A stretch of 64,000 nucleotides of DNA from Candidatus Thioglobus sp. (GTDB lineage: Bacteria; Pseudomonadota; Gammaproteobacteria; PS1; Pseudothioglobaceae). The notes under the pieces were generated by a model that was not told where the DNA came from, made no database searches, and saw nothing but the letters and a program-made list of their open reading frames with translations. This document shows, piece after piece, positions 1 through 64,000 of this stretch. The DNA is taken from positions 1-64,000 of the forward strand of contig JAOJBP010000004.1 of NCBI GenBank assembly GCA_028228555.1, in the 5' to 3' direction. How positions within the stretch are numbered: position 1 is the stretch's first letter; each line of letters begins with the position of its first letter. Made by a program: the position numbers and the translations under genes.

Positions 1-4
1 TAAG

Positions 5-10
5 TATAAT
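5..10 (+). promoter_or_regulatory. Possible -10 element for tkt
   Basis: A perfect TATAAT lies 34 bases before the transketolase start, followed by a T-rich stretch and an AGGA-type ribosome binding site. The -35 region would lie outside the window, so this is a motif call only. Confidence 0.4.
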
Positions 11-43
11 TAGTCTTTTTTTGCATTAAAGGAAATCATAAAT

Positions 44-2026
44 ATGCCATCACGCAGAGATCTAGCGAACGCGATTCGTGCCCTAAGTATGGACGCAGTT
101 CAAAAAGCAAATTCAGGTCATCCAGGTGCTCCAATGGGTATGGCAGATATTGCTGAAGTGCTTTGGAACGACCACATGAAGTACAATCCAACTAGCTCTA
201 AGTGGGCTGATCGCGATCGTTTTGTTTTATCGAACGGCCATGGCTCAATGCTTATATATTCATTACTCCATTTAACGGGTTTTGAATTAAGCATGGATGA
301 TATTAAAAATTTCCGTCAATTACATTCTAAAACTGCAGGCCATCCTGAGTATGGCTATGCTGAAGGTATTGAAACTACAACTGGCCCATTAGGCCAAGGT
401 ATAACCAATGCGGTTGGTATGGCAATTGCTGAGCGTACATTGGGCGCACAATTTAATAAGCCAGGCCATACAATTGTTGACCATAATACTTACGTATTTA
501 TGGGCGATGGTTGTTTAATGGAAGGCCTATCGCACGAATCATGTGCGATGGCGGGTACATTAGGTTTAGGTAAATTAATCGCATTTTGGGACGATAACGA
601 TATTTCAATTGATGGTCATATTGGTGATTGGATGGAAAAAGGCGTTCCAGGACGTTTTAACTCATACGATTGGCATGTTGTGGCAGTTGATGGCCATGAT
701 GCAGATGCAATCAGTAAAGCAATTACTGAAGCTAAGGCTGTTACTGATAAACCATCTTTAATCTGTTGTAAGACAGTTATTGGCTTTGGTTCACCAAACT
801 TATCTGGTTCACATGATTGTCATGGTGCGCCATTAGGCGATGAAGAGATTGAAGCGACTCGTAAAGAATTAGGCTGGGATTCAGCACCATTTGAAATTCC
901 TGCAGATATTTACGCTGGCTGGGATCATAAAGAAAAAGGCGCTACTGATGAGAGCGCTTGGAATGATGCATTTGCAGCATATAAGGCTGAGTTCCCTGCT
1001 GATGCAGCTGAATTTGAGCGTCGTATGACAGGCACACTGCCAGCTAACTTTGAAATGGAAATGGATAAGTTTATTGGCAAAACTCAAGAAGAAATGCCAA
1101 ATATTGCTTCTCGTCAGGCATCTCAAAAAGCCATCGAAGCGATGGGTCCATTATTGCCAGAAATGTTTGGTGGTTCTGCTGACTTAACGGGTTCTAATTT
1201 AACCAACTGGTCAGGTACTGTTAAAGTTAATGCAGACAATGCTAATGGTAACTACATCTCTTGGGGTGTTCGTGAGTTTGGTATGGCGCACATGATGAAC
1301 GGTATGGTTCTACATGGTGGTTTTAAAGTTTACGGCGCAACGTTCTTTATGTTTATGGAATTCATGCGCAATGCATTACGCATGTCTGCTTTGATGAAAA
1401 TTGGTACGATTTATGTTTACACGCATGATTCTATCGGTTTGGGCGAAGATGGCCCAACTCACCAGCCAGTTGAGCAGCTTGCAACGATCCGCATGATTCC
1501 AAATTTCCAAACATGGAGAGGTTGTGATGCAATCGAATCTGCAGTATCTTGGAAAATGGCTATGTTACGTGACGATGCGCCAACGGCATTAGTGTTCTCG
1601 CGTCAAGCGCTAACACCTCAGCCGCGAACTGCTGAGCAAGTAGCTAATATTGAAAAAGGTGGTTACGTACTTAAGGATTGTGACGGCGATGCTGATATTA
1701 TCTTTATTTCAACTGGTTCTGAAGTCGGTTTAGCGGTTGAAGCGGCTGATGCAATGGATGCAAATGTACGTGTGGTTTCTATGCCTTGTACAGATGCTTT
1801 TGATGAGCAAGATCAAGCTTACAAAGATTCAGTATTAACACCAGGTGTCAAGCGTGTAGCTATTGAAGCAGGTGTGGGCGATGCATGGTACAAGTATGTT
1901 GGACTAGACGGCGGCCTTGTATGCATGAAAACGTTCGGTGAGTCTGCGCCAGCAGGTGAATTATTTAAAGAGTTTGGCTTTACAGTTGACAACGTTGTTG
2001 CAACGGCTAAGAAAGTATTAGGCTAA
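44..2026 (+). CDS. tkt: Transketolase
   Basis: Thiamine-diphosphate enzyme that moves two-carbon ketol units between sugar phosphates. In an autotroph it regenerates ribulose-5-phosphate in the Calvin cycle, and it also serves the pentose phosphate pathway. The 660 residues match the usual length. The N-terminal domain has SNGHGSML near residue 63 and the ThDP/metal motif GDGCLMEG near 154 followed by WDDN. The central pyrimidine-binding domain has [12 protein letters not shown] near 466. The start is supported by an AGGA ribosome binding site. It heads a block with gapA, pgk, pyk and fba, which supports an assignment to carbon fixation and central carbon flow. Confidence 0.97.
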
Positions 2027-2049
2027 ATTAAGAATTAACTTAGGTAAGC

Positions 2050-3125
<1,076 letters not shown>

Positions 3126-3137
3126 TATTTAAAATAT

Positions 3138-3157
3138 CGACTTACTTTGGTAAGTCG
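3138..3157 (+). repeat. Perfect hairpin at the gapA-DUF302 junction
   Basis: CGACTTAC TTTG GTAAGTCG forms an 8-bp perfect stem with a 4-base loop, followed by TGTTTT. It occupies the place where a ribosome binding site for the next gene would be. It could act as a weak attenuator, a 3' stabiliser of gapA mRNA, or a block on translation initiation. Confidence 0.55.
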
Positions 3158-3165
3158 TGTTTTAT

Positions 3166-3555
3166 ATGACAGATTTAATCATCAAAGACTCTCAACTAAG
3201 TGTTGAAGAAGTTATTGAAAAATTAAAAGAAGCGGTTCCAAACAATAAGTTTGGAATTTTGCATTCTTACGATATTAAACAAACACTAGCCTCAAAAGGC
3301 CAGACATTAAGAGAAGAATGTCATGTGTTTGAAATTTGCAATCCAGTGGTTGCAAAGAATATCCTGGAAATGGATATGGATTTGGCAAGTGTCTTACCTT
3401 GTCGAATTTCAGTATATACAAAGGATGGCGCCACTAAAGTTGGAATGGCGTCACCCACTAAACATATTGCTCAATTGACTGATTTAGACTTATCTCTAGT
3501 GATCGATCCAGTTGAGCAAGCACTGATCAATATAATTGATCAGTCAATTGCATAA
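3166..3555 (+). CDS. DUF302 family protein
   Basis: A 129-residue soluble protein of the DUF302 family, whose biochemical function is not established. Family-type features are LHSYDIKQTL in the N-terminal third, EICNP near residue 57 and LPCRISVYTKDG near 80. I chose the ATG at 3166; a GTG at 3157 is possible but sits on the last base of a hairpin, and neither has a clear Shine-Dalgarno sequence. DUF302 proteins are common in sulfur-oxidising and acid-tolerant bacteria, so its place between gapA and pgk may be more than chance. Family call fairly secure, role unknown. Confidence 0.75.
   Translation: MTDLIIKDSQLSVEEVIEKLKEAVPNNKFGILHSYDIKQTLASKGQTLREECHVFEICNPVVAKNILEMDMDLASVLPCRISVYTKDGATKVGMASPTKHIAQLTDLDLSLVIDPVEQALINIIDQSIA
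3523..3543 (+). repeat. 9-bp inverted repeat at the end of the DUF302 gene
   Basis: CTGATCAAT ATA ATTGATCAG is a perfect inverted repeat inside the last codons of the DUF302 gene, 30 bases before the pgk start. It could be an operator or an RNA hairpin that tunes pgk expression. No T run follows. Confidence 0.4.
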
Positions 3556-3572
3556 AAAACTAGGAGAAAATT

Positions 3573-4736
3573 ATGTCAGTTATCAATTTATCAGATCTAG
3601 ATCTTGGCTCTAAAAAAGTTTTAATTCGTCAAGATTTAAACGTGCCTATTAAAAATGGCGTGGTAACCAGTGATAAGCGAATTAAAGCATCAGTGCCAAC
3701 TATTCAGATGGCAATGAAACAAGGTGCAAAAGTATTATTAATGTCACACCGTGGCCGTCCAACAGAAGGCGAATACAGTGATGAGTTTACTTTGCAGCCT
3801 GTTGCGGATCGCTTGACAGAGATTTTAGGCGTCACAGTACGCTTAGAAAAAGACTGGTTGAATGGTGTTGACATGAAAGATGGTGAAGTTGTTTTATGTG
3901 AGAATGTACGTTTTAATGTTGGTGAAATGGCCAATGATGACGCATTATCAAAACAAATGGCCATGATGTGTGATATCTTTGCCATGGATGCATTTGGTAC
4001 GGCACATCGTGCGCAGGCTTCTACACATGGTGTGGCTAAGTATGCGCCTATTGCTTGTTCTGGCCCACTACTTTCAGGCGAGCTTGAAGCATTAGGTAAG
4101 GCGCTCGATAACCCTAAGCGTCCGATGGTGGCGATTGTTGGTGGCTCTAAAGTGTCAACCAAGCTAACCGTATTAGAGTCTTTATCTAAAATTGTTGATC
4201 AGTTAGTTGTTGGTGGCGGTATTGCTAATACTTTCATTGCTGCTCAAGGCCACAATGTGGGTAAATCATTGTGTGAAAATGACCTTATTCCTACTGCACA
4301 AAAACTAATGAAGGACTGTGAGATTCCTGTTCCTACAGACGTTGTTTGTGGCAAAGAGTTTTCTGAGACAGCTGCAGCTGAAACTAAGAATGCAAATGAA
4401 GTGGTTGATGATGATATGATTTTTGATATTGGTCCAAATTCAGCTCAAGAATTAGCAGATATTATGAAAAATGCTGGCACAATCGTTTGGAATGGCCCAG
4501 TGGGTGTATTTGAGTTCGATCAGTTTGAAGGTGGTACAAAAACAATTGCAATGGCAATTGCTGAGTCTGATGCATTTTCAATTGCAGGTGGTGGTGATAC
4601 ACTAGCGGCAGTTGACAAATATGATATTGAAGACAAGGTTAGCTACATCTCAACTGGTGGCGGCGCATTTTTAGAATTCTTAGAAGGTAAAAAACTACCA
4701 GCAGTGGAAATTCTAGAGCAAAGAGCAGCGGAGTAA
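3573..4736 (+). CDS. pgk: Phosphoglycerate kinase
   Basis: Catalyses ATP + 3-phosphoglycerate to 1,3-bisphosphoglycerate in carbon fixation, and the reverse in glycolysis. The 387 residues are normal for the bacterial family. Visible motifs: RQDLNVP near residue 19, SHRGRPT near 58, VGGSKVSTK near 190, NGPVGVFE near 309 and GGGDT near 344. A strong AGGAGA ribosome binding site precedes the ATG. The stop codon is 3 bases from the pyk start, so the two are almost certainly co-transcribed and translationally coupled. Confidence 0.98.
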
Positions 4737-4739
4737 CGC

Positions 4740-6188
4740 TTGATAAGAAGAACTAAAATCTTAGCAACACTGGGTCCAGCAACGGATAGACCTGGTGTTT
4801 TAGACAGTATTCTAAAAGCAGGTGTTAATGTTGTGCGTATTAACTTCTCTCATGGCTCTGAAGAAGAGCATTTGGGCAGAGTTAAGGCAGTTCGTGATTG
4901 GGCTGAAGCTAATGACACTTATATTGGTGTATTGATGGACTTGCAAGGGCCAAAAATTCGAATTGCTTCTTTTAAAGATGGCCTTAAGATCACTTTAAAT
5001 AATGGTGATTTTTTTGCTTTAGATGCTGAGAAAGATAAGTTGTTAGGCGATCAAGCATCCGTTGGAATTGCCTACAAAAAACTACCTCAAGAAGTTAAGC
5101 CGGGCAACATTCTAATTCTAGATGATGGCAAAATCATTCTAGAAGTTATTGATATTAAAGGTAGTAAAATTAACACCACTGTAATTCAAGGCGGAGTTTT
5201 ATCTGACAAGAAGGGTATAAACTTGCGTGGTGGAGGTCTGTCAGCTAATGCATTAACCGAAAAAGATAAAAAAGATATTTTTACTGCAGCGAAAGCAAAG
5301 GCTGATTATGTCGCTTTATCATTTCCAATTAGCGGTGATGATGTTCGTGAAACTAAAGATTTATTAGTTAAGGCTAATTGTGAAGCTGGCGTGATTTCAA
5401 AGATTGAACGTGCCGAAGCATTAGAAGAAGACACCATTCAAGATATTATTAACGAGTCTGCCGGAATTATGGTGGCTCGTGGTGATTTGGGTGTTGAAAT
5501 TGGTGATGCACAATTACCGGCACAGCAAAAACGTCTTATTCAAATGGCACGAGAAAATGATCGTATTGTTATAACTGCAACTCAAATGCTTGACTCAATG
5601 ATTGAGAGCCCAATTCCAACACGTGCTGAAGTATTTGATGTTGCTAACGCAGTACTTGACGGTACTGATGCAGTGATGCTTTCAGCAGAAACAGCGGCAG
5701 GAAATTTTCCTGAAAATTCAGTACGCACTATGGCAGAAGTTTGCCTTGAAGCTGAAAAAAACCGAATTGCCAAGGAATCGCAGCATAGATTAAATGAATC
5801 ATTTGAACATGTTGATGAGACTATCGCTATGAGTGCTATGTACGCTGCTAATCATTTAGGGGCAAAGGTTGTAGCATCGTTGACTCAGACAGGAAAGACA
5901 GCAATGTGGATGTCGAGAATTAGTTCTGGTATTTCAATTTACGCAATGTCAGATGATATTAGAACATTGCGCAAAGTTACTCTGTACCGTGGAGTATATC
6001 CATGTGGCATTGATAAAGATACCTGCTCAGACTGGTCAGATGTTAATCAGAAGGTTATTGATACACTCACTCAAAAAAGTGTTGTTGAAGATGGAGATTT
6101 GGTAGTATTGACCAAAGGTATGTACAAAGATAAATCAGGTGGAACCAACATGATGAAAATTCTTCGTGTCGGCGACTCTAACTATTAA
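4740..6188 (+). CDS. pyk: Pyruvate kinase
   Basis: Transfers phosphate from phosphoenolpyruvate to ADP, giving pyruvate and ATP. The 482-residue sequence has KILATLGPAT at the N terminus, LMDLQGPKIR near 65, MVARGDLGVE near 244 and the signature TATQMLDSMIE near 279, with a regulatory C-terminal domain. The start is a TTG, chosen because MIRRTKILATLGPA is the conserved beginning and a GGAG ribosome binding site overlaps the end of pgk. The rare start codon may hold expression below that of pgk. Confidence 0.97.
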   Translation: MIRRTKILATLGPATDRPGVLDSILKAGVNVVRINFSHGSEEEHLGRVKAVRDWAEANDTYIGVLMDLQGPKIRIASFKDGLKITLNNGDFFALDAEKDKLLGDQASVGIAYKKLPQEVKPGNILILDDGKIILEVIDIKGSKINTTVIQGGVLSDKKGINLRGGGLSANALTEKDKKDIFTAAKAKADYVALSFPISGDDVRETKDLLVKANCEAGVISKIERAEALEEDTIQDIINESAGIMVARGDLGVEIGDAQLPAQQKRLIQMARENDRIVITATQMLDSMIESPIPTRAEVFDVANAVLDGTDAVMLSAETAAGNFPENSVRTMAEVCLEAEKNRIAKESQHRLNESFEHVDETIAMSAMYAANHLGAKVVASLTQTGKTAMWMSRISSGISIYAMSDDIRTLRKVTLYRGVYPCGIDKDTCSDWSDVNQKVIDTLTQKSVVEDGDLVVLTKGMYKDKSGGTNMMKILRVGDSNY

Positions 6189-6215
6189 AAAAAGTAATCA
6201 AGTAAAGGAGAAAAT

Positions 6216-7277
6216 ATGTTAATTTCATTAAGAGAGTTATTAGATCACGCAGCAGAAAATGGTTATGGAATGCCTGCATTTAACGTTAATAATATGGAGC
6301 AGGTTCATGCAATCATGCAAGCTGCAGATAGAACTAATTCGCCAGTTATTATGCAGGGTTCTGCAGGTGCTAGGGGTTATGCAGGCGAGCCGTTCTTACG
6401 TCACTTAATTATTGCAGCAACTGAGATGTACCCACATATCCCAGTAGTAATGCATCAAGATCATGGTTCAGAGCCGGCAGTATGTTTGCGTTCGATTCAG
6501 TCAGGTTTCTCATCAGTAATGATGGACGGTTCTTTAGAGGCAGATTGTAAAACACCAGCTTCATTTGAGTACAACGTTGCAGTAACTGCTGAAGTTGTTA
6601 AAATGGCACACGCAGGTGGCGTCTCTGTAGAAGGTGAGCTGGGTTGTTTAGGCTCACTTGAAACAGGTGAAATGGGCGAAGAAGATGGCCACGGTGCTGA
6701 AGGTAAATTAGACCTTGATATGCTGTTAACTTCTGTTGAAGAAGCTGCTGATTTTGTTAGAGCAACTAATGTTGATGCCTTAGCAATTGCGATTGGTACT
6801 TCACACGGTGCTTACAAATTTACTAAAGAGCCGGATGGTGAAATTCTACGTATTGACCGTATTAAAGAAATTCACACACGTTTACCAAATACACACTTAG
6901 TGATGCATGGCTCTTCTTCAGTGCCACAAGAATGGTTAGAAATCATTAACTCGCATGGTGGTGATATGGGGCAAACTTACGGTGTACCGGTATCTGAAAT
7001 TCAAGAAGGTATTAAGAATGGTGTACGTAAAGTAAACATTGATACAGATTTGCGTATGGCCTCAACGGGTGCAGTGCGTAAGCATTTGATTGAAAATACA
7101 TCAAACTTTGATCCGCGTAAGTTCTTAAAAGATTCAACAAATGCAATGTCTGAAATCTGTGCTGCACGTTTTGAAGCTTTCGGTTCAGCCGGTCAAGCTG
7201 ATAAAATCAAGGTATCTTCATTAGATACAATGAGTCAAAGATACGCATCAGGTGAGTTAGACGCTAACATTAAGTAA
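6216..7277 (+). CDS. fba: Class II fructose-bisphosphate aldolase (CbbA type)
   Basis: Zinc-dependent aldolase that condenses dihydroxyacetone phosphate with glyceraldehyde-3-phosphate. In Calvin-cycle organisms this type usually also makes sedoheptulose-1,7-bisphosphate. At 353 residues it is the long class II form. Motifs: MHQDHGSEP near residue 85 (metal and catalytic region), EGELGCLGS near 139, [11 protein letters not shown] near 230. An AAGGAGA ribosome binding site precedes the ATG. It ends the central-carbon block and is followed by a terminator. Confidence 0.96.
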
Positions 7278-7301
7278 GCGCCTAAAGATCAAGTATCAGA
7301 A

Positions 7302-7328
7302 GGGCTCGTTTATAACGGGCCTTTTTTT
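7302..7328 (+). terminator. Rho-independent terminator after fba
   Basis: GGGCTCGTT TATA AACGGGCC followed by seven T residues. The stem has one G-T wobble. It closes the tkt-fba transcription block just before mnmG. Confidence 0.85.
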
Positions 7329-7345
7329 ATTACCAAGGAAAGTAA

Positions 7346-9214
7346 ATGAGTCAAAAACCACATTATTCAGTCATTGTTATTGGTGGCGGTCATGCAGGAA
7401 CAGAAGCAGCGCTTGCCTCTGCTCGTATGGGCGTTGATACGCTACTCATTTCTCATAACATTGAAACCTTAGGGCAAATGAGCTGTAACCCCGCTATTGG
7501 TGGAATTGGAAAAGGGCATTTGGTTAAAGAGATTGATGCAATGGGTGGGGCCATGGCACGAGCTATTGACAAATCTGGCATTCAGTTTCGAACTTTGAAT
7601 GCATCTAAAGGCCCTGCTGTTCGAGCAACACGCGCTCAAGCTGATAGAGTCTTGTATAAAGCAGCTATTCGTTATGCATTAGAAAATCAAGAGAACTTGA
7701 CCTTATTCCAGCAAGCGGTTGATGACTTGGTAATTAAAAACGATGTCGTCACTGGTGTGGTAACCCAAATGGGATTAACCTTTAGTGCGGATAAGGTAAT
7801 TTTAACTTCTGGTACTTTTTTGGGCGGCATCATTCATATCGGCCAAAAGAATTTTCAAGGCGGTCGTGCAGGTGATGCGCCCTCTAATCCGCTATCTAAA
7901 AAATTACGTGAATATGACCTTGGTGTTGGTCGTTTAAAAACCGGCACACCACCCAGATTAGATGGGAGGACGTTAGATTTTTCTCTCATGGAGGAGCAAA
8001 AAGGAGATCAGCCAATACCTAGCTTCTCTTTTATGGGCAAACATTCTGATCATCCAGATCAGATCTCATGCTTTATTACACATACAAATGAAAAAGCACA
8101 TGATTTCATCCGTGCCGGTTTAAAAGATTCTCCAATGTATACAGGCAACATTGAAGGCATTGGCCCGAGATATTGTCCATCAATTGAAGATAAAGTTGTT
8201 CGTTTTGCAGAGCGTAATTCTCATCAAATTTTTGTTGAACCTGAAGGTCTAACGACCAATGAAGTTTATCCAAATGGTATTTCGACCTCGTTGCCATATG
8301 AGGTTCAAGTAGACTTTATTCATTCAATTAAAGGCTTTGAAAATGCACAAATTGTGCGCCCAGGCTATGCGATTGAGTATGACTTTTTTGACCCACGTGG
8401 TTTAAAGCAAACATTGGAAGTTAAACGCATTAAGAATTTGTATTTTGCCGGCCAAATTAATGGCACAACAGGCTATGAAGAAGCCGCAGCCCAAGGAATG
8501 CTAGCAGGTATTAATGCAGCGTGCGCGATCCAGGGTAAAGAAGCATGGATACCTAAGCGTGATGAGAGCTATATAGGTGTTATGGTGGATGATCTGATCA
8601 CCAAAGGTACTAATGAGCCATACCGTATGTTTACATCTAGAGCGGAGTATCGATTACTTTTACGTGAAGATAATGCAGACGAACGTCTAACACCTGTGGC
8701 TAGAAAATTGGGATTGATTGGCGAGGATAGATACCGAATATTTGAGCAAAAATATGCAACGATTAATCAAGAAAAACAACGTCTAGAAACTACCTGGGTG
8801 CAAGCGAATGATGTTCAGGCAAGTAAAGTGCTGGGCCAAGAGCTTAGCCATGAATATTCTTTATCCGAACTACTTAAGCGCCCTACAATTGATTACAAAA
8901 TTCTAAGGCAGATTGATTCTGGAAAGCCTTATTTGGACGATGAAAAGCTCATTGGCGTGGTTGAAAACAACATCAAGTATGCAGGCTACATTAAACGTCA
9001 GACGGAAGAGATTGAAAAATACCGAAAAAATGAAAATACTGCGCTACCGGCTAGCATGGATTACCACACCATTCAAGCCTTATCTACTGAAGTGCGTCAA
9101 AAGCTAACCCAGTATCAGCCTGAGACGATTGGCCAGGCAAGTCGAATACAGGGTATTACGCCCGCTTCTATTTCTATTTTATTGATTTATCTTAAAACTT
9201 ATAAGAAAACATGA
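7346..9214 (+). CDS. mnmG: tRNA uridine-5-carboxymethylaminomethyl modification enzyme MnmG (GidA)
   Basis: FAD protein that, with MnmE, installs the cmnm5 group on uridine 34 of tRNAs reading NNA/NNG codons. The 622 residues match the family. The N-terminal dinucleotide-binding motif [10 protein letters not shown] is near residue 13, then [15 protein letters not shown] near 46, and a second FAD contact [18 protein letters not shown] near 368. The C-terminal helical domain is intact. It overlaps rsmG by 4 bases. In many bacteria this pair sits near the replication origin, but here parAB-like genes do not follow. Confidence 0.98.
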
Positions 9215-9822
9215 CAGATACAGCGTTATTGATAGCAGGTGCAAAAAAAATGAACATTAATCTTGATGAAGTTCAAGCATCAAAGTTAATGCAGTATTTA
9301 GAGCTTATTATCAAGTGGAATAAAACAGTTAATTTAAGTGCTATTCGACATCTAGAGGAGGGAGTTAAAAAACATTTATTAGACAGTCTTTCTGTGATGC
9401 CCTATATTACAAAAGAGCCATTACTAGATGTAGGCTCTGGTGCTGGCTTACCAGGGATTGTGATTAGTATTATGAAGCCAGAGCTTAGAGTTACGGTGCT
9501 AGATACAGTTGGTAAAAAATGCCGTTTTATGCAATTTGCTAAAACAAATCTAGGATTAAAAAACCTAACCGTTGTTCATCAGCGAGTTGAGAGTTATGTT
9601 GCTGAACAATGTTTTGGTCAGATTACTTCCAGAGCATTTGCAGAGGTCGATAAAACCTTAAGCCTCACTCAGCACTTATTGTGTGATAATGGTCATTATT
9701 TACTGATGAAAGGAAACCACTTTGAGAATGAAATGCTTGAAAATTTTACAGTTCAAGCGCATCAAGTAAGCGTGCCTTATGTATCAGATCAGCGTTATTT
9801 TTTAGAAATAAAACCCAATTAA
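9211..9822 (+). CDS. rsmG: 16S rRNA (guanine527-N7)-methyltransferase RsmG (GidB)
   Basis: SAM-dependent methyltransferase that modifies G527 of 16S rRNA. The 203 residues show [11 protein letters not shown] near 43 and the SAM-binding motif [13 protein letters not shown] near 71, followed by [13 protein letters not shown]. The start overlaps the mnmG stop (ATGA), the usual arrangement for this pair, so translational coupling is likely. Confidence 0.96.
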
Positions 9823-9824
9823 AT

Positions 9825-10598
9825 ATGAAAAAAATCTTTTATTATTTGTTAATAGTTATAGTTATTAGTGTTGTCTTTTTTGTCACCTTATTTGACACAA
9901 TTGCCAAAAATGTTGCCGAAACTTATGCACAAAAATTACTTGGTACCACTGTTAGCGTCGCTGAATTTAGGAGTGACTGGGATCAGGCCAAGGTGAATAT
10001 TGATTTTATTGAGGTTGCAAATCCAGCCAACTTTTTAAATAAAAATGCCTTTGTTTTAAATCACTTAAGCGCCTCTTTATCCGAAAAAACTCATGATGAG
10101 CTAGTAGTATTAGAGCGGCTTGAGTTTGACGGATTGCTATTTACATTGGAACAAAATAATGATCAGGTAAATTTGGTCGAAATATTAAAGCAGTTAAATC
10201 GGCAGCCACAAGTTGCAAATCAAAAACCATCGATCGATCACTCTTCAGAACATGAGCCTAATCATGAAGAATCTTTTCGAGTAAAAATTAATCAACTTAA
10301 GTTTGTCAATACTCAACTATTTGTTGATACCAAATGGTTTAAAGAGACTATTGTTGTGCCAGATGTTATTATTAATAACTTTGGTGGACAAAATGGCATT
10401 CCATTAGCGAAGATTGGTTCAGAGATTATGAAGGTTGCCTTAACCCGTATTCAAGCTGAAGTTGAAAAGAAAGGGTTAAAACTCAGTGAGCAAGAGATTA
10501 AAGAAAGTGCGCGCCGTCAACTTGAAGGAAAGCTAAATACCCTAACCAATGATTTAGATGGTAAAGCCAAAAATTGGCTTAAAAAGCTAGGCTTATAA
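9825..10598 (+). CDS. AsmA/YdbH-like membrane-anchored envelope protein
   Basis: A 257-residue protein with one N-terminal membrane segment (residues about 4-25, very rich in Val/Ile/Phe) and a large extracytoplasmic part. The stretch after the anchor (AETYAQKLLGTTVSVAEF, then a beta-rich region with LERLEFDGLLFTLE) resembles the N-terminal module of AsmA-like and DUF748-type proteins, a superfamily tied to outer membrane biogenesis and lipid transport. The C terminus is charged and helical, ending KNWLKKLGL. It starts 3 bases after rsmG and ends 2 bases before tatD. It is far shorter than true AsmA, so the family call is tentative. Confidence 0.5.
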   Translation: MKKIFYYLLIVIVISVVFFVTLFDTIAKNVAETYAQKLLGTTVSVAEFRSDWDQAKVNIDFIEVANPANFLNKNAFVLNHLSASLSEKTHDELVVLERLEFDGLLFTLEQNNDQVNLVEILKQLNRQPQVANQKPSIDHSSEHEPNHEESFRVKINQLKFVNTQLFVDTKWFKETIVVPDVIINNFGGQNGIPLAKIGSEIMKVALTRIQAEVEKKGLKLSEQEIKESARRQLEGKLNTLTNDLDGKAKNWLKKLGL

Positions 10599-10599
10599 T

Positions 10600-11373
10600 A
10601 TGCATATTATTGATTCACATTGCCATATAGACCGTGTTGATTTTGAACAGTTTGGTGGCAGTGTCGACAGCATGCTTGCACAAGCACAGGAGCTTTCTGT
10701 TAAGGAGTTTCTTTGTGTTTGTATTGATTTAGAGCATTTTGATGAGGTATTTTCATTAGCCAAAAATCATGCGCAAATCTACGCTTCAGTGGGTGTGCAT
10801 CCTACTGAACAAGAAGGTAAAGATCCAACTATTGATGAATTGTTGACACTTGCAGATGACGATAATATTATCGCCATTGGTGAAACGGGGCTTGACTATT
10901 TCCATGTTGAAAAAGAGACTGCTGATTGGCAGCGAGATCGTTTTAGGCGCCATATTGCTGCGTCAAACCAATCAGGTAAGCCAATGATTATTCACACGCG
11001 TGAAGCCAAGCAAGATACCATTAGAATCATGACAGAAGAGAAAGCGAATGCTGGTGTTATGCACTGTTTTTCTGAGGATTGGGAGACGGCTAAAGCGGCA
11101 CTAGATTTAGGTTTTTATATTTCATTTTCTGGCATTATCACTTTTAAAAGTGCCCAAGCGTTACGTGACGTGGCTAAAAAAGTACCCGCTGATCGTTTAC
11201 TTGTAGAAACAGATGCTCCTTATTTGACGCCGGTACCTAATAGAGGAAAACCAAATTCTCCTGCATACACTTATTATGTTGCGCAAAAGTTAGCCGAAAT
11301 TAGAGGTGTGAGCATCGAAGAAATTGCTAGCACAACTACTGACAACTTTAATCGTTTGTTTTTCTCAAAATAA
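10600..11373 (+). CDS. tatD: TatD family metal-dependent hydrolase
   Basis: TIM-barrel metal hydrolase of the TatD/YcfH group, generally 3'-5' DNases or aminoacyl-tRNA proofreading enzymes. The 257 residues carry the expected metal ligands: DSHCHID at 5-11, IGETGLDYF near 97, IIHTREA near 128, GVMHCFS near 152 and VETDAPYLTPVPNRGKPN near 201. The stop overlaps the rluC start by one base (TAATG). Substrate among TatD paralogues cannot be decided from sequence alone. Confidence 0.9.
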   Translation: MHIIDSHCHIDRVDFEQFGGSVDSMLAQAQELSVKEFLCVCIDLEHFDEVFSLAKNHAQIYASVGVHPTEQEGKDPTIDELLTLADDDNIIAIGETGLDYFHVEKETADWQRDRFRRHIAASNQSGKPMIIHTREAKQDTIRIMTEEKANAGVMHCFSEDWETAKAALDLGFYISFSGIITFKSAQALRDVAKKVPADRLLVETDAPYLTPVPNRGKPNSPAYTYYVAQKLAEIRGVSIEEIASTTTDNFNRLFFSK

Positions 11374-12284
11374 TGGCTGTTTCTTTTCAAACAATTGATG
11401 AATTTTCTCAAGGACAACGCCTAGATAATTTTTTAGTTAAGATTCTTAAGGGCGTTCCAAAATCTCATATTTATCGTGTTATTCGTAAAGGGGAAGTTCG
11501 AGTTAACAAGGGTAGAAAAAAAGCAGATTATAAGCTTGAGATAAATGATATTGTTCGCGTACCACCCGTTAGTGTTAATGAAAAGAAGACGACACATGTC
11601 TCTGATAGTCTAAAAAAGATACTGCTAGATTCAATTATTTATGAAGACAAAGGTTTGTTAATCATCAATAAGCCAAGTGGTGTCGCTGTTCATAGTGGCA
11701 GTGGTGTCGATACGGGTGTAATTGAAGTGTTAAGATCAGTTTACAAAGGTCCTATTGAGTTAGTTCATCGCCTAGATCGTGCAACCTCAGGCGTATTGTT
11801 AATTGCCAAAAAACGTAGCGTGCTTAAAAATTTACATGAGCAATTGTTCCAGCATGAGATGGAAAAGAGATACACCGCTTTGGTTAAAGGTGTTTGGTCA
11901 AAAAAACGCCACACTATTGATGCGCCACTTCACCAAAACTCTAGATACGCAGTTGTGGATAGCAAAGGTAAGCATTCAGTTAGTCATTTTCAGCCACTTA
12001 AAAACTTTACCAAGGATGATTTTTCCGCCTCTTTAGTGGAAGTCACCATTGAAACGGGGCGTACTCATCAAATACGTGCACATGCTAAATATGCCGAACA
12101 TGCTATAGCTTGTGATGATAAATATGGTGATAAAGAATTTGACCGTCAAGTAAAGTTTCGCGGGCTTAAGCGTTTATTTTTGCATGCACACCAGCTTACT
12201 TTTACCAATCCATTAACGGGCGATATTCAAAAAGTTCAAGCGCCTTTATCAAAAGAGTTACAAGAGTTTCTAGCTAAACTATGA
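11373..12284 (+). CDS. rluC: 23S rRNA pseudouridine synthase RluC
   Basis: Converts uridines in 23S rRNA (positions 955, 2504 and 2580 in E. coli RluC) to pseudouridine. The 303 residues hold an N-terminal S4 RNA-binding domain (RLDNFLVKILKGVPKSHIYR near 16-35) and a RluA-type catalytic domain with HRLDRATSGVLLIAKK near 131, the aspartate being the catalytic residue. RTHQIRAH lies near 228. RluC rather than RluD is favoured by overall similarity. It overlaps ubiA by 4 bases. Confidence 0.88.
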   Translation: MAVSFQTIDEFSQGQRLDNFLVKILKGVPKSHIYRVIRKGEVRVNKGRKKADYKLEINDIVRVPPVSVNEKKTTHVSDSLKKILLDSIIYEDKGLLIINKPSGVAVHSGSGVDTGVIEVLRSVYKGPIELVHRLDRATSGVLLIAKKRSVLKNLHEQLFQHEMEKRYTALVKGVWSKKRHTIDAPLHQNSRYAVVDSKGKHSVSHFQPLKNFTKDDFSASLVEVTIETGRTHQIRAHAKYAEHAIACDDKYGDKEFDRQVKFRGLKRLFLHAHQLTFTNPLTGDIQKVQAPLSKELQEFLAKL

Positions 12285-13123
12285 ATCCTTACTTTCGCCT
12301 AATGCGTTTGGATAAGCCAGTGGGTATTTATCTGCTCTTATGGCCAACTTTATGGGCATTATTTTTAGCAGCAGGTGGCTGGCCATCAATTGAGTTGATT
12401 GGTATTTTTGTTGCAGGTGTTGTATTGATGCGTTCTGCCGGTTGCGTGATTAATGATTATGCGGATCGCAAGATTGATCATTTGGTTGAGCGCACAAAAC
12501 ATAGACCCATCACATCTGGTGAAATCTCACCATCAAAAGCATTGCTGTTATTTTCAGCTTTGATCTTAATTGCTTTTGGATTGGTTTTATTAACCAATTC
12601 ACTGACCGTTAAGTTGGCTTTCATTGCTGCTTTTTTAGCCACGTTGTATCCATTTACTAAGCGTTGGACCCACCTACCTCAGCTAGTTTTAGGCGCTAGT
12701 TTTGCCATGAGTGTGCCCATGGCTTTTTCAGCAACTATTGGTGATGTGCCTGTAAGTGCCTGGTGGATTTTTGTTGCCACACTTATTTGGACAGTCATTT
12801 ATGACACGATGTACGCTATGTCAGATCGAGATGAAGATCTAAAAATCGGGGTTAAGTCAACCGCAATTTTATTTGCGCAGTATGATCGAATAATTCTTGC
12901 CGGACTGCAAATTGGGCTGATCATCGTCCTATTAAAAATTTCAGAAATTTTCGAAATGAGTGTTTTTTATGATATTTCAGTTATTTTTAGTGCAATATTA
13001 ATGATTTATCATCAATTTTTAATCAAAAATCGAAAAAAAAAGGCCTGTTTTCAAGCTTTTTTGCATAATAATTACATAGGTTGGGTGATTTTTATCGGAA
13101 TTGTGCTATCGACTACCCAATAA
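12281..13123 (+). CDS. ubiA: 4-hydroxybenzoate polyprenyltransferase UbiA
   Basis: Integral membrane prenyltransferase that attaches the polyprenyl tail to 4-hydroxybenzoate, an early step of ubiquinone synthesis. The 280 residues form about eight or nine membrane segments and carry both aspartate-rich motifs: NDYADRKID near 58 and YDTMYAMSDRDED near 168, which bind Mg-diphosphate. A quinone route fits an organism that respires sulfur compounds. The C-terminal part contains a 17-base palindrome that is repeated at 24.7 kb. Confidence 0.95.
   Translation: MNPYFRLMRLDKPVGIYLLLWPTLWALFLAAGGWPSIELIGIFVAGVVLMRSAGCVINDYADRKIDHLVERTKHRPITSGEISPSKALLLFSALILIAFGLVLLTNSLTVKLAFIAAFLATLYPFTKRWTHLPQLVLGASFAMSVPMAFSATIGDVPVSAWWIFVATLIWTVIYDTMYAMSDRDEDLKIGVKSTAILFAQYDRIILAGLQIGLIIVLLKISEIFEMSVFYDISVIFSAILMIYHQFLIKNRKKKACFQAFLHNNYIGWVIFIGIVLSTTQ
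12930..12956 (+). repeat. Palindromic repeat, copy 1 (inside ubiA)
   Basis: Contains AAAATTTCAGAAATTTT (12935-12951), an 8+1+8 perfect inverted repeat. The surrounding 27 bases match 24740-24766 at all but one position, with the first 22 identical. Here the sequence lies inside the ubiA reading frame without breaking it. Confidence 0.6.
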
Positions 13124-13233
13124 GTGCTTTATCGCTAAAAATTTCGTATTTTTTTAAAATATAATGTTTTAAATACTATTTTTTTTGCATTTATTCATTA
13201 TTTACAAGTAAGTAGTTAAGACATAAAAGTACC

Positions 13234-13264
13234 AAAAAAACCCGCCGTAAGGCGGGTTTTTTTT
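13234..13264. terminator. Bidirectional terminator between ubiA and dapD
   Basis: A7 CCCGCC GTAA GGCGGG T8. The strong GC stem, tetraloop and flanking A and T runs serve the convergent genes on both strands. The rest of 13124-13278 is AT-rich and shows no gene. Confidence 0.93.
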
Positions 13265-13278
13265 GGCTTAGAAGAAAG

Positions 13279-14094
13279 CTAAATACCCCTAAGTAATTCA
13301 TTAATACTCGTTTTAGAACGCGTTTTCGCATCTACTTGTTTAACGATTACCGCACAGTAAAGAGAGTAACTACCATCTTTAGATGGAAGGTTTCCAGATA
13401 CAACAACTGAACCTGCAGGAATGCGACCGTAAGTAACTTCACCCGTTTCACGATTGAAAATCTTAGTCGATTGACCAATGTAAACACCCATTGAAATAAC
13501 CGAACCCTCTTCGACAATGACACCTTCAACAACTTCTGATCGAGCACCGATAAAACAATTATCTTCAATAATGGTTGGACTGGCTTGTAATGGTTCTAGT
13601 ACGCCACCAATGCCAACTCCACCCGATAGGTGAACGTTTTTACCAATTTGTGCACATGAACCCACAGTTGCCCAGGTGTCAACCATTGTGCCAGAGTCAA
13701 CATATGCGCCAATATTAACGTATGAAGGCATAAGAACAGTATCTTTCGCAATGAATGATCCACGACGTGCACTTGCAGGCGGAACAACTCGTACGCCTGT
13801 TGCTTTAAATTCCTGCTCCGTTAGGTTAGCAAATTTAGACTGAACCTTGTCGTAGTATTGGGTAAAGCCACCCTGCATAGGGGCATTATCTTCAATTCTG
13901 AAAGAAAGTAAGACTGCTTTTTTAAGCCATTCATTGACTATCCAGTCACCTACGCCTTGCTGCTGCGCAACACGCGCTTCACCTGAGTCAAGCATACGAA
14001 TTGCTTCATTAACAGCTTGTTTCACTTCTGGTGTGACATTTTGTGGGTTGATGTTTGCTCTATCTTCAAAAGCAGCTTCAATAATCTCTTTCAT
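13279..14094 (-). CDS. dapD: 2,3,4,5-tetrahydropyridine-2,6-dicarboxylate N-succinyltransferase
   Basis: Succinylates tetrahydrodipicolinate in the succinylase branch of lysine and meso-diaminopimelate synthesis. The 271 residues are standard. A left-handed beta-helix of hexapeptide repeats is visible from about residue 115 ([19 protein letters not shown], then [14 protein letters not shown]). The final lysine steps appear in the window as lysA. It is alone on the minus strand, convergent with ubiA and divergent from ccoG. Confidence 0.97.
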
Positions 14095-14172
14095 AGTATG
14101 TTCTGTCGTAAAAATTGAACATTATATCAGATGCATTATTTCAATAGTTACTGGCAGTTTTATGAGTTTTAA

Positions 14173-14186
14173 TTGATTGAAATCAA
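14173..14186 (+). promoter_or_regulatory. FNR/ANR-type operator upstream of ccoG
   Basis: TTGAT TGAA ATCAA matches the FNR consensus TTGATNNNNATCAA at every fixed position. Its centre (14179.5) is about 41 bases before the start of transcription expected from a TATTAT -10 at 14208-14213. That is class II activator geometry. Confidence 0.82.
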
Positions 14187-14207
14187 GATAATAAAACTGA
14201 ATAATGT

Positions 14208-14213
14208 TATTAT
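14208..14213 (+). promoter_or_regulatory. -10 element of the FNR-dependent ccoG promoter
   Basis: TATTAT placed so that transcription would begin near 14220, about 27 bases before the ccoG ATG. No good -35 is seen, as expected when FNR replaces it. Confidence 0.55.
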
Positions 14214-14246
14214 GTTGCAGTTCTTTTTAACATCGACGATATAGCC

Positions 14247-15644
14247 ATGAGCGATAATAAGATTCAACTTGAAAATTTGTATGAGGAAGGCGGCCATTGG
14301 GTTCAAAACCTAGGTGATGAAACAATTCATGCAAAGCGAATGGGTGGAAAATTTCGCAATCTTAAGTGGTTAGCGATGATAGTTTGGGCGCCTTTCTTTA
14401 TAGGCCCATATATAACTTGGAATGATAAGCAAGCTATTTTGTTTGACACGGAGCATAGACAATATCACCTATTTGATATTACTATCTTTCCACAAGATAT
14501 TTGGATGCTCACTATGGTGCTGCTATTTTTAGCTATTTTACTAGCCGCCATGACCACTGTATTAGGTCGCGTTTTTTGTGGCTACTTCTGCTTTCAAACA
14601 GTTTGGACTGATATTTTCAGTTGGGTAGAAACTAAAGTCGAAGGCCCTCCACTTAAACGACGTAAACTAGATAAATCACCAATGAGTTTTTTCAAGCTTA
14701 AGGTTAAATTTATTAAACATACCATCTGGATGTCAATCGCTCTAGTTTCAGGCGTGACTTGGATGTTGTATTTTGGCGTTAGTTGGGCAGATTATTTTAA
14801 TGCAAACATCAGTGTAACTACCCTCACTATTACGGTAGTTATTACTTTAGGCGCTTATATTTTTGCAGGCTTTATGCGCGAGCAAACATGTCTATGGGTT
14901 TGTCCATATGCTCGAATCCAGGGTGCTATGGTAGACAGTCAAAGTATCATGCCAACTTATGATCACTACCGTGGTGAGAGTCGTGGCAAGCTTAAAAAGG
15001 GTGATTTTGTTGATGGTAATGGTGACTGTATTGATTGTCATCAGTGTGTCGCTGTTTGTCCAACGGGCGTTGACATTCGTAAAGGCCAAGAATATGGGTG
15101 TATCACATGTGGTTTGTGCATTGATGCCTGTGATGTGGTGATGGAGAAAGTAGGAAAGCCAACAGGCTTGATTCGCTACACTTCCTTAGCTGAAATGAAG
15201 TTTAATCAAGAACCAAAGTCTTTATATAAAAGACCAAGAGTTATTGTCTACAGCTTAATTTTAGTTTCTGCTTTATCCATTCTAACTTATGGCATGAGTT
15301 CATTGGCCTCGATAGACTTAAAAGTTTTGCATGATAGGCAGCCATTATTTGTCAAGTTATCAGATGGCTCTATTCGGAATAAATACGAACTTAAAGTGAT
15401 GAATAAAACTGATAAAGATATGCAGGTCGACATTAGTTTTAAGAGTCCAATTAAAGGACTTAAGTCAAAAGATACGCTAGACACAGTTATGATCCCAACA
15501 GGTAATGTTAAATCTATTTATGTCTATCTATCTGCTTATGAAAATAATGTGGGCGATGATTATGAGGTAACATTTGTGGTTAAAGGTGAGAAATCTATAT
15601 TAGAATACAAAACTTCATTTTTCACTCCGAGAAGCATGCGATGA
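14247..15644 (+). CDS. ccoG: Cytochrome c oxidase accessory protein CcoG (RdxA/FixG)
   Basis: Membrane ferredoxin-like protein that reduces Cu(II) during maturation of the cbb3-type high-affinity oxidase. In 465 residues there are several membrane helices (about 35-55, 85-110, 160-180, 190-210, 330-350), two 4Fe-4S sets (CIDCHQCVAVCP near 257 and CITCGLCIDACD near 283), an upstream CLWVCPYARIQG motif, and a C-terminal Ig-like FixG domain. It overlaps fixH by 4 bases (ATGA). A perfect FNR box upstream points to induction at low oxygen. The oxidase genes ccoNOP are not in the window. Confidence 0.95.
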   Translation: MSDNKIQLENLYEEGGHWVQNLGDETIHAKRMGGKFRNLKWLAMIVWAPFFIGPYITWNDKQAILFDTEHRQYHLFDITIFPQDIWMLTMVLLFLAILLAAMTTVLGRVFCGYFCFQTVWTDIFSWVETKVEGPPLKRRKLDKSPMSFFKLKVKFIKHTIWMSIALVSGVTWMLYFGVSWADYFNANISVTTLTITVVITLGAYIFAGFMREQTCLWVCPYARIQGAMVDSQSIMPTYDHYRGESRGKLKKGDFVDGNGDCIDCHQCVAVCPTGVDIRKGQEYGCITCGLCIDACDVVMEKVGKPTGLIRYTSLAEMKFNQEPKSLYKRPRVIVYSLILVSALSILTYGMSSLASIDLKVLHDRQPLFVKLSDGSIRNKYELKVMNKTDKDMQVDISFKSPIKGLKSKDTLDTVMIPTGNVKSIYVYLSAYENNVGDDYEVTFVVKGEKSILEYKTSFFTPRSMR

Positions 15645-16117
15645 CCATTCAAAAATCTCCAATTATGATGCTAATGCTAGTTTTGTTTGTTGCATTGGTT
15701 GGTGCGACAGTTTGGCGCATTATAACGGCAATAGAAACTCATCCAGGCTTGGTGGTGGCTGATGCCTACGAAACCGGTGAGCGTTATGGAAATACCTTAA
15801 AGAAGCGTGATGAGTTAATTCAGCAGGGCTGGAAATTAGAGCTGACATTACCTGAAATTGTTACTCATGGCGTTAAGCAAACCTATCGTGCTATCAGCAC
15901 TAAACAAGACGTACGTCTTAATAAAGCCGACGCCATTGCTTATTTTTATAGACCTTTGGAAATGAAGCATGATTATTCAATGCCGATGATAAAAACCGAT
16001 GATGGCGCCTACCAATTAGAGACGACACTCCCCCTTAAAGGGCGCTGGGATTTATTGGTTGAAATATCTAAAGGTAGCTTCTTGCAGCAAAATTCTGCAC
16101 GGATGTTTGCTCAATAA
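15641..16117 (+). CDS. ccoH: FixH/CcoH family protein
   Basis: Small membrane protein needed for assembly of cbb3 oxidase in the systems studied. The 158 residues have one N-terminal membrane helix (about 8-30) followed by a periplasmic FixH domain (residues about 40-155, with YETGERYGNTLKKRDE and the LKGRWDLLVEI stretch near the C terminus). Translational overlap with ccoG and the shared FNR promoter support the assignment. The 3' end is convergent with znuC, 6 bases apart. Confidence 0.88.
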   Translation: MTIQKSPIMMLMLVLFVALVGATVWRIITAIETHPGLVVADAYETGERYGNTLKKRDELIQQGWKLELTLPEIVTHGVKQTYRAISTKQDVRLNKADAIAYFYRPLEMKHDYSMPMIKTDDGAYQLETTLPLKGRWDLLVEISKGSFLQQNSARMFAQ

Positions 16118-16123
16118 AATGCT

Positions 16124-16843
16124 TTAATCTTCATGACAATGATTGTGGTGATGTTCATAGGTTGCCATGAGTTCATCCATTTGGTCGGCAAATAAATCAT
16201 TAAACTGAGAGTCTTTCAAAATCGAATCAGGCTGCCCCATGCAGCAAATATGGTGATATAGACAAAGTACCTGAGTCGACTCTTTCATCACCCGGTGTAA
16301 GTCATGCGAGACCATCAATACTGCACAGCCCTGTTGCTGATGAATATCCTGAATAAGTTTGTATAGATGCATCTGACCATTAACATCTAAATTCTGAGCA
16401 GGCTCATCCAGAATAAGCACATTAGGCTTTGCCAACAAAGCTCTTGCGAGCAAAACACGTTGCATTTCACCACCCGATAAACTTTTTAATTCATTCTTGA
16501 GGATCGACTCAATACCCGTTAATTTTGCAGTATCTTTTAGAAACGCTAGCTCTGTTTTTTGATTAAGCTGTAAAAATCCACTCACCGTAATAGGGATGAA
16601 TTCGTTAGGGATAAATTTTTGTGGAGTGTAGCCTAGGCGAATTTTGCTTGATTTTTTAACCTTGCCTGATTCCGGTTTGATTAGACCTAATAGAATTTTA
16701 ATTAAAGAGCTTTTACCAGCACCATTTGGCCCAATCAAGGTGATAAATTCACCTGCTTTAAGATCAAAGCTAACCTGATCGAGAACTGATTTCCCATGAT
16801 GGCTCAGACTAACTTGATCGACATGGATGAGAACTTCTGACAT
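16124..16843 (-). CDS. znuC: Zinc ABC transporter ATP-binding protein
   Basis: ATPase of a metal ABC importer. The 239 residues have Walker A GPNGAGKSSL near 37, signature LSGGEMQRVLLA near 130, Walker B VLILDEPAQNLD near 150 and the switch histidine in MVSHDLHR near 185. The C-terminal tail is rich in His and Cys (YEHHHNHCHED), which with the overall pattern favours zinc as substrate. The permease znuB and binding protein znuA are not next to it, so the transporter is split in this genome. A Zur-like operator lies just upstream. Confidence 0.88.
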   Translation of the reverse strand: MSEVLIHVDQVSLSHHGKSVLDQVSFDLKAGEFITLIGPNGAGKSSLIKILLGLIKPESGKVKKSSKIRLGYTPQKFIPNEFIPITVSGFLQLNQKTELAFLKDTAKLTGIESILKNELKSLSGGEMQRVLLARALLAKPNVLILDEPAQNLDVNGQMHLYKLIQDIHQQQGCAVLMVSHDLHRVMKESTQVLCLYHHICCMGQPDSILKDSQFNDLFADQMDELMATYEHHHNHCHED

Positions 16844-16853
16844 AAGGCTAATA

Positions 16854-16885
16854 ATTACTAAAGTAATGTTATTTTACAACTTAAG
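16854..16885 (-). promoter_or_regulatory. Zur-like operator between znuC and polA
   Basis: From 16863 to 16885 the sequence reads as a 23-base near-palindrome whose left half (ATGTTAT at 16866-16872) matches the gammaproteobacterial Zur box exactly and whose right half (TACAACTT) matches in most positions. A second perfect inverted repeat, ATTACTAAAGTAAT (16854-16867), overlaps it. The position 20 bases before znuC fits zinc-dependent repression. Confidence 0.5.
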
Positions 16886-16915
16886 CAGTGACTAAAAATT
16901 GGTAAAATTAGGCGT

Positions 16916-19642
16916 ATGTCACACAAGCTAATATTACTAGATGGCTCGGCGTTTTTATTCCGAGCATACTTCTCTACATTGAAACAAAACTTAAGCAATC
17001 AAGAGGGATTCCCAACGGGTGCAATATTTGGCGTGGTTAATGCTGTTAAGCATCTGCAAAGGAAATTCCCTGAAGCAAAATTAATCGCTATTTTTGACGC
17101 AAAAGGCAAGAACTTTCGACATGACATATACCCTGAATATAAAGCGCACAGAAAGCCCGCTGATCAAGAGCTGATTATGCAAATTGAGCCTTTGTATGAG
17201 ATCATTCGCGCCATGGGTTTTCATTTCATGTGTGTTCCTGGTGTAGAGGCTGATGATGTGATTGCAACCTTGAGTCGTTGCGCAGATCAAAATAATATAA
17301 AAACCGTTATTGCGAGCGGTGATAAGGATTTAATGCAGCTTGTGGGTGATAATATCTCTCAACTAGATATGACGGGGACTACTTATAATCGCGAAGGTGT
17401 GATTGAAAAAATGGGTGTTGCGCCTGAAAAGATTCTTGATTTATTAGCACTCACTGGCGATAGTGCGGATAATATTCCAGGTGTGCCAAGCGTTGGCCCA
17501 AAAACCGCCATTAAGTGGCTTGCGTCTTATCAAGATATTGATGGTATTAAAAACCATGCTGATGAAATCAAAGGTAAAGTAGGTGAAAAGTTACGAGATA
17601 ATTTTGATTTATTAGACTTATCACATCGATTGGTGAGTTTGAAATTTGACGTGGATTTGCCGTGTAATATTTTAGAGAGCGAGCCTGGTGAAGATAGTGT
17701 TAAATTGGCTGATTTATATCAGCAGTATGGATTTTCTATGTGGCTCAGGCAATTAGGAGATGTAGGTGCGCTCTCTTCAAGCAATGTCGCTGAACAGCCT
17801 CATGAGACCTCAAAGCCTGCACAAAATCTTCTAAAAGGCTATTCACAAACTACCATTCTGGATGAAACGGTTTTTACCAATATGGTTGAGCGCTTAAAGC
17901 GATGTGACAGTTTTGTGGTTGATTTGGAAACCGATTCACTTGATTACATGAATGCAAAAATTGTGGGCTGGGTATTTTTAATTGACCATGACAGCTTCTA
18001 CATTCCAGTCATGCATAATTATCTAGATGCGCCTAAGCAACTTAATTTTTCACAAGTTATGGATACTCTAAAACCTATTTTGGAAGATGCGAGTATTGGT
18101 AAAGTGGGGCAAAATCTTAAATATGATGCCCATGTTTTGGCCAATTATCAAATTGAGTTAAATGGTATTTCGGATGACACTATGGTGAAATCCTATGTGC
18201 TAAATTCAGTGGCAACCCGGCACAACATGGATGACTTGTCTGAGCACTATCTTAACCACCAAACCATTTCATTTTCTGAAGTGGCAGGTAAAGGAAAAAA
18301 GCAAATCACCTTTAATCAAGTTTCTCTAGAGGTTGCTAGCCCTTATGCCTGTGAAGATGTGATTGTGACAGATTTATTAAATCAAGTATTGGATGAGCAT
18401 CTTGCTCAGTATCCCAAGCTGGTTAAGCTGTATCAGCGTATTGAATTACCTATGGTGAAAGTGCTGCTAAAAATTGAGCGCAACGGTGTCAAGCTCGATG
18501 TTAATTCATTGAGCCTTCAACAACTCGATGTTAAAGCGCAGATGGAAAGTATTCAAGCGCAGACTTACGAAATAGCAGGTGAGGTTTTTAACCTAGAGTC
18601 GCCTAAGCAAATTCAACAAATCCTATTTTCTGAGGATGGTTTGGGTCTTGAGCCTAAGAAGAAAACCCCAAAAGGCGCACCGTCAACTAATGAGGAGGCA
18701 TTGAAGTTATTAGACCATCCTTTGGTTGATTTGATTTTAAGCTATCGAACTTTAACCAAGCTTAATTCTACCTATTTAGAGGCGTTGCCAAAACAGATAG
18801 ACCTAAATACTAAGCGATTGCACACCTCTTATCATCAAGCAGTGACAGCGACAGGTCGCTTGTCCTCGTCCAATCCAAACCTGCAGAATATTCCTATTAG
18901 ATCTGAGCTCGGTGCACGTATTCGTGGCGCCTTTGTTGCCAGTGAAGGTTGTGTAATCATTGCAGCGGACTATTCCCAAATTGAGCTTAGGATTATGGCA
19001 CACATCTCACAGGATGCTAATTTATTAAATGCTTTTAATCATGATCAAGATGTCCACAGTGCAACAGCCTCTACCATGTTTAAAGTTGCTATTGATGAGG
19101 TAACTAAGGAGCAGCGTCGTCGAGCGAAGGCAATTAACTTTGGCCTGATTTATGGCATGAGCGCTTTCGGTTTAGCCAAACAAATTAATGTTTCACGTAC
19201 TGAAGCTAAAGAATATATTGATGCCTATTTTGAGAACTACCCAAGCGTCGCTCAATACATGGAAGACACCAGAGAATCTGCCAAAATTCAAGGTTATGTT
19301 GAAACGGTCATGGGTAGAAGACTGTACCTGCCACAAATTAACGCCAAGAATAAAATGCTACAGCAACATGCATTAAGAACGGCTATCAACGCACCTATGC
19401 AAGGCTCAAGTGCCGATATTATTAAAAAAGCCATGCTTGATGTGCACGATTGGATTGGCCAAGATAATGCTGATATCAGGATGATCATGCAAGTGCACGA
19501 TGAGCTGGTGTTTGAAGTGAAAGCTGATAGGGCTGAAGAGTTTACCCATAAAATACAAGACTTAATGGAGAACACTTACCTACTCGATATCCCTTTGAAG
19601 GTCGATGTAGGCGTTGGCAGCTCTTGGCAAGAAGCACACTAA
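16916..19642 (+). CDS. polA: DNA polymerase I
   Basis: Repair and lagging-strand polymerase. All three domains are present in 908 residues: the 5'-3' exonuclease (LLDGSAFLFRAYF at 6-18, GVEADDVIATL near 111, SGDKDLMQLV), the 3'-5' proofreading domain with VDLETDSL near 340, GQNLKYDAHVL near 400 and YACEDV near 478, and the polymerase domain with DYSQIELRIMAH near 685, RRRAKAINFGLIYGMS near 738 and MQVHDELVFE near 862. Proofreading residues look intact. An AT-rich -10-like TAAAAT at 16903-16908 lies very close to the ATG, so the leader may be extremely short. Confidence 0.98.
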   Translation: MSHKLILLDGSAFLFRAYFSTLKQNLSNQEGFPTGAIFGVVNAVKHLQRKFPEAKLIAIFDAKGKNFRHDIYPEYKAHRKPADQELIMQIEPLYEIIRAMGFHFMCVPGVEADDVIATLSRCADQNNIKTVIASGDKDLMQLVGDNISQLDMTGTTYNREGVIEKMGVAPEKILDLLALTGDSADNIPGVPSVGPKTAIKWLASYQDIDGIKNHADEIKGKVGEKLRDNFDLLDLSHRLVSLKFDVDLPCNILESEPGEDSVKLADLYQQYGFSMWLRQLGDVGALSSSNVAEQPHETSKPAQNLLKGYSQTTILDETVFTNMVERLKRCDSFVVDLETDSLDYMNAKIVGWVFLIDHDSFYIPVMHNYLDAPKQLNFSQVMDTLKPILEDASIGKVGQNLKYDAHVLANYQIELNGISDDTMVKSYVLNSVATRHNMDDLSEHYLNHQTISFSEVAGKGKKQITFNQVSLEVASPYACEDVIVTDLLNQVLDEHLAQYPKLVKLYQRIELPMVKVLLKIERNGVKLDVNSLSLQQLDVKAQMESIQAQTYEIAGEVFNLESPKQIQQILFSEDGLGLEPKKKTPKGAPSTNEEALKLLDHPLVDLILSYRTLTKLNSTYLEALPKQIDLNTKRLHTSYHQAVTATGRLSSSNPNLQNIPIRSELGARIRGAFVASEGCVIIAADYSQIELRIMAHISQDANLLNAFNHDQDVHSATASTMFKVAIDEVTKEQRRRAKAINFGLIYGMSAFGLAKQINVSRTEAKEYIDAYFENYPSVAQYMEDTRESAKIQGYVETVMGRRLYLPQINAKNKMLQQHALRTAINAPMQGSSADIIKKAMLDVHDWIGQDNADIRMIMQVHDELVFEVKADRAEEFTHKIQDLMENTYLLDIPLKVDVGVGSSWQEAH

Positions 19643-19670
19643 TTAAAAAAGACAAATAAATAGGTTTGAT

Positions 19671-21374
19671 ATGAAGCAACAACTACAACAGCTATTAACC
19701 CAAGCATTGCAAGCATTGATCGATGAGGGCATCTTACAGAGTGCGCCAAGCGAGATTCGATTGGATCATTCTAAAGACAAAGCTCAAGGAGATTTTGCTT
19801 CTAATATTGCTATGGTTCTGTCTAAACAAGCTAAATGCGCACCCAAAATTTTGGCTGAAAAAATTGTCGACAAGCTGGCCGATGCTAGTGAGATTAACAA
19901 AATTGAAATTGCAGGACCCGGTTTTATTAACTTTTTTATGTCTCAAGGATCAAATAATCAAGTACTTGAAGATATTCTTGCCAAAGGCGATAAATTTGGT
20001 TTATCTGATATTGGCCAAGATCAACGAGTATTACTTGAATTTGTTTCAGCCAATCCAACGGGACCGCTGCATGTAGGTCATGGCCGAGGTGCTGCCTATG
20101 GTGCGACGGTGTCAAATCTTTTGCGTGCGGTCGGATTTAAAGTGGATAACGAGTATTACGTCAATGACGCTGGACGACAAATGGATATCTTAGCGACCTC
20201 TGTTTATTTACGTTTTTGCGACGTTAAGGTGTTTCCTGATAACGGCTATAAAGGTGACTATATTTTTGATATTGCCAGGCAAGTTAGCGGTGTAGAAAAG
20301 CACGATATCGCCAAAGGTGTTTGTAAAGATGAAAAAGAAGGTGGCGACAAAGAAAAACATATTGATGCACTTATTGTGAATTGCAAAAAAGCACTCGGAA
20401 AAGATTATTTCAAAATCTTTAGGTTAGCAATTGATAGCATTTTAGGTGGCATAAAAAAAGACTTGTCTGAATTTGGTATCGAATATCAACAGTGGTTTTC
20501 AGAGCAATCTTTGGTCGATTCAGGCCTATCTAAAAAGACAGTGGAAGCTTTACAAAGCTCAAACCATATTTATGAAAAAGACGGCGCCTTGTGGTTTAAA
20601 ACCACGGATTTTGGCGATGATTTAGATCGCGTAGTCGTGCGAGAAAATGGCATGCATACTTACTTTGCTTCAGACATTGCCTATCATTTAGAGAAGTTTG
20701 AACGCGGTTATGACAAAATAATTAACATCTGGGGTTCAGACCATCATGGTTATATTGCCAGAGTTAAAGCTTCTATTGCTGCGCTCGGTCACAATCCAAA
20801 AAAGCTAGAAATATTGTTGGTGCAATTTGCCAATTTATATCGTGGCGGTAAAAAGGTTGCCATGTCAACGCGGAGCGGTTCATTTGTAACATTGGAAGAA
20901 TTACGCGATGAAGTCGGCAACGACGCAGCACGTTTTTTCTACATCTTGAGAAAATCAGAGCAGCATATGGATTTCGACCTAGACTTGGCTAAATCTAAAA
21001 CCAATGAAAATCCTGTATTTTATATTCAATATGCCCATGCTCGAATTTGTTCGGTACTTAAACAAGCCCAATCAAAGGATGAGACGCCTGCTGAATTGTC
21101 TCGATTAACGAGTGATATGGAAATTGCTTTGATTAAAGAATTGAATCGCTACAAGGGTGTATTACAATCCAGCGCGCTCAATTATGAGCCTCATGTTTTG
21201 GCTCACTATTTAAGAGATCTAGCGGGCGAATTTCATAGTTATTATAATAATAGTGAATTTTTAGTGGACGAAGCTGAGCTGCGCTCAACCAGGCTGTTAT
21301 TAATTAGTGCTGTAAAACAAGTACTGGTTAATGGTTTAAGTATTTTAGGCGTTAGTGCGCCACAATCTATGTAG
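19671..21374 (+). CDS. argS: Arginyl-tRNA synthetase
   Basis: Class I aminoacyl-tRNA synthetase charging tRNA-Arg. In 567 residues the N-terminal additional domain is followed by the HIGH-type motif [12 protein letters not shown] near 129, the MSTR form of KMSKS ([14 protein letters not shown]) near 400, and an anticodon-binding helical C terminus. Length and order are normal. It is 28 bases after polA. Confidence 0.97.
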
Positions 21375-21393
21375 ATTGACTTAGGCTTTGAGT

Positions 21394-24300
21394 ATGGATG
21401 ACCAAACACAAAGATCTCAAGCCCTAGATACGAGCAGCTCTTTTCTTATTCAAGCGCCTGCGGGCTCGGGCAAAACTGAGCTACTCACGCAGCGTTATTT
21501 AAAACTCTTATCCATTAGTGAATCGCCTGAAAGCGTACTGGCGATGACGTTTACAAAAAAAGCGGTCAGTGAGCTTAAGGCTAGGGTTATTGACGCACTT
21601 AAATCTGCAGCTGGCGATCGCCCGACACAGGCGCACAAACAAACAACCTATGATTTGGCCTTAGCAGTCCTAGAGCAATCAAGCGTAAATGGTTGGGATC
21701 TGATCAGTATGCCTCAACGGCTCAAAATCTCAACCATTGATGGTTTATCTAATTTAATTACAAGTCGATACCCTCAGCCCCAAAATTGGGTTAATAGGCA
21801 AATTATTACCCAGATTTGGCAACAAGATAATTTGTATTTGCAGGCAGCCAAGCAAACATTACTGAGTATAGATGACAAGGAGTTTGGTGATTGTATAAGC
21901 AGTACTTTGTTGTATCTAGATAATAATGTGAATCGTTTTTATCAGCTAGTCACCACTATGCTAAAAAAACGCGATCAATGGCTAAAAAAACTCTATTTGC
22001 AAGACACTTTAAATATTCAAAATTTAGAAAATAGTGCAGCGACTATTATTAATCGACATTTAGAGCATTTATTAACCCAAGCTCAGCAACATTTTAATAC
22101 TGAGTTTTTTACCGCATTGAGTGATAATACTCAGCCTGAAATCTCTAGTCTTAATGAGTTGCCTTGTGCCAGTGTCAATGACTTGCCCAAATGGAAAAAT
22201 CTGGCTAATTTGTGTCTCACTGCAACCGGTGATTGTCGCAAGCAACTTACCAAGGCCAACGGCTTTCCAGTAGATTTAAAAACTCAAAAGCAAACTGTAC
22301 TTGAAACATTGACAGATTTGTCAGCTCAAACAGCTTTGTGCGCATTATTACGCGACGTTAACAAGTTGCCTGATGTAAAGTTTGATACCACGCAAGTTCA
22401 AGCACTAGATGATATCGCCCAAGTCTTAAAAATTGCAGTTGCACAGCTAAATATTTTATTTAACGAACAACAAGTCACCGATTTTATTCAAGTAGCACTG
22501 GATGCTGATCAGGCGTTGAGCCAAAATGAAACCAGCGATATTGCGCTATTTTTAGATTATAAAATACAACACTTGTTAATTGATGAATTTCAAGACACCT
22601 CAAGTACGCAGTTTTCACTGATTGAAAAATTGATTGCGAACTGGCAGCCAGACGACAATAAAACTTTGTTTTTAGTGGGCGATCCCATGCAGTCTATTTA
22701 CTTATTTAGACAGTCCCAGGTGGGTTTGTTTTTGCAAGTACGCGCCCAAGGTATTGCCAATATTAGACCTGATTTTTTGCAATTAACGACTAATTTTCGT
22801 TCTACAAAAGCAGTGGTCGAAGCCAATAACGAGATTTTTTCTAAAATTTTTCCTCAACAAGAGGATGCGTACTTAGGTGCTATTAGCTATTCGCCTTCTA
22901 TCGCGGCTAATCAAAACAATGATCCAGCCATTCAAATGCATACTTGTGCTTACAAAGAAGATGAACAGGAGGCGCAAATTGTTTTGGATATTATCCAAAG
23001 CAACCCCAATAAGCAGATTGCTGTTTTGGTCAGAAGTCGCTCCCATTTAAAGTATATTGCGCCCAGTTTAAAAAATGCAGGGATTGAGTTTGAATCTTTA
23101 AAAACCACGCCGCTTAAAGAGGCGCCATTCAGTAAAGACTTATTAAGTCTAACGCGTGCTTTACTTCACCTGGGCGATAAAACAGCCTGGCTTGGTCTGT
23201 TACGCTCGCCTTGGTGTGGATTATTATTAGAAGACTTATTGGCTTTATCGCAAAATGAAGAACAGGTTATCTTAGAAGTTATTAGCAACCAACAAGGGTT
23301 AAAAAATTTGAGTGCAGATGGTCAAAAACGCGCACAACATGTTGCCAGTGCTTTAGAGCAAGCCATTGGACAGCGTGCAAGATTTAGCTTTGTTCAAACG
23401 CTTGAATTTGCACTTTATCAACTCATGCCAAAAGCGAGTTTATCGGTTAAAGAGTCGATGATTAAAGATCAATTTATGAAAATTATTCATGAATGTGAAT
23501 TACAACAACAGCTAAATATCAAAACTATTAATCAAATGCTAGCGGAGCTTTACGCACCTAGTGTTCGATCCCGTGTTCAGCTAATGACCATTCATGAATC
23601 CAAAGGCTTAGAGTTTGATTGGGTGATTATGCCTGGACTGGGTAAATCTTCAAAGAGTAATCAGTCGCCTATTATTCACTTACAAGAATCTAGCAACCAG
23701 TCTTTGTTATTGGCACCGATGAAATCTTACGTGCAGTCTAAGGATAGCGCAACGTATGATTATCTTAAATATGTAGAATCTCAGCAGAGTAATAATGAAA
23801 CCCTGCGTCTATTGTATGTGGCGATGACTAGAGCCAAACAGTCAGTGCATTTGCTAGGCACTTTAAATAAAAGTAATAAAGCGGGCAAAAATACTTTGCT
23901 ATCTTTATTGGCGACTAAATTTCAATATCAGTTTGACCAAGTTAGCCCAACAACAATACAAGCTGACCAAGTATTAATAAAAGCGCCAGAATTATTGCGT
24001 TATAAGAAATTGCCAGATTATCAACAACTGGAAGATCATGCACATGAAAAGATTGATTTTCAGTTGAGTGTCGAAGTTCAGTTTAAAAGTTTGATGGGCA
24101 CATTGCTGCATCAATATTTTGAGCAGGAGCAATTTTCAACTGATCAAGCCAGTATTAAGTTACGTTTAATTGAGGCAGGATTTGCCCAGCATCAGCTAGA
24201 TCAGCAGTTAGCAGCTGTCATGCATATGATTCAAAATACTCAAAGCGATCCTCAGTTTGAGTGGCTATTTAAAGCTCGAGAATCCACTCAAGTTGAGGCT

Positions 24301-24561
24301 GAGTTTGTTATTGACGATCAGAGTATTGTTATTGATCGATATTTCATCGATAATGATATTTTATGGATTATTGATTTTAAAACTGCCGCCCAAGCAGAGT
24401 GCGAATCAATCGAGCAATTTATCCAACGACAAAAAATTGCGCATTCAAAGCAACTGTTATTTTATAAAGAAGTGCTCGCTAAGATCTATGAGTATGAAAT
24501 CAAATGCGCTTTATACTGCCCTAGCGTACAAAAAATTATAGAAATTGACTCTAAAATTTAG
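21394..24561 (+). CDS. addA: AddA/RecB-like UvrD-family helicase with PD-(D/E)XK nuclease domain
   Basis: Superfamily 1 helicase fused to a RecB-type nuclease, acting in double-strand break repair. Visible: Walker A APAGSGKTELLTQRY near residue 22, helicase motif II LIDEFQDTSSTQF near 390, GDPMQSIYLFRQS near 430, motif V/VI region MTIHESKGLEFDW near 730 and LLYVAMTRAKQSVH near 808, and the nuclease motif WIIDFKTAA near 990. About 1055 residues. I prefer the ATG at 21394 because AGG lies 8 bases upstream; a TTG at 21388 is the alternative. An AddB or RecC/RecD partner is not adjacent. Confidence 0.85.
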   Translation: MDDQTQRSQALDTSSSFLIQAPAGSGKTELLTQRYLKLLSISESPESVLAMTFTKKAVSELKARVIDALKSAAGDRPTQAHKQTTYDLALAVLEQSSVNGWDLISMPQRLKISTIDGLSNLITSRYPQPQNWVNRQIITQIWQQDNLYLQAAKQTLLSIDDKEFGDCISSTLLYLDNNVNRFYQLVTTMLKKRDQWLKKLYLQDTLNIQNLENSAATIINRHLEHLLTQAQQHFNTEFFTALSDNTQPEISSLNELPCASVNDLPKWKNLANLCLTATGDCRKQLTKANGFPVDLKTQKQTVLETLTDLSAQTALCALLRDVNKLPDVKFDTTQVQALDDIAQVLKIAVAQLNILFNEQQVTDFIQVALDADQALSQNETSDIALFLDYKIQHLLIDEFQDTSSTQFSLIEKLIANWQPDDNKTLFLVGDPMQSIYLFRQSQVGLFLQVRAQGIANIRPDFLQLTTNFRSTKAVVEANNEIFSKIFPQQEDAYLGAISYSPSIAANQNNDPAIQMHTCAYKEDEQEAQIVLDIIQSNPNKQIAVLVRSRSHLKYIAPSLKNAGIEFESLKTTPLKEAPFSKDLLSLTRALLHLGDKTAWLGLLRSPWCGLLLEDLLALSQNEEQVILEVISNQQGLKNLSADGQKRAQHVASALEQAIGQRARFSFVQTLEFALYQLMPKASLSVKESMIKDQFMKIIHECELQQQLNIKTINQMLAELYAPSVRSRVQLMTIHESKGLEFDWVIMPGLGKSSKSNQSPIIHLQESSNQSLLLAPMKSYVQSKDSATYDYLKYVESQQSNNETLRLLYVAMTRAKQSVHLLGTLNKSNKAGKNTLLSLLATKFQYQFDQVSPTTIQADQVLIKAPELLRYKKLPDYQQLEDHAHEKIDFQLSVEVQFKSLMGTLLHQYFEQEQFSTDQASIKLRLIEAGFAQHQLDQQLAAVMHMIQNTQSDPQFEWLFKARESTQVEAEFVIDDQSIVIDRYFIDNDILWIIDFKTAAQAECESIEQFIQRQKIAHSKQLLFYKEVLAKIYEYEIKCALYCPSVQKIIEIDSKI

Positions 24562-24739
24562 AAAATTTTACAAATAAGACGTTTATTGATCTTTATTCAA
24601 TAAAAAATTGTATTTAATTGCTTTTTATGGCTTAAATAATCATAAAAACCTCATTTATTAGTCTTTATTTCTCTATTTTATGGATATTCGTCTCAATTTT
24701 TGAGTTTTAACGTATTAATTAATCTTTATTAAAAAAAAG

Positions 24740-24766
24740 TATTAAAAATTTCAGAAATTTTGGAAA
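24740..24766 (+). repeat. Palindromic repeat, copy 2 (intergenic)
   Basis: Second copy of the sequence inside ubiA: AAAATTTCAGAAATTTT at 24745-24761 with 26 of 27 flanking bases shared. It lies 12 bases beyond the lptB stop. The rest of the gap 24562-24777 is very AT-rich with no gene visible. Confidence 0.6.
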
Positions 24767-24777
24767 CTGCTTTATTA

Positions 24778-25560
24778 TTAAAAGTCAAAGCCCTTATTTT
24801 TATCAATGGACCGTTTTTTCGGATACTTGACTTGTCCAACACGCCTTTCTCCTAAATAAACCGTTTTAACCAATCGATTTGCAAGTATCTGTTCTTTGTC
24901 ACCTTTGGCGATAATCTCCCCATCATTAAGAACATAGGAGTGGTCACAAGTATCCAGCATTTCTCGATAGTTATGATCTGTAATTAGGATGCCAATACCG
25001 CGATCTCTGAGATGGTAAATAATACTTTGTATATCTTTTACTGAAATAGGATCAACGCCTGCAAAAGGCTCATCAAGTAGAATAAATTTTGGATCAAGCG
25101 CTAAAGTACGTGCAATTTCTACTCTTCTTCTTTCGCCACCTGACAAGCTTATGCCTTCAAGATGGCGAATATGCTCAATGTTAAATTCTTTTAATAACTC
25201 TTCTAATCGGTGCTCGCGTTGCGCCTCATCTAAGCTGGCATTATTCTCTAACAACGCCATAATATTATCTTCAGCAGAAAGCTTCCTAAAAATGGATGGC
25301 TCCTGTGGAAGGTAGCCAATCCCCATTTGAGCTCGTTTATGCATAGGCATTTTACTAATATCGATCTCATTAATATAGACATTGCCTTTATCCGCCTTAA
25401 CCAATCCACAAGCAACGTAAAAGCAGGTAGTTTTACCAGCGCCATTAGGGCCTATTAAACCAACAATCTCACCAGTTTTAACAAAAAATGAAACATCTTT
25501 TACAATGGCGCGACGACTATAAGATTTGAAGATTTTTTTAATTTCTAAAATGTCCGGCAT
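24778..25560 (-). CDS. lptB: LPS export ABC transporter ATPase LptB
   Basis: Cytoplasmic ATPase of the LptB2FGC complex that extracts lipopolysaccharide from the inner membrane. The 260 residues have Walker [15 protein letters not shown] near 35, the [11 protein letters not shown]-loop stretch near 84, signature [16 protein letters not shown] near 138, Walker [14 protein letters not shown] near 158 and the [10 protein letters not shown] switch region near 193. LptB-specific features such as QEPSIFRKL and TDHNVRE-like residues are clear. It is usually joined to lptC and lptA, but here mreB and thiE separate them. Confidence 0.95.
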
Positions 25561-25730
25561 AATTTTTATTGACTCAATTTATACTACTTGTGTATTTTAT
25601 TGTTCACTGATGTAATTCAATTTTAAACCCATTAAATTAGGAGTTCATAAGTTTAATAGTGGCGATCAATCAACAGAAAGTAAGAGGACGCAGGGTACAA
25701 TCCCTTTTAGAGTAATCCATCATTTAACAA
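25561..25730. other. Non-coding gap between lptB and a gene remnant
   Basis: AT-rich stretch with no convincing gene on either strand. Short open stretches exist but lack starts and recognisable motifs. It probably includes the lptB promoter and further remnants of the decayed gene next to it. Confidence 0.4.
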
Positions 25731-25930
25731 CTAATAATACATTAATTTTCTGAAAAATGCGTTGCTACTGGAGAGGTTACTGGTGAAAATGATATGGATC
25801 TTAATAGCTTTCTTTAAGTAATACTTGGCTTTTAGTAAGTTTTTGTCGACACGTTCGCCTTCGAAATATATAACGCCTAACTCGTATTGAGCAGGTATAT
25901 CACTGTGCTCAGCTAAAACTTTAATTGATT
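25731..25930 (-). pseudogene. Remnant of a Sel1-repeat (TPR-like) protein
   Basis: Reading the minus strand from about 25930 to the TAG at 25731 gives a stretch containing AEHSDIPAQYELGVIYFEGE and then LLKAKYYLKKAIKIH. This is one clear Sel1-like repeat (A..G-x-A-QYELG-x-Y..G..V..n...A..yy.kA). An in-frame stop lies directly upstream, there is no good start, and only one repeat survives of a family that normally has several. I read it as the remains of a gene downstream of mreB. Confidence 0.65.
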
Positions 25931-25955
25931 AACATTTGAATTTCCCTCATTGAGT

Positions 25956-26993
25956 TTATTCAGCTGAGACAAAAGCCATTTGTTGCTTGTTAATCATTTC
26001 TAATGCCATATTGGCACCTTTTGCAACACAAACTAGTGGGTTGTCAGCAATATGCACCTCAAGATTTGTTTCTCTTTTTATTAGTAGACCTAAGCCCTCT
26101 AATAATGCGCCGCCACCAGTTAGCATGACGCCACCTTCTGCAATATCTGAAGAGAGTTCAGGTGGTGTTTTCTCTAAAGCGACTCTAATAGCAGCTATAA
26201 CTGCTTTTAATGGACTTCTTAAAGCATCTAGAGTTTGGACATTAGTCATAATAAACTCAGTTGGCAACCCAGAAGCAACACCTCTACCTACGTACTTAGC
26301 TTTTTTAATAGCATTAGATTTATAAGCAGATCCTATTTCTTCTTTGATCTTTTCAGCAGTAACTTCACCAATAATAACTTTGTGCTTCTGGCGCACATAC
26401 TTAGTAATACTCTCATTAAAAGCATCACCAGCAACTCGCACTGAATCTGCATAAACGATACCATTAAGAGACATAATACCAATCTCGGTAGTGCCACCAC
26501 CAATATCAACCACCATGTGTCCTGCTGACTCACCAATATCCATACCCGCGCCTAATGCAGCAGCAATAGGTTCATCGATTAGGAATACTTCTTTGGCACC
26601 TGCTTCAACCGCACTTTCTTTAATAGCTCGACGCTCCACCTGGGTGGCACCACAGGGGACACAAATCAAGATTGAGGGTGAAGGTGAAAAGAAGCCTTGT
26701 TGCATCACCTGTCGAATAAAGTACTGTAGCATTTTTTTGGTGATGCTAAAATCAGCAATCACGCCATCTTTCATTGGTCGAATAGCCTGGATGGCACCTG
26801 GCGTTCTACCCAGCATATTTTTAGCTTCCCTTCCAACTGCAACGACCACTTTCTCTAAAGAGCCTGGTTCATCACGAATAGCAACGACTGATGGCTCATC
26901 AAGAACCAGCTCACCATTTAAATAGATTAATGTATTAACTGTGCCCAGATCGATTGATAGACACTTTGGCTTGAATAGACCTAATTTGAACAT
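25956..26993 (-). CDS. mreB: Rod-shape-determining protein MreB
   Basis: Bacterial actin that organises lateral wall synthesis. The 345 residues show SIDLGTVNTLIY near 14, the adenosine-site motif VDIGGGTTEIGIM near 165, IDEPIAAALGAG near 140 and LTGGGALLEGL near 290. It lacks neighbouring mreC and mreD, which commonly follow it. Instead a Sel1-repeat remnant lies downstream. A rod or short-rod cell shape is implied if the partner genes exist elsewhere. Confidence 0.96.
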   Translation of the reverse strand: MFKLGLFKPKCLSIDLGTVNTLIYLNGELVLDEPSVVAIRDEPGSLEKVVVAVGREAKNMLGRTPGAIQAIRPMKDGVIADFSITKKMLQYFIRQVMQQGFFSPSPSILICVPCGATQVERRAIKESAVEAGAKEVFLIDEPIAAALGAGMDIGESAGHMVVDIGGGTTEIGIMSLNGIVYADSVRVAGDAFNESITKYVRQKHKVIIGEVTAEKIKEEIGSAYKSNAIKKAKYVGRGVASGLPTEFIMTNVQTLDALRSPLKAVIAAIRVALEKTPPELSSDIAEGGVMLTGGGALLEGLGLLIKRETNLEVHIADNPLVCVAKGANMALEMINKQQMAFVSAE

Positions 26994-27091
26994 AAAACTC
27001 CCCCAAGTTTAATAGCTGACAACTTTTTAAATTTGGTCAGATCGAACGAGATCATAGCCGAATATCACGTTATTGTACCCGCAATGCAAAG

Positions 27092-27670
27092 CTAATGTTC
27101 ATATAAGGCCCTAACCATTGCTACAGCAGTGCATCCAGCCTGGAATGCATACTCTTGATTGTTAAAATCAATACCGCCAATACCTACAATTGGAACTTTG
27201 AGAATTTGCCGAGCTTGGGTAATAATATCTAATGAGCAATGAGGTGCGTCTGGTTTGGTGCTGGACGAAAATAAGGCGCCAAAAGCTACATAACTAGCAC
27301 CTTTTTCTTGTGCATTGATTGCCAGATTTATATCATCATAACAAGACACACCAATAATGGCATCTTGTTTGAGTAGTTGGCGTGCTTGTTCAATTGAAGC
27401 ATCACTTTTACCTAGATGAACGCCATCTGCATCAACTTTTTGAGCAAGGTTAATATCATCATTGATAATAAATAAAGTATGATGTTGTAAACATAATTGG
27501 CGCAGTTTAGTAGCTTCTTCAAGCTTTAAACCGTCATCAGTGGTTTTGCGTCGGTACTGTAAGATGCTAATATGATGCTGAGTAATTACTTTTTCAACTT
27601 GATCGAGGTTAAGAGGAACATCTGGTGTAATGGCGTAAATGCCACGGATTTTTTCAACTGAATTTGACAT
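27092..27670 (-). CDS. thiE: Thiamine-phosphate synthase
   Basis: Joins HMP-diphosphate and thiazole phosphate to give thiamine phosphate. In 192 residues: IYAITPD near 11, QYRRKT near 37 (QLR-type phosphate contact), DGVHLGKSD near 84, IGVSCYDD near 105, VAFGALFSSSTKPDAP near 127 and VGIGGIDFNN near 160. No TPP riboswitch is seen upstream, because the start codon is 1 base from the divergent lptC start. Thiamine diphosphate is the cofactor of the transketolase in this window. Confidence 0.94.
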   Translation of the reverse strand: MSNSVEKIRGIYAITPDVPLNLDQVEKVITQHHISILQYRRKTTDDGLKLEEATKLRQLCLQHHTLFIINDDINLAQKVDADGVHLGKSDASIEQARQLLKQDAIIGVSCYDDINLAINAQEKGASYVAFGALFSSSTKPDAPHCSLDIITQARQILKVPIVGIGGIDFNNQEYAFQAGCTAVAMVRALYEH

Positions 27671-27671
27671 A

Positions 27672-28646
27672 ATGAATTTTCAATTAAGACATAATTTATT
27701 ACTTACAACTTTTATTATAGTGATTATTGCCACAATGTGGCTTTTGATGAAAGGTTTGTCTTATTCATTTGACCAATTAACAACGCCAGATTCTACAGAT
27801 TCCATTGAATTAAAAGATGATGAAATACTTGCCCTGCCCGTACTTTCTCAAAAATCTGGTTATATGGAAAAAATTGAAAACTTTGCGTTGCAAGAATTTG
27901 GCATTAACCGAGTCTTGTCTCATTTTGTTCAAGCAGATATCTATCTTAACTTTAAAGAAGAGCCCGCTTTATTGGTTAATCCTAGAGTAACAACTTATGA
28001 TCAAAATGGCGAGACTAATTATATATTAACATCTAAGCGTGCTAATTATCTTGATACTGGCGAGGTAAGCTTTAAGGGGGAGGTGAACATTTCTTCAGGT
28101 AATGGAGTTAGCCATAAAATGAACACCGAAGAGCTTCTGGTTGATACAAATACAGATGATCTATTAAGCACTGAGAAGGTAACTTATTTGGGAGAAGATT
28201 CGAAAATTATCTCCCAAGGTATGCACATGCAAACAAAAATTGATAGAATGCAGCTAACAGGTGATGTGGTTATTAATCAGGACAGTGGTCAAAAAATGCT
28301 TACTAAAGATTTATATATTGATCAGTCTAGTGATCAAAAGCATTATTATTCAGATGATAAAACCACTTACCTATCTACCGAAAATAAGATTTATGCTCAC
28401 GGCATGGACATTAAAGATAAAACAACCCAATTATTGGGTCAGGTTAATATTTTGCAAAATTCAGGATCAACTATCGATACTGAAGATTTAACGATTGATC
28501 AGTCAAACAATGCACAGGTGTATACAACAGACAATGGTATTCATTATCAATCAAGCGTTGCAGATATTCGCGCTCTAGGTATGCGTTATGATGCAGACAA
28601 ACAAAAGATTCAATTTACCGGCGGTGTAGTAGGACAATATGATTAA
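27672..28646 (+). CDS. lptC: LPS export system protein LptC (long form)
   Basis: Inner-membrane bitopic protein that passes lipopolysaccharide from LptFG to LptA. I start at 27672 (MNFQLRHN) so that an anchor helix at about 9-27 comes first; an upstream in-frame ATG at 27639 would lie inside thiE. At about 324 residues it is much longer than the roughly 190 of E. coli LptC. The extra part repeats an OstA/LptA-like beta pattern with recurring L.G.V.I.Q.SG and TEDL.ID blocks (about 195-300). It overlaps lptA by 8 bases. The family call rests on context, anchor and the beta-rich fold. Confidence 0.82.
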   Translation: MNFQLRHNLLLTTFIIVIIATMWLLMKGLSYSFDQLTTPDSTDSIELKDDEILALPVLSQKSGYMEKIENFALQEFGINRVLSHFVQADIYLNFKEEPALLVNPRVTTYDQNGETNYILTSKRANYLDTGEVSFKGEVNISSGNGVSHKMNTEELLVDTNTDDLLSTEKVTYLGEDSKIISQGMHMQTKIDRMQLTGDVVINQDSGQKMLTKDLYIDQSSDQKHYYSDDKTTYLSTENKIYAHGMDIKDKTTQLLGQVNILQNSGSTIDTEDLTIDQSNNAQVYTTDNGIHYQSSVADIRALGMRYDADKQKIQFTGGVVGQYD

Positions 28647-29124
28647 AAAGCTACTTCTCTTTGTTTGTCTTATGCCAGGGGTGTCTATAGCTTTACAAGA
28701 TGACGCTACTCAGCCTATCAATATTAAAGCACAAGCGGTGCTAATTGATGAAAAAAAAGGTATTAGTATTTATACTGGCAAGGCTAGTGTGGTTCAGGGC
28801 TCATTAATCTTAAGTGCTGAAAAGATACAGCTATTTAGTAACCAGACCCAGGTAACTAAAATGATTGCCAATGGCGATAAAAAGCAGCGCGCTCATTACC
28901 AGCAAAGCCAACCAACTCAGCCACGTTTTATTGAAGCAACGGCGAATAAGATTACCTATATGGTTCAAAAAGAGATGGTGCATCTAAAAGGCAATGCGCA
29001 CTTGGTTCAAGGCTTCGATTCGTTTAGTGGTGGTTCGCTAGATTATGATATTAAGAAAGACAAAGTGATAGCTAATAAGTCCAAAGACGGCTTACAAAGA
29101 GTCAGGTTTAAGATCAAACTTTAG
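28639..29124 (+). CDS. lptA: LPS transport periplasmic protein LptA
   Basis: Periplasmic bridge protein that shuttles lipopolysaccharide to LptD. The 161 residues begin with a cleavable signal (KKLLLFVCLMPGVSIA) and continue with the OstA-type beta-jellyroll: PINIKAQAVLIDEKKGISIY near 26, YTGKASVVQGSLILSAEKI near 45, MVHLKGNAHLVQG near 115. The start overlaps the lptC stop, so the two are co-translated. Confidence 0.92.
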   Translation: MIKKLLLFVCLMPGVSIALQDDATQPINIKAQAVLIDEKKGISIYTGKASVVQGSLILSAEKIQLFSNQTQVTKMIANGDKKQRAHYQQSQPTQPRFIEATANKITYMVQKEMVHLKGNAHLVQGFDSFSGGSLDYDIKKDKVIANKSKDGLQRVRFKIKL

Positions 29125-29133
29125 TATATATCC

Positions 29134-29143
29134 ATAGAGATAT
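29134..29143 (+). repeat. Half of an inverted repeat flanking sat
   Basis: ATAGAGATAT here is matched by its exact reverse complement ATATCTCTAT at 30497-30506, so the sat gene is bracketed by a 10-base inverted pair. Ten AT-rich bases could match by chance. Confidence 0.25.
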
Positions 29144-29188
29144 ATAAGAGTATCCCTATATGGAAGCCGTATAAAAAAGCACAATAGG

Positions 29189-29194
29189 TATAAT
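29189..29194 (+). promoter_or_regulatory. -10 element of the sat promoter
   Basis: A perfect TATAAT 32 bases before the sat ATG. No good -35 is seen at the standard spacing, which suggests an activator or a weak promoter core. Confidence 0.45.
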
Positions 29195-29226
29195 TTTCTA
29201 TCTTTAAACATAAATAGGATTGTACT

Positions 29227-30435
29227 ATGTCAAAATTAGTCCCACCACATGGTAGTGACACACTTAATGCGTTAGCATTGTCAGGTGATGCGCTTACAGC
29301 GGAGTTAGCAAGAGCTGAGTCTCTAGCAAAAATCACATGTTCTTCTAGAGAGGAAGGTGATATTGTTATGTTGGGTATTGGTGGCTTTAATCCCTTAGAT
29401 GGTTTCATGGGTAAAGCAGACTGGCAAGGTGTTTGTGACAACATGACTATGGCTAACGGCTTATTTTGGCCAATCCCAGTAACGCTATCGACAGATGATG
29501 AATCTGTTAAAGCGGGTGATGAAATTACAATCGTTAGCAGCAAGTCAGGCGACATTATGGCAACAATGACAGTGACTGAGAAGTACGTCATTGACAAAGA
29601 ACACGAATGTGAAAAAGTTTTCAAAACAACTGAAGATGCGCATCCAGGTGTTGTCATGGTTAAGGCGCAAGGGAAATATAACCTTGCAGGCCCTATTAAG
29701 GTATTGTCAGATGGCGGCTTCCCTGAAAAGTTCGGTGCTTTATATATGACACCAGCTGAAACGCGTGCTTATTTTGATGATAAAGGTTGGAAGACAATTG
29801 CAGCATTCCAAACTCGCAATCCAATGCATCGTTCGCACGAATACTTAGCAAAAATTGCTGTCGAGATTTGTGACGGTGTTATGATTCATTCAGTTTTAGG
29901 TGGACTTAAAGCGGGTGATATTCCTGCTGATGTTCGCTCTGAAGCAATTTCAGTCTTGATTGAAAATTACTTTGTTGATAATACAGTGCTTCAATCTGGC
30001 TACCCACTAGATATGCGTTATGCAGGTCCTCGTGAGGCTTTATTACATGCGCTATTTAGACAAAACTACGGCTGTTCACACCTAATTGTTGGTCGTGATC
30101 ATGCAGGTGTAGACGACTACTATGGTCCGTTTGATGCGCATAATATCTTTGATGAAATCGCTGATGACGCACTAATCACGCAACCTCTTAAGATTGATTG
30201 GACATTCTGGTGTCATGAATGTGGCGGTATGTCTTCAATGAAGACTTGTCCTCATGAAGCTAAAGATCGCGTTTTACTTTCAGGTACAAAAGTTCGTAAG
30301 ATGTTGTCTGAAGGTGAGGATCTTCCTCAAGAGTTTTCTCGCCCTGAGGTTGCTAAAGTATTACAAGCGTACTATGCAACTATCAAGGAAGAAGACAAGG
30401 TTGAAGTTAAATTAAGCGGTCATTCAGCTAAATAG
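29227..30435 (+). CDS. sat: Sulfate adenylyltransferase (dissimilatory, ATP sulfurylase)
   Basis: In sulfur oxidisers this enzyme runs in reverse: APS + PPi gives ATP + sulfate, a substrate-level phosphorylation. The 402 residues are the single-domain homo-oligomeric type. Motifs: [13 protein letters not shown] near 198 (QxRNPxHxxH), [14 protein letters not shown] near 290, and a cysteine/histidine cluster WCHECGG...KTCPH near 328-340 that probably binds zinc, as in the dissimilatory family. It precedes aprMBA, which makes its APS substrate. Confidence 0.97.
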
Positions 30436-30483
30436 TAATTCATAAAAACTTGACTGCGTGGGAAATAGATTAATATTACCAAA

Positions 30484-30506
30484 GAGGTATATTATGATAT
30501 CTCTAT
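30484..30506 (+). repeat. Hairpin downstream of sat
   Basis: AGAGGTAT ... ATATCTCT pairs over 8 positions with one G-T wobble and a 6-base loop. No T run follows, so this would be at best a weak terminator. It contains the second half of the inverted pair that brackets sat. Confidence 0.35.
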
Positions 30507-30524
30507 AAACTAGTCATGTTTGCA

Positions 30525-30552
30525 TTGAGGCAAAAATTTAAAGAAGTATAAT
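30525..30552 (+). promoter_or_regulatory. Sigma70-type promoter of aprMBA
   Basis: TTGAGG and TATAAT separated by 16 bases. Transcription would begin near 30559 and leave a leader of about 114 bases. Confidence 0.55.
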
Positions 30553-30558
30553 AGTTGA

Positions 30559-30672
30559 ACTTTTAACAAAAGCGTAACTCACGTTTGAGATAGAGCAAAA
30601 CTGTGAAAAAGAGCCAATTGAGAGATTGGCATAAACAGAAGTAATTGATTTAACCTAAGGAGAATTAAACTC
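30559..30672 (+). promoter_or_regulatory. Structured leader of aprM
   Basis: The leader contains GCCAAT TGAGAG ATTGGC (30613-30630), a perfect 6-bp hairpin, and a smaller CTCA/TGAG pair before it. The ribosome binding site is CCTAAGGAG. No known riboswitch class is recognised. Confidence 0.35.
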
Positions 30673-31566
30673 ATGATCAATTTTGACACAACACCAATCG
30701 CTACTTTAATAGATTCAGCAGCGTATACATATGCAGATATGCAGATGTATGTAATCATTATGGTTGCCCTAGTGGTAAGTATGACAATTGCAGACTTAAT
30801 CCATAAAGGCAGTAAAACATATTTTGACAACGCAGTTGCAAAATCAGAGGCGTTATTAGCTGCTGGTGATGCAGATTGCTCACTTGGTAGAGAAGAAGGC
30901 AGACTAAAGCAGCTTACTGCTGGCGATAAGGCCGGTATCATGGTAGACACATTATTGATAGATGTGGCTACTGCTGGTGAGTTTAAAAACCCAGTTCGTC
31001 GCTTAGTTCATATCTTAACAATGTATGGTTTTATTTTGTTTAATGCAGCAACTGCAATAATCATCTTCGGTGAAGAGTCAACAACGTTATTAGCCCAAGT
31101 ATGGAATACGGGTGCAATTTTGTTGTTTATTGGTTCTTTCTGGTATTGGTTCTCATTCAAAGTAGACAGCGAATCTGAAGGAGTTCCTTGGACAAGTGTT
31201 ACACTTAGAAAAGATTCATTCTCATTAGCGTTAATGGCAACTTCGGTAACAGCTATTGGCTGGTCTGCCACAAATGGTGGAACAGGTATTTGGTTTGCAC
31301 TAGTAATCCTTTCAACTGCATCATTATTTGGTGGTGTTTATTGGTCTAAATTCTCTCACATGTTCTTCAAGCCTGCTGCTGGTTACAACAAGCGCGTTAT
31401 TAAGGCAAATGGTACAAACGAGAACTTACCGCATGAAACTAGATTTGGTGGCAAAACTGCTGCAGACGATGAGTTCCAGCAAAACAGACACTCTATGGAG
31501 CTTCTTAAAGATGCACCAATGGACATGGGTCTTGGTATTAAGCGCGAAGCGCCTAATCACTACTAA
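30673..31566 (+). CDS. aprM: APS reductase membrane anchor AprM
   Basis: Putative membrane protein that takes electrons from the AprBA complex to the quinone pool. The 297 residues have about five membrane helices (roughly 20-38, 113-135, 140-160, 175-195, 200-225) and a soluble C-terminal tail. No haem or Fe-S motif is obvious. It comes directly before aprB and aprA, the order aprM-aprB-aprA known from sulfur-oxidising gammaproteobacteria. The call rests mainly on this context and the topology. Confidence 0.85.
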   Translation: MINFDTTPIATLIDSAAYTYADMQMYVIIMVALVVSMTIADLIHKGSKTYFDNAVAKSEALLAAGDADCSLGREEGRLKQLTAGDKAGIMVDTLLIDVATAGEFKNPVRRLVHILTMYGFILFNAATAIIIFGEESTTLLAQVWNTGAILLFIGSFWYWFSFKVDSESEGVPWTSVTLRKDSFSLALMATSVTAIGWSATNGGTGIWFALVILSTASLFGGVYWSKFSHMFFKPAAGYNKRVIKANGTNENLPHETRFGGKTAADDEFQQNRHSMELLKDAPMDMGLGIKREAPNHY

Positions 31567-31598
31567 TATTAATTAATTAACTTAAGAGAGGAAACAAT

Positions 31599-32090
31599 AT
31601 GCCAACTTTTGTATATATGACTCGTTGTGATGGTTGTGGACATTGTGTAGATATCTGCCCATCTGACATTATGCACATTGACGATAAATATCGTCGTGCT
31701 TATAACATTGAACCTAACATGTGTTGGGAGTGCTATTCATGTGTTAAAGCATGTCCACACCAAGCTATTGACGTACGTGGTTACGCAGACTTTGCGCCAT
31801 TAGGCCATAGTGTGCGTACTATTCGTGATGAAGAGAAAGGCACGATCGCATGGAGAGTTAAATTCCGTGATGGTCGCGTTAAGAATTTCTTGTCGCCAAT
31901 TACAACTCAACCATGGGGAACTAAGATTCCTGACTTTAGAGATGAAGCAGAGCCTAGTGATGAAATGCGTAACTCACAGCTATTATCATTTGAGCCTAAG
32001 TATATCCGTATGGATGATGGTGGTTTACACACATTAGAATCTAACAAACTATCATTGAAATTAGGAGCAGAGTACCATGAAAGCCTATAA
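31599..32090 (+). CDS. aprB: Adenylylsulfate reductase beta subunit
   Basis: Electron-transfer subunit of APS reductase, which in this setting oxidises sulfite and AMP to APS. The 163 residues hold two 4Fe-4S motifs, CDGCGHCVDICP near 10 and CWECYSCVKACP near 46, then a C-terminal extension that wraps around AprA in known structures. A GAGAGGA ribosome binding site precedes the ATG. The end overlaps aprA by 14 bases. Confidence 0.97.
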   Translation: MPTFVYMTRCDGCGHCVDICPSDIMHIDDKYRRAYNIEPNMCWECYSCVKACPHQAIDVRGYADFAPLGHSVRTIRDEEKGTIAWRVKFRDGRVKNFLSPITTQPWGTKIPDFRDEAEPSDEMRNSQLLSFEPKYIRMDDGGLHTLESNKLSLKLGAEYHESL

Positions 32091-33969
32091 AACTATTGTA
32101 GAAGACAACATTGACATCCTTGTTGTTGGTGCTGGCTTAGGCGGCACAGGTGCTGCGTATGAAGCTAGATACTGGGGCCGTAACAAAAAAATAATAATTG
32201 CTGAGAAAGCAAACATTAACCGTTCAGGTGCTGTTGCTCAAGGCTTGTACGCGATTAACTGTTACATGGGTACTCGTTTTGGCGAGAACAATCCTGAAGA
32301 TCACGTGCGTTATGCACGTATTGACCTAATGGGTATGGTTCGTGAAGATTTACTTTTCGACATGGCTCGTCATGTTGACTCTGCAGTACACAAATTTGAA
32401 GAATGGGGTCTACCTTTAATGAAAGATCCTAAGAAAGAAAATGCTGAAGGTCTTGCAAAAGGCGCTTACATGCGTGAAGGTAAGTGGCAGATCATGATTC
32501 ATGGTGAATCTTACAAGCCGATCGTTGCCGAAGCTGCTACAAAGCAAGCTGATAAAGTGTACAACCGTATTATGGTTACCCACTTGTTAATGGACGATGC
32601 TAAAGATAACCGTGTTGCAGGCTGTGTTGGCTTTAACGTACGTACTGGTAACTACCATGTATTTAAATCAAAGACAACTATTGTTGGTGCTGGTGGTGCC
32701 TCAAACATCTTTAAACCTCGTTCAGTAGGTGAAGGTGCAGGACGTACATGGTATGCTCCATGGTCTTCTGGTTCTGCTTATGGTCTAATGATCGAAGCTG
32801 GTGCGCAAATGACACAAATGGAAAACCGTATCGTTCTTGCTCGTTTCAAAGATGGTTATGGTCCTGTTGGCGCATACTTCTTGCATCTTCATACTTACAC
32901 TCAAAATGGTTATGGTGATGAGTATGAATCAAACTGGTTCCCTCAATTAGAGGAAATGGTTGGTAAGCGTTACTTGAATACTGAAGCGTCTCATGTTTCT
33001 GCTCGCCCAATTCCGACTTGTCTACGTACATCTGCAATCATTTCAGAAATGAACGCAGGTCGTGGCCCAATTCACATGGTAACAATGGAAGCATTCCAAG
33101 ACCCACATTTAGAGGAAGTTGGTTGGGAGAACTTCTTAGGTATGACTGTTGGTCAAGCTGTATTATGGGCTGCAACAGATATTGATCCTAAGTACATCAA
33201 CCCAGAGTTAACGTGTTCTGAGCCATATGTAATGGGTTCACACGCGACTGGTTGTGGTGCATGGTGTTCAGGTCCTGAGGATTTATCTCCTGAAGAGTAC
33301 TTCTGGGGCTATAACCGTATGACGTCTGTTGAGGGTTTATTTGGTGCAGGTGATGCAGTTGGTGGTACACCACATGCATTCTCATCAGGTTCATTTACTG
33401 AAGGTCGCCTAGCTGCTAAAGCTGCTTGTAAGTATATTGATGATGGTAAAGGTGAGGGTATTGTTGTTTCTGATAAGCAGATCGCTGATCGTAAAGAAGA
33501 GATTTACCGTCCACTTGAAACTTATAGAGTTGGCCGTAATGAAATCGTAGCTGGTACAGTTTCTCCAAGTTACATTCTTCCGATGCCTGGTCTACAGCGT
33601 CTTCAGAAGATTATGGATGAGTACTGTGGTGGTGTAACCGTTTCTTACATGACTAATGACAAACTTCTAAACATGGGTATGCAGAAAATGTCTATCATGG
33701 AAGAAGACTTAGAATTGTTAGGTGCAGAAGATATACACCAGTTAATGCGTGCATGGGAGCTTAAACATCGTCATCGTACGTCTGAATGTGTATTCCAACA
33801 TACGTTCTTCCGTAAAGAAACTCGCTGGCCTGGTTACTACTACCGTGGTGATGCGATGAAACTAGATGACGAAAACTGGCATGTATTGACAGTTTCTCAA
33901 CGTGATCGAGACACTGGTGAGTACACTATGTCTAAAGCTCCTTGTTACCATTTGGTAAATGATGAGTAA
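32077..33969 (+). CDS. aprA: Adenylylsulfate reductase alpha subunit
   Basis: Catalytic FAD subunit of APS reductase. The 630 residues begin with the FAD-binding motif VVGAGLGGTGAAYEA near 15, followed by NRSGAVAQGLYAINCYMG near 47, the typical RFKDGYGPVGAYFLH near 250, and FGAGDAVGGTPHAFSSGSF near 423. The enzyme is cytoplasmic and works here with AprB and AprM. A pair of strong hairpins follows the gene. Confidence 0.98.
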   Translation: MKAYKTIVEDNIDILVVGAGLGGTGAAYEARYWGRNKKIIIAEKANINRSGAVAQGLYAINCYMGTRFGENNPEDHVRYARIDLMGMVREDLLFDMARHVDSAVHKFEEWGLPLMKDPKKENAEGLAKGAYMREGKWQIMIHGESYKPIVAEAATKQADKVYNRIMVTHLLMDDAKDNRVAGCVGFNVRTGNYHVFKSKTTIVGAGGASNIFKPRSVGEGAGRTWYAPWSSGSAYGLMIEAGAQMTQMENRIVLARFKDGYGPVGAYFLHLHTYTQNGYGDEYESNWFPQLEEMVGKRYLNTEASHVSARPIPTCLRTSAIISEMNAGRGPIHMVTMEAFQDPHLEEVGWENFLGMTVGQAVLWAATDIDPKYINPELTCSEPYVMGSHATGCGAWCSGPEDLSPEEYFWGYNRMTSVEGLFGAGDAVGGTPHAFSSGSFTEGRLAAKAACKYIDDGKGEGIVVSDKQIADRKEEIYRPLETYRVGRNEIVAGTVSPSYILPMPGLQRLQKIMDEYCGGVTVSYMTNDKLLNMGMQKMSIMEEDLELLGAEDIHQLMRAWELKHRHRTSECVFQHTFFRKETRWPGYYYRGDAMKLDDENWHVLTVSQRDRDTGEYTMSKAPCYHLVNDE

Positions 33970-34003
33970 AGCGAAATAGAAGTATAATTTCTATTTTGAT
34001 AAT

Positions 34004-34036
34004 AAAAGACTAAGCTATTGCAGCTTGGTCTTTTTT
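34004..34036 (+). terminator. Terminator after aprA
   Basis: AAAAGACTAAGCT ATTGC AGCTTGGTCTTTT is a 13-bp stem with one wobble pair, followed by T residues. It closes the aprMBA transcript. Its T run is also the left arm of a second hairpin. Confidence 0.85.
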
Positions 34037-34080
34037 ATCTATTGTAGGTTTTAAAAAAAAGACTTACAATAGATAAAAAA
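34031..34080 (+). repeat. Second, 16-bp perfect hairpin overlapping the apr terminator
   Basis: TTTTTTATCTATTGTA (34031-34046) and its exact reverse complement (34065-34080) are separated by 18 bases. The left arm includes the T run of the first terminator, so both hairpins cannot form fully at once. Confidence 0.7.
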
Positions 34081-34087
34081 TAATTTA

Positions 34088-34101
34088 CCCCTATTAAGGG
34101 G
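34088..34101 (+). repeat. CCCCT/AGGGG hairpin upstream of the post-apr cassette
   Basis: CCCCT ATTA AGGGG, a 5-bp GC-rich stem with a tetraloop, 26 bases before the next start codon. It could be an operator half-site pair or a leader hairpin for the three-gene cassette. Confidence 0.4.
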
Positions 34102-34127
34102 ATACAAAAAAATGTGGAACTATTAGT

Positions 34128-34493
34128 ATGAATATTATAGAAAAGACAGACGAAGAAATTTTGGCCATCGCTCACCCATTGTGGGATGATTTGATAAAAT
34201 TTTCTAACAATGCAAACTATGGGGCCTTTACGCGCAACTTCTCAGAAGATTTTTTACGAGGCGCAAATGAAGTTGAAATGGGCAAACAGTTTGCTCGTAG
34301 CGAACTAACCAAGGGTTTAGATAAAGGCGCTGATTACTTAGGCATGATCCGCCGTGGAGAACATGTGACTGTTTTGTACAGACAAACCAACAATGGCAAG
34401 CTCAACATTGAAAAGAAAGGAGAATACCTCGGTCGTTTAGTCTTAGGTTATGAAAGTGATGTTATTAAAATTTTTGGCGCAACTATTTTTTAA
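34128..34493 (+). CDS. Uncharacterised small protein downstream of aprA
   Basis: I do not recognise this 121-residue protein. It has no membrane segment, signal peptide or cysteine. The N-terminal half is helical (EILAIAHPLWDDLIKFSNN, then YGAFTRNFSEDFL) and the C-terminal half is beta-rich (EHVTVLYRQT, KLNIEKKGEYLGRLVLGYE). That pattern would fit a small NTF2/SnoaL-like alpha+beta fold, but this is a guess from shape. It starts a tight cassette with a SlyD-like isomerase 5 bases downstream and another unknown protein, right after the apr terminator. A sulfur-related role is only inferred. Confidence 0.7.
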   Translation: MNIIEKTDEEILAIAHPLWDDLIKFSNNANYGAFTRNFSEDFLRGANEVEMGKQFARSELTKGLDKGADYLGMIRRGEHVTVLYRQTNNGKLNIEKKGEYLGRLVLGYESDVIKIFGATIF

Positions 34494-34498
34494 AGATT

Positions 34499-35005
34499 AT
34501 GGCAGATTTTATTGAAGAGTCTAAATACGTTGAGTTAATCTATAAAGTTGTTGACCGAAAGACGGGTAATGTTTTTTCAAATATTGAATATCCAGTTGGC
34601 TATGTGCATGGTGCAAATGATGTCCTTGGTAAAGATGTTCTTAACGAACTTGAAGGTCGAGAAGAAGGTGATATTATTGAGATTAAGATCGATGTAGATA
34701 AGCTTTATGGGCCTAGGGATGAATCGCTAGTCTTTATCGATAAAATCGAAAACGTTCCACAAGAATACCGGATAATTGGTACCAAGGTGGTGATGGAAAA
34801 TAAAGATGGTCAGCCAAAAGATTTTTTGGTAACTAAAGTTGATGATGAAACAGTTACGATCGACGGCAATAATCCACTTTGTGGACGTGACGTCAATTTT
34901 TTGCTCGAAATCACGCTAGTGAGAGATGCAACGATTGAAGAGATGGAGGCTGGCGGTACAACCGATAGTGAGCCAAGCTTGGAAGAAATATTACAGCAGA
35001 ATTAA
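34499..35005 (+). CDS. SlyD-like FKBP-type peptidyl-prolyl isomerase
   Basis: The 168 residues follow the SlyD/FkpA layout: a split FKBP domain around an insert-in-flap domain. Visible are VELIYKVVDRKTGNVF at the N terminus, GYVHGANDVLGKDVLNELEG near 40, the acidic GDIIEIKIDVDKLYGPRDE, and the return strand DGNNPLCGRDVNFLLEIT near 122 followed by LVRDATIEEMEAGG, typical of SlyD. The histidine-rich metal tail of E. coli SlyD is missing; the tail is short and acidic. It lies between two unknown genes after aprBA, which suggests a folding or metallocentre-assembly job. That role is inferred. Confidence 0.82.
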   Translation: MADFIEESKYVELIYKVVDRKTGNVFSNIEYPVGYVHGANDVLGKDVLNELEGREEGDIIEIKIDVDKLYGPRDESLVFIDKIENVPQEYRIIGTKVVMENKDGQPKDFLVTKVDDETVTIDGNNPLCGRDVNFLLEITLVRDATIEEMEAGGTTDSEPSLEEILQQN

Positions 35006-35006
35006 T

Positions 35007-35378
35007 ATGAGTATTGAATTTAACGAATCAGAATTAGTTACCATTCAAAATAATTTGAATAATCGCTGGAGAAAAGAAAAAAAAGAAGTTCATCTAGCGG
35101 ATATTGAAATTACTAAAGAGGGCGAAGACAAGCCAACCTTGTTTCCTGCTGCTGTGTGGGAAGATCCAAATTCAACTTTTATCATCATTAAGCTTGATGA
35201 TTTTAAATACAAGAGCTTCTTCTATTATTTAAAAGATAAGCGCTTTGATACAGGTCAAGATGAGTATACGGATTTACACGAATGCACTGATAAACTATTA
35301 AAAGCCCAAGCAGATTTTGTATTAACTAAAAATACCAAAGGCTTAAATGTCCAACTTCATAAAGGTGCGGGTACTTAA
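35007..35378 (+). CDS. Uncharacterised protein, third gene of the post-apr cassette
   Basis: Not recognised. The 123-residue form begins MSIEFNESELVTIQNNLNNRW at 35007, 1 base after the preceding stop; a longer reading from 34926 would overlap the FKBP gene and is unlikely. It is acidic and lysine-rich, has no signal or membrane segment, and has a central FIIIKLDDFKYKSFFYYLKD strand-helix. One cysteine lies in LHECTDKLL. A strong terminator follows, so the three genes form a closed unit. Confidence 0.7.
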   Translation: MSIEFNESELVTIQNNLNNRWRKEKKEVHLADIEITKEGEDKPTLFPAAVWEDPNSTFIIIKLDDFKYKSFFYYLKDKRFDTGQDEYTDLHECTDKLLKAQADFVLTKNTKGLNVQLHKGAGT

Positions 35379-35397
35379 TAGCTGCTAATCAAACATT

Positions 35398-35427
35398 AAA
35401 AAAGGAGCGCAATAGCGCTCCTTTTTT
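35398..35427. terminator. Bidirectional terminator between the cassette and hppA
   Basis: A6 GGAGCGC AATA GCGCTCC T6. A strong stem with A and T runs on both sides serves the convergent units. Confidence 0.93.
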
Positions 35428-35441
35428 AATTCATTCTACTG

Positions 35442-37448
35442 TTACAGTAGAGGAATAATCATTATTGCAACGATGTTGATAATCTTGATTAGTGGATTGA
35501 TTGCAGGGCCAGCCGTATCTTTATATGGGTCACCTACAGTATCACCAGTTACAGCCGCTTTATGCGTATCTGAACCCTTTCCATAGCCTTCACCTAATTG
35601 ACCATCTTCGATGTATTTCTTGGCGTTATCCCACGCACCACCACCGGTAGTCATTGAAATTGCCACAAAGATACCTGTAGCGATAGAGCCTATTAACAAA
35701 CCACCTAACGCTTCAGCACCTAACAACAAGCCGACTGCTACCGGAAACAAGATTGGAAGCATTGACGGTATAATCATCTCTTTAATAGCAGACTTAGTTA
35801 GCATGTCAACTGCTTTAGAATAATCAGGCTTCTGAGTGTAATCCATAATACCCGGCATTTCTCTAAATTGACGACGTACCTCTTCAACAATGCCGCCTGC
35901 CGCTCGACCAACAGCTTCCATTGCCATTGCGCCAAATAAGTAAGGCACAAGGCCACCTAAGAATAGCCCAATGATAACCATGTGGTTTGACAAATCAAAA
36001 GTGATAGGTTCGAACCCCTCTCTAGTGTTTAATGCATTAGTAAAGTCTGCAAATAGTACGAGTGCAGCGAGACCAGCAGAACCGATCGCATAACCTTTAG
36101 TTACTGCTTTGGTTGTATTACCAACCGCATCTAGAGGATCTGTAATATTGCGAATTTCTTCAGGAAGTTCAGCCATTTCAGCAATACCTCCTGCATTATC
36201 AGTAATTGGGCCATAAGCATCTAGTGCAACAATTACACCAGTCATAGATAACATCGCTGTTGCTGCAATAGCAATACCGTACAAACCGTCTAATGCATGT
36301 GCACCCCAAATACTCGCACAAACGGCTAATACAGGTAATGCTGTTGATTTCATTGATAAACCGATACCAGCAATGACATTAGTGCCATCACCTGTTTTAG
36401 AAGCTTCAGCAACATGCTGCACAGGTGCACTTTCAGTTGAAGTATAGTATTCAGTAACTACAACCATCACACCTGTTAGAGCTAAGCCAATGAGTGATGC
36501 ATAGAATAAGTCAATGCCCATATTCATATTAGAAGTAACAAAGTAAAATGCCACTGCGGCTAAGCCAGCAGATACAATTAAGCCTTTATATAAAGCACCC
36601 ATAATAGAGCCACCATCAGATACTTTGACGAAGAACGTACCAATAACTGAAGCAATAATAGAAACAGCACCTAGCGCTAGCGGGTAAAGGATTGCATCAT
36701 TGCCCATGTCTAGTACACCTGCCAACATCATTGTAGCAATAATCGTTACCGCATAAGTTTCAAATAAATCTGCCGCCATACCAGCACAGTCACCCACATT
36801 ATCACCCACATTATCAGCAATTACTGCTGGATTACGTGGATCATCTTCTGGAATGCCTGCTTCAACTTTGCCCACAATATCAGCACCAACATCAGCACCC
36901 TTGGTAAAGATTCCGCCGCCTAAACGAGCAAAAATAGAGATTAATGAGCCACCAAAAGCAAGACCGATCAATGCATGTAGCGCATCTTTTTGTGCAACAT
37001 CAAATGATAATAAGCCCATATAGAAGCCAGAAACACCTAATAGCGCTAAACCAACTACTAGCATTCCAGTAATGGCGCCACCTTTAAAAGCCACTTGGAA
37101 AGCAGCATTAATGCCATTTTTGGCAGCCTCAGCTGTACGACAGTTAGATTTAACTGATACATTCATGCCAATATATCCAGTTGCACCTGATAAAACAGCA
37201 CCAATCAGGAATCCTATTCCAACAGTAATTCCCAGGAAGTAAGTGATTACAATTAACAATATAACACCAACCATAGCAATGGTTGTATATTGACGATTTA
37301 GATAGGCTTTGGCACCTTCAGCAATCGCATCTGAAATCTCTTTCATTTTGTCTGATCCTGGGGATTGTTTGTAAATCCAGGTCATTGTATATAAGCCATA
37401 TAAAACAGCAATAATTGATGCCCCAATGGCGAGTGTTAGTACATCCAT
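35442..37448 (-). CDS. hppA: Membrane proton-translocating pyrophosphatase, K+-independent type
   Basis: Couples PPi hydrolysis (or synthesis) to proton movement across a membrane. The 668 residues have about 15-16 membrane helices. The substrate site [13 protein letters not shown] lies near 188 and [14 protein letters not shown] near 211; a second acidic set is near the C terminus ([14 protein letters not shown] near 634). The [17 protein letters not shown] stretch near 444 has lysine where K+-dependent enzymes have alanine, the known marker of the K+-independent class. It lies near adk and PPi-PFK, which suggests a PPi-centred energy scheme. Confidence 0.97.
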
Positions 37449-37582
37449 ATTCTCTCCTCAAAGTTATAGTATTACTTCTCTCGGAACGATTGTACTTCAG
37501 TTTTGAATTTTTGAATTAGTATTTTTCGGCAAAAAAATAGCTCGATTAACGAGCCATCATGAAAAATATGAAAAATAAATTG

Positions 37583-38749
37583 CTAGTCTTTTTTCCAGTA
37601 TTTTGTTTCGATACCATCGCCTAAATCTGCTTCAACAAGTCTTGATCGTAGTTTTAACAATTTCTCAATTAAAGCGGGTTCAGCTGCTTCATAGCCTTGG
37701 ACATCAGGTACTCGCTTGACCACAACTCCTAATAATTCTGTAATTGCATTACCAATAGAATTTTGCGAAATAGTAACAATTAATTTACCCTGATCATTAC
37801 GATATATTAGCTGTTTAAAGGCAGGTTGCCAGCGAATCGATGATGAGTATTTTGGATCGTCAATGCATTTATCACGGACTTTTTTAGCAGCAGAAAGGAA
37901 GCATGTGTTAAATAAGAGTGTACTTTCTATTAATTCTGGGAAGTAAGCCGCTTTTGGCACTGAAGAGTTGCGACAAGATACCTGGGAAAAGAATGTCCGA
38001 TAAAAATCTAAAAATCCTTTTAAAACCAAATCATATTCATCCCAAAACTTAACATTTTTTAGACTATCAATGCCACCCGTTACTTCCCAGCTTGGCAAGC
38101 CTTGAGGGTAGCCCGTCAACTCAAGACCTGATGATGAACCATCAATTGGCTTTAAGATTTCAAAATTAAGTTTTGATTGAAACTCTGCATATACGTCTTC
38201 CATGTAGTTTGCAAATAAAGAGTGCTGACCGCCATCAGTTAGATTTGGATTATCAGGATCTGACAATTCAGAATTTTTTAATTGTTCCTTATCAAAAACA
38301 ATAAAGTGATTATGAAGCATGCGGATGCTTGGGACACCGGGCGATGTTATTGGCCAGGTTGAATCAAGTGACGCTTCACCACATAGCACCAGATGCTTAT
38401 CTGCATCTGGAAACTCTTCTAGCATAAATCCAATGATTATCTGGTTCATGCGATTCCAAGCATTTTTGACTTTATTTGGTACTTGGGTCCGTCTTACCGG
38501 CCTACCTAAAGGATTTAGTATGCTTTTGGAGGTGTTATAAATAATGGAGCAGTCAAATAAATTTGAATGACCTAGAGCTTTACGATACAGGAGCAAATCT
38601 TCACTATTACTCAGTAGACCATTATTTTGAGCAAGGTCTGCTAAATTCTCAAATGAATTGAAAAATTCATTTGGTTTCATTCCTTCTGGTACATCTAAAG
38701 GGATAGGTCTAAACGGTGTAGTAATTTGCCTTGGTCCAATTTTCATCAT
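37583..38749 (-). CDS. Uncharacterised 388-residue protein between hppA and adk
   Basis: I cannot name this protein. It appears soluble, with no signal or membrane helix. Features: a proline-rich N terminus (RQITTPFRPIPLDVPEGM), HLVLCGEASLDSTWPITSPG near 119, then LHNHFIVFDKEQL near 145 with an HxH pair (His146, His148), and a helical C-terminal half. The HxH following a beta strand recalls HIT/GalT-type nucleotidyltransferases, but the full HxHxH is not present. A minus-strand terminator lies just upstream, so it probably has its own promoter in 38750-38771 or depends on readthrough from adk. It is clearly a real gene by length and codon pattern. Confidence 0.75.
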   Translation of the reverse strand: MMKIGPRQITTPFRPIPLDVPEGMKPNEFFNSFENLADLAQNNGLLSNSEDLLLYRKALGHSNLFDCSIIYNTSKSILNPLGRPVRRTQVPNKVKNAWNRMNQIIIGFMLEEFPDADKHLVLCGEASLDSTWPITSPGVPSIRMLHNHFIVFDKEQLKNSELSDPDNPNLTDGGQHSLFANYMEDVYAEFQSKLNFEILKPIDGSSSGLELTGYPQGLPSWEVTGGIDSLKNVKFWDEYDLVLKGFLDFYRTFFSQVSCRNSSVPKAAYFPELIESTLLFNTCFLSAAKKVRDKCIDDPKYSSSIRWQPAFKQLIYRNDQGKLIVTISQNSIGNAITELLGVVVKRVPDVQGYEAAEPALIEKLLKLRSRLVEADLGDGIETKYWKKD

Positions 38750-38771
38750 ATATTTTGAATTATTAATTTGT

Positions 38772-38802
38772 AAAAAAAAGCCTATGCTTAATCAACATAG
38801 GC
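38772..38802 (-). terminator. Terminator after adk (minus strand)
   Basis: On the minus strand GCCTATG TTGATTAAG CATAGGC followed by eight T residues. It separates adk from the unknown gene downstream. Confidence 0.82.
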
Positions 38803-38830
38803 CCTTAATTTTTCAGGAAAGGGTTAAAGC

Positions 38831-40761
<1,931 letters not shown>

Positions 40762-40836
40762 TCCTATTTACTTATAAAAATCGCTAATTATACATTGCAT
40801 ATGGTGAAATACTTCATTTTTTACGAAAGCCGCTGT

Positions 40837-41328
40837 TTATAACTCGCTAAAATTATAAGGTTTTACACGCCAATTTTGCTCAGATTTTATTGTTAGCATT
40901 AGGCATTTTGAGCCACCATGATTGCGTGTTTCTCCACCAGCACCTGGATTGACAATCCATGGAATTGTATCTTGCTCTATGAGTTGCTTATGAGTATGTC
41001 CATAGACAATCATTTTGACATTAGGATGCGCCTCTCGTAACAAATTATGTGAAGGCTGCTTACGACCATAGGTGTGCCCATGATTAACCACAAGTGTGCC
41101 ACCTGGCAACTCAATAGATTCAGTAGTTTTTAATTGAACTAAATGCCCATCATTATTACCTTGAACAGCAACAATACCTTGTTTAGGTGTTATTAGTGAC
41201 AAGGTTTTTTCATCAATAATATCACCCGCATGAACAACAATATCACACTGACTAAATAGACGGACAATATCCGGATGGATATAGCCATGTGTATCAGATA
41301 GGATACCAATTTTTAAGGGGAGTTTCAT
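40837..41328 (-). CDS. YfcE/MJ0936-family metallophosphoesterase
   Basis: Small calcineurin-like phosphodiesterase. The 163 residues have all metal-binding blocks in order: GILSDTHG near 8, VVHAGDII near 31, VQGNNDGH near 55, VVNHGHTYG near 82 and VYGHTHK near 107. Related enzymes act on phosphodiesters in vitro, but the natural substrate is unknown. It follows PPi-PFK by 75 bases on the same strand and could share its transcript. Confidence 0.88.
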   Translation of the reverse strand: MKLPLKIGILSDTHGYIHPDIVRLFSQCDIVVHAGDIIDEKTLSLITPKQGIVAVQGNNDGHLVQLKTTESIELPGGTLVVNHGHTYGRKQPSHNLLREAHPNVKMIVYGHTHKQLIEQDTIPWIVNPGAGGETRNHGGSKCLMLTIKSEQNWRVKPYNFSEL

Positions 41329-41522
41329 GCCTATAAATTATACGCCAACCGGTTTTTAACGTGAAATTAAGTCACGGCACTTTGTTTCAAAATATGATTT
41401 TTTTTAAACTGTTATGGGGCATAATATTGCCATTCAAAAAGTGAATAAATTTGAGGAGAATGGATAAAGTAAGGCCTAAAAGCTGCTTTATTTTTGTTGG
41501 TACTATCAATAGGAGATTAGTG

Positions 41523-41927
41523 ATGGCAGTATTATTTTCAGAAGAGTGGATGAATCAATTGAAAGATGAGTGGAATGCATCTGAAGAAGTGCGAGGTAAG
41601 TTGGCTGAGATTAACTTCTCTTCAACTATCGCTTGCGGCTTTAAGGGTGACGGAACGCCCACTGGTATTTTTGTGGTTGAAAATGGTGAGTGCGTTAAAG
41701 CTGGAGATTACAGTGGTGAGAGCGTTGATTGGGATATGCGCGCTGATAAGAAAAATTGGATGAAATGGCTAGACAAGCCTCTAGGTATGGCATCAATGGG
41801 TATGGCGGTTACAATGGGAAAGTTGAAGTTTGAAACAGGTGATTTTGGTGCAATGATCAAAGACCCAAGAATGGCAACACCTTTTGTGAAAAGTTTTGCT
41901 TTAATGGGTGCTATTGGCGGTGAGTAA
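41523..41927 (+). CDS. SCP2 sterol-carrier-domain protein
   Basis: A 134-residue single-domain protein of the SCP2 lipid-binding fold. The pattern is typical: helical N terminus (SEEWMNQLKDEW), beta strands with GIFVVENGECVKAGD, then ADKKNWMKWLDKP and a final hydrophobic helix region with MGKLKFETGDFGAMI. I chose the ATG at 41523 because GGAG lies 9 bases upstream; a longer reading from 41451 has no family support. Such proteins may bind fatty acyl groups or quinones. Confidence 0.82.
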   Translation: MAVLFSEEWMNQLKDEWNASEEVRGKLAEINFSSTIACGFKGDGTPTGIFVVENGECVKAGDYSGESVDWDMRADKKNWMKWLDKPLGMASMGMAVTMGKLKFETGDFGAMIKDPRMATPFVKSFALMGAIGGE

Positions 41928-41948
41928 TTAAGGCCAATTGTTATCTAT

Positions 41949-41978
41949 AAAAAAACCCGCTCAGAAGCGGGTTTTTTA
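41949..41978. terminator. Bidirectional terminator between the SCP2 gene and yrfG
   Basis: AAAAACCCGC TCAGAA GCGGGTTTTT with flanking A and T runs. It serves the two convergent genes. Confidence 0.92.
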
Positions 41979-41982
41979 TTGT

Positions 41983-42675
41983 TTATTTACTGACAGGCAA
42001 TGCATGCTCAAAAGTTTCGATATTCACAAAGCCCTCTAATGGTTTAGTGGCAATTTTCGAACTAGGCTTGCTAATGGCGACCACGGTACCGATGCCGAAT
42101 TTTTTGGCAGAATTAAGTACGTTAATCGAGTCATCAAAAAAGATGCTTTTTTCTTTGTCAAGATTAATAGCTTGCTCTAACTGTTGCCAAAATCCTTGCT
42201 CTTCTTTGGCAATGTTATAGTCATGTGAACTGATAACGCCATCAAAGTAGCTCTCTAAATTAGTAACCCTCATTTTTAGTTTTAGTGTTTTTCTATGAGC
42301 ATTTGTGACTAGATAAATGCGTTTTTGTTGTTGTTTTGCTTGGGCCAAGAACTCGAGTACAAATGGATGAATTTGAATAAGGTGAGAGACATCCTCTTTA
42401 AGTTTGGCAATGTCTAATTCAAATACATTCTGCCAATAATCAAGACAATACCAATGTAAATTACCTTGCTCGGCTTCGAGCATAGGGCGAATTTTATCCT
42501 TAGATTGTTGATGAGTGATGTTGTGTTTGTTTGCATACACCAAAGGCAAGTATTCTAGCCAAAAATGTAAATCAAAATTAAGGTCGAGTAAGGTACCGTC
42601 CATGTCTAGCAGGATGGTATCAATAGTCGTCCAATCGATATTATTTTCTGCGCCAGCCAGTGCCATTTGAAGCAT
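41983..42675 (-). CDS. yrfG: HAD-family nucleotidase, YrfG-like (GMP/IMP)
   Basis: Haloacid-dehalogenase-type phosphatase similar to E. coli YrfG, a purine nucleotidase. The 230 residues show motif [12 protein letters not shown] near 22, the LHWYCLDYW cap segment near 74 typical of YrfG, motif [14 protein letters not shown] near 123 and motif [12 protein letters not shown] near 179. The start lies inside the 3' end of cysS (35-base overlap), or 9 bases later at the next ATG. IMP/GMP specificity is taken from the family. Confidence 0.85.
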
Positions 42676-44029
42676 CCTCCAGAATAATACCTAGTTCTGT
42701 TAGTTCATCTCGAATTTGGTCAGAAGTTGCAAAATCTTTATTGTCTCTCGCTTTATTTCTAAGGCTTATTTTATGCTCAATATCTTCATCAGATAGAGTT
42801 ACACCTTGTTTCAAAAATGCATCAGCATCCATTTGTAAAAGACCAATAAAGCCACCTAGTTTGATTAAAAGTTGAGAAAGCGCTTTGGCTTTATCAATGT
42901 CTTTGCTACGCTCTGAGTTGATGAGTTTGGCTAGCTCAAACAAAATACTAAGAGCAATTGGCGTATTAAAGTCATCATTTAATGCTTGATTAAATCGCGT
43001 TTCAAAATCAAATCGTTGCGACACTTCATCTAGCGCTGCATCACTTGCATGTAAGTCTCGAATAGCGGTATATAGTCGGGTGAGTGAAGATTTAGCGTTA
43101 TCAAGATTTGCATCTGAAAAGTTTAAAGGCGATCGATAATGTGAACTCATGATGAAATAGCGCAAGCTTTCTCCATCATAATTTTCTAGTACGCCACGAA
43201 TGGTGAAAAAATTATTCAAAGACTTGCTCATTTTTTCATCATTAATATTGACAAAACCAACATGCATCCAGGTGTTAACAAACGTGCAGCTATTAGCGCC
43301 TTCAGATTGGGCAATTTCATTTTCGTGATGTGGAAAAGACAAGTCCATGCCACCTCCATGAATATCAAAATGGTTGCCCAGATGATGAGTAGACATTGCT
43401 GAGCACTCGATATGCCAGCCTGGGCGTCCGTCACCCCAAGGTGACTCCCAACTTGGTTCGCTCGGTTTAGCCATCTTCCATAACACGAAATCCAGAGGAT
43501 CTTTTTTATTCGAATCTACGTCAACCCTAGCACCAGCCTCTAAGTCATCTAAATTTTTCCCACTTAACTTCCCGTATCCATCAAACTTACGTACTGAATA
43601 ATAGACATCACCATTTTTTGCTTGATAGGCCACCCCTTTTTCTATCAAAGTTTTGATCATATAAAACATTTGATCAATTGCTTCTGTAGCACGAGGCTCA
43701 ATATCAGGCGGTAGTATGCCAAGTGCACGCTCATCTTCATGCATAGCATCAATAAAACGATTCGTTAGACTATAAATATCCTCTGAGTTTTCAATAGCGC
43801 GAGCGATAATTTTGTCATCAATATCAGTAATATTGCGAACGTAAGTAACGGCTGGAAAATTACGCCTTAGGTGGCGAGTAATAACGTCAAACATAACCAA
43901 GACACGAGCATGGCCCATATGACAATAATCATAAACAGTCATGCCACATACATACATGCCTATTTTGTCAGGATTGATAGGGTGGAAAACTTCTTTTTGT
44001 TTACTGAGTGTGTTGTAGATTTTAAGCAT
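42641..44029 (-). CDS. cysS: Cysteinyl-tRNA synthetase
   Basis: Class I synthetase charging tRNA-Cys. In 462 residues: zinc ligand [18 protein letters not shown] at 26-43 including the HIGH-type [14 protein letters not shown] near 205, [11 protein letters not shown] near 234 and [10 protein letters not shown] near 267. The C-terminal anticodon-binding domain is complete. It overlaps yrfG at the 3' end. Confidence 0.97.
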
Positions 44030-44159
44030 GTCGACATTTTACTTGAGTATTTGTTTGTATTTTAACTTGTCACTACTAAACCCTTATTTTTTATAAGATA
44101 TACACCAGTTCATCGTTGTATAATCAACGGGTTTTATAGATTAATTACTGGAGAAAAAT

Positions 44160-44759
44160 ATGAGCGTTTTAGTAACACAACAAGCACCGGATTTCACAGC
44201 CGCAGCGGTATTAGCAAATGGCACAATCGTTGATGATTTTAAATTATCAAGCCTGAAAGGCAAAAAAATCATGGTGTTTTTCTACCCATTAGATTTTACT
44301 TTTGTTTGTCCTTCGGAAATTCTAGCACACCACCATCGTGTAGCTCAATTTACTGAGAAGGGTGTAGAAGTGGTCGGTATTTCAGTTGATTCACAATTCA
44401 CGCATAACGCTTGGCGTAATACAGCGCCAGCAGATGGTGGTCTAGGTCCGATCGATTTTCCATTAGTAGCTGATACAGATCATTCTATTATGGAAGCTTA
44501 TGGCATTGTACATCCAGCAGGCATCGCACTTCGTGCTTCATTTTTAATTGATGAAGAATTTAATGTTCGTCATCAAGTAGTCAATGATCTTCCATTAGGT
44601 CGTAATGTTGATGAAATGTTACGTATGGTTGATGCACTTGATTTCCACACAACGCATGGTGAAGTATGTCCTGCAGGTTGGAATAAAGGTGACGAAGGTA
44701 TGAAGGATACACCAGAAGGTGTGGCTGAGTACCTAGCTAAAAATGCTGATAATCTGTAG
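44160..44759 (+). CDS. Typical 2-Cys peroxiredoxin (AhpC/Prx1 type)
   Basis: Thiol peroxidase that reduces hydrogen peroxide and organic peroxides. The 199 residues have the peroxidatic site DFTFVCPSEI near 47 and the resolving cysteine in HGEVCPAGW near 167. The DGGLG loop near 96 is present, but the C terminus ends without the YF motif, so sensitivity to over-oxidation is hard to predict. A rubredoxin follows after a terminator, and the two may work together in peroxide defence. Confidence 0.94.
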   Translation: MSVLVTQQAPDFTAAAVLANGTIVDDFKLSSLKGKKIMVFFYPLDFTFVCPSEILAHHHRVAQFTEKGVEVVGISVDSQFTHNAWRNTAPADGGLGPIDFPLVADTDHSIMEAYGIVHPAGIALRASFLIDEEFNVRHQVVNDLPLGRNVDEMLRMVDALDFHTTHGEVCPAGWNKGDEGMKDTPEGVAEYLAKNADNL

Positions 44760-44777
44760 TAATTAATCAGTTTTATG

Positions 44778-44804
44778 AAAGGGAGTAAATAGCTCCCTTT
44801 TTTT
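44778..44804 (+). terminator. Terminator after the peroxiredoxin gene
   Basis: AAAGGGAG TAAATAG CTCCC followed by seven T residues. Confidence 0.85.
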
Positions 44805-44830
44805 ACGTATTTAACAACAAGGAAATCAAT

Positions 44831-44995
44831 ATGAAAAAATTAAAATGTATGGTGTGTGGCTGGATTTATGATGAGGCGTTAGGCGCTCCTAAAGATGGCA
44901 TTAAGCCAGGTACTAGGTGGGATGATGTTCCTGAGGATTGGGTCTGCCCTGATTGCGGCGTTACCAAGGATCAATTTGAGATGGAAGAAATCTAG
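44831..44995 (+). CDS. Rubredoxin
   Basis: Small one-iron electron carrier of 54 residues. The two iron-binding pairs are CMVCGWIYD (Cys6, Cys9) and CPDCGVTKD (Cys39, Cys42), with the [10 protein letters not shown] stretch typical of rubredoxins. The ATG at 44831 is preceded by AAGGAAA. Its place right after a peroxiredoxin suggests a role in reducing oxidants or oxygen at low oxygen tension, though the partner is not shown by sequence. Confidence 0.96.
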
Positions 44996-45034
44996 TAAAA
45001 TATCTATTTTGGAAATTTATTCGCAGGAAGCAAG

Positions 45035-46108
45035 ATGTCTAAAGTATTAGTATTGCCAGGTGATGGTATTGGTCAAGAGATTGTTGCTCAAGCCTTAAAG
45101 GTTATTGAGTATTTAAACAAAAATGATGGCTTGAGTATGGAGCTAGTTCATGGTTTAGTAGGCGGCACAGCTTATGACGAAACGGGCTCGCCATTGCCTC
45201 AAGCAACTTTGGACGCTGCTCATGAATGTGATTCGATTTTACTCGGTGCTGTGGGTGGTTATCAATGGGAGGCGTTAGAGCGCGACCTTCGCCCTGAACG
45301 TGGCCTACTTGGGCTACGTGCTGAGATGGATTTATTTTCAAACCTTCGTCCAGCTATTTTGTATCCACAGTTAGCCAGCGCATCAACTCTTAAAGAAGAG
45401 GTTGTTTCTGGCTTGGATTTAATGATTGTACGTGAATTAGTGTCAGGTATTTATTTTGGCCAGCCTCGCGGTATTGAAATTCGTAATGGTGAGCGTTATG
45501 GATTTAATAGTGCGACTTATTCAGAATCTGAAATCAAACGCATTGGTCACTCAGCTTTTAAAATTGCACAAAAACGAGATAAACGAGTTTGTTCGGTTGA
45601 CAAGGCTAATGTGTTAGAAGTGTGTGAATTATGGCGTGAAGTGATGGAGGAAGTGGCTAAAGATTATCCAGATGTTGAGCTTTCTCATATGTATGTGGAT
45701 AATGCAGCTATGCAGTTAGTCAGAACGCCTAAGCAATTTGATGTCATGGTCACCTCAAATCTGTTTGGTGATGTATTGTCTGATTGTGCTGCTATGCTGA
45801 CTGGTTCAATTGGTATGCTACCAAGTGCCTCTTTAAACAAAGATGGTTTCGGTATGTATGAGCCAATTCATGGCTCTGCACCAGATATTGCAGGCCAAGA
45901 TGTCGCCAATCCTTTAGCCACTATTTTGTCAGTATCTATGATGTTGCGCTACTCACTTGATCAGGTATCACTGGCTAACAAAATTGATTCAGCGGTTAAT
46001 ACAGTTCTGGATCAAGGCTATCGTACTCAAGATATCGCAGCAAAAGGCGATACAGTTGTCGGTACGAACAAGATGGGCGACTTAGTCGTTAAAGCACTTC
46101 AAGGATAA
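45035..46108 (+). CDS. leuB: 3-isopropylmalate dehydrogenase
   Basis: Oxidative decarboxylation step of leucine synthesis, NAD-dependent. The 357 residues show [11 protein letters not shown] at 6-16, [20 protein letters not shown] near 87 (substrate loop and arginines), VDKANVLEV near 190, DNAAMQLV near 223, [10 protein letters not shown] near 242 and [13 protein letters not shown] near 271. leuA, leuC and leuD are not in the window. A glutaredoxin gene begins 2 bases after the stop. Confidence 0.97.
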
Positions 46109-46110
46109 AG

Positions 46111-46350
46111 ATGAAAATTGTCGTTTATTCAACGCATACTTGCCCAATTTGCGTAAAAACTAAAGAGCTGTTAGACAAGTGGAATTTGCCTTTTGAGCAA
46201 AAATACATTGACGATGATCGTGCCAATATGGTGGAATTTTCAAAAGTGACTGACGGTGCTAGAATGGTGCCACAACTCACCATTGATGGTAAGCATATTG
46301 GCGGGTTTAGTGATCTGACAGAACTACACATGGACGGCTTTTTCAAATAA
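46111..46350 (+). CDS. grxC: Glutaredoxin (GrxC-like)
   Basis: Small thiol-disulfide oxidoreductase of 79 residues. Active site HTCPICVKTKEL near 9, with CPIC in place of the classic CPYC; MVPQLTIDGKHIGGFSDL near 51 provides the cis-proline and glutathione-binding residues. Co-transcription with leuB is likely from the spacing. Confidence 0.92.
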   Translation: MKIVVYSTHTCPICVKTKELLDKWNLPFEQKYIDDDRANMVEFSKVTDGARMVPQLTIDGKHIGGFSDLTELHMDGFFK

Positions 46351-46445
46351 GGCTAATTTTTACCCTTATTTTCGTTATCAAAAATTTCCAATTAGTCACT
46401 TTTTAAATTCCTTACGCCTCAAATTTGGCAAAAATTACCACCGCT

Positions 46446-46474
46446 TAATGCTTTTTCTATAGTTTTTAGCATTA
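46446..46474. repeat. Inverted repeat after the SAP-like gene
   Basis: TAATGCT and AGCATTA are separated by 15 T-rich bases. It lies between the 3' ends of the glutaredoxin gene and the convergent small membrane protein gene and may act as a weak terminator. Otherwise 46351-46489 is AT-rich and empty. Confidence 0.35.
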
Positions 46475-46489
46475 GTTAATTGAGGGTAT

Positions 46490-46759
46490 TTAATACAGCC
46501 AAATTAACAATATCACAATAATAACAATTGGCAAGGTGTACTTTTTAACATCAAACTCGTCTTGAGAAGATGTGACAGTTGCCGTTGAAGGGCGTGTCTG
46601 TTCTGTTGGCACAGGAGCAGAGTTCAGTTCAACCTTTTGCTCGACTGCTTCGTTAAGTTGCGCTATTAGTTCGTCTTTCTTGTTTTTAAGATTAAGCTGA
46701 ACACCAATTGTTTGGCCATGATCTTTTAGTTGTTGTTTGGTCATGCTTTTAAAATTCAT
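46490..46759 (-). CDS. Tail-anchored small protein with SAP/HeH-like N-terminal domain
   Basis: An 89-residue protein in three parts: an N-terminal helix-extended-helix (SMTKQQLKDHGQTIGVQLNL then KKDELIAQLNEAVE, residues 5-40) that looks like a SAP or Rho-N-type nucleic-acid-binding motif; a Ser/Thr/Pro linker (about 47-66); and a C-terminal membrane helix (KYTLPIVIIVILLIWLY). A GGAGTTGG-type ribosome binding site fits the start. The architecture suggests a nucleic-acid-binding domain held at the membrane, but this is inference from a short motif. Confidence 0.65.
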   Translation of the reverse strand: MNFKSMTKQQLKDHGQTIGVQLNLKNKKDELIAQLNEAVEQKVELNSAPVPTEQTRPSTATVTSSQDEFDVKKYTLPIVIIVILLIWLY

Positions 46760-47043
46760 TCCAACTCCTTAAGTTTGTCAAAATTTACTATCAGTACACT
46801 TTTGTCTATCTTACCTGTTGAAAACTTAGTAAATAATGAAAATGAGTCTTTTTCAGGGCTTAAATTGCCAATAAATGGGTTAAAACAGTGTTTTCAGGGA
46901 TAAAAACGATCGAATATCATCGATATAGCCCTTATTTTTACCAATCACATAAAAATTTCACAAATATTCAAAATGGTTTATAAGTCTTAATAATTGCGTT
47001 ACAATTCGTCTATTGGTACTGGAAAAGAAAGTCTACTAGAAAT
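46760..47043. other. Divergent intergenic region
   Basis: This 284-base AT-rich gap separates the SAP-like gene (minus) from the TRIC gene (plus) and must carry both promoters. A 9-base direct repeat TTTTCAGGG occurs at 46850-46858 and 46891-46899. No small gene is evident. Confidence 0.4.
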
Positions 47044-47679
47044 ATGAATTTAGAAATTACTCAAGAATTTTCCAATAGTCTGTATTGGATATCGTTGATA
47101 GCTGTGGTAGTGTCATCAGCCTCTGGTGTGTTGAAATCCGGCTTTAGAAAATTTGATTTATTTGGCGTGGTGATTATTGCTATTACTACAGGTTTGGGCG
47201 GAGGATCGTTGCGTGATATGCTGTTGGGTCTAGATGTTTTTTGGATAGAAGATCAAATATTTTTCATTGTTTCGTTTTTGAGTGCTGTGTTGATTTTCAT
47301 TGGTGCAAGGCTAATCCCTATTTCCTCGAAACTTTTTTTAATTCCTGATGCAGCTGGACTAGCAGCTTTTAGTATTGCTGGAACTATGACGGCCCTAATG
47401 GCAGATGCCTCATGGATAATTGCCAGTTTCATGGGCGTTATTACAGGAGCAATGGGCGGAATTTTTCGAGACTTATTAAGCAACGAAACGCCGATTGTGT
47501 TTAAAAGTCCACTATATGCAACGGCTGCCTGGATAGGTTCTTTAGGATTTATTGTACTTGTTGATTCTGGTATTAGTGTTACTATTAGCGCTATTATTGC
47601 TGGCCTATCTATTTTTATTACCCGCTTATTAGCACTTCGCTTTAACTTAGGCTTACCAAAATTTCAACTTAAGGAATAA
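47044..47679 (+). CDS. TRIC cation channel family protein (UPF0126, YadS-like)
   Basis: Integral membrane protein of 211 residues with about seven helices arranged as two three-helix repeats. Each repeat has the glycine-rich motif: GLGGGSLRDMLLG near 55 and GAMGGIFRDLLSNE near 138. Relatives are trimeric K+-permeable channels. The downstream hairpin ends the unit. Confidence 0.9.
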   Translation: MNLEITQEFSNSLYWISLIAVVVSSASGVLKSGFRKFDLFGVVIIAITTGLGGGSLRDMLLGLDVFWIEDQIFFIVSFLSAVLIFIGARLIPISSKLFLIPDAAGLAAFSIAGTMTALMADASWIIASFMGVITGAMGGIFRDLLSNETPIVFKSPLYATAAWIGSLGFIVLVDSGISVTISAIIAGLSIFITRLLALRFNLGLPKFQLKE

Positions 47680-47683
47680 AAAT

Positions 47684-47718
47684 GGCTAAAAAAAATGACG
47701 ACATGTTGTCGTCATTTT
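47684..47718. terminator. Terminator between the TRIC gene and the MBL-fold gene
   Basis: AAAATGACGACA TGT TGTCGTCATTTT is a 12-bp perfect stem. On the minus strand it is followed by eight T residues, so it is strongest for the metallo-hydrolase gene and can also stop plus-strand transcripts. Confidence 0.85.
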
Positions 47719-47739
47719 GTAAGGTTGAGCGGCGAAGAT

Positions 47740-48690
47740 TTACAGATCTAGCGCCTCAATTTCCAGTAGCATTTTGTTAATATGCACACCTAATTGTTGA
47801 TCATAGCCACTCCAGTCTTTATATGCTGTTAGATGTTTATCGGCAAAAGGTTTGATTTCGTAGTCGGCCAAATCTTCGTCATATCCTTTTCTAGATTCTT
47901 GTTCGATAATTTTAAGGTAATTTAGATAGGGATCAATCGATTGGGTAACAGCTCCTGAGTAACCATGTCCAGGAACATAAGTGTCAATAGTTAAGTTTTT
48001 AGCATAATCTAAGATTTTGATATTGTCTAGCATGCTTGACTGTCCATCAAATCTTCCCATTCGATCAGTAAAGGCATTGTCACCAGTAAAAAGAGTTTTG
48101 GAATTTACATGCTCAATCATAATATCTGAAGATGAGTGAGATGATGGGAGTGGCGAGTGAATAATGAACTTTTGTCCTTCGATCGTTAGTGCGTCTTTAT
48201 GGCCAATTGAATAAGTTGGTATAACAGCGATTGTTCCTTTTGCTTTATTAGTAATGTCACTATATATCTTTATCCAACGTTCAGCTTCACCGTATTCCGC
48301 TTCTCGGATCATGTTCATGTGGGCGTAGAATTTAGCATCTGGGTATTTATCTTTAATAGCATGATTTGCAAGCCAATGGTCACCATGCACATGCGTGTTT
48401 ATAACAGCCACAACTGGTTTTGATGATACTTTTTCTACCTCATTAAGAATATTGTCCCCAACAAATTTTGAACTACCAGGGTCAATAATGATTAAACCAT
48501 TATCTCCTTCAATAAAAATAGGGTTGTTCATAAAGCCATGATTTTTCTCGCTAGGGCTGGCAATAGGCCCATGTATGACATGAACTTGATCATTTAGTTG
48601 TTCAAATTTAAAATCGCCCACACCATTAATCACCCAAGCATTTACGAAGCTTGAGAATGTTAATGCAAATAGTAATACCAATTTGTTCAT
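47740..48690 (-). CDS. Periplasmic metallo-beta-lactamase-fold hydrolase (SoxH-like)
   Basis: The 316 residues start with a signal peptide (KLVLLFALTFSSFVNA, cleavage near 18). The MBL-fold zinc ligands are all present: NTHVHGDHWLAN near 96, SSHSSSD near 183, FTGDNAF near 202 and VPGHGYSG near 239. Secreted members of this type include SoxH and the quinoprotein-relay hydrolases, some tied to sulfur or methanol oxidation. The substrate cannot be read from sequence, and the sox genes are not in the window. Confidence 0.82.
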   Translation of the reverse strand: MNKLVLLFALTFSSFVNAWVINGVGDFKFEQLNDQVHVIHGPIASPSEKNHGFMNNPIFIEGDNGLIIIDPGSSKFVGDNILNEVEKVSSKPVVAVINTHVHGDHWLANHAIKDKYPDAKFYAHMNMIREAEYGEAERWIKIYSDITNKAKGTIAVIPTYSIGHKDALTIEGQKFIIHSPLPSSHSSSDIMIEHVNSKTLFTGDNAFTDRMGRFDGQSSMLDNIKILDYAKNLTIDTYVPGHGYSGAVTQSIDPYLNYLKIIEQESRKGYDEDLADYEIKPFADKHLTAYKDWSGYDQQLGVHINKMLLEIEALDL

Positions 48691-48733
48691 GCCTGTCTTT
48701 CCTCTATATTAAGTTAATTATTATAGCTAATGT

Positions 48734-48739
48734 TATAAT
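48734..48739 (+). promoter_or_regulatory. -10 element directly before nudE
   Basis: TATAAT ends 7 bases before the ATG at 48747, so a transcript from it would begin at or next to the start codon. A leaderless nudE message is possible. Confidence 0.4.
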
Positions 48740-48746
48740 GTTAATT

Positions 48747-49304
48747 ATGCGAAAAAAACCCACATTGACTAATATTACTGATATAGCAAAAACACGATTT
48801 TTTAATATTCAATCCATGGATGTTGAATTTTCTAATGGAGAGAAGAGGCAATATGAGCGTTTGAAGCCACCTGGCAATGGTGCAGTTTTAGTAATTCCAA
48901 TGTTGGATGATGAAACCGTATTAATGATTTATGAATATTCTGGTGGCACAGATCGTTATGAGCTAGCACTCACTAAGGGCAAAATTGATGATGGTGAAAC
49001 GCCTTTAGAGGCCGCCAATAGAGAGCTCATTGAAGAAATTGGCTATGGTGCCAAAAGACTTACTTATATTAAACCTTTGAGCATTGCACCAGGCTATCAG
49101 TCTAGTGAAACACATATTGTTTTGGCACAAGATTTGTACGCAGCGAGTGCACAGGGTGATGAGCCAGAACCGCTTGAAGTAGTTGAGCATAAATTAGCTG
49201 ATTTGGAAAGCCTGGTTTATGATGATAATTTAACGGAAGCCAGAAGTATTGCCGCTCTTTACATGGCTAAAGAATTAATTAGACAACAAAATATAAGTGA
49301 TTGA
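48747..49304 (+). CDS. nudE: Nudix hydrolase NudE
   Basis: Hydrolyses ADP-ribose, NADH and related compounds. The 185-residue reading from ATG 48747 (MRKKPTLTN) contains the complete Nudix box spread over GKIDDGETPLEAANREL and IEEIGY near residues 78-98, after an RYELALTKG strand, and the SIAPGYQSSETHIVLA region typical of NudE. An in-frame ATG at 48738 is an alternative; earlier starts would run through the promoter. It overlaps aat by 8 bases. Confidence 0.88.
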   Translation: MRKKPTLTNITDIAKTRFFNIQSMDVEFSNGEKRQYERLKPPGNGAVLVIPMLDDETVLMIYEYSGGTDRYELALTKGKIDDGETPLEAANRELIEEIGYGAKRLTYIKPLSIAPGYQSSETHIVLAQDLYAASAQGDEPEPLEVVEHKLADLESLVYDDNLTEARSIAALYMAKELIRQQNISD

Positions 49305-49956
49305 AATTCCAAAAGATTTTGTATTAACAGATTCAGATACCCCTTTTTGCGATGTTGAACGCGCCTTAGAAGAGCCCAATGGCCTTATTGCTATAGGGGG
49401 TGATTTAACAACTCAACGATTATTGGATGCCTATAGTCGTGGTATTTTTCCTTGGTATAGTGAGCAAGACCCAATTCTATGGTACTGCCCAAACCCAAGA
49501 ATGGTGATTACTCCAGATAAGCTGCATGTGTCTAAAAGCTTAAGAAAAACATTAAATTCAAGTAAATTTCAACTCAAGATCGATACTGATTTTGAGCAAA
49601 TTATTCATCATTGTAAAACGGTTCAACGCAAAGACCAGACGGGCACTTGGATTGACCAGGATATGGTATTTGCTTACACAAAGCTATTCGAACAAGGCTT
49701 TGTTCGCTGTATTGGCGTATATCAACAATCTAAATTAGTTGGCGGATTATATGGTGTGTCATTAGGCAACGTATTTTTTGGTGAATCGATGTTTTCATTG
49801 GTCAAAGACAGCTCAAAAATAGCCTTTGTTCATCTATTAGAACAGATGGGCTATTCATTGATCGATTGCCAAGTTGAGAGTCCTCATCTAAACAGCCTTG
49901 GTGCCTTTAATATTGAGCGTCGCGCGTTCATTCAAAGTCTTAAAGAATTACTGTAA
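49297..49956 (+). CDS. aat: Leucyl/phenylalanyl-tRNA-protein transferase
   Basis: Adds Leu or Phe to proteins with N-terminal Lys or Arg, marking them for ClpAP through the N-end rule. The 219 residues have the family hallmark GLIAIGGDLTTQRLLDAYSR near 29, GIFPWYSEQDPILWYCPNPR near 49 and GGLYGVSLGNVFFGESMFS near 149. The GTG start at 49297 is inside the nudE coding end. Confidence 0.96.
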   Translation: MIEIPKDFVLTDSDTPFCDVERALEEPNGLIAIGGDLTTQRLLDAYSRGIFPWYSEQDPILWYCPNPRMVITPDKLHVSKSLRKTLNSSKFQLKIDTDFEQIIHHCKTVQRKDQTGTWIDQDMVFAYTKLFEQGFVRCIGVYQQSKLVGGLYGVSLGNVFFGESMFSLVKDSSKIAFVHLLEQMGYSLIDCQVESPHLNSLGAFNIERRAFIQSLKELL

Positions 49957-49985
49957 AATAGCGACTAATTTTACAAAACTACCAA

Positions 49986-50159
49986 ATGAGAATCTATATG
50001 GGACAATTAATCAAATTAACAGCGCTAATTTTTGTAATTGCTGGCATTTCTGCTTGTGGGAGAATGGGCGAATTAGAGACTGTTAAACCAGTTCAAGTAG
50101 CCGTTAGTCAGGTGGCAGTAACACCAGAACTAGATATTTTGCCGCATAACTCAAAATAA
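49986..50159 (+). CDS. lptM: Small lipoprotein LptM (YifL-like)
   Basis: A 57-residue reading (or 53 from the ATG at 49998) with a lipoprotein signal: QLIKLTALIFVIAGISAC, cysteine in an ISAC lipobox, followed by GRMGELE and a short polar tail. Its place directly before lysA matches the lptM-lysA arrangement of many gammaproteobacteria. LptM assists oxidative maturation of the LptDE translocon. This links to lptA, lptB, lptC and lpxB in the window. Confidence 0.85.
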   Translation: MRIYMGQLIKLTALIFVIAGISACGRMGELETVKPVQVAVSQVAVTPELDILPHNSK

Positions 50160-50162
50160 AAC

Positions 50163-51404
50163 TTGAGCTTTTCCTACAAAAACCAATCCTTACATGCTGA
50201 ATCTGTTGATATTGCAGATTTAATGCAGAGCTACGGCTCTCCGTTATATGTATATTCACGCACTGATATTGAAAAGAATTGGCGCGAGTTTGACTCAGCC
50301 TTTGGACAGCATCCGCACCTGGTTTGTTACGCAGTCAAAGCTAATTCTAATATTGCCGTATTGAATGTATTAGCTAGAATTGGTGCAGGATTTGATATTG
50401 TTTCTATTGGTGAATTGGAGCGCGTTTTGGCTGCAGGCGGAGAAGCTTCAAAATGCGTATTTTCTGGTGTGGCTAAAACCCAAGTAGAAATTGAGCGCGG
50501 CCTAGAGGTTGGTATTCGTTGCTTTAATGTAGAGTCTGCTGCTGAGCTAGTACGTATTGAGCAAGTGGCGTCGAGTTTAAACATCCAAGCATCCATTTCA
50601 ATACGCGTCAATCCAAATGTCGATGCAAAAACACATCCATATATTTCAACAGGCTTAAAAGAAAACAAATTTGGTGTTGATATCGATGACGCACTTGAGT
50701 TGTATAAAACAGCGCACCAGTCTGAGCATTTGCTGATTAAAGGTTTAGATTGCCATATTGGTTCACAGATTACAGACGTTTCTCCATTTTTAGATGCACT
50801 AGACAAAGTGCTAAGCTTAATTAAGACGCTTAAAGCCCAAGGTATTGATATCGAGCACCTAGACTTAGGCGGCGGCGTTGGTATTACTTATGATAATGAA
50901 GTGCCGTTAGATATTTCAGCTTACATTGCCCAGGTATTAAAAAAAGTTGGAGATTTAGAGATTATTTTAGAACCCGGTAGGGCGATTGTTGGTAATGCAG
51001 GTATTTTTATTACTAAAGTAGAGTTTCTAAAGCAAAATTCAGATAAATCTTTTGCACTGATTGATGGTGCAATGAATGATCTCTTGCGCCCCGCTTTTTA
51101 TAATGCGTATCATCATGTATTACCAGTTAGTGAAAATTCCATAGGGGTTGATGCCAAATGGGATCTTGTAGGCCCTATTTGTGAAACAGGAGATTTTTTA
51201 GCTAAAGATAGGCATTTGTCTTTATCTGAAGGTGACTATTTAGCATTAATGTCCGCAGGGGCATATGGTTTTACCATGAGTTCAAATTACAATTCCAGAC
51301 CACGCGTAGCTGAGGTAATGGTGTCAGATAGTGAACACCACCTTATCCGTAAGCGTGAAACCATCCAAGATTTATTTAATACAGAGTATCTAATCAATGA
51401 CTAA
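50163..51404 (+). CDS. lysA: Diaminopimelate decarboxylase
   Basis: PLP enzyme of the last lysine step. The 413 residues have the PLP lysine in CYAVKANSN near 58, DCHIGSQITD near 198, LDLGGGVGI near 238, EPGRAIVGNAG near 274, and the substrate-site cysteine in GPICETGDF near 340. The start is a TTG at 50163, supported by the typical SFSYKNQSLHAE opening, 3 bases after the lipoprotein stop. It overlaps yhbY by 8 bases; dapF is not next to it. Confidence 0.96.
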   Translation: MSFSYKNQSLHAESVDIADLMQSYGSPLYVYSRTDIEKNWREFDSAFGQHPHLVCYAVKANSNIAVLNVLARIGAGFDIVSIGELERVLAAGGEASKCVFSGVAKTQVEIERGLEVGIRCFNVESAAELVRIEQVASSLNIQASISIRVNPNVDAKTHPYISTGLKENKFGVDIDDALELYKTAHQSEHLLIKGLDCHIGSQITDVSPFLDALDKVLSLIKTLKAQGIDIEHLDLGGGVGITYDNEVPLDISAYIAQVLKKVGDLEIILEPGRAIVGNAGIFITKVEFLKQNSDKSFALIDGAMNDLLRPAFYNAYHHVLPVSENSIGVDAKWDLVGPICETGDFLAKDRHLSLSEGDYLALMSAGAYGFTMSSNYNSRPRVAEVMVSDSEHHLIRKRETIQDLFNTEYLIND

Positions 51405-51699
51405 GCTTACCAATAACCAAAAGAAATTTTTAAGATCCAAAGGTCACAGCCTTAAACCTGTTGTGATGATTGGACAACACGGACTGAGTGAGGCCGTTTT
51501 ATCAGAACTTGAATCAAGTCTAGAAACCCATGAATTATTAAAGATCAAGGTTCGTGGCGATGATCGTGAAGATAAGCAACATGTAATTGATAAGATTGTT
51601 CAAGCAACCCATGCACACTTAGTGCAGGTTATTGGAAGTGTTATGGTCATTTATCGTGCATTTGATAAAGATCCTCAAATCATCCTTCCAAAAAAATAA
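51397..51699 (+). CDS. yhbY: YhbY-type CRM-domain RNA-binding protein
   Basis: A 100-residue protein consisting of a single CRM domain linked to 50S ribosome assembly. It shows LTNNQKKFLRSKGHSLKPVV, then IGQHGLSEAVLSELE with the GxxG-like loop, then HELLKIKVRGDDRED and a final VIGSVMVIYRAFD strand. It begins inside the end of lysA. Confidence 0.94.
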   Translation: MTKLTNNQKKFLRSKGHSLKPVVMIGQHGLSEAVLSELESSLETHELLKIKVRGDDREDKQHVIDKIVQATHAHLVQVIGSVMVIYRAFDKDPQIILPKK

Positions 51700-51705
51700 T
51701 TCAAA

Positions 51706-52794
51706 ATGATTAAGATTGCAATTAGTGCTGCCGAAACTTCAGGTGACCTAATTGGATCAACATTAGTTCAAGCGCTAAAAGCCCAAGATCCAACTCTTAA
51801 TATTGAAGGGTTATGTGGTGAAAAAATGCAGACTCAGGGCTGTATAAAACACTGGGATATGAGCCTAGTAAATGTCATGGGATTCAGCGAAGTTCTAAAA
51901 AAACTTCCATCGCTATTAAGGCTAAGAAAATCTATTGTCGAGTATTTCTCTCAACATAAACCAGATGTATTTATTGGGGTAGATGCGCCTGATTTCAATT
52001 TTGTTATTGAAAGAAAGCTTAAAGGCCTCGGAATTAAGACAGTTCACTTTATTTCGCCTTCAGTTTGGGCGTGGCGTGCATCACGGGTTAAAAAAATCAA
52101 GCGTTCTAGCGACTTAATATTATGCCTATTCCCTTTTGAGGTAGATTTTTACGCGCATCATAATCAGAGGGCTGTATTTGTTGGTCATCCTTTAGCAGAG
52201 AAACTCACCCCTAGAAAGAACCACCAATCAGGTAAAAATATTTTACTCATGCCTGGCTCAAGAGCGGGAGAGGTAAGGCGTCTTTTGCCTGAGATGCTCC
52301 TTGCAGCGAAATCGATGTCACATCAAGATCCATCATTTAAGTTTCATTTAGCATTAGCGAATGAGGAATTACTTGAATGGGCTAAAGATATTATCGGTCA
52401 ACAAGATATAAGTCTTTCAGTTAATAAGGCGCATGAGCATATGCAAAACGCAGATTTGGTGTTGGTCGCATCGGGGACCGCAACACTAGAACTGTCCTTA
52501 ATTGGTGTGCCAATGGTGGTGGTTTATAAGCTGTCTAAGCTGAGTTATTTTATCGCTTCAAATTTAGTTAAAAGTAAATTTATTAGTTTGCCTAATGTGA
52601 TTGCTAACAAAGCCTTGGTTCCAGAATTGATCCAAAAAGAAGCAAATGGTGATAATATTGCCAACCATGCAATGGCTATTCTAAAGAGTGATCATTCAGA
52701 TTTGACTGAGGAGTTTTCTAAAATACATAAAAGTCTTTGCTTGAACGCCAGCCAAGAGTCAGCAAAGCTTATTCTTGAATTTATCCATGAATAA
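51706..52794 (+). CDS. lpxB: Lipid-A-disaccharide synthase
   Basis: GT-B glycosyltransferase that joins UDP-diacylglucosamine and lipid X. The 362 residues have AISAAETSGDLIGSTLV at the start, EGLCGEKMQTQGC near 36, the VFIGVDAPDFNF motif near 87, HFISPSVWAWRASRVKKI near 113, MPGSRAGEVRRLLPE near 183 and ASGTATLELSLIG near 256. Together with lptA/B/C it shows that a lipid-A-based outer membrane is made. Confidence 0.96.
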   Translation: MIKIAISAAETSGDLIGSTLVQALKAQDPTLNIEGLCGEKMQTQGCIKHWDMSLVNVMGFSEVLKKLPSLLRLRKSIVEYFSQHKPDVFIGVDAPDFNFVIERKLKGLGIKTVHFISPSVWAWRASRVKKIKRSSDLILCLFPFEVDFYAHHNQRAVFVGHPLAEKLTPRKNHQSGKNILLMPGSRAGEVRRLLPEMLLAAKSMSHQDPSFKFHLALANEELLEWAKDIIGQQDISLSVNKAHEHMQNADLVLVASGTATLELSLIGVPMVVVYKLSKLSYFIASNLVKSKFISLPNVIANKALVPELIQKEANGDNIANHAMAILKSDHSDLTEEFSKIHKSLCLNASQESAKLILEFIHE

Positions 52795-53608
52795 AGAGCT
52801 GCAAAAAATTATTAATTTGGCGCTTGATGAAGATTTAGGCTCTGGTGATGTTTCGGCAACTTTATTGCCCAATGAGCAAGCTGTTGCAACCATTATTTGT
52901 CGAGAAAGTGCTGTCATTTGTGGTGTTGAATTTGCTCAAGCTACTTTCGCCTCACTAGATAAAGATATTAAAATCTCTTGGCAAGTTAAAGATGGAGATT
53001 TAGTGGCGCCATCTCAAATTTTAGCAACCTTGTCAGGCTCATCAAGATCAATTATTAGTGGGGAGCGTGTAGCACTTAATTTTTTGCAAGCACTGAGTTC
53101 AGTGGCAACGCAAACAAACTTAATGGTTGCCAAAATAGCACATACAAAAGCAAAATTACTAGACACAAGAAAAACTCTACCTGGGCTTCGACTGGCGCAA
53201 AAATATGCGGTTAAATGTGGTGGCGGCAATAATCACCGACTTGGATTGTATGACTGTGTCATGCTTAAAGAAAACCATATTATAGCTTTCGGTAGTATAA
53301 CTAAAGCCGTGAAAAATGCTAAAGAAAAATATCCAAAGCTTGACTTAATTGTTGAAGTAGAAACGCTAGATCAATTAGCAGAAGTGCTTAAACTAGAAGG
53401 TGTAACGCGAGCATTGTGCGACAATTTTTCACATCAAGAATTGGCTCAGGCTGTACAAATGGCTTCTAGTAAGTTAGATCTTGAAGCTTCTGGAAATATT
53501 AATTTAGAAACACTTGTTGCTGTTGCCGAGACGGGTGTTGATTTTATTTCAACTGGTATTATTACTAAAGATATTAAGGCAGTTGATTTGTCATTACGCT
53601 TTTCCTGA
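52787..53608 (+). CDS. nadC: Nicotinate-nucleotide pyrophosphorylase (quinolinate phosphoribosyltransferase)
   Basis: Makes nicotinate mononucleotide from quinolinate and PRPP in NAD synthesis. From ATG 52787 it has 273 residues: LDEDLGSGDVSATLL near 11, ERVALNFLQALSSVAT near 90, LLDTRKTLPGLRLAQKYAV near 123, CGGGNNHRLGLYD, MLKENHI near 161, VEVETLDQL near 188 and EASGNINLE near 233. The start overlaps the end of lpxB. Its 3' end overlaps that of cysQ on the other strand by 15 bases. PRPP comes from prs in this window. Confidence 0.96.
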   Translation: MNKELQKIINLALDEDLGSGDVSATLLPNEQAVATIICRESAVICGVEFAQATFASLDKDIKISWQVKDGDLVAPSQILATLSGSSRSIISGERVALNFLQALSSVATQTNLMVAKIAHTKAKLLDTRKTLPGLRLAQKYAVKCGGGNNHRLGLYDCVMLKENHIIAFGSITKAVKNAKEKYPKLDLIVEVETLDQLAEVLKLEGVTRALCDNFSHQELAQAVQMASSKLDLEASGNINLETLVAVAETGVDFISTGIITKDIKAVDLSLRFS

Positions 53609-54358
53609 AGCAAAAAACACCGGACTACTGAGATCATCTTGGATGTTATAACGTAGAGGTTGTGAATCTTCCCCAATAACTTGCCCACCTGCTGCTTCCA
53701 AGATACAGACACCTGCGGCCGTGTCCCATTCAGAGCAAGGGCCAAATCTTGGATAGTAGTCATATTCGCCCTCAGCAATTTTACAAAATTTTAGTGCACT
53801 ACCTAGGTGGCTTATATTGCATTCCCCAATCTGATTTAAGTGATCATTTAGTTTTGAATTATGCAACGAGTGATGCCCAATAACAACCTCTAGAGGTTCT
53901 TTTTTAGAATTCACTTGTAGCAACGTGGTTGTATTATTAGTGAGTTTGAAGGCTTGATAATTTTCGTTAGTAAAATAGTGTGTTTTACTAAGAGGTGCAT
54001 ATATAAAACCATAAATAGGGCGATTTTCTTTAATATAAGCGATGCAAATGCAAAATTCTCCCGTTTGTTGAATAAAATCTCTGGTGCCATCAAGTGGGTC
54101 TATAAGCCAATATTCACTCCAAGTTGAGCGAACTGAAAAATCAGGTAATTCTGACTCTTCTGAAAGAATAGGGATGTTGGAAGTTATCTGACTTAATCCT
54201 TTAACTAATTGCTGATGCGCTTCTTTATCAACAACTGTCAAAGGAGTTTGGTCTGATTTAGTCTCAATGGTGAGACTGGTTTTGTAATACGACATAATCA
54301 TCTCTCCGACTTGAGTGGTAAGTGTGATTAAGTGTGGTGTTAGCGTATTAAACATCAT
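53594..54358 (-). CDS. cysQ: 3'(2'),5'-bisphosphate nucleotidase CysQ
   Basis: Inositol-monophosphatase-family enzyme that dephosphorylates PAP. From the ATG at 54358 the protein has 254 residues: KSDQTPLTVVDKEAHQ near 35, LSEESE near 66, WLIDPLDGTRDFI near 84, and GPCSEWDTAAGVCILEAAGG near 203. A longer reading would run into tRNA-Ile2 and is rejected. It is convergent with nadC, with the last 15 bases shared. Confidence 0.92.
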   Translation of the reverse strand: MMFNTLTPHLITLTTQVGEMIMSYYKTSLTIETKSDQTPLTVVDKEAHQQLVKGLSQITSNIPILSEESELPDFSVRSTWSEYWLIDPLDGTRDFIQQTGEFCICIAYIKENRPIYGFIYAPLSKTHYFTNENYQAFKLTNNTTTLLQVNSKKEPLEVVIGHHSLHNSKLNDHLNQIGECNISHLGSALKFCKIAEGEYDYYPRFGPCSEWDTAAGVCILEAAGGQVIGEDSQPLRYNIQDDLSSPVFFASGKA

Positions 54359-54399
54359 GATATTATCATACCATTGAGCATGAAAAATACTGCTAAATA

Positions 54400-54476
54400 T
54401 GGTGGGCCTACTTGGACTTGAACCAAGGACCAATCGATTATGAGTCGAGTGCTCTAACCAGCTGAGCTATAGGCCC
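54400..54476 (-). tRNA. ileX: tRNA-Ile2 (anticodon CAT, lysidine type)
   Basis: A full 77-base cloverleaf on the minus strand. The acceptor GGGCCTA pairs with TAGGCCC, the anticodon loop is CTCATAA, the T arm has GGTTCAAGTCC, and CCA is encoded. CAT could mean elongator Met, but the T arm and variable region (TTGGTC..TGGTTCAAGTCCA) resemble the E. coli ileX type read as Ile after TilS modifies C34. Confidence 0.9.
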
Positions 54477-54491
54477 GATAAAACGGATTTT

Positions 54492-56303
54492 TTAAGAATC
54501 TAAAAAGCTTTGAAGCTTATGGGCACGAGAAGGATGTCGTAATTTTCTCAGTGCTTTGGCTTCAATTTGTCGAATACGCTCTCGCGTTACATCAAATTGT
54601 CTGCCAACCTCTTCAAGTGTATGATCAGTGTTCATATCAATACCAAAACGCATTTTTAGCACCTTTGCCTCACGAGGAGATAAGTTTGCTAATAATTCGC
54701 CTGTGGTCTCTCTAAGACTTTCTTTTGTAGTAATTTCTACAGGTGAAGATAGATTAGTGTCTTCAATAAAGTCACCGATATTAGAGTCTTCGTCATCACC
54801 TACAGGTGTTTCCATAGATAAAGGCTCTTTGGCAATTTTAAGAATTTTAATAATCTTGTATTCTGGCAACTCCATTTCAACAGCTAGTTCTTCTGGAGAA
54901 GCTTCACGACCAAATTTTTGTAATAATTGACGGCGAACACGATTTAGTTTGTTTATAGTCTCAATCATATGCACTGGAATACGAATAGTTCGAGCTTGAT
55001 CGGCAATTGAGCGAGTAATCGCTTGACGAATCCACCAAGTAGCGTACGTTGAGAATTTATAACCACGACGGTACTCAAATTTATCTACCGCTTTCATTAA
55101 GCCAACATTACCCTCTTGAATAAGATCCAAGAACTGTAAGCCACGATTTGCATATTTTTTAGCAATAGAGATAACCAATCTTAGGTTGGCTTCGGTCATT
55201 TGTGACTTAGCTTTCTTAGCGCGACGATCACCTTTACGATAAAGCTTATTTAGTGCTTTTAATTCAGCGATAGTTAAATGCATTTCTTCTTCATATTCAT
55301 GAAGATTTTTCTGTGCATAAAAAATTTCATCTTTAGAAGATGCGAGTGCTGAAACTAGTTTTTCATCTAATTTTGCATTTTTCAACCAATCATAGTTAGT
55401 TTCATTACCGGCAAACATCTCAAGAAATTGAACTCTTTCCATTCCCGCATAAAGACAGGCACTTTGGATTACTTTTTCTTGTTTTTTGACCTGGTCGACG
55501 CGATCACAAATAACTACCATCATAGTTGAAACAAGCTTAGGCGCTAGGCGCAAGTCTGACAAACCTTTGGAAAGCTCTACCCGAGCAGCTATTGTTTTTT
55601 TATGACGAAAACCATGCTTATCTTTTAGTTCTTGATAACCTTCAGAACAGCTTAAAACTGTCTCAAAACGGGTATTTACCTTGTCTTCATCAGGGCCAGA
55701 GTATTCCATTTCTTCCATGTCTTCATACTCTTCAATATCATCAAACTCGCCGGCATCAAATGCAGCTTTTTTAGCTTCAAAATCTGCTGCATCGCCTTGA
55801 TAACCAATGATTACATCGGTAATTTTACACTTGCCTTCTTCTAGTCGTTTATGCGCCTTGAAGAAGTAATCAGTGATTGATGGGTAAAGTGTAATAGCTT
55901 GCATAATTTCAAATACACCAGCTTCAATTTCTTTAGCAATACGAACTTCATCTTTTTGCTCTAATAGGTCTACGACACCCATCTCACGCATGTACATTCT
56001 CACTGGATCAGTTGTTCTACCAAATTCAGAATCTAGCGCTGCAAGCGCTGCAACTGCAGCTTCTGCAGAAGTAGATTGTGATTTAGCACCTGCAACGACT
56101 AAGGTATCAGCATCAGGAACTGTATCAGAGACAGAGATGTCTAATTCTTCTAGAATCGTAACAATAGGCTCTATTTGATCTTGTGTCAGTAAGTCCTCAG
56201 GCAAAAGATCATTAATTTCAGAGTAGGTTAGATAACCTTTCTCTTTACCAATCATGATAAGTTGTTGAAGTGCTTGCTTATGTGCTTTAGTAGTAGATTT
56301 CAT
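54492..56303 (-). CDS. rpoD: RNA polymerase primary sigma factor (sigma-70)
   Basis: Primary sigma factor of 603 residues. Region 1.1 is at the N terminus ([20 protein letters not shown]), region 1.2 near 95 ([16 protein letters not shown]), a non-conserved acidic insert about 170-210, region 2 near 370-450 ([20 protein letters not shown] and [19 protein letters not shown]), region 3, and region 4 with the helix-turn-helix [20 protein letters not shown] near 565. Promoters seen in the window are of the TATAAT type it reads. tRNA-Ile2 is directly downstream. The usual partner dnaG is not adjacent. Confidence 0.98.
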
Positions 56304-56392
56304 AGAGTGACTTGTTATGACGGGCCAAGTGATGGATTATACACAAAGTTATCGATTAAAAATCATAGCCTTGCGTACTTTAAGGTGAATAA

Positions 56393-57355
56393 CTATTGGA
56401 TATCAGAAAAAATGTTAATAATAGATTGTTCTTCGCTAATTCGCTTGATGACTTCTGCCATAACTGGCGCAATAGAAAGTTGTCTAATTTTATTACATTT
56501 AGCTGTTTCAGCATTTAATGGTATGGTGTTTGTGGTGACTAGCTCATCAAGTTCAGAGTTCTCAATAGTGCTAATGGCATTACCAGAAAGCACGGCATGT
56601 GTTGCATAGGCTACAACTTTTTTTGCACCTTTTTCTTTTAGAATGCCTGCCGCTTGACACAAGGTTCCAGCTGTATCAACCATATCATCAATTAAGACAC
56701 AGGTTTTTCCTTCAACATCACCAATCACATTCATCACCTTAACCATATTAGGCGCAGGGCGACGCTTATCAATAATTGCTAAATCTGCATCATTAAGTTT
56801 CTTAGCTGCAGCGCGAGCTCTTACAACTCCACCAACATCTGGAGAAACGACCACAATATCCTTGTAATTTTGATTAATGATGTCATCTAATAACACGGGT
56901 TGAGCGAAGATATTGTCAATTGGAATATCAAAAAATCCTTGGATCTGATCAGCATGCAAGTCAACTGTTAAAATTCTATCAATTCCTGAAGCCTCAACCA
57001 TCTTAGCAGCAAGTTTTGCTGTAATTGGAACGCGCGTTAAACGAGAGCGACGATCTTGTCTTGAATAGCCAAAGTATGGCACAACTGCTGTGATTCTTGC
57101 TGCTGATGAGCGCTTTAAGGCATCCGCCATAACCAATAACTCCATTAGAGTTTCTGCTGGAGAAGGCCCGCAAGTAGGTTGTATGATGAAGACGTCACAG
57201 CCTCGGACATTTTCTAAGATTTCAACTTGAGATTCACCATCGCTAAATCTTCCAATAAGGGCCTTTCCTTGTGCAATATTTAAACTAGAAATAATTTCAC
57301 CAGATAGTAACGGGTTTGCGTTACCACTAAAAATTTTGATCGTGTCAAGAGACAT
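56393..57355 (-). CDS. prs: Ribose-phosphate pyrophosphokinase
   Basis: Makes PRPP from ribose-5-phosphate and ATP, releasing AMP. The 320 residues have [11 protein letters not shown] near 37, [10 protein letters not shown] near 98, the [17 protein letters not shown] signature near 131, and the PRPP loop [18 protein letters not shown] near 220. The order ispE, tRNA-Gln, prs is a familiar gammaproteobacterial arrangement, but rpoD follows here instead of rplY and pth. Confidence 0.97.
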
Positions 57356-57461
57356 AAGCGTGATTGATTGTTGAAAGTTGATTAAATTATACTAGGTTAC
57401 AGTGACAAAAATAATTTTTGCTTGTGGATTGCATGAGTAAATTTGACCAAATAAAAAACAT

Positions 57462-57497
57462 AAAAAAAGCTACGCCTTAATGCTAAGACATAGCTTT
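57462..57497 (-). terminator. Terminator after tRNA-Gln (minus strand)
   Basis: On the minus strand AAAGCTA ... TAGCTTT with an inner GTCTT/AAGGC pairing, followed by T7. It lies between the tRNA and prs, so prs must have its own promoter in 57356-57461. Confidence 0.75.
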
Positions 57498-57503
57498 TGA
57501 AAA

Positions 57504-57578
57504 TGGCTGGGCTGGCAGGGATCGAACCTGCGAATGACGGGATCAAAACCCGGTGCCTTACCGCTTGGCGACAGCCCA
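57504..57578 (-). tRNA. glnT: tRNA-Gln (anticodon TTG)
   Basis: A 75-base minus-strand cloverleaf: acceptor TGGGCTG with CAGCCCA, anticodon loop TTTTGAT giving TTG, T arm GGTTCGATCC, and encoded CCA. Its 5' end overlaps the last codons of ispE by 21 bases. Confidence 0.95.
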
Positions 57579-58436
57579 TTTGAAGATCGGAGAAGTGTCT
57601 ATTGCTTTCGCAGTAAAACTCATCCATTTTTTTGGCATTTTTTCTAATGCTACCATAGCATCATTTTGATTGGAAAATTCAGCAAAAACACAACTGCCTG
57701 TCCCACTCATTCTAGCTTTCCCTGAGATATTAGAACAGCGATTAAGATGATCTAATGCAAACCTAATTTCTTCTGTTTGCTCAATGGCTGCTTGCAAACA
57801 ATCGTTATGAGTATTTTCAAGCTCAGAGAAGTCGGATATTTTCCCTATCATCGGGCTCATTGTCAATGCTTTATGCGAGAAAATTTTTGATGTTGCAATA
57901 TGCTCATTAACAAACACCACTAAAAAGTGATTATTTGGAGTTTTTATTGGGCTTAGTATTTCTCCAACACCTTCTGCCCAAGCGCTTTGAGCATAAATAA
58001 AAATTGGCACATCAGCGCCTAACTTTAAACCTAATTCCATAAGCTCTTGCTGGTTTAAGCCTGTGTTCCAAATATAGTTTAGCGCAACCAATGTCGTTGC
58101 TGCATCAGATGAGCCGCCTCCCAGGCCGCCACCTGAGGGAATGCGCTTAACAATAGAAATGTTACAACCTAACTGAGTATGGGTAATATTTTGTAAGAGT
58201 TTTGCGGCGCGAATGATTAAATCAGATTCAGGCGCTATGTCATCATTGCCTGAGGTGCGACTGATGATGCCGTTATTGGTAATCGAAAATTGCAACTCAT
58301 CATAATAATCTAACAACTGAAAGAGGGTTTGTAAATTATGATAACCATCTTCGCGCTTACTATTGATGTGCAAAAATAAATTAATCTTTGCCGGTGCGAG
58401 CCATACCTTAGGAGGGCTAGACATCAATAAAGACAT
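57558..58436 (-). CDS. ispE: 4-diphosphocytidyl-2-C-methyl-D-erythritol kinase
   Basis: GHMP kinase of the MEP isoprenoid pathway, which would feed the polyprenyl tail used by UbiA. The 292 residues have [11 protein letters not shown] near 15, the ATP motif [17 protein letters not shown] near 98, and GSCVFAEF near 250. The last six sense codons (WAVAKR) and the TAA lie inside tRNA-Gln. It overlaps orn by 20 bases at the 5' end. Confidence 0.95.
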
Positions 58437-58959
58437 CTCGATAGTATTTTAATTCATTAATTGAATCACGAATATCGGCTAACGCTAGGTGCGCAGACTC
58501 ACCTTCTCGAATCATTTTTGCTTGTGGCTTCCATCGTACTAAAAGCTCTTTTAATGTGCTTACGTCAATATGGCGATAGTGGAAAAACTTTTCTAGCTCT
58601 GGCATGTAATTGTATAAAAAACGCCTATCTTGACAAACGGTATTACCACACATAGGAGAGGCACCAGCGTTGACATGTTTTTCTAAGAACTCGATGGTTT
58701 GCTTCTCGGCTTGCTTGGAAGAAATAATGCTATCTTTAACACGCTGAACTAGGCCGGAGTTTGTGTGATGCTCAGTATTCCATTCATCCATACCTGCTAA
58801 AATTTCACTACTTTGGTGGATAACCATAGAAGGACCCTCTTCCAAAATATTGAGATTTGCATCTGTCACAATGGTGGCAATCTCAATAATTACATCGCGC
58901 TCTGGCAATAAGCCAGTCATTTCTAGGTCGATCCAAATTAAATTCGTATCTTTGTTCAT
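58417..58959 (-). CDS. orn: Oligoribonuclease
   Basis: DEDDh exonuclease that degrades 2-5 nucleotide RNAs, including pGpG from cyclic-di-GMP breakdown. The 180 residues carry the acidic residues in WIDLEMTGL near 9, [12 protein letters not shown] near 109 and [12 protein letters not shown] near 157. It sits between trpD and ispE on the same strand, with short spacers. Confidence 0.96.
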
Positions 58960-58969
58960 GTTTTATCCT

Positions 58970-59989
58970 TTAACAGCCTGTTGATTCACGTACAAAATCG
59001 TCTAGTTTTTGATGTGCTGAGCCTGTATTTAAAATACTGAGTGCTTTGTTAATGCCATCTTGTAATGAGTCGCTTATGCCGCATACATAAATAGCAGCGC
59101 CTGAGTTAAGTGCAATGATATTTTTAGCTGAGCCTTCTTTACCATCCAACGCTTGTTGAATTAACGCCAGAGAGTCTTCTGCATCATTTGCTTTAATATC
59201 CTCTAAGTTTCCAAGTGGCAAACCAAAATCAGTTGGGTTGATTGTATAAGTAGTCACCACTCCATTGTTAAGTTCAGCAACAAAGGTGTCATCTGCAATA
59301 GAGATTTCATCCAGGCCATCTTTAGAGTGCACCACCATAACGTGTGTAGAGCCTAAAATTTTTAAGACGTTTGCGATAGGCTCAACCAACTCTTTGCTAT
59401 AAACGCCCATCACCTGTGCAGGCGCTTTAGCAGGGTTGGTTAGTGGCCCAAGCACATTGAAAATAGTTCTAACAGCTAACTCTTTGCGAGGACCAATAGC
59501 GTGCTTCATGGCTGAGTGGTGAGCAGGTGCAAACATAAAGCCAACACCAATTTTTTTGATGCTATTACTGATCCGCTCTGCGCTCATCTCTAAATTAACA
59601 CCAGCTGCCTCTAAAACATCTGCACTGCCAGATTTTGATGAAATAGAGCGATTACCATGTTTGGCAACGGAGCCACCTGCAGCGGCAACCACAAAAGCAC
59701 AAGCAGTAGAGATATTAAACAAGCTTAGACCATCACCACCAGTGCCACAAGTGTCGACCAAGTGCTTTGAGTTTTTAACTTCAACTCCCTTGGCAAGCGA
59801 GCGCATTACTTTTGCACTGGCAGTAATTTCAGCAACAGTTTCCCCTTTCATGGAAAGACCAACTAAAAACGCACCAATTTGTGCATCGGTTGTTTTACCG
59901 GTCATGATGTCAGTCATAACATCATGCATTTCACCCTCATTTAAATCTTGTTTTGCAATAACTGCTTTGATTGCTTGTTGTATATTCAT
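58970..59989 (-). CDS. trpD: Anthranilate phosphoribosyltransferase
   Basis: Second step of tryptophan synthesis: anthranilate plus PRPP. The 339 residues have DTCGTGGDGLSLFNIS near 79 (PRPP loop), KHGNRSISSKSGSADVLEAA near 107, GPRKELAVRTIFNVLGPLTN near 165 and VHSKDGLDEISI near 220. trpE, trpG and trpC are not beside it. It is 4 bases from the pepP-like gene. Confidence 0.96.
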   Translation of the reverse strand: MNIQQAIKAVIAKQDLNEGEMHDVMTDIMTGKTTDAQIGAFLVGLSMKGETVAEITASAKVMRSLAKGVEVKNSKHLVDTCGTGGDGLSLFNISTACAFVVAAAGGSVAKHGNRSISSKSGSADVLEAAGVNLEMSAERISNSIKKIGVGFMFAPAHHSAMKHAIGPRKELAVRTIFNVLGPLTNPAKAPAQVMGVYSKELVEPIANVLKILGSTHVMVVHSKDGLDEISIADDTFVAELNNGVVTTYTINPTDFGLPLGNLEDIKANDAEDSLALIQQALDGKEGSAKNIIALNSGAAIYVCGISDSLQDGINKALSILNTGSAHQKLDDFVRESTGC

Positions 59990-59993
59990 GGAG

Positions 59994-61217
59994 TTAGTCT
60001 TCGCTCATTAAAGTTTCAATTTCATCAATAGTTTTGGCAAGTTGTTCAGTTAAGACCGTATTACCAGCATTTGTTACCAAAACATCGTCCTCGATTCTGA
60101 TGCCAATATCATGATAAATAGGATTGATTTTATCATCCTTGCGAATGTAAATACCAGGTTCAACAGTAATTACCATGCCTTCCTCAAATTTACGATGTTG
60201 TTGATTGTGTTGATATTTTCCGACATCATGTACATCCATGCCTAGCCAGTGACCAGTACCATGCATGTAAAAATTTGACAGCGGCTCACCTGGTAAAAGC
60301 AAGCCTAGCGATTCGAGCCCTAGTCGAATAATATTAGAAGCAATTTCATGTGGTTTATGTACGCTGATACCCGGTTTAATACTTTCAATAGCAGCTAATT
60401 GAGCATCTAGTACGATTTGATAAATTTGTTTTTGTGCTGTACTAAATCGACCATTAATCGGGAAAGTGCGTGTAATATCACTTGCATAGTTTTCAAATTC
60501 ACAACCAGCATCAATCAGTACTAAATCACCATCATTGAGTGGTTGGTTATTTTCTATGTAGTGTAATATGCAGGCATTTTTACCACCTGCAACAATAGGC
60601 GTATAGGCATGTACCGCATTGTTTTTGACAAAGTGTGCGTCAAAAACACTTTGAAGTTCATATTCAAACATATTGGGAGATACATTTTGCATGGCAAGTA
60701 CGTGAGCTACCATTGAAATGTTGGCCGCCCTTTGCATGGTGCTCATTTCAAACTCATCTTTAATTAAGCGCATTTCATGCAAGGGATCTTGCAAGCTTTT
60801 AAGCGTGTAACTTGAGAGTAAGTTGCTAAGCGTTCTATCAAGATCACAAGGCTTCTCGTCAAAATAAACCACATTTTCTGCTGTAATTAACTGTGACAGG
60901 TGATCTTCTAATAAGTTGATATTTAGAGCCTTTTCGAGTTTTAGAGTCCCGGTTGCGTCTGCAAGGCCTAGGCGCTCTCCATCCCAAATTTCACGATCAG
61001 GATCTTTATCTCTTAAAAACATAGTATAAGTGCTTCGACTTATAACAGCGACAGCTTGCGGTTCTTGAAACCCAGTTAAATAGAAAAAATCGCTATGCGG
61101 TCGAAATGGAAAAGTAACATCACCATTTCTAAATTGTTCAGGATTGGTTGAAATAACGATAACAGCGTTATCATCAATCTGGCTTAGCAGCTCTTTTCTT
61201 CTATTTTGATGTATCAT
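59994..61217 (-). CDS. pepP: Xaa-Pro aminopeptidase (PepP type)
   Basis: Metallo-aminopeptidase that releases N-terminal residues next to proline. In 407 residues the N-terminal creatinase-like domain includes FPFRPHSDFFYLTGF near 36. The catalytic pita-bread domain shows the two-metal ligands: LIDAGCEFENYASDITRTFP near 233, the MHGTGHWLGMDVHD stretch near 321, ITVEPGIYI near 352 and GIRIEDDVLV near 377. A CoA- or quinone-related role seen in some operons is not indicated here. Confidence 0.93.
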   Translation of the reverse strand: MIHQNRRKELLSQIDDNAVIVISTNPEQFRNGDVTFPFRPHSDFFYLTGFQEPQAVAVISRSTYTMFLRDKDPDREIWDGERLGLADATGTLKLEKALNINLLEDHLSQLITAENVVYFDEKPCDLDRTLSNLLSSYTLKSLQDPLHEMRLIKDEFEMSTMQRAANISMVAHVLAMQNVSPNMFEYELQSVFDAHFVKNNAVHAYTPIVAGGKNACILHYIENNQPLNDGDLVLIDAGCEFENYASDITRTFPINGRFSTAQKQIYQIVLDAQLAAIESIKPGISVHKPHEIASNIIRLGLESLGLLLPGEPLSNFYMHGTGHWLGMDVHDVGKYQHNQQHRKFEEGMVITVEPGIYIRKDDKINPIYHDIGIRIEDDVLVTNAGNTVLTEQLAKTIDEIETLMSED

Positions 61218-61252
61218 TATTTTTCAATTCAGTTTAGTAGCGCAAAGATACC

Positions 61253-61969
61253 ATGAAACACGTTCGCTTGTACCAAAATGCCCCTTTGAAAATTAATGAC
61301 AAAGTGATGCTTGACGAATATGCATCGCATCATTTAATCAAGGTTTTGCGCTTTCCTCAAGGACAAGATATCACTTTATTTAACGGTGATGGTAATAATT
61401 ACCAAGCAAGTGTATTGAGCACACAAAAGCAATGCGAAGTGCATATTAACAGTTGCGAGCCCAATCTAAGCGAGTCAAGCCTAAATCTTACTTTGGCACA
61501 AGGCATTGCTAAGGGCGACAAGATGGATTTTTTGATACAAAAAGCTGTGGAATTAGGCGTTAATCAAGTTATTCCTATTTTTACTGAGCACTGTGTTGTT
61601 AGATTAAAAAATGAAAAGCTAAAAAAACGCATGCAACATTGGCGCAAAATTATCATTGGCGCTTGTGAACAATCTGGCAGATCAGTGGTCCCAGAACTTT
61701 CTGAGCCGCTTGATTTAACGTTTCTAATGGAATGTGATCTTGGTCATGTGTTTGTACTACATCATCGAGCAGAAAAATCTTTATTAGAATTTGATAAGAT
61801 TAACAAGGCAGCAATAGTCATAGGTCCTGAGGGAGGTTTGAGCGATGAAGAAATTGCTTATACAATTCAACAAGGAGCTCAGCCATTGTTACTCGGCTCC
61901 AGAGTGCTTAGAACAGAAACTGCATCATTAGCAGCGCTTGCAAATATGCAGTTATTATGGGGTAGTTAA
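61253..61969 (+). CDS. rsmE: 16S rRNA (uracil1498-N3)-methyltransferase
   Basis: SPOUT methyltransferase acting on 16S rRNA. The 238 residues contain HHLIKVLRFPQGQDITLFNG near 26 (N-terminal PUA-like domain), KGDKMDFLIQKAVELGVNQV near 91, and the SAM-binding knot VIGPEGGLSDEEI near 190 with LLGSRVLRTETASLAAL near 212. Its 3' end overlaps that of the next gene on the other strand by 15 bases. Confidence 0.95.
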   Translation: MKHVRLYQNAPLKINDKVMLDEYASHHLIKVLRFPQGQDITLFNGDGNNYQASVLSTQKQCEVHINSCEPNLSESSLNLTLAQGIAKGDKMDFLIQKAVELGVNQVIPIFTEHCVVRLKNEKLKKRMQHWRKIIIGACEQSGRSVVPELSEPLDLTFLMECDLGHVFVLHHRAEKSLLEFDKINKAAIVIGPEGGLSDEEIAYTIQQGAQPLLLGSRVLRTETASLAALANMQLLWGS

Positions 61970-62995
61970 AATCGCCAGTGCTTTTTGAATCGGCTCGAGC
62001 ACATGGGCTAATTTTTTACGAATAGCCGATCCTGTCAGATTATGAGCTGAGATTATGCTAACTACTAGGCGCTCATTCACGCCTGCTAATAATAATCTAG
62101 CGTTAAGTTTATCTTGTTCTTTAACAGAAGTAATATTTAGACTTTCAATTTGGGCATTAATCTTATCAATAGAATCTTGCAGGGTTATTTGTTTATGGGT
62201 TAAGTATTGACCTAACACCTCTAAAGCCCGATAAAGCACATATTCTTGGTTGATTTTTTTAAGAATATGCGCAAGTGTTGCTAAGAAAATTTGAGATTGC
62301 TGATCATTAATAATTTGCAAATCAGGGTGTTGACATTCAAGTGGCTGAATATTAAGCTCATTAGGGAGATTGCCCTGCATTCTTTCAACAAATCCTACTA
62401 AAAATGCTGTTCTCCTTTGGCCTTGCTTCCAAAGCCTTTCCTTGTCTTTTTGATTGATTAACTCATTTTGTAAAACCAGACTAGTTGTATCAATAAGCTG
62501 CTCTGTATCATTCACAAAAGGTAGGAATTCTAGAAGATACTGCGCAATCTCTTGGCCAGTTTCAGTGAAAGTAACAAATTCTTTAGTTAATAAAAAACGA
62601 CCAATTTCAGCCTGATTATCTGTATTTGTAGCACACCACCAGGTAACCTTTAATAGTTGATCATCAAGATTGGTTGAATTAGCTACTGCTACAACTGCCT
62701 CAACCTCACCCAGTTTAAGTAAAGAGGTGAGATTTGAAGATGCCACTTGCCCCATTCGCGACCAGCGCTTTAAATAAGAGGGGTAGCCACCCATTGCACC
62801 TAGTACCTGGGTAACTAAAAGTTTTTTAACTTCTTTAATATAAGCTTCACTATCACCACTAGGGCGTAATTCAATAGTCTGTTCTTTAAATTGTGCATTA
62901 AGACCAACGACTACCAATTTATAAGTATCAATACGAATAGCAATTGAGGTGGCGATTAAAACATTAAGTTTTAGGGTGTCTTCAGGCTCAAGCAT
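61955..62995 (-). CDS. dsrS: Probable DsrS-like sulfur-oxidation-associated protein
   Basis: A 346-residue cytoplasmic protein without signal, membrane helix or Fe-S motif. The beginning LEPEDTLKLNVLIATSIAIRI, then GGYPSYLKRWSRMGQ near 95 and GEVEAVVAVANS near 117, agrees with my memory of DsrS, a soluble protein encoded at the end of dsr clusters in sulfur oxidisers such as Allochromatium. The function of DsrS is not settled. No dsr genes are adjacent, so it would be a detached member. The call is from recall and needs a database check. Confidence 0.5.
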   Translation of the reverse strand: MLEPEDTLKLNVLIATSIAIRIDTYKLVVVGLNAQFKEQTIELRPSGDSEAYIKEVKKLLVTQVLGAMGGYPSYLKRWSRMGQVASSNLTSLLKLGEVEAVVAVANSTNLDDQLLKVTWWCATNTDNQAEIGRFLLTKEFVTFTETGQEIAQYLLEFLPFVNDTEQLIDTTSLVLQNELINQKDKERLWKQGQRRTAFLVGFVERMQGNLPNELNIQPLECQHPDLQIINDQQSQIFLATLAHILKKINQEYVLYRALEVLGQYLTHKQITLQDSIDKINAQIESLNITSVKEQDKLNARLLLAGVNERLVVSIISAHNLTGSAIRKKLAHVLEPIQKALAILTTP

Positions 62996-63389
62996 TTAAC
63001 AGTCTATTTAGTTGTGATAAAGAGTGAGAAGCAAGAGAATCTTTAAAGATAACCAATGAATTCTTACCGAGATTTATTATCACCAGGAATTGAGATTGAT
63101 AGACGCAGTAAACGCAAGGATATTGCTGGTTATTGCCCATTTTGTCAGTCGTAGTGAGTGTTTTATCATTTAAGGAAAATGACAAAATGGTATTAGATTT
63201 CTTTAGAAAAATACTTAAATTCAGAAAGTAAAAATGCATCATAAGACCAATGCTTAAACTCAAACTAACGTAGTTATTAAAGCTATAAAGCCAAATCACA
63301 ATAAGAGCAGACAGGTGAACAAGTATTGAAGTTTTTAAGTAAATTTTAGAAACCTGCAGTTTGAAAGCGGCGTGTTCAGTCGCTATCAC
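62988..63389 (-). CDS. YgfX-like inner membrane protein
   Basis: A 133-residue protein with two closely spaced membrane helices (about 20-38 and 42-60) and a C-terminal soluble part with beta strands (VYCVYQSQFLVIINLGKNSLV) ending SLSQLNRLLNA. This layout resembles YgfX/CptA proteins, where two helices are followed by a small domain ending in a RRLL-type helix. Sequence similarity is weak and the usual partner sdhE is not adjacent. It overlaps genes on both sides on the same strand: proC at its start, the DsrS-like gene at its end. Confidence 0.45.
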   Translation of the reverse strand: MIATEHAAFKLQVSKIYLKTSILVHLSALIVIWLYSFNNYVSLSLSIGLMMHFYFLNLSIFLKKSNTILSFSLNDKTLTTTDKMGNNQQYPCVYCVYQSQFLVIINLGKNSLVIFKDSLASHSLSQLNRLLNA

Positions 63390-64000
63390 TAAGCTCTACT
63401 GCTAGTTTACTCGCCCTGTCAAAAGCTGCACGCATAGCATGTGCAACAATCATATCAAAATTTTGATCCTGAAATGACTCGATAGCGGCCTGTGTAGTCC
63501 CATTGGGAGAGGTGACATTAGCTCGTAAATCTCGAGGAGATTCATCGCTAACACTAGCCATCATGCTGGCGCCTAAAGCGGTTTGAATGCTAAGTGATTG
63601 TGCAGTTTTTTCGTCTAATCCTAACGCCACACCAGCTTTTGACATAGATTCAATCATTAAGAAAAAATAAGCAGGGCCACTGCCAGATAGTGCGGTCACC
63701 GCATCTAGCATTACCTCATCTGCTACCCATAAGCTCTGACCCACGCTGTTAAGAATGCTGCTAGCTAATGCCTTTTGAGTGTGACTCACACGCTCATTGG
63801 CAAACATTCCTGTGACACCTTGATTTAACAAGGCTGGCGTGTTGGGCATGGTTCGCACAATTGCACAATCTCCATCAAGCCAGCGATTAATGTCGTGAAC
63901 ACGCACACCTGCAGCAATTGAAATAATCAATGTATTAGAATTTAACGATTGCTTTAATAATTGACAGACACTAGAAAGCATTTGAGGCTTAACTGCCAGA
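63376..64000 (-). CDS. proC: Pyrroline-5-carboxylate reductase, 3' part
   Basis: Last step of proline synthesis. Only the C-terminal roughly 207 residues lie in the window; the reading frame continues beyond base 64000 (AVKPQML is in frame before the first internal Met, so no start is expected here). Visible motifs: RTMPNTPALLNQGVTGMFAN near the middle, VTALSGSGPAYFFLMIE, and ESPRDLRANVTSPNGTTQAA, the family signature. Confidence 0.95.
   Translation of the reverse strand, partial: LAVKPQMLSSVCQLLKQSLNSNTLIISIAAGVRVHDINRWLDGDCAIVRTMPNTPALLNQGVTGMFANERVSHTQKALASSILNSVGQSLWVADEVMLDAVTALSGSGPAYFFLMIESMSKAGVALGLDEKTAQSLSIQTALGASMMASVSDESPRDLRANVTSPNGTTQAAIESFQDQNFDMIVAHAMRAAFDRASKLAVELSDSD

Follow-up and report, generated by a model that had tools for sequence, protein, structure and literature searches.

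What does a protein of 388 residues, lodged between the genes for an H+-PPase (hppA) and adenylate kinase (adk), do in Candidatus Thioglobus? We addressed this question for the window, a stretch of 64,000 nucleotides from one contig, in which the PPi-PFK gene pfp lies beyond adk (Table 1). We tentatively favor the view that the protein is a soluble nucleotidyl transferase or hydrolase, HIT/GalT-like, of sulfite oxidisers that use the adenosine 5'-phosphosulfate (APS) route, with APS as the leading candidate substrate.

A conserved family outside the searched databases

A sequence-only reading had described an unrecognised protein between H+-PPase and adenylate kinase, and both the coordinates and our database searches bear this out. 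The protein had no Pfam match above threshold (best E 0.18, below the cut-off), and none of 37 family members matched Pfam. NCBIfam and PHROGs likewise gave no match above threshold, and the PDB sequences yielded nothing significant, either for the protein itself or in a profile search of the family. The ORF is a genuine gene and lies far beyond chance: when one genome for each GTDB species was scanned, 301 stretches proved to encode a full-length homologue, and the frame stays open in distant relatives.

Table 1. Features of the window discussed in the text, with codon numbers referring to the 388-residue protein.
Feature	Position	Strand	Remarks
hppA	35442-37448	-	neighbor of the 388-codon gene
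Rho-independent terminator	37536..37558	-	predicted; past the 388-codon gene, ahead of hppA
388-residue family protein gene	37583..38749	-	ATG to stop; 43.9 kDa, pI 5.7
Codons 306-348, RWQPAFKQLIYRNDQGKLIVTISQNSIGNAITELLGVVVKR	37706..37834	-	predicted beta-beta-loop-beta then helix
LHNHFIVF, codons 145-152	38294..38317	-	holds H146 and H148; start of predicted last strand of the HIT-like core
GVPSIRM, codons 138-144	38318..38338	-	invariant in alignments; directly ahead of HxH
GEASLD, codons 124-129	38363..38380	-	invariant; end of predicted strand 119-126
RPVRRTQ, codons 83-89	38483..38503	-	R83, R86, R87 and Q89 invariant in alignments
Rho-independent terminator of adk	38776..38806	-	between adk and the 388-codon gene; fold z -4.8
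adk	38831-39481	-	neighbor of the 388-codon gene, on the other side from hppA
PPi-PFK (pfp)	39505-40761	-	beyond adk

The family is widespread, strongly conserved and chromosomal. Identity ranges from 54 to 95% overall, across at least two classes; 80 of the 301 stretches, with identities of 71-95%, were kept as the homologue loci compared below. Whole-genome searches found the gene in 27 of 57 relatives. A draw of genomes from the class gave matches in 36 of 274, about 30 of them real carriers and the remainder weak or fragmentary, and a draw from the phylum gave 31 of 398, with identities of 54-63% in other classes. Presence across genomes is near all-or-none, and no homologue was found in the viral contigs, plasmids and phages searched. 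Family members have masses of 43.5-44.1 kDa, and in an alignment of 37 sequences spanning classes the mean column identity is 74%, with about 120 invariant columns (among others R7, R14, H61, R83, R86, R87, G124-D129, G138-M144, H146, N147, H148, D172 and T337-G341). Even if its substrate differs from the one proposed here, a conserved enzyme-like family is missing from the copies of Pfam and NCBIfam searched.

A predicted HIT-like fold with an incomplete motif

AlphaFold2 models were built from 45 sequences (m92deb1a8656e; pLDDT 80, pTM 0.86) and, for a different member, L094, from 81 sequences (mdcb4061b7dae; pLDDT 81, pTM 0.86). Both place strands at residues 44-47, 52-56 and 65-71, a helix at 92-112, and strands at 119-126 and 146-153. 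HIT cores consist of an antiparallel sheet with one long helix and carry their motif on the last strand; the order of elements in both models fits such a core, with H146 opening its last strand (146-153). The HxH pair pointed out in the sequence-only reading is therefore present, but by the models it sits at the start of a strand, not after one.

Foldseek searches of the PDB returned the same best match for both models, 2pof, a CDP-diacylglycerol pyrophosphatase (Cdh) of the HIT superfamily (E 0.0098 and probability 0.85 for the first model, E 0.017 and probability 0.66 for the second). Ranks 2-4 for the first model were GalT-like (1zwj, 1z84 and 6k9z), and its best BFVD match was a viral HIT-domain protein; behind 2pof the second model drew low-probability beta-lactamases, and GalT-like enzymes were absent from its top 50 matches. 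With either model there was no Foldseek match at E <= 0.001, and TM scores on the query were low (0.24-0.29). In hhalign comparisons, profiles of GalT, HinT, Cdh and Apa2-like proteins, all of them shallow, scored no better than unrelated controls.

Models and Foldseek matches together give moderate support for a HIT-like fold, which we favor over a claim of proven HIT membership; the protein probably has a divergent fold of this type, so that the predicted structure is not one unrelated to nucleotidyl transferases. Of the HIT/GalT likeness proposed from the sequence, the HIT part has moderate backing in the shared best match and the order of elements, and GalT-like matches came from one model only; sequence profiles confirm neither, and the third His or Gln is lacking for both. 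It is rather unlikely that the likeness is spurious and that the protein has some other, possibly new, alpha/beta fold and another role in sulfur oxidisers. Foldseek E values of only about 0.01, the negative profile-profile tests and the incomplete motif would fit such a case; it would leave unexplained why one HIT protein leads the searches of both models, why GalT-like enzymes and a viral HIT-domain protein are among the leading matches of the first, and why strand order and HxH position are as in HIT, with both histidines invariant.

Conservation of His146 and His148 was one of two points on which the sequence-only reading had staked itself, the other being the fold, and both histidines are invariant in every aligned homologue, down to 57% identity, in alignments of 37, 45 and 81 sequences. 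The HIT motif reads H-phi-H-phi-H-phi-phi, and HxHxQ in the GalT branch. The family has the first two histidines only: at the third position the 37- and 81-sequence alignments show Ile or Met, so neither full form of the motif is present. His148 is the putative nucleotidyl-accepting residue, GVPSIRM, whose S141 is invariant in the family alignments, is a possible phosphate-binding loop, and the cluster of R83, R86, R87 and Q89 is a candidate anion-binding site. Codons 306-348 may possibly correspond to an incomplete second HIT-like half of the kind found in GalT; the models place strands at 311-317, 323-329 and 342-348 and a helix at 350-373 in the C-terminal part, and the sequence lends a second half no support.

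Known enzymes resemble the protein in different respects. In Cdh, strands and a helix precede H-x-H in an order that is comparable by eye, but Cdh carries a full HxHxH (NHFHIHIS), is 251 residues long and has an N-terminal hydrophobic segment; no sequence or profile similarity links it to the family. The Arabidopsis GalT-like ADP-glucose/APS phosphorylase (AT5G18200; 1zwj, 1z84) and E. coli GalT (6k9z), a uridylyltransferase, are similar in size, and GalT-like enzymes share with the protein a conserved Ser ahead of H-x-H and perhaps the two-half architecture, whereas the GalT motif is HPHGQ and that of the family HNHFI. For Apa1/Apa2 Ap4A phosphorylases (PF19327/PF09830; 4i5t) the parallel would be nucleotidyl-transferase chemistry, known for Apa2 and inferred here. 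The Apa2-like motif is HKHLQ, and the family has neither a PF19327/PF09830 match nor HxHxQ. Of 53 genomes tested, a set made up mostly of carriers, only 4 had Apa2-like genes.

APS reductase as correlate of an isolated gene

In the Gammaproteobacteria draw, aprA was found in 27 of 30 carriers and 54 of 244 non-carriers (Fisher p 3e-13, relatedness ignored), as called by TIGR02061 above its cut-off; in one carrier aprA was split over contigs. The carriers lacking it were G022, G638 and G620, the last 64% complete. Outside Gammaproteobacteria the counts were 18 of 23 carriers and 5 of 21 chosen non-carriers (p 7e-4, relatedness again ignored). Many genomes with aprA do without the 388-codon gene. 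The family occurs almost exclusively in bacteria that oxidise sulfite by the APS route, and among the genes compared, aprA, and with it APS metabolism, is its informative correlate and the stronger link.

Other pathway genes were set aside. PPi-PFK was present in all complete carriers, in 50 of 54 aprA-positive non-carriers and in 15 of 26 genomes without aprA, and since aprA-positive non-carriers have it nearly as often, its co-occurrence was rejected as uninformative. Nearly every carrier tested outside Gammaproteobacteria lacked RuBisCO, so Calvin-cycle CO2 fixation is not the link. Replacement of ATP sulfurylase (Sat) by the 388-residue protein was likewise rejected, as every one of the 80 genomes tested has Sat, whether carrier or aprA-positive non-carrier; by the same count an APS phosphorylase would be redundant.

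Loss of the gene is documented within Thioglobaceae. The closed 1.4-Mb genome G012 holds a decayed copy with 10 in-frame stops (L026; G012:C1:381399-382538), G029 retains a remnant, and G033 and the genus g3 have none. All four retain aprA and sat, and G012, G029 and G033 also retain PPi-PFK and RuBisCO. Vesicomyid-type reduced genomes have lost the gene and kept aprA and sat. Because genomes that lost the gene keep aprA and sat, it is dispensable for the APS pathway.

The neighborhood tells a different story from the one first proposed, in which hppA and adk favored a nucleotide- or PPi-linked role. Predicted terminators lie on both sides of the gene, and most of the Thioglobaceae loci examined retain a U-run hairpin at the position of the adk terminator; judged from these sequence elements, the gene is most likely its own transcription unit, monocistronic in Thioglobaceae. 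The order pfp-adk-X-hppA was found in no more than 29 of the 80 homologue loci and is practically confined to Thioglobaceae; 51 of the 80 had no hppA, adk or pfp neighbor, some of them owing to a short contig. A further 40 loci, other classes included, showed no conserved partner gene, and apparent partners outside Thioglobaceae were rejected after neighborhood clustering as antisense shadows or scattered paralogues. The argument from neighbors thus falls away; the APS idea of the sequence-only reading is kept as a candidate through the co-occurrence with aprA. An enzyme of a PPi/AMP block, working with H+-PPase, adenylate kinase and PPi-PFK, would suit the neighbors seen in the window and in 26 of the 80 loci, and we consider it very improbable given the isolating terminators, the restriction of the arrangement to Thioglobaceae and the similar frequency of PPi-PFK in aprA-positive genomes without the gene.

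The surrounding region holds further genes without a Pfam match. Three small ORFs of 121, 168 and 150 residues lie between aprA and hppA (34128-35378, + strand), in an order kept in 12-14 of the 80 homologue loci. Pfam gave no match for any of them; the 168-residue product is SlyD/FKBP-like by NCBIfam, and its ORF overlaps the 150-codon one in a different frame. A 158-codon ORF between the HAD hydrolase and YfcE genes (41451-41927, + strand) is conserved in Thioglobaceae loci and had no Pfam or NCBIfam match, and the gene ahead of aprB, at the AprM position (30673-31566, + strand), had no match in the copy of Pfam searched.

A proposed reaction on APS

On balance we lean toward nucleotidyl-transfer chemistry. 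If the protein works as HIT enzymes do, the alpha-phosphate of an adenylyl anhydride would be attacked by His148 together with His146. The anhydride would most likely be APS made by AprBA, and an adenylyl-histidine would form as covalent intermediate. AMP would then be passed to phosphate (APS + Pi -> ADP + sulfate), as by ADP sulfurylase (adenylylsulfate:phosphate adenylyltransferase, APAT), and adenylate kinase would recycle the ADP; the alternative acceptor would be water. The link to APS reductase makes APS the leading candidate for a special substrate; as the main substrate it is possible, if somewhat doubtful.

With water as acceptor, the protein might instead be a HIT-like housecleaning hydrolase that removes Ap4A/Ap3A, adenosine phosphoramidate, APS or CDP-lipid by-products, an activity that is useful, dispensable and conserves no energy. 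Such a role would agree with a best structural match that is itself a hydrolase of CDP-diacylglycerol, with a monocistronic gene that reduced symbionts can lose, and with redundancy beside Sat. We think it unlikely, since a general clean-up enzyme would hardly track aprA so closely and the strong conservation across classes suggests a specific substrate.

Several sulfur oxidisers have been reported to show ADP-sulfurylase activity, for which no gene is known outside one organism. A bolder version of the nucleotidyl-transfer reading, which we also rate as improbable, is that the family is a divergent, previously unrecognised HIT-type branch that phosphorolyses APS and is the gene behind this activity in many Apr-pathway oxidisers. 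If so, it would offer these bacteria, next to ATP sulfurylase, a way out of APS that does not depend on PPi, and would change the energy accounting of sulfite oxidation, with ADP and adenylate kinase in place of PPi-dependent ATP sulfurylase. Being highly conserved and unannotated and tracking APS reductase, the family is a candidate for the ADP-sulfurylase gene that can be tested directly.

According to reviews, APS can leave the pathway by two routes, either Sat with PPi or APAT with Pi, the latter completed by adenylate kinase (PMC8551704; PMC8232776). The proposed reaction is that of APAT in Thiobacillus denitrificans, a sulfur oxidiser that has APS reductase (PMC8551704, PMC8232776). The family could be this published enzyme ("ADP sulfurylase", Bruser et al. 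2000) and already characterised, which would be compatible with our preferred reading and share its mechanism; we regard the identity as quite unlikely. The title of that paper places APAT, an APS-using nucleotidyltransferase, in a new family. Also in favor of the identity, a Thiobacillus genus has the 388-residue family in 6 of 7 genomes and the Apa2-type PF09830 domain in 0 of 7. With a mass of about 41.4 kDa and a GalT/Apa-like HxHxQ, APAT would differ from the family, which has 43.5-44.1 kDa and HNHFI, and we provisionally set the family apart as an uncharacterised divergent HIT variant. A magnetic-coccus genome study found APAT absent from strain UR-1 (PMC6783814), a result that covers APAT and not the present family, and the 6 apt sequences counted in SMDB are keyword-based, so they are no guide to homology.
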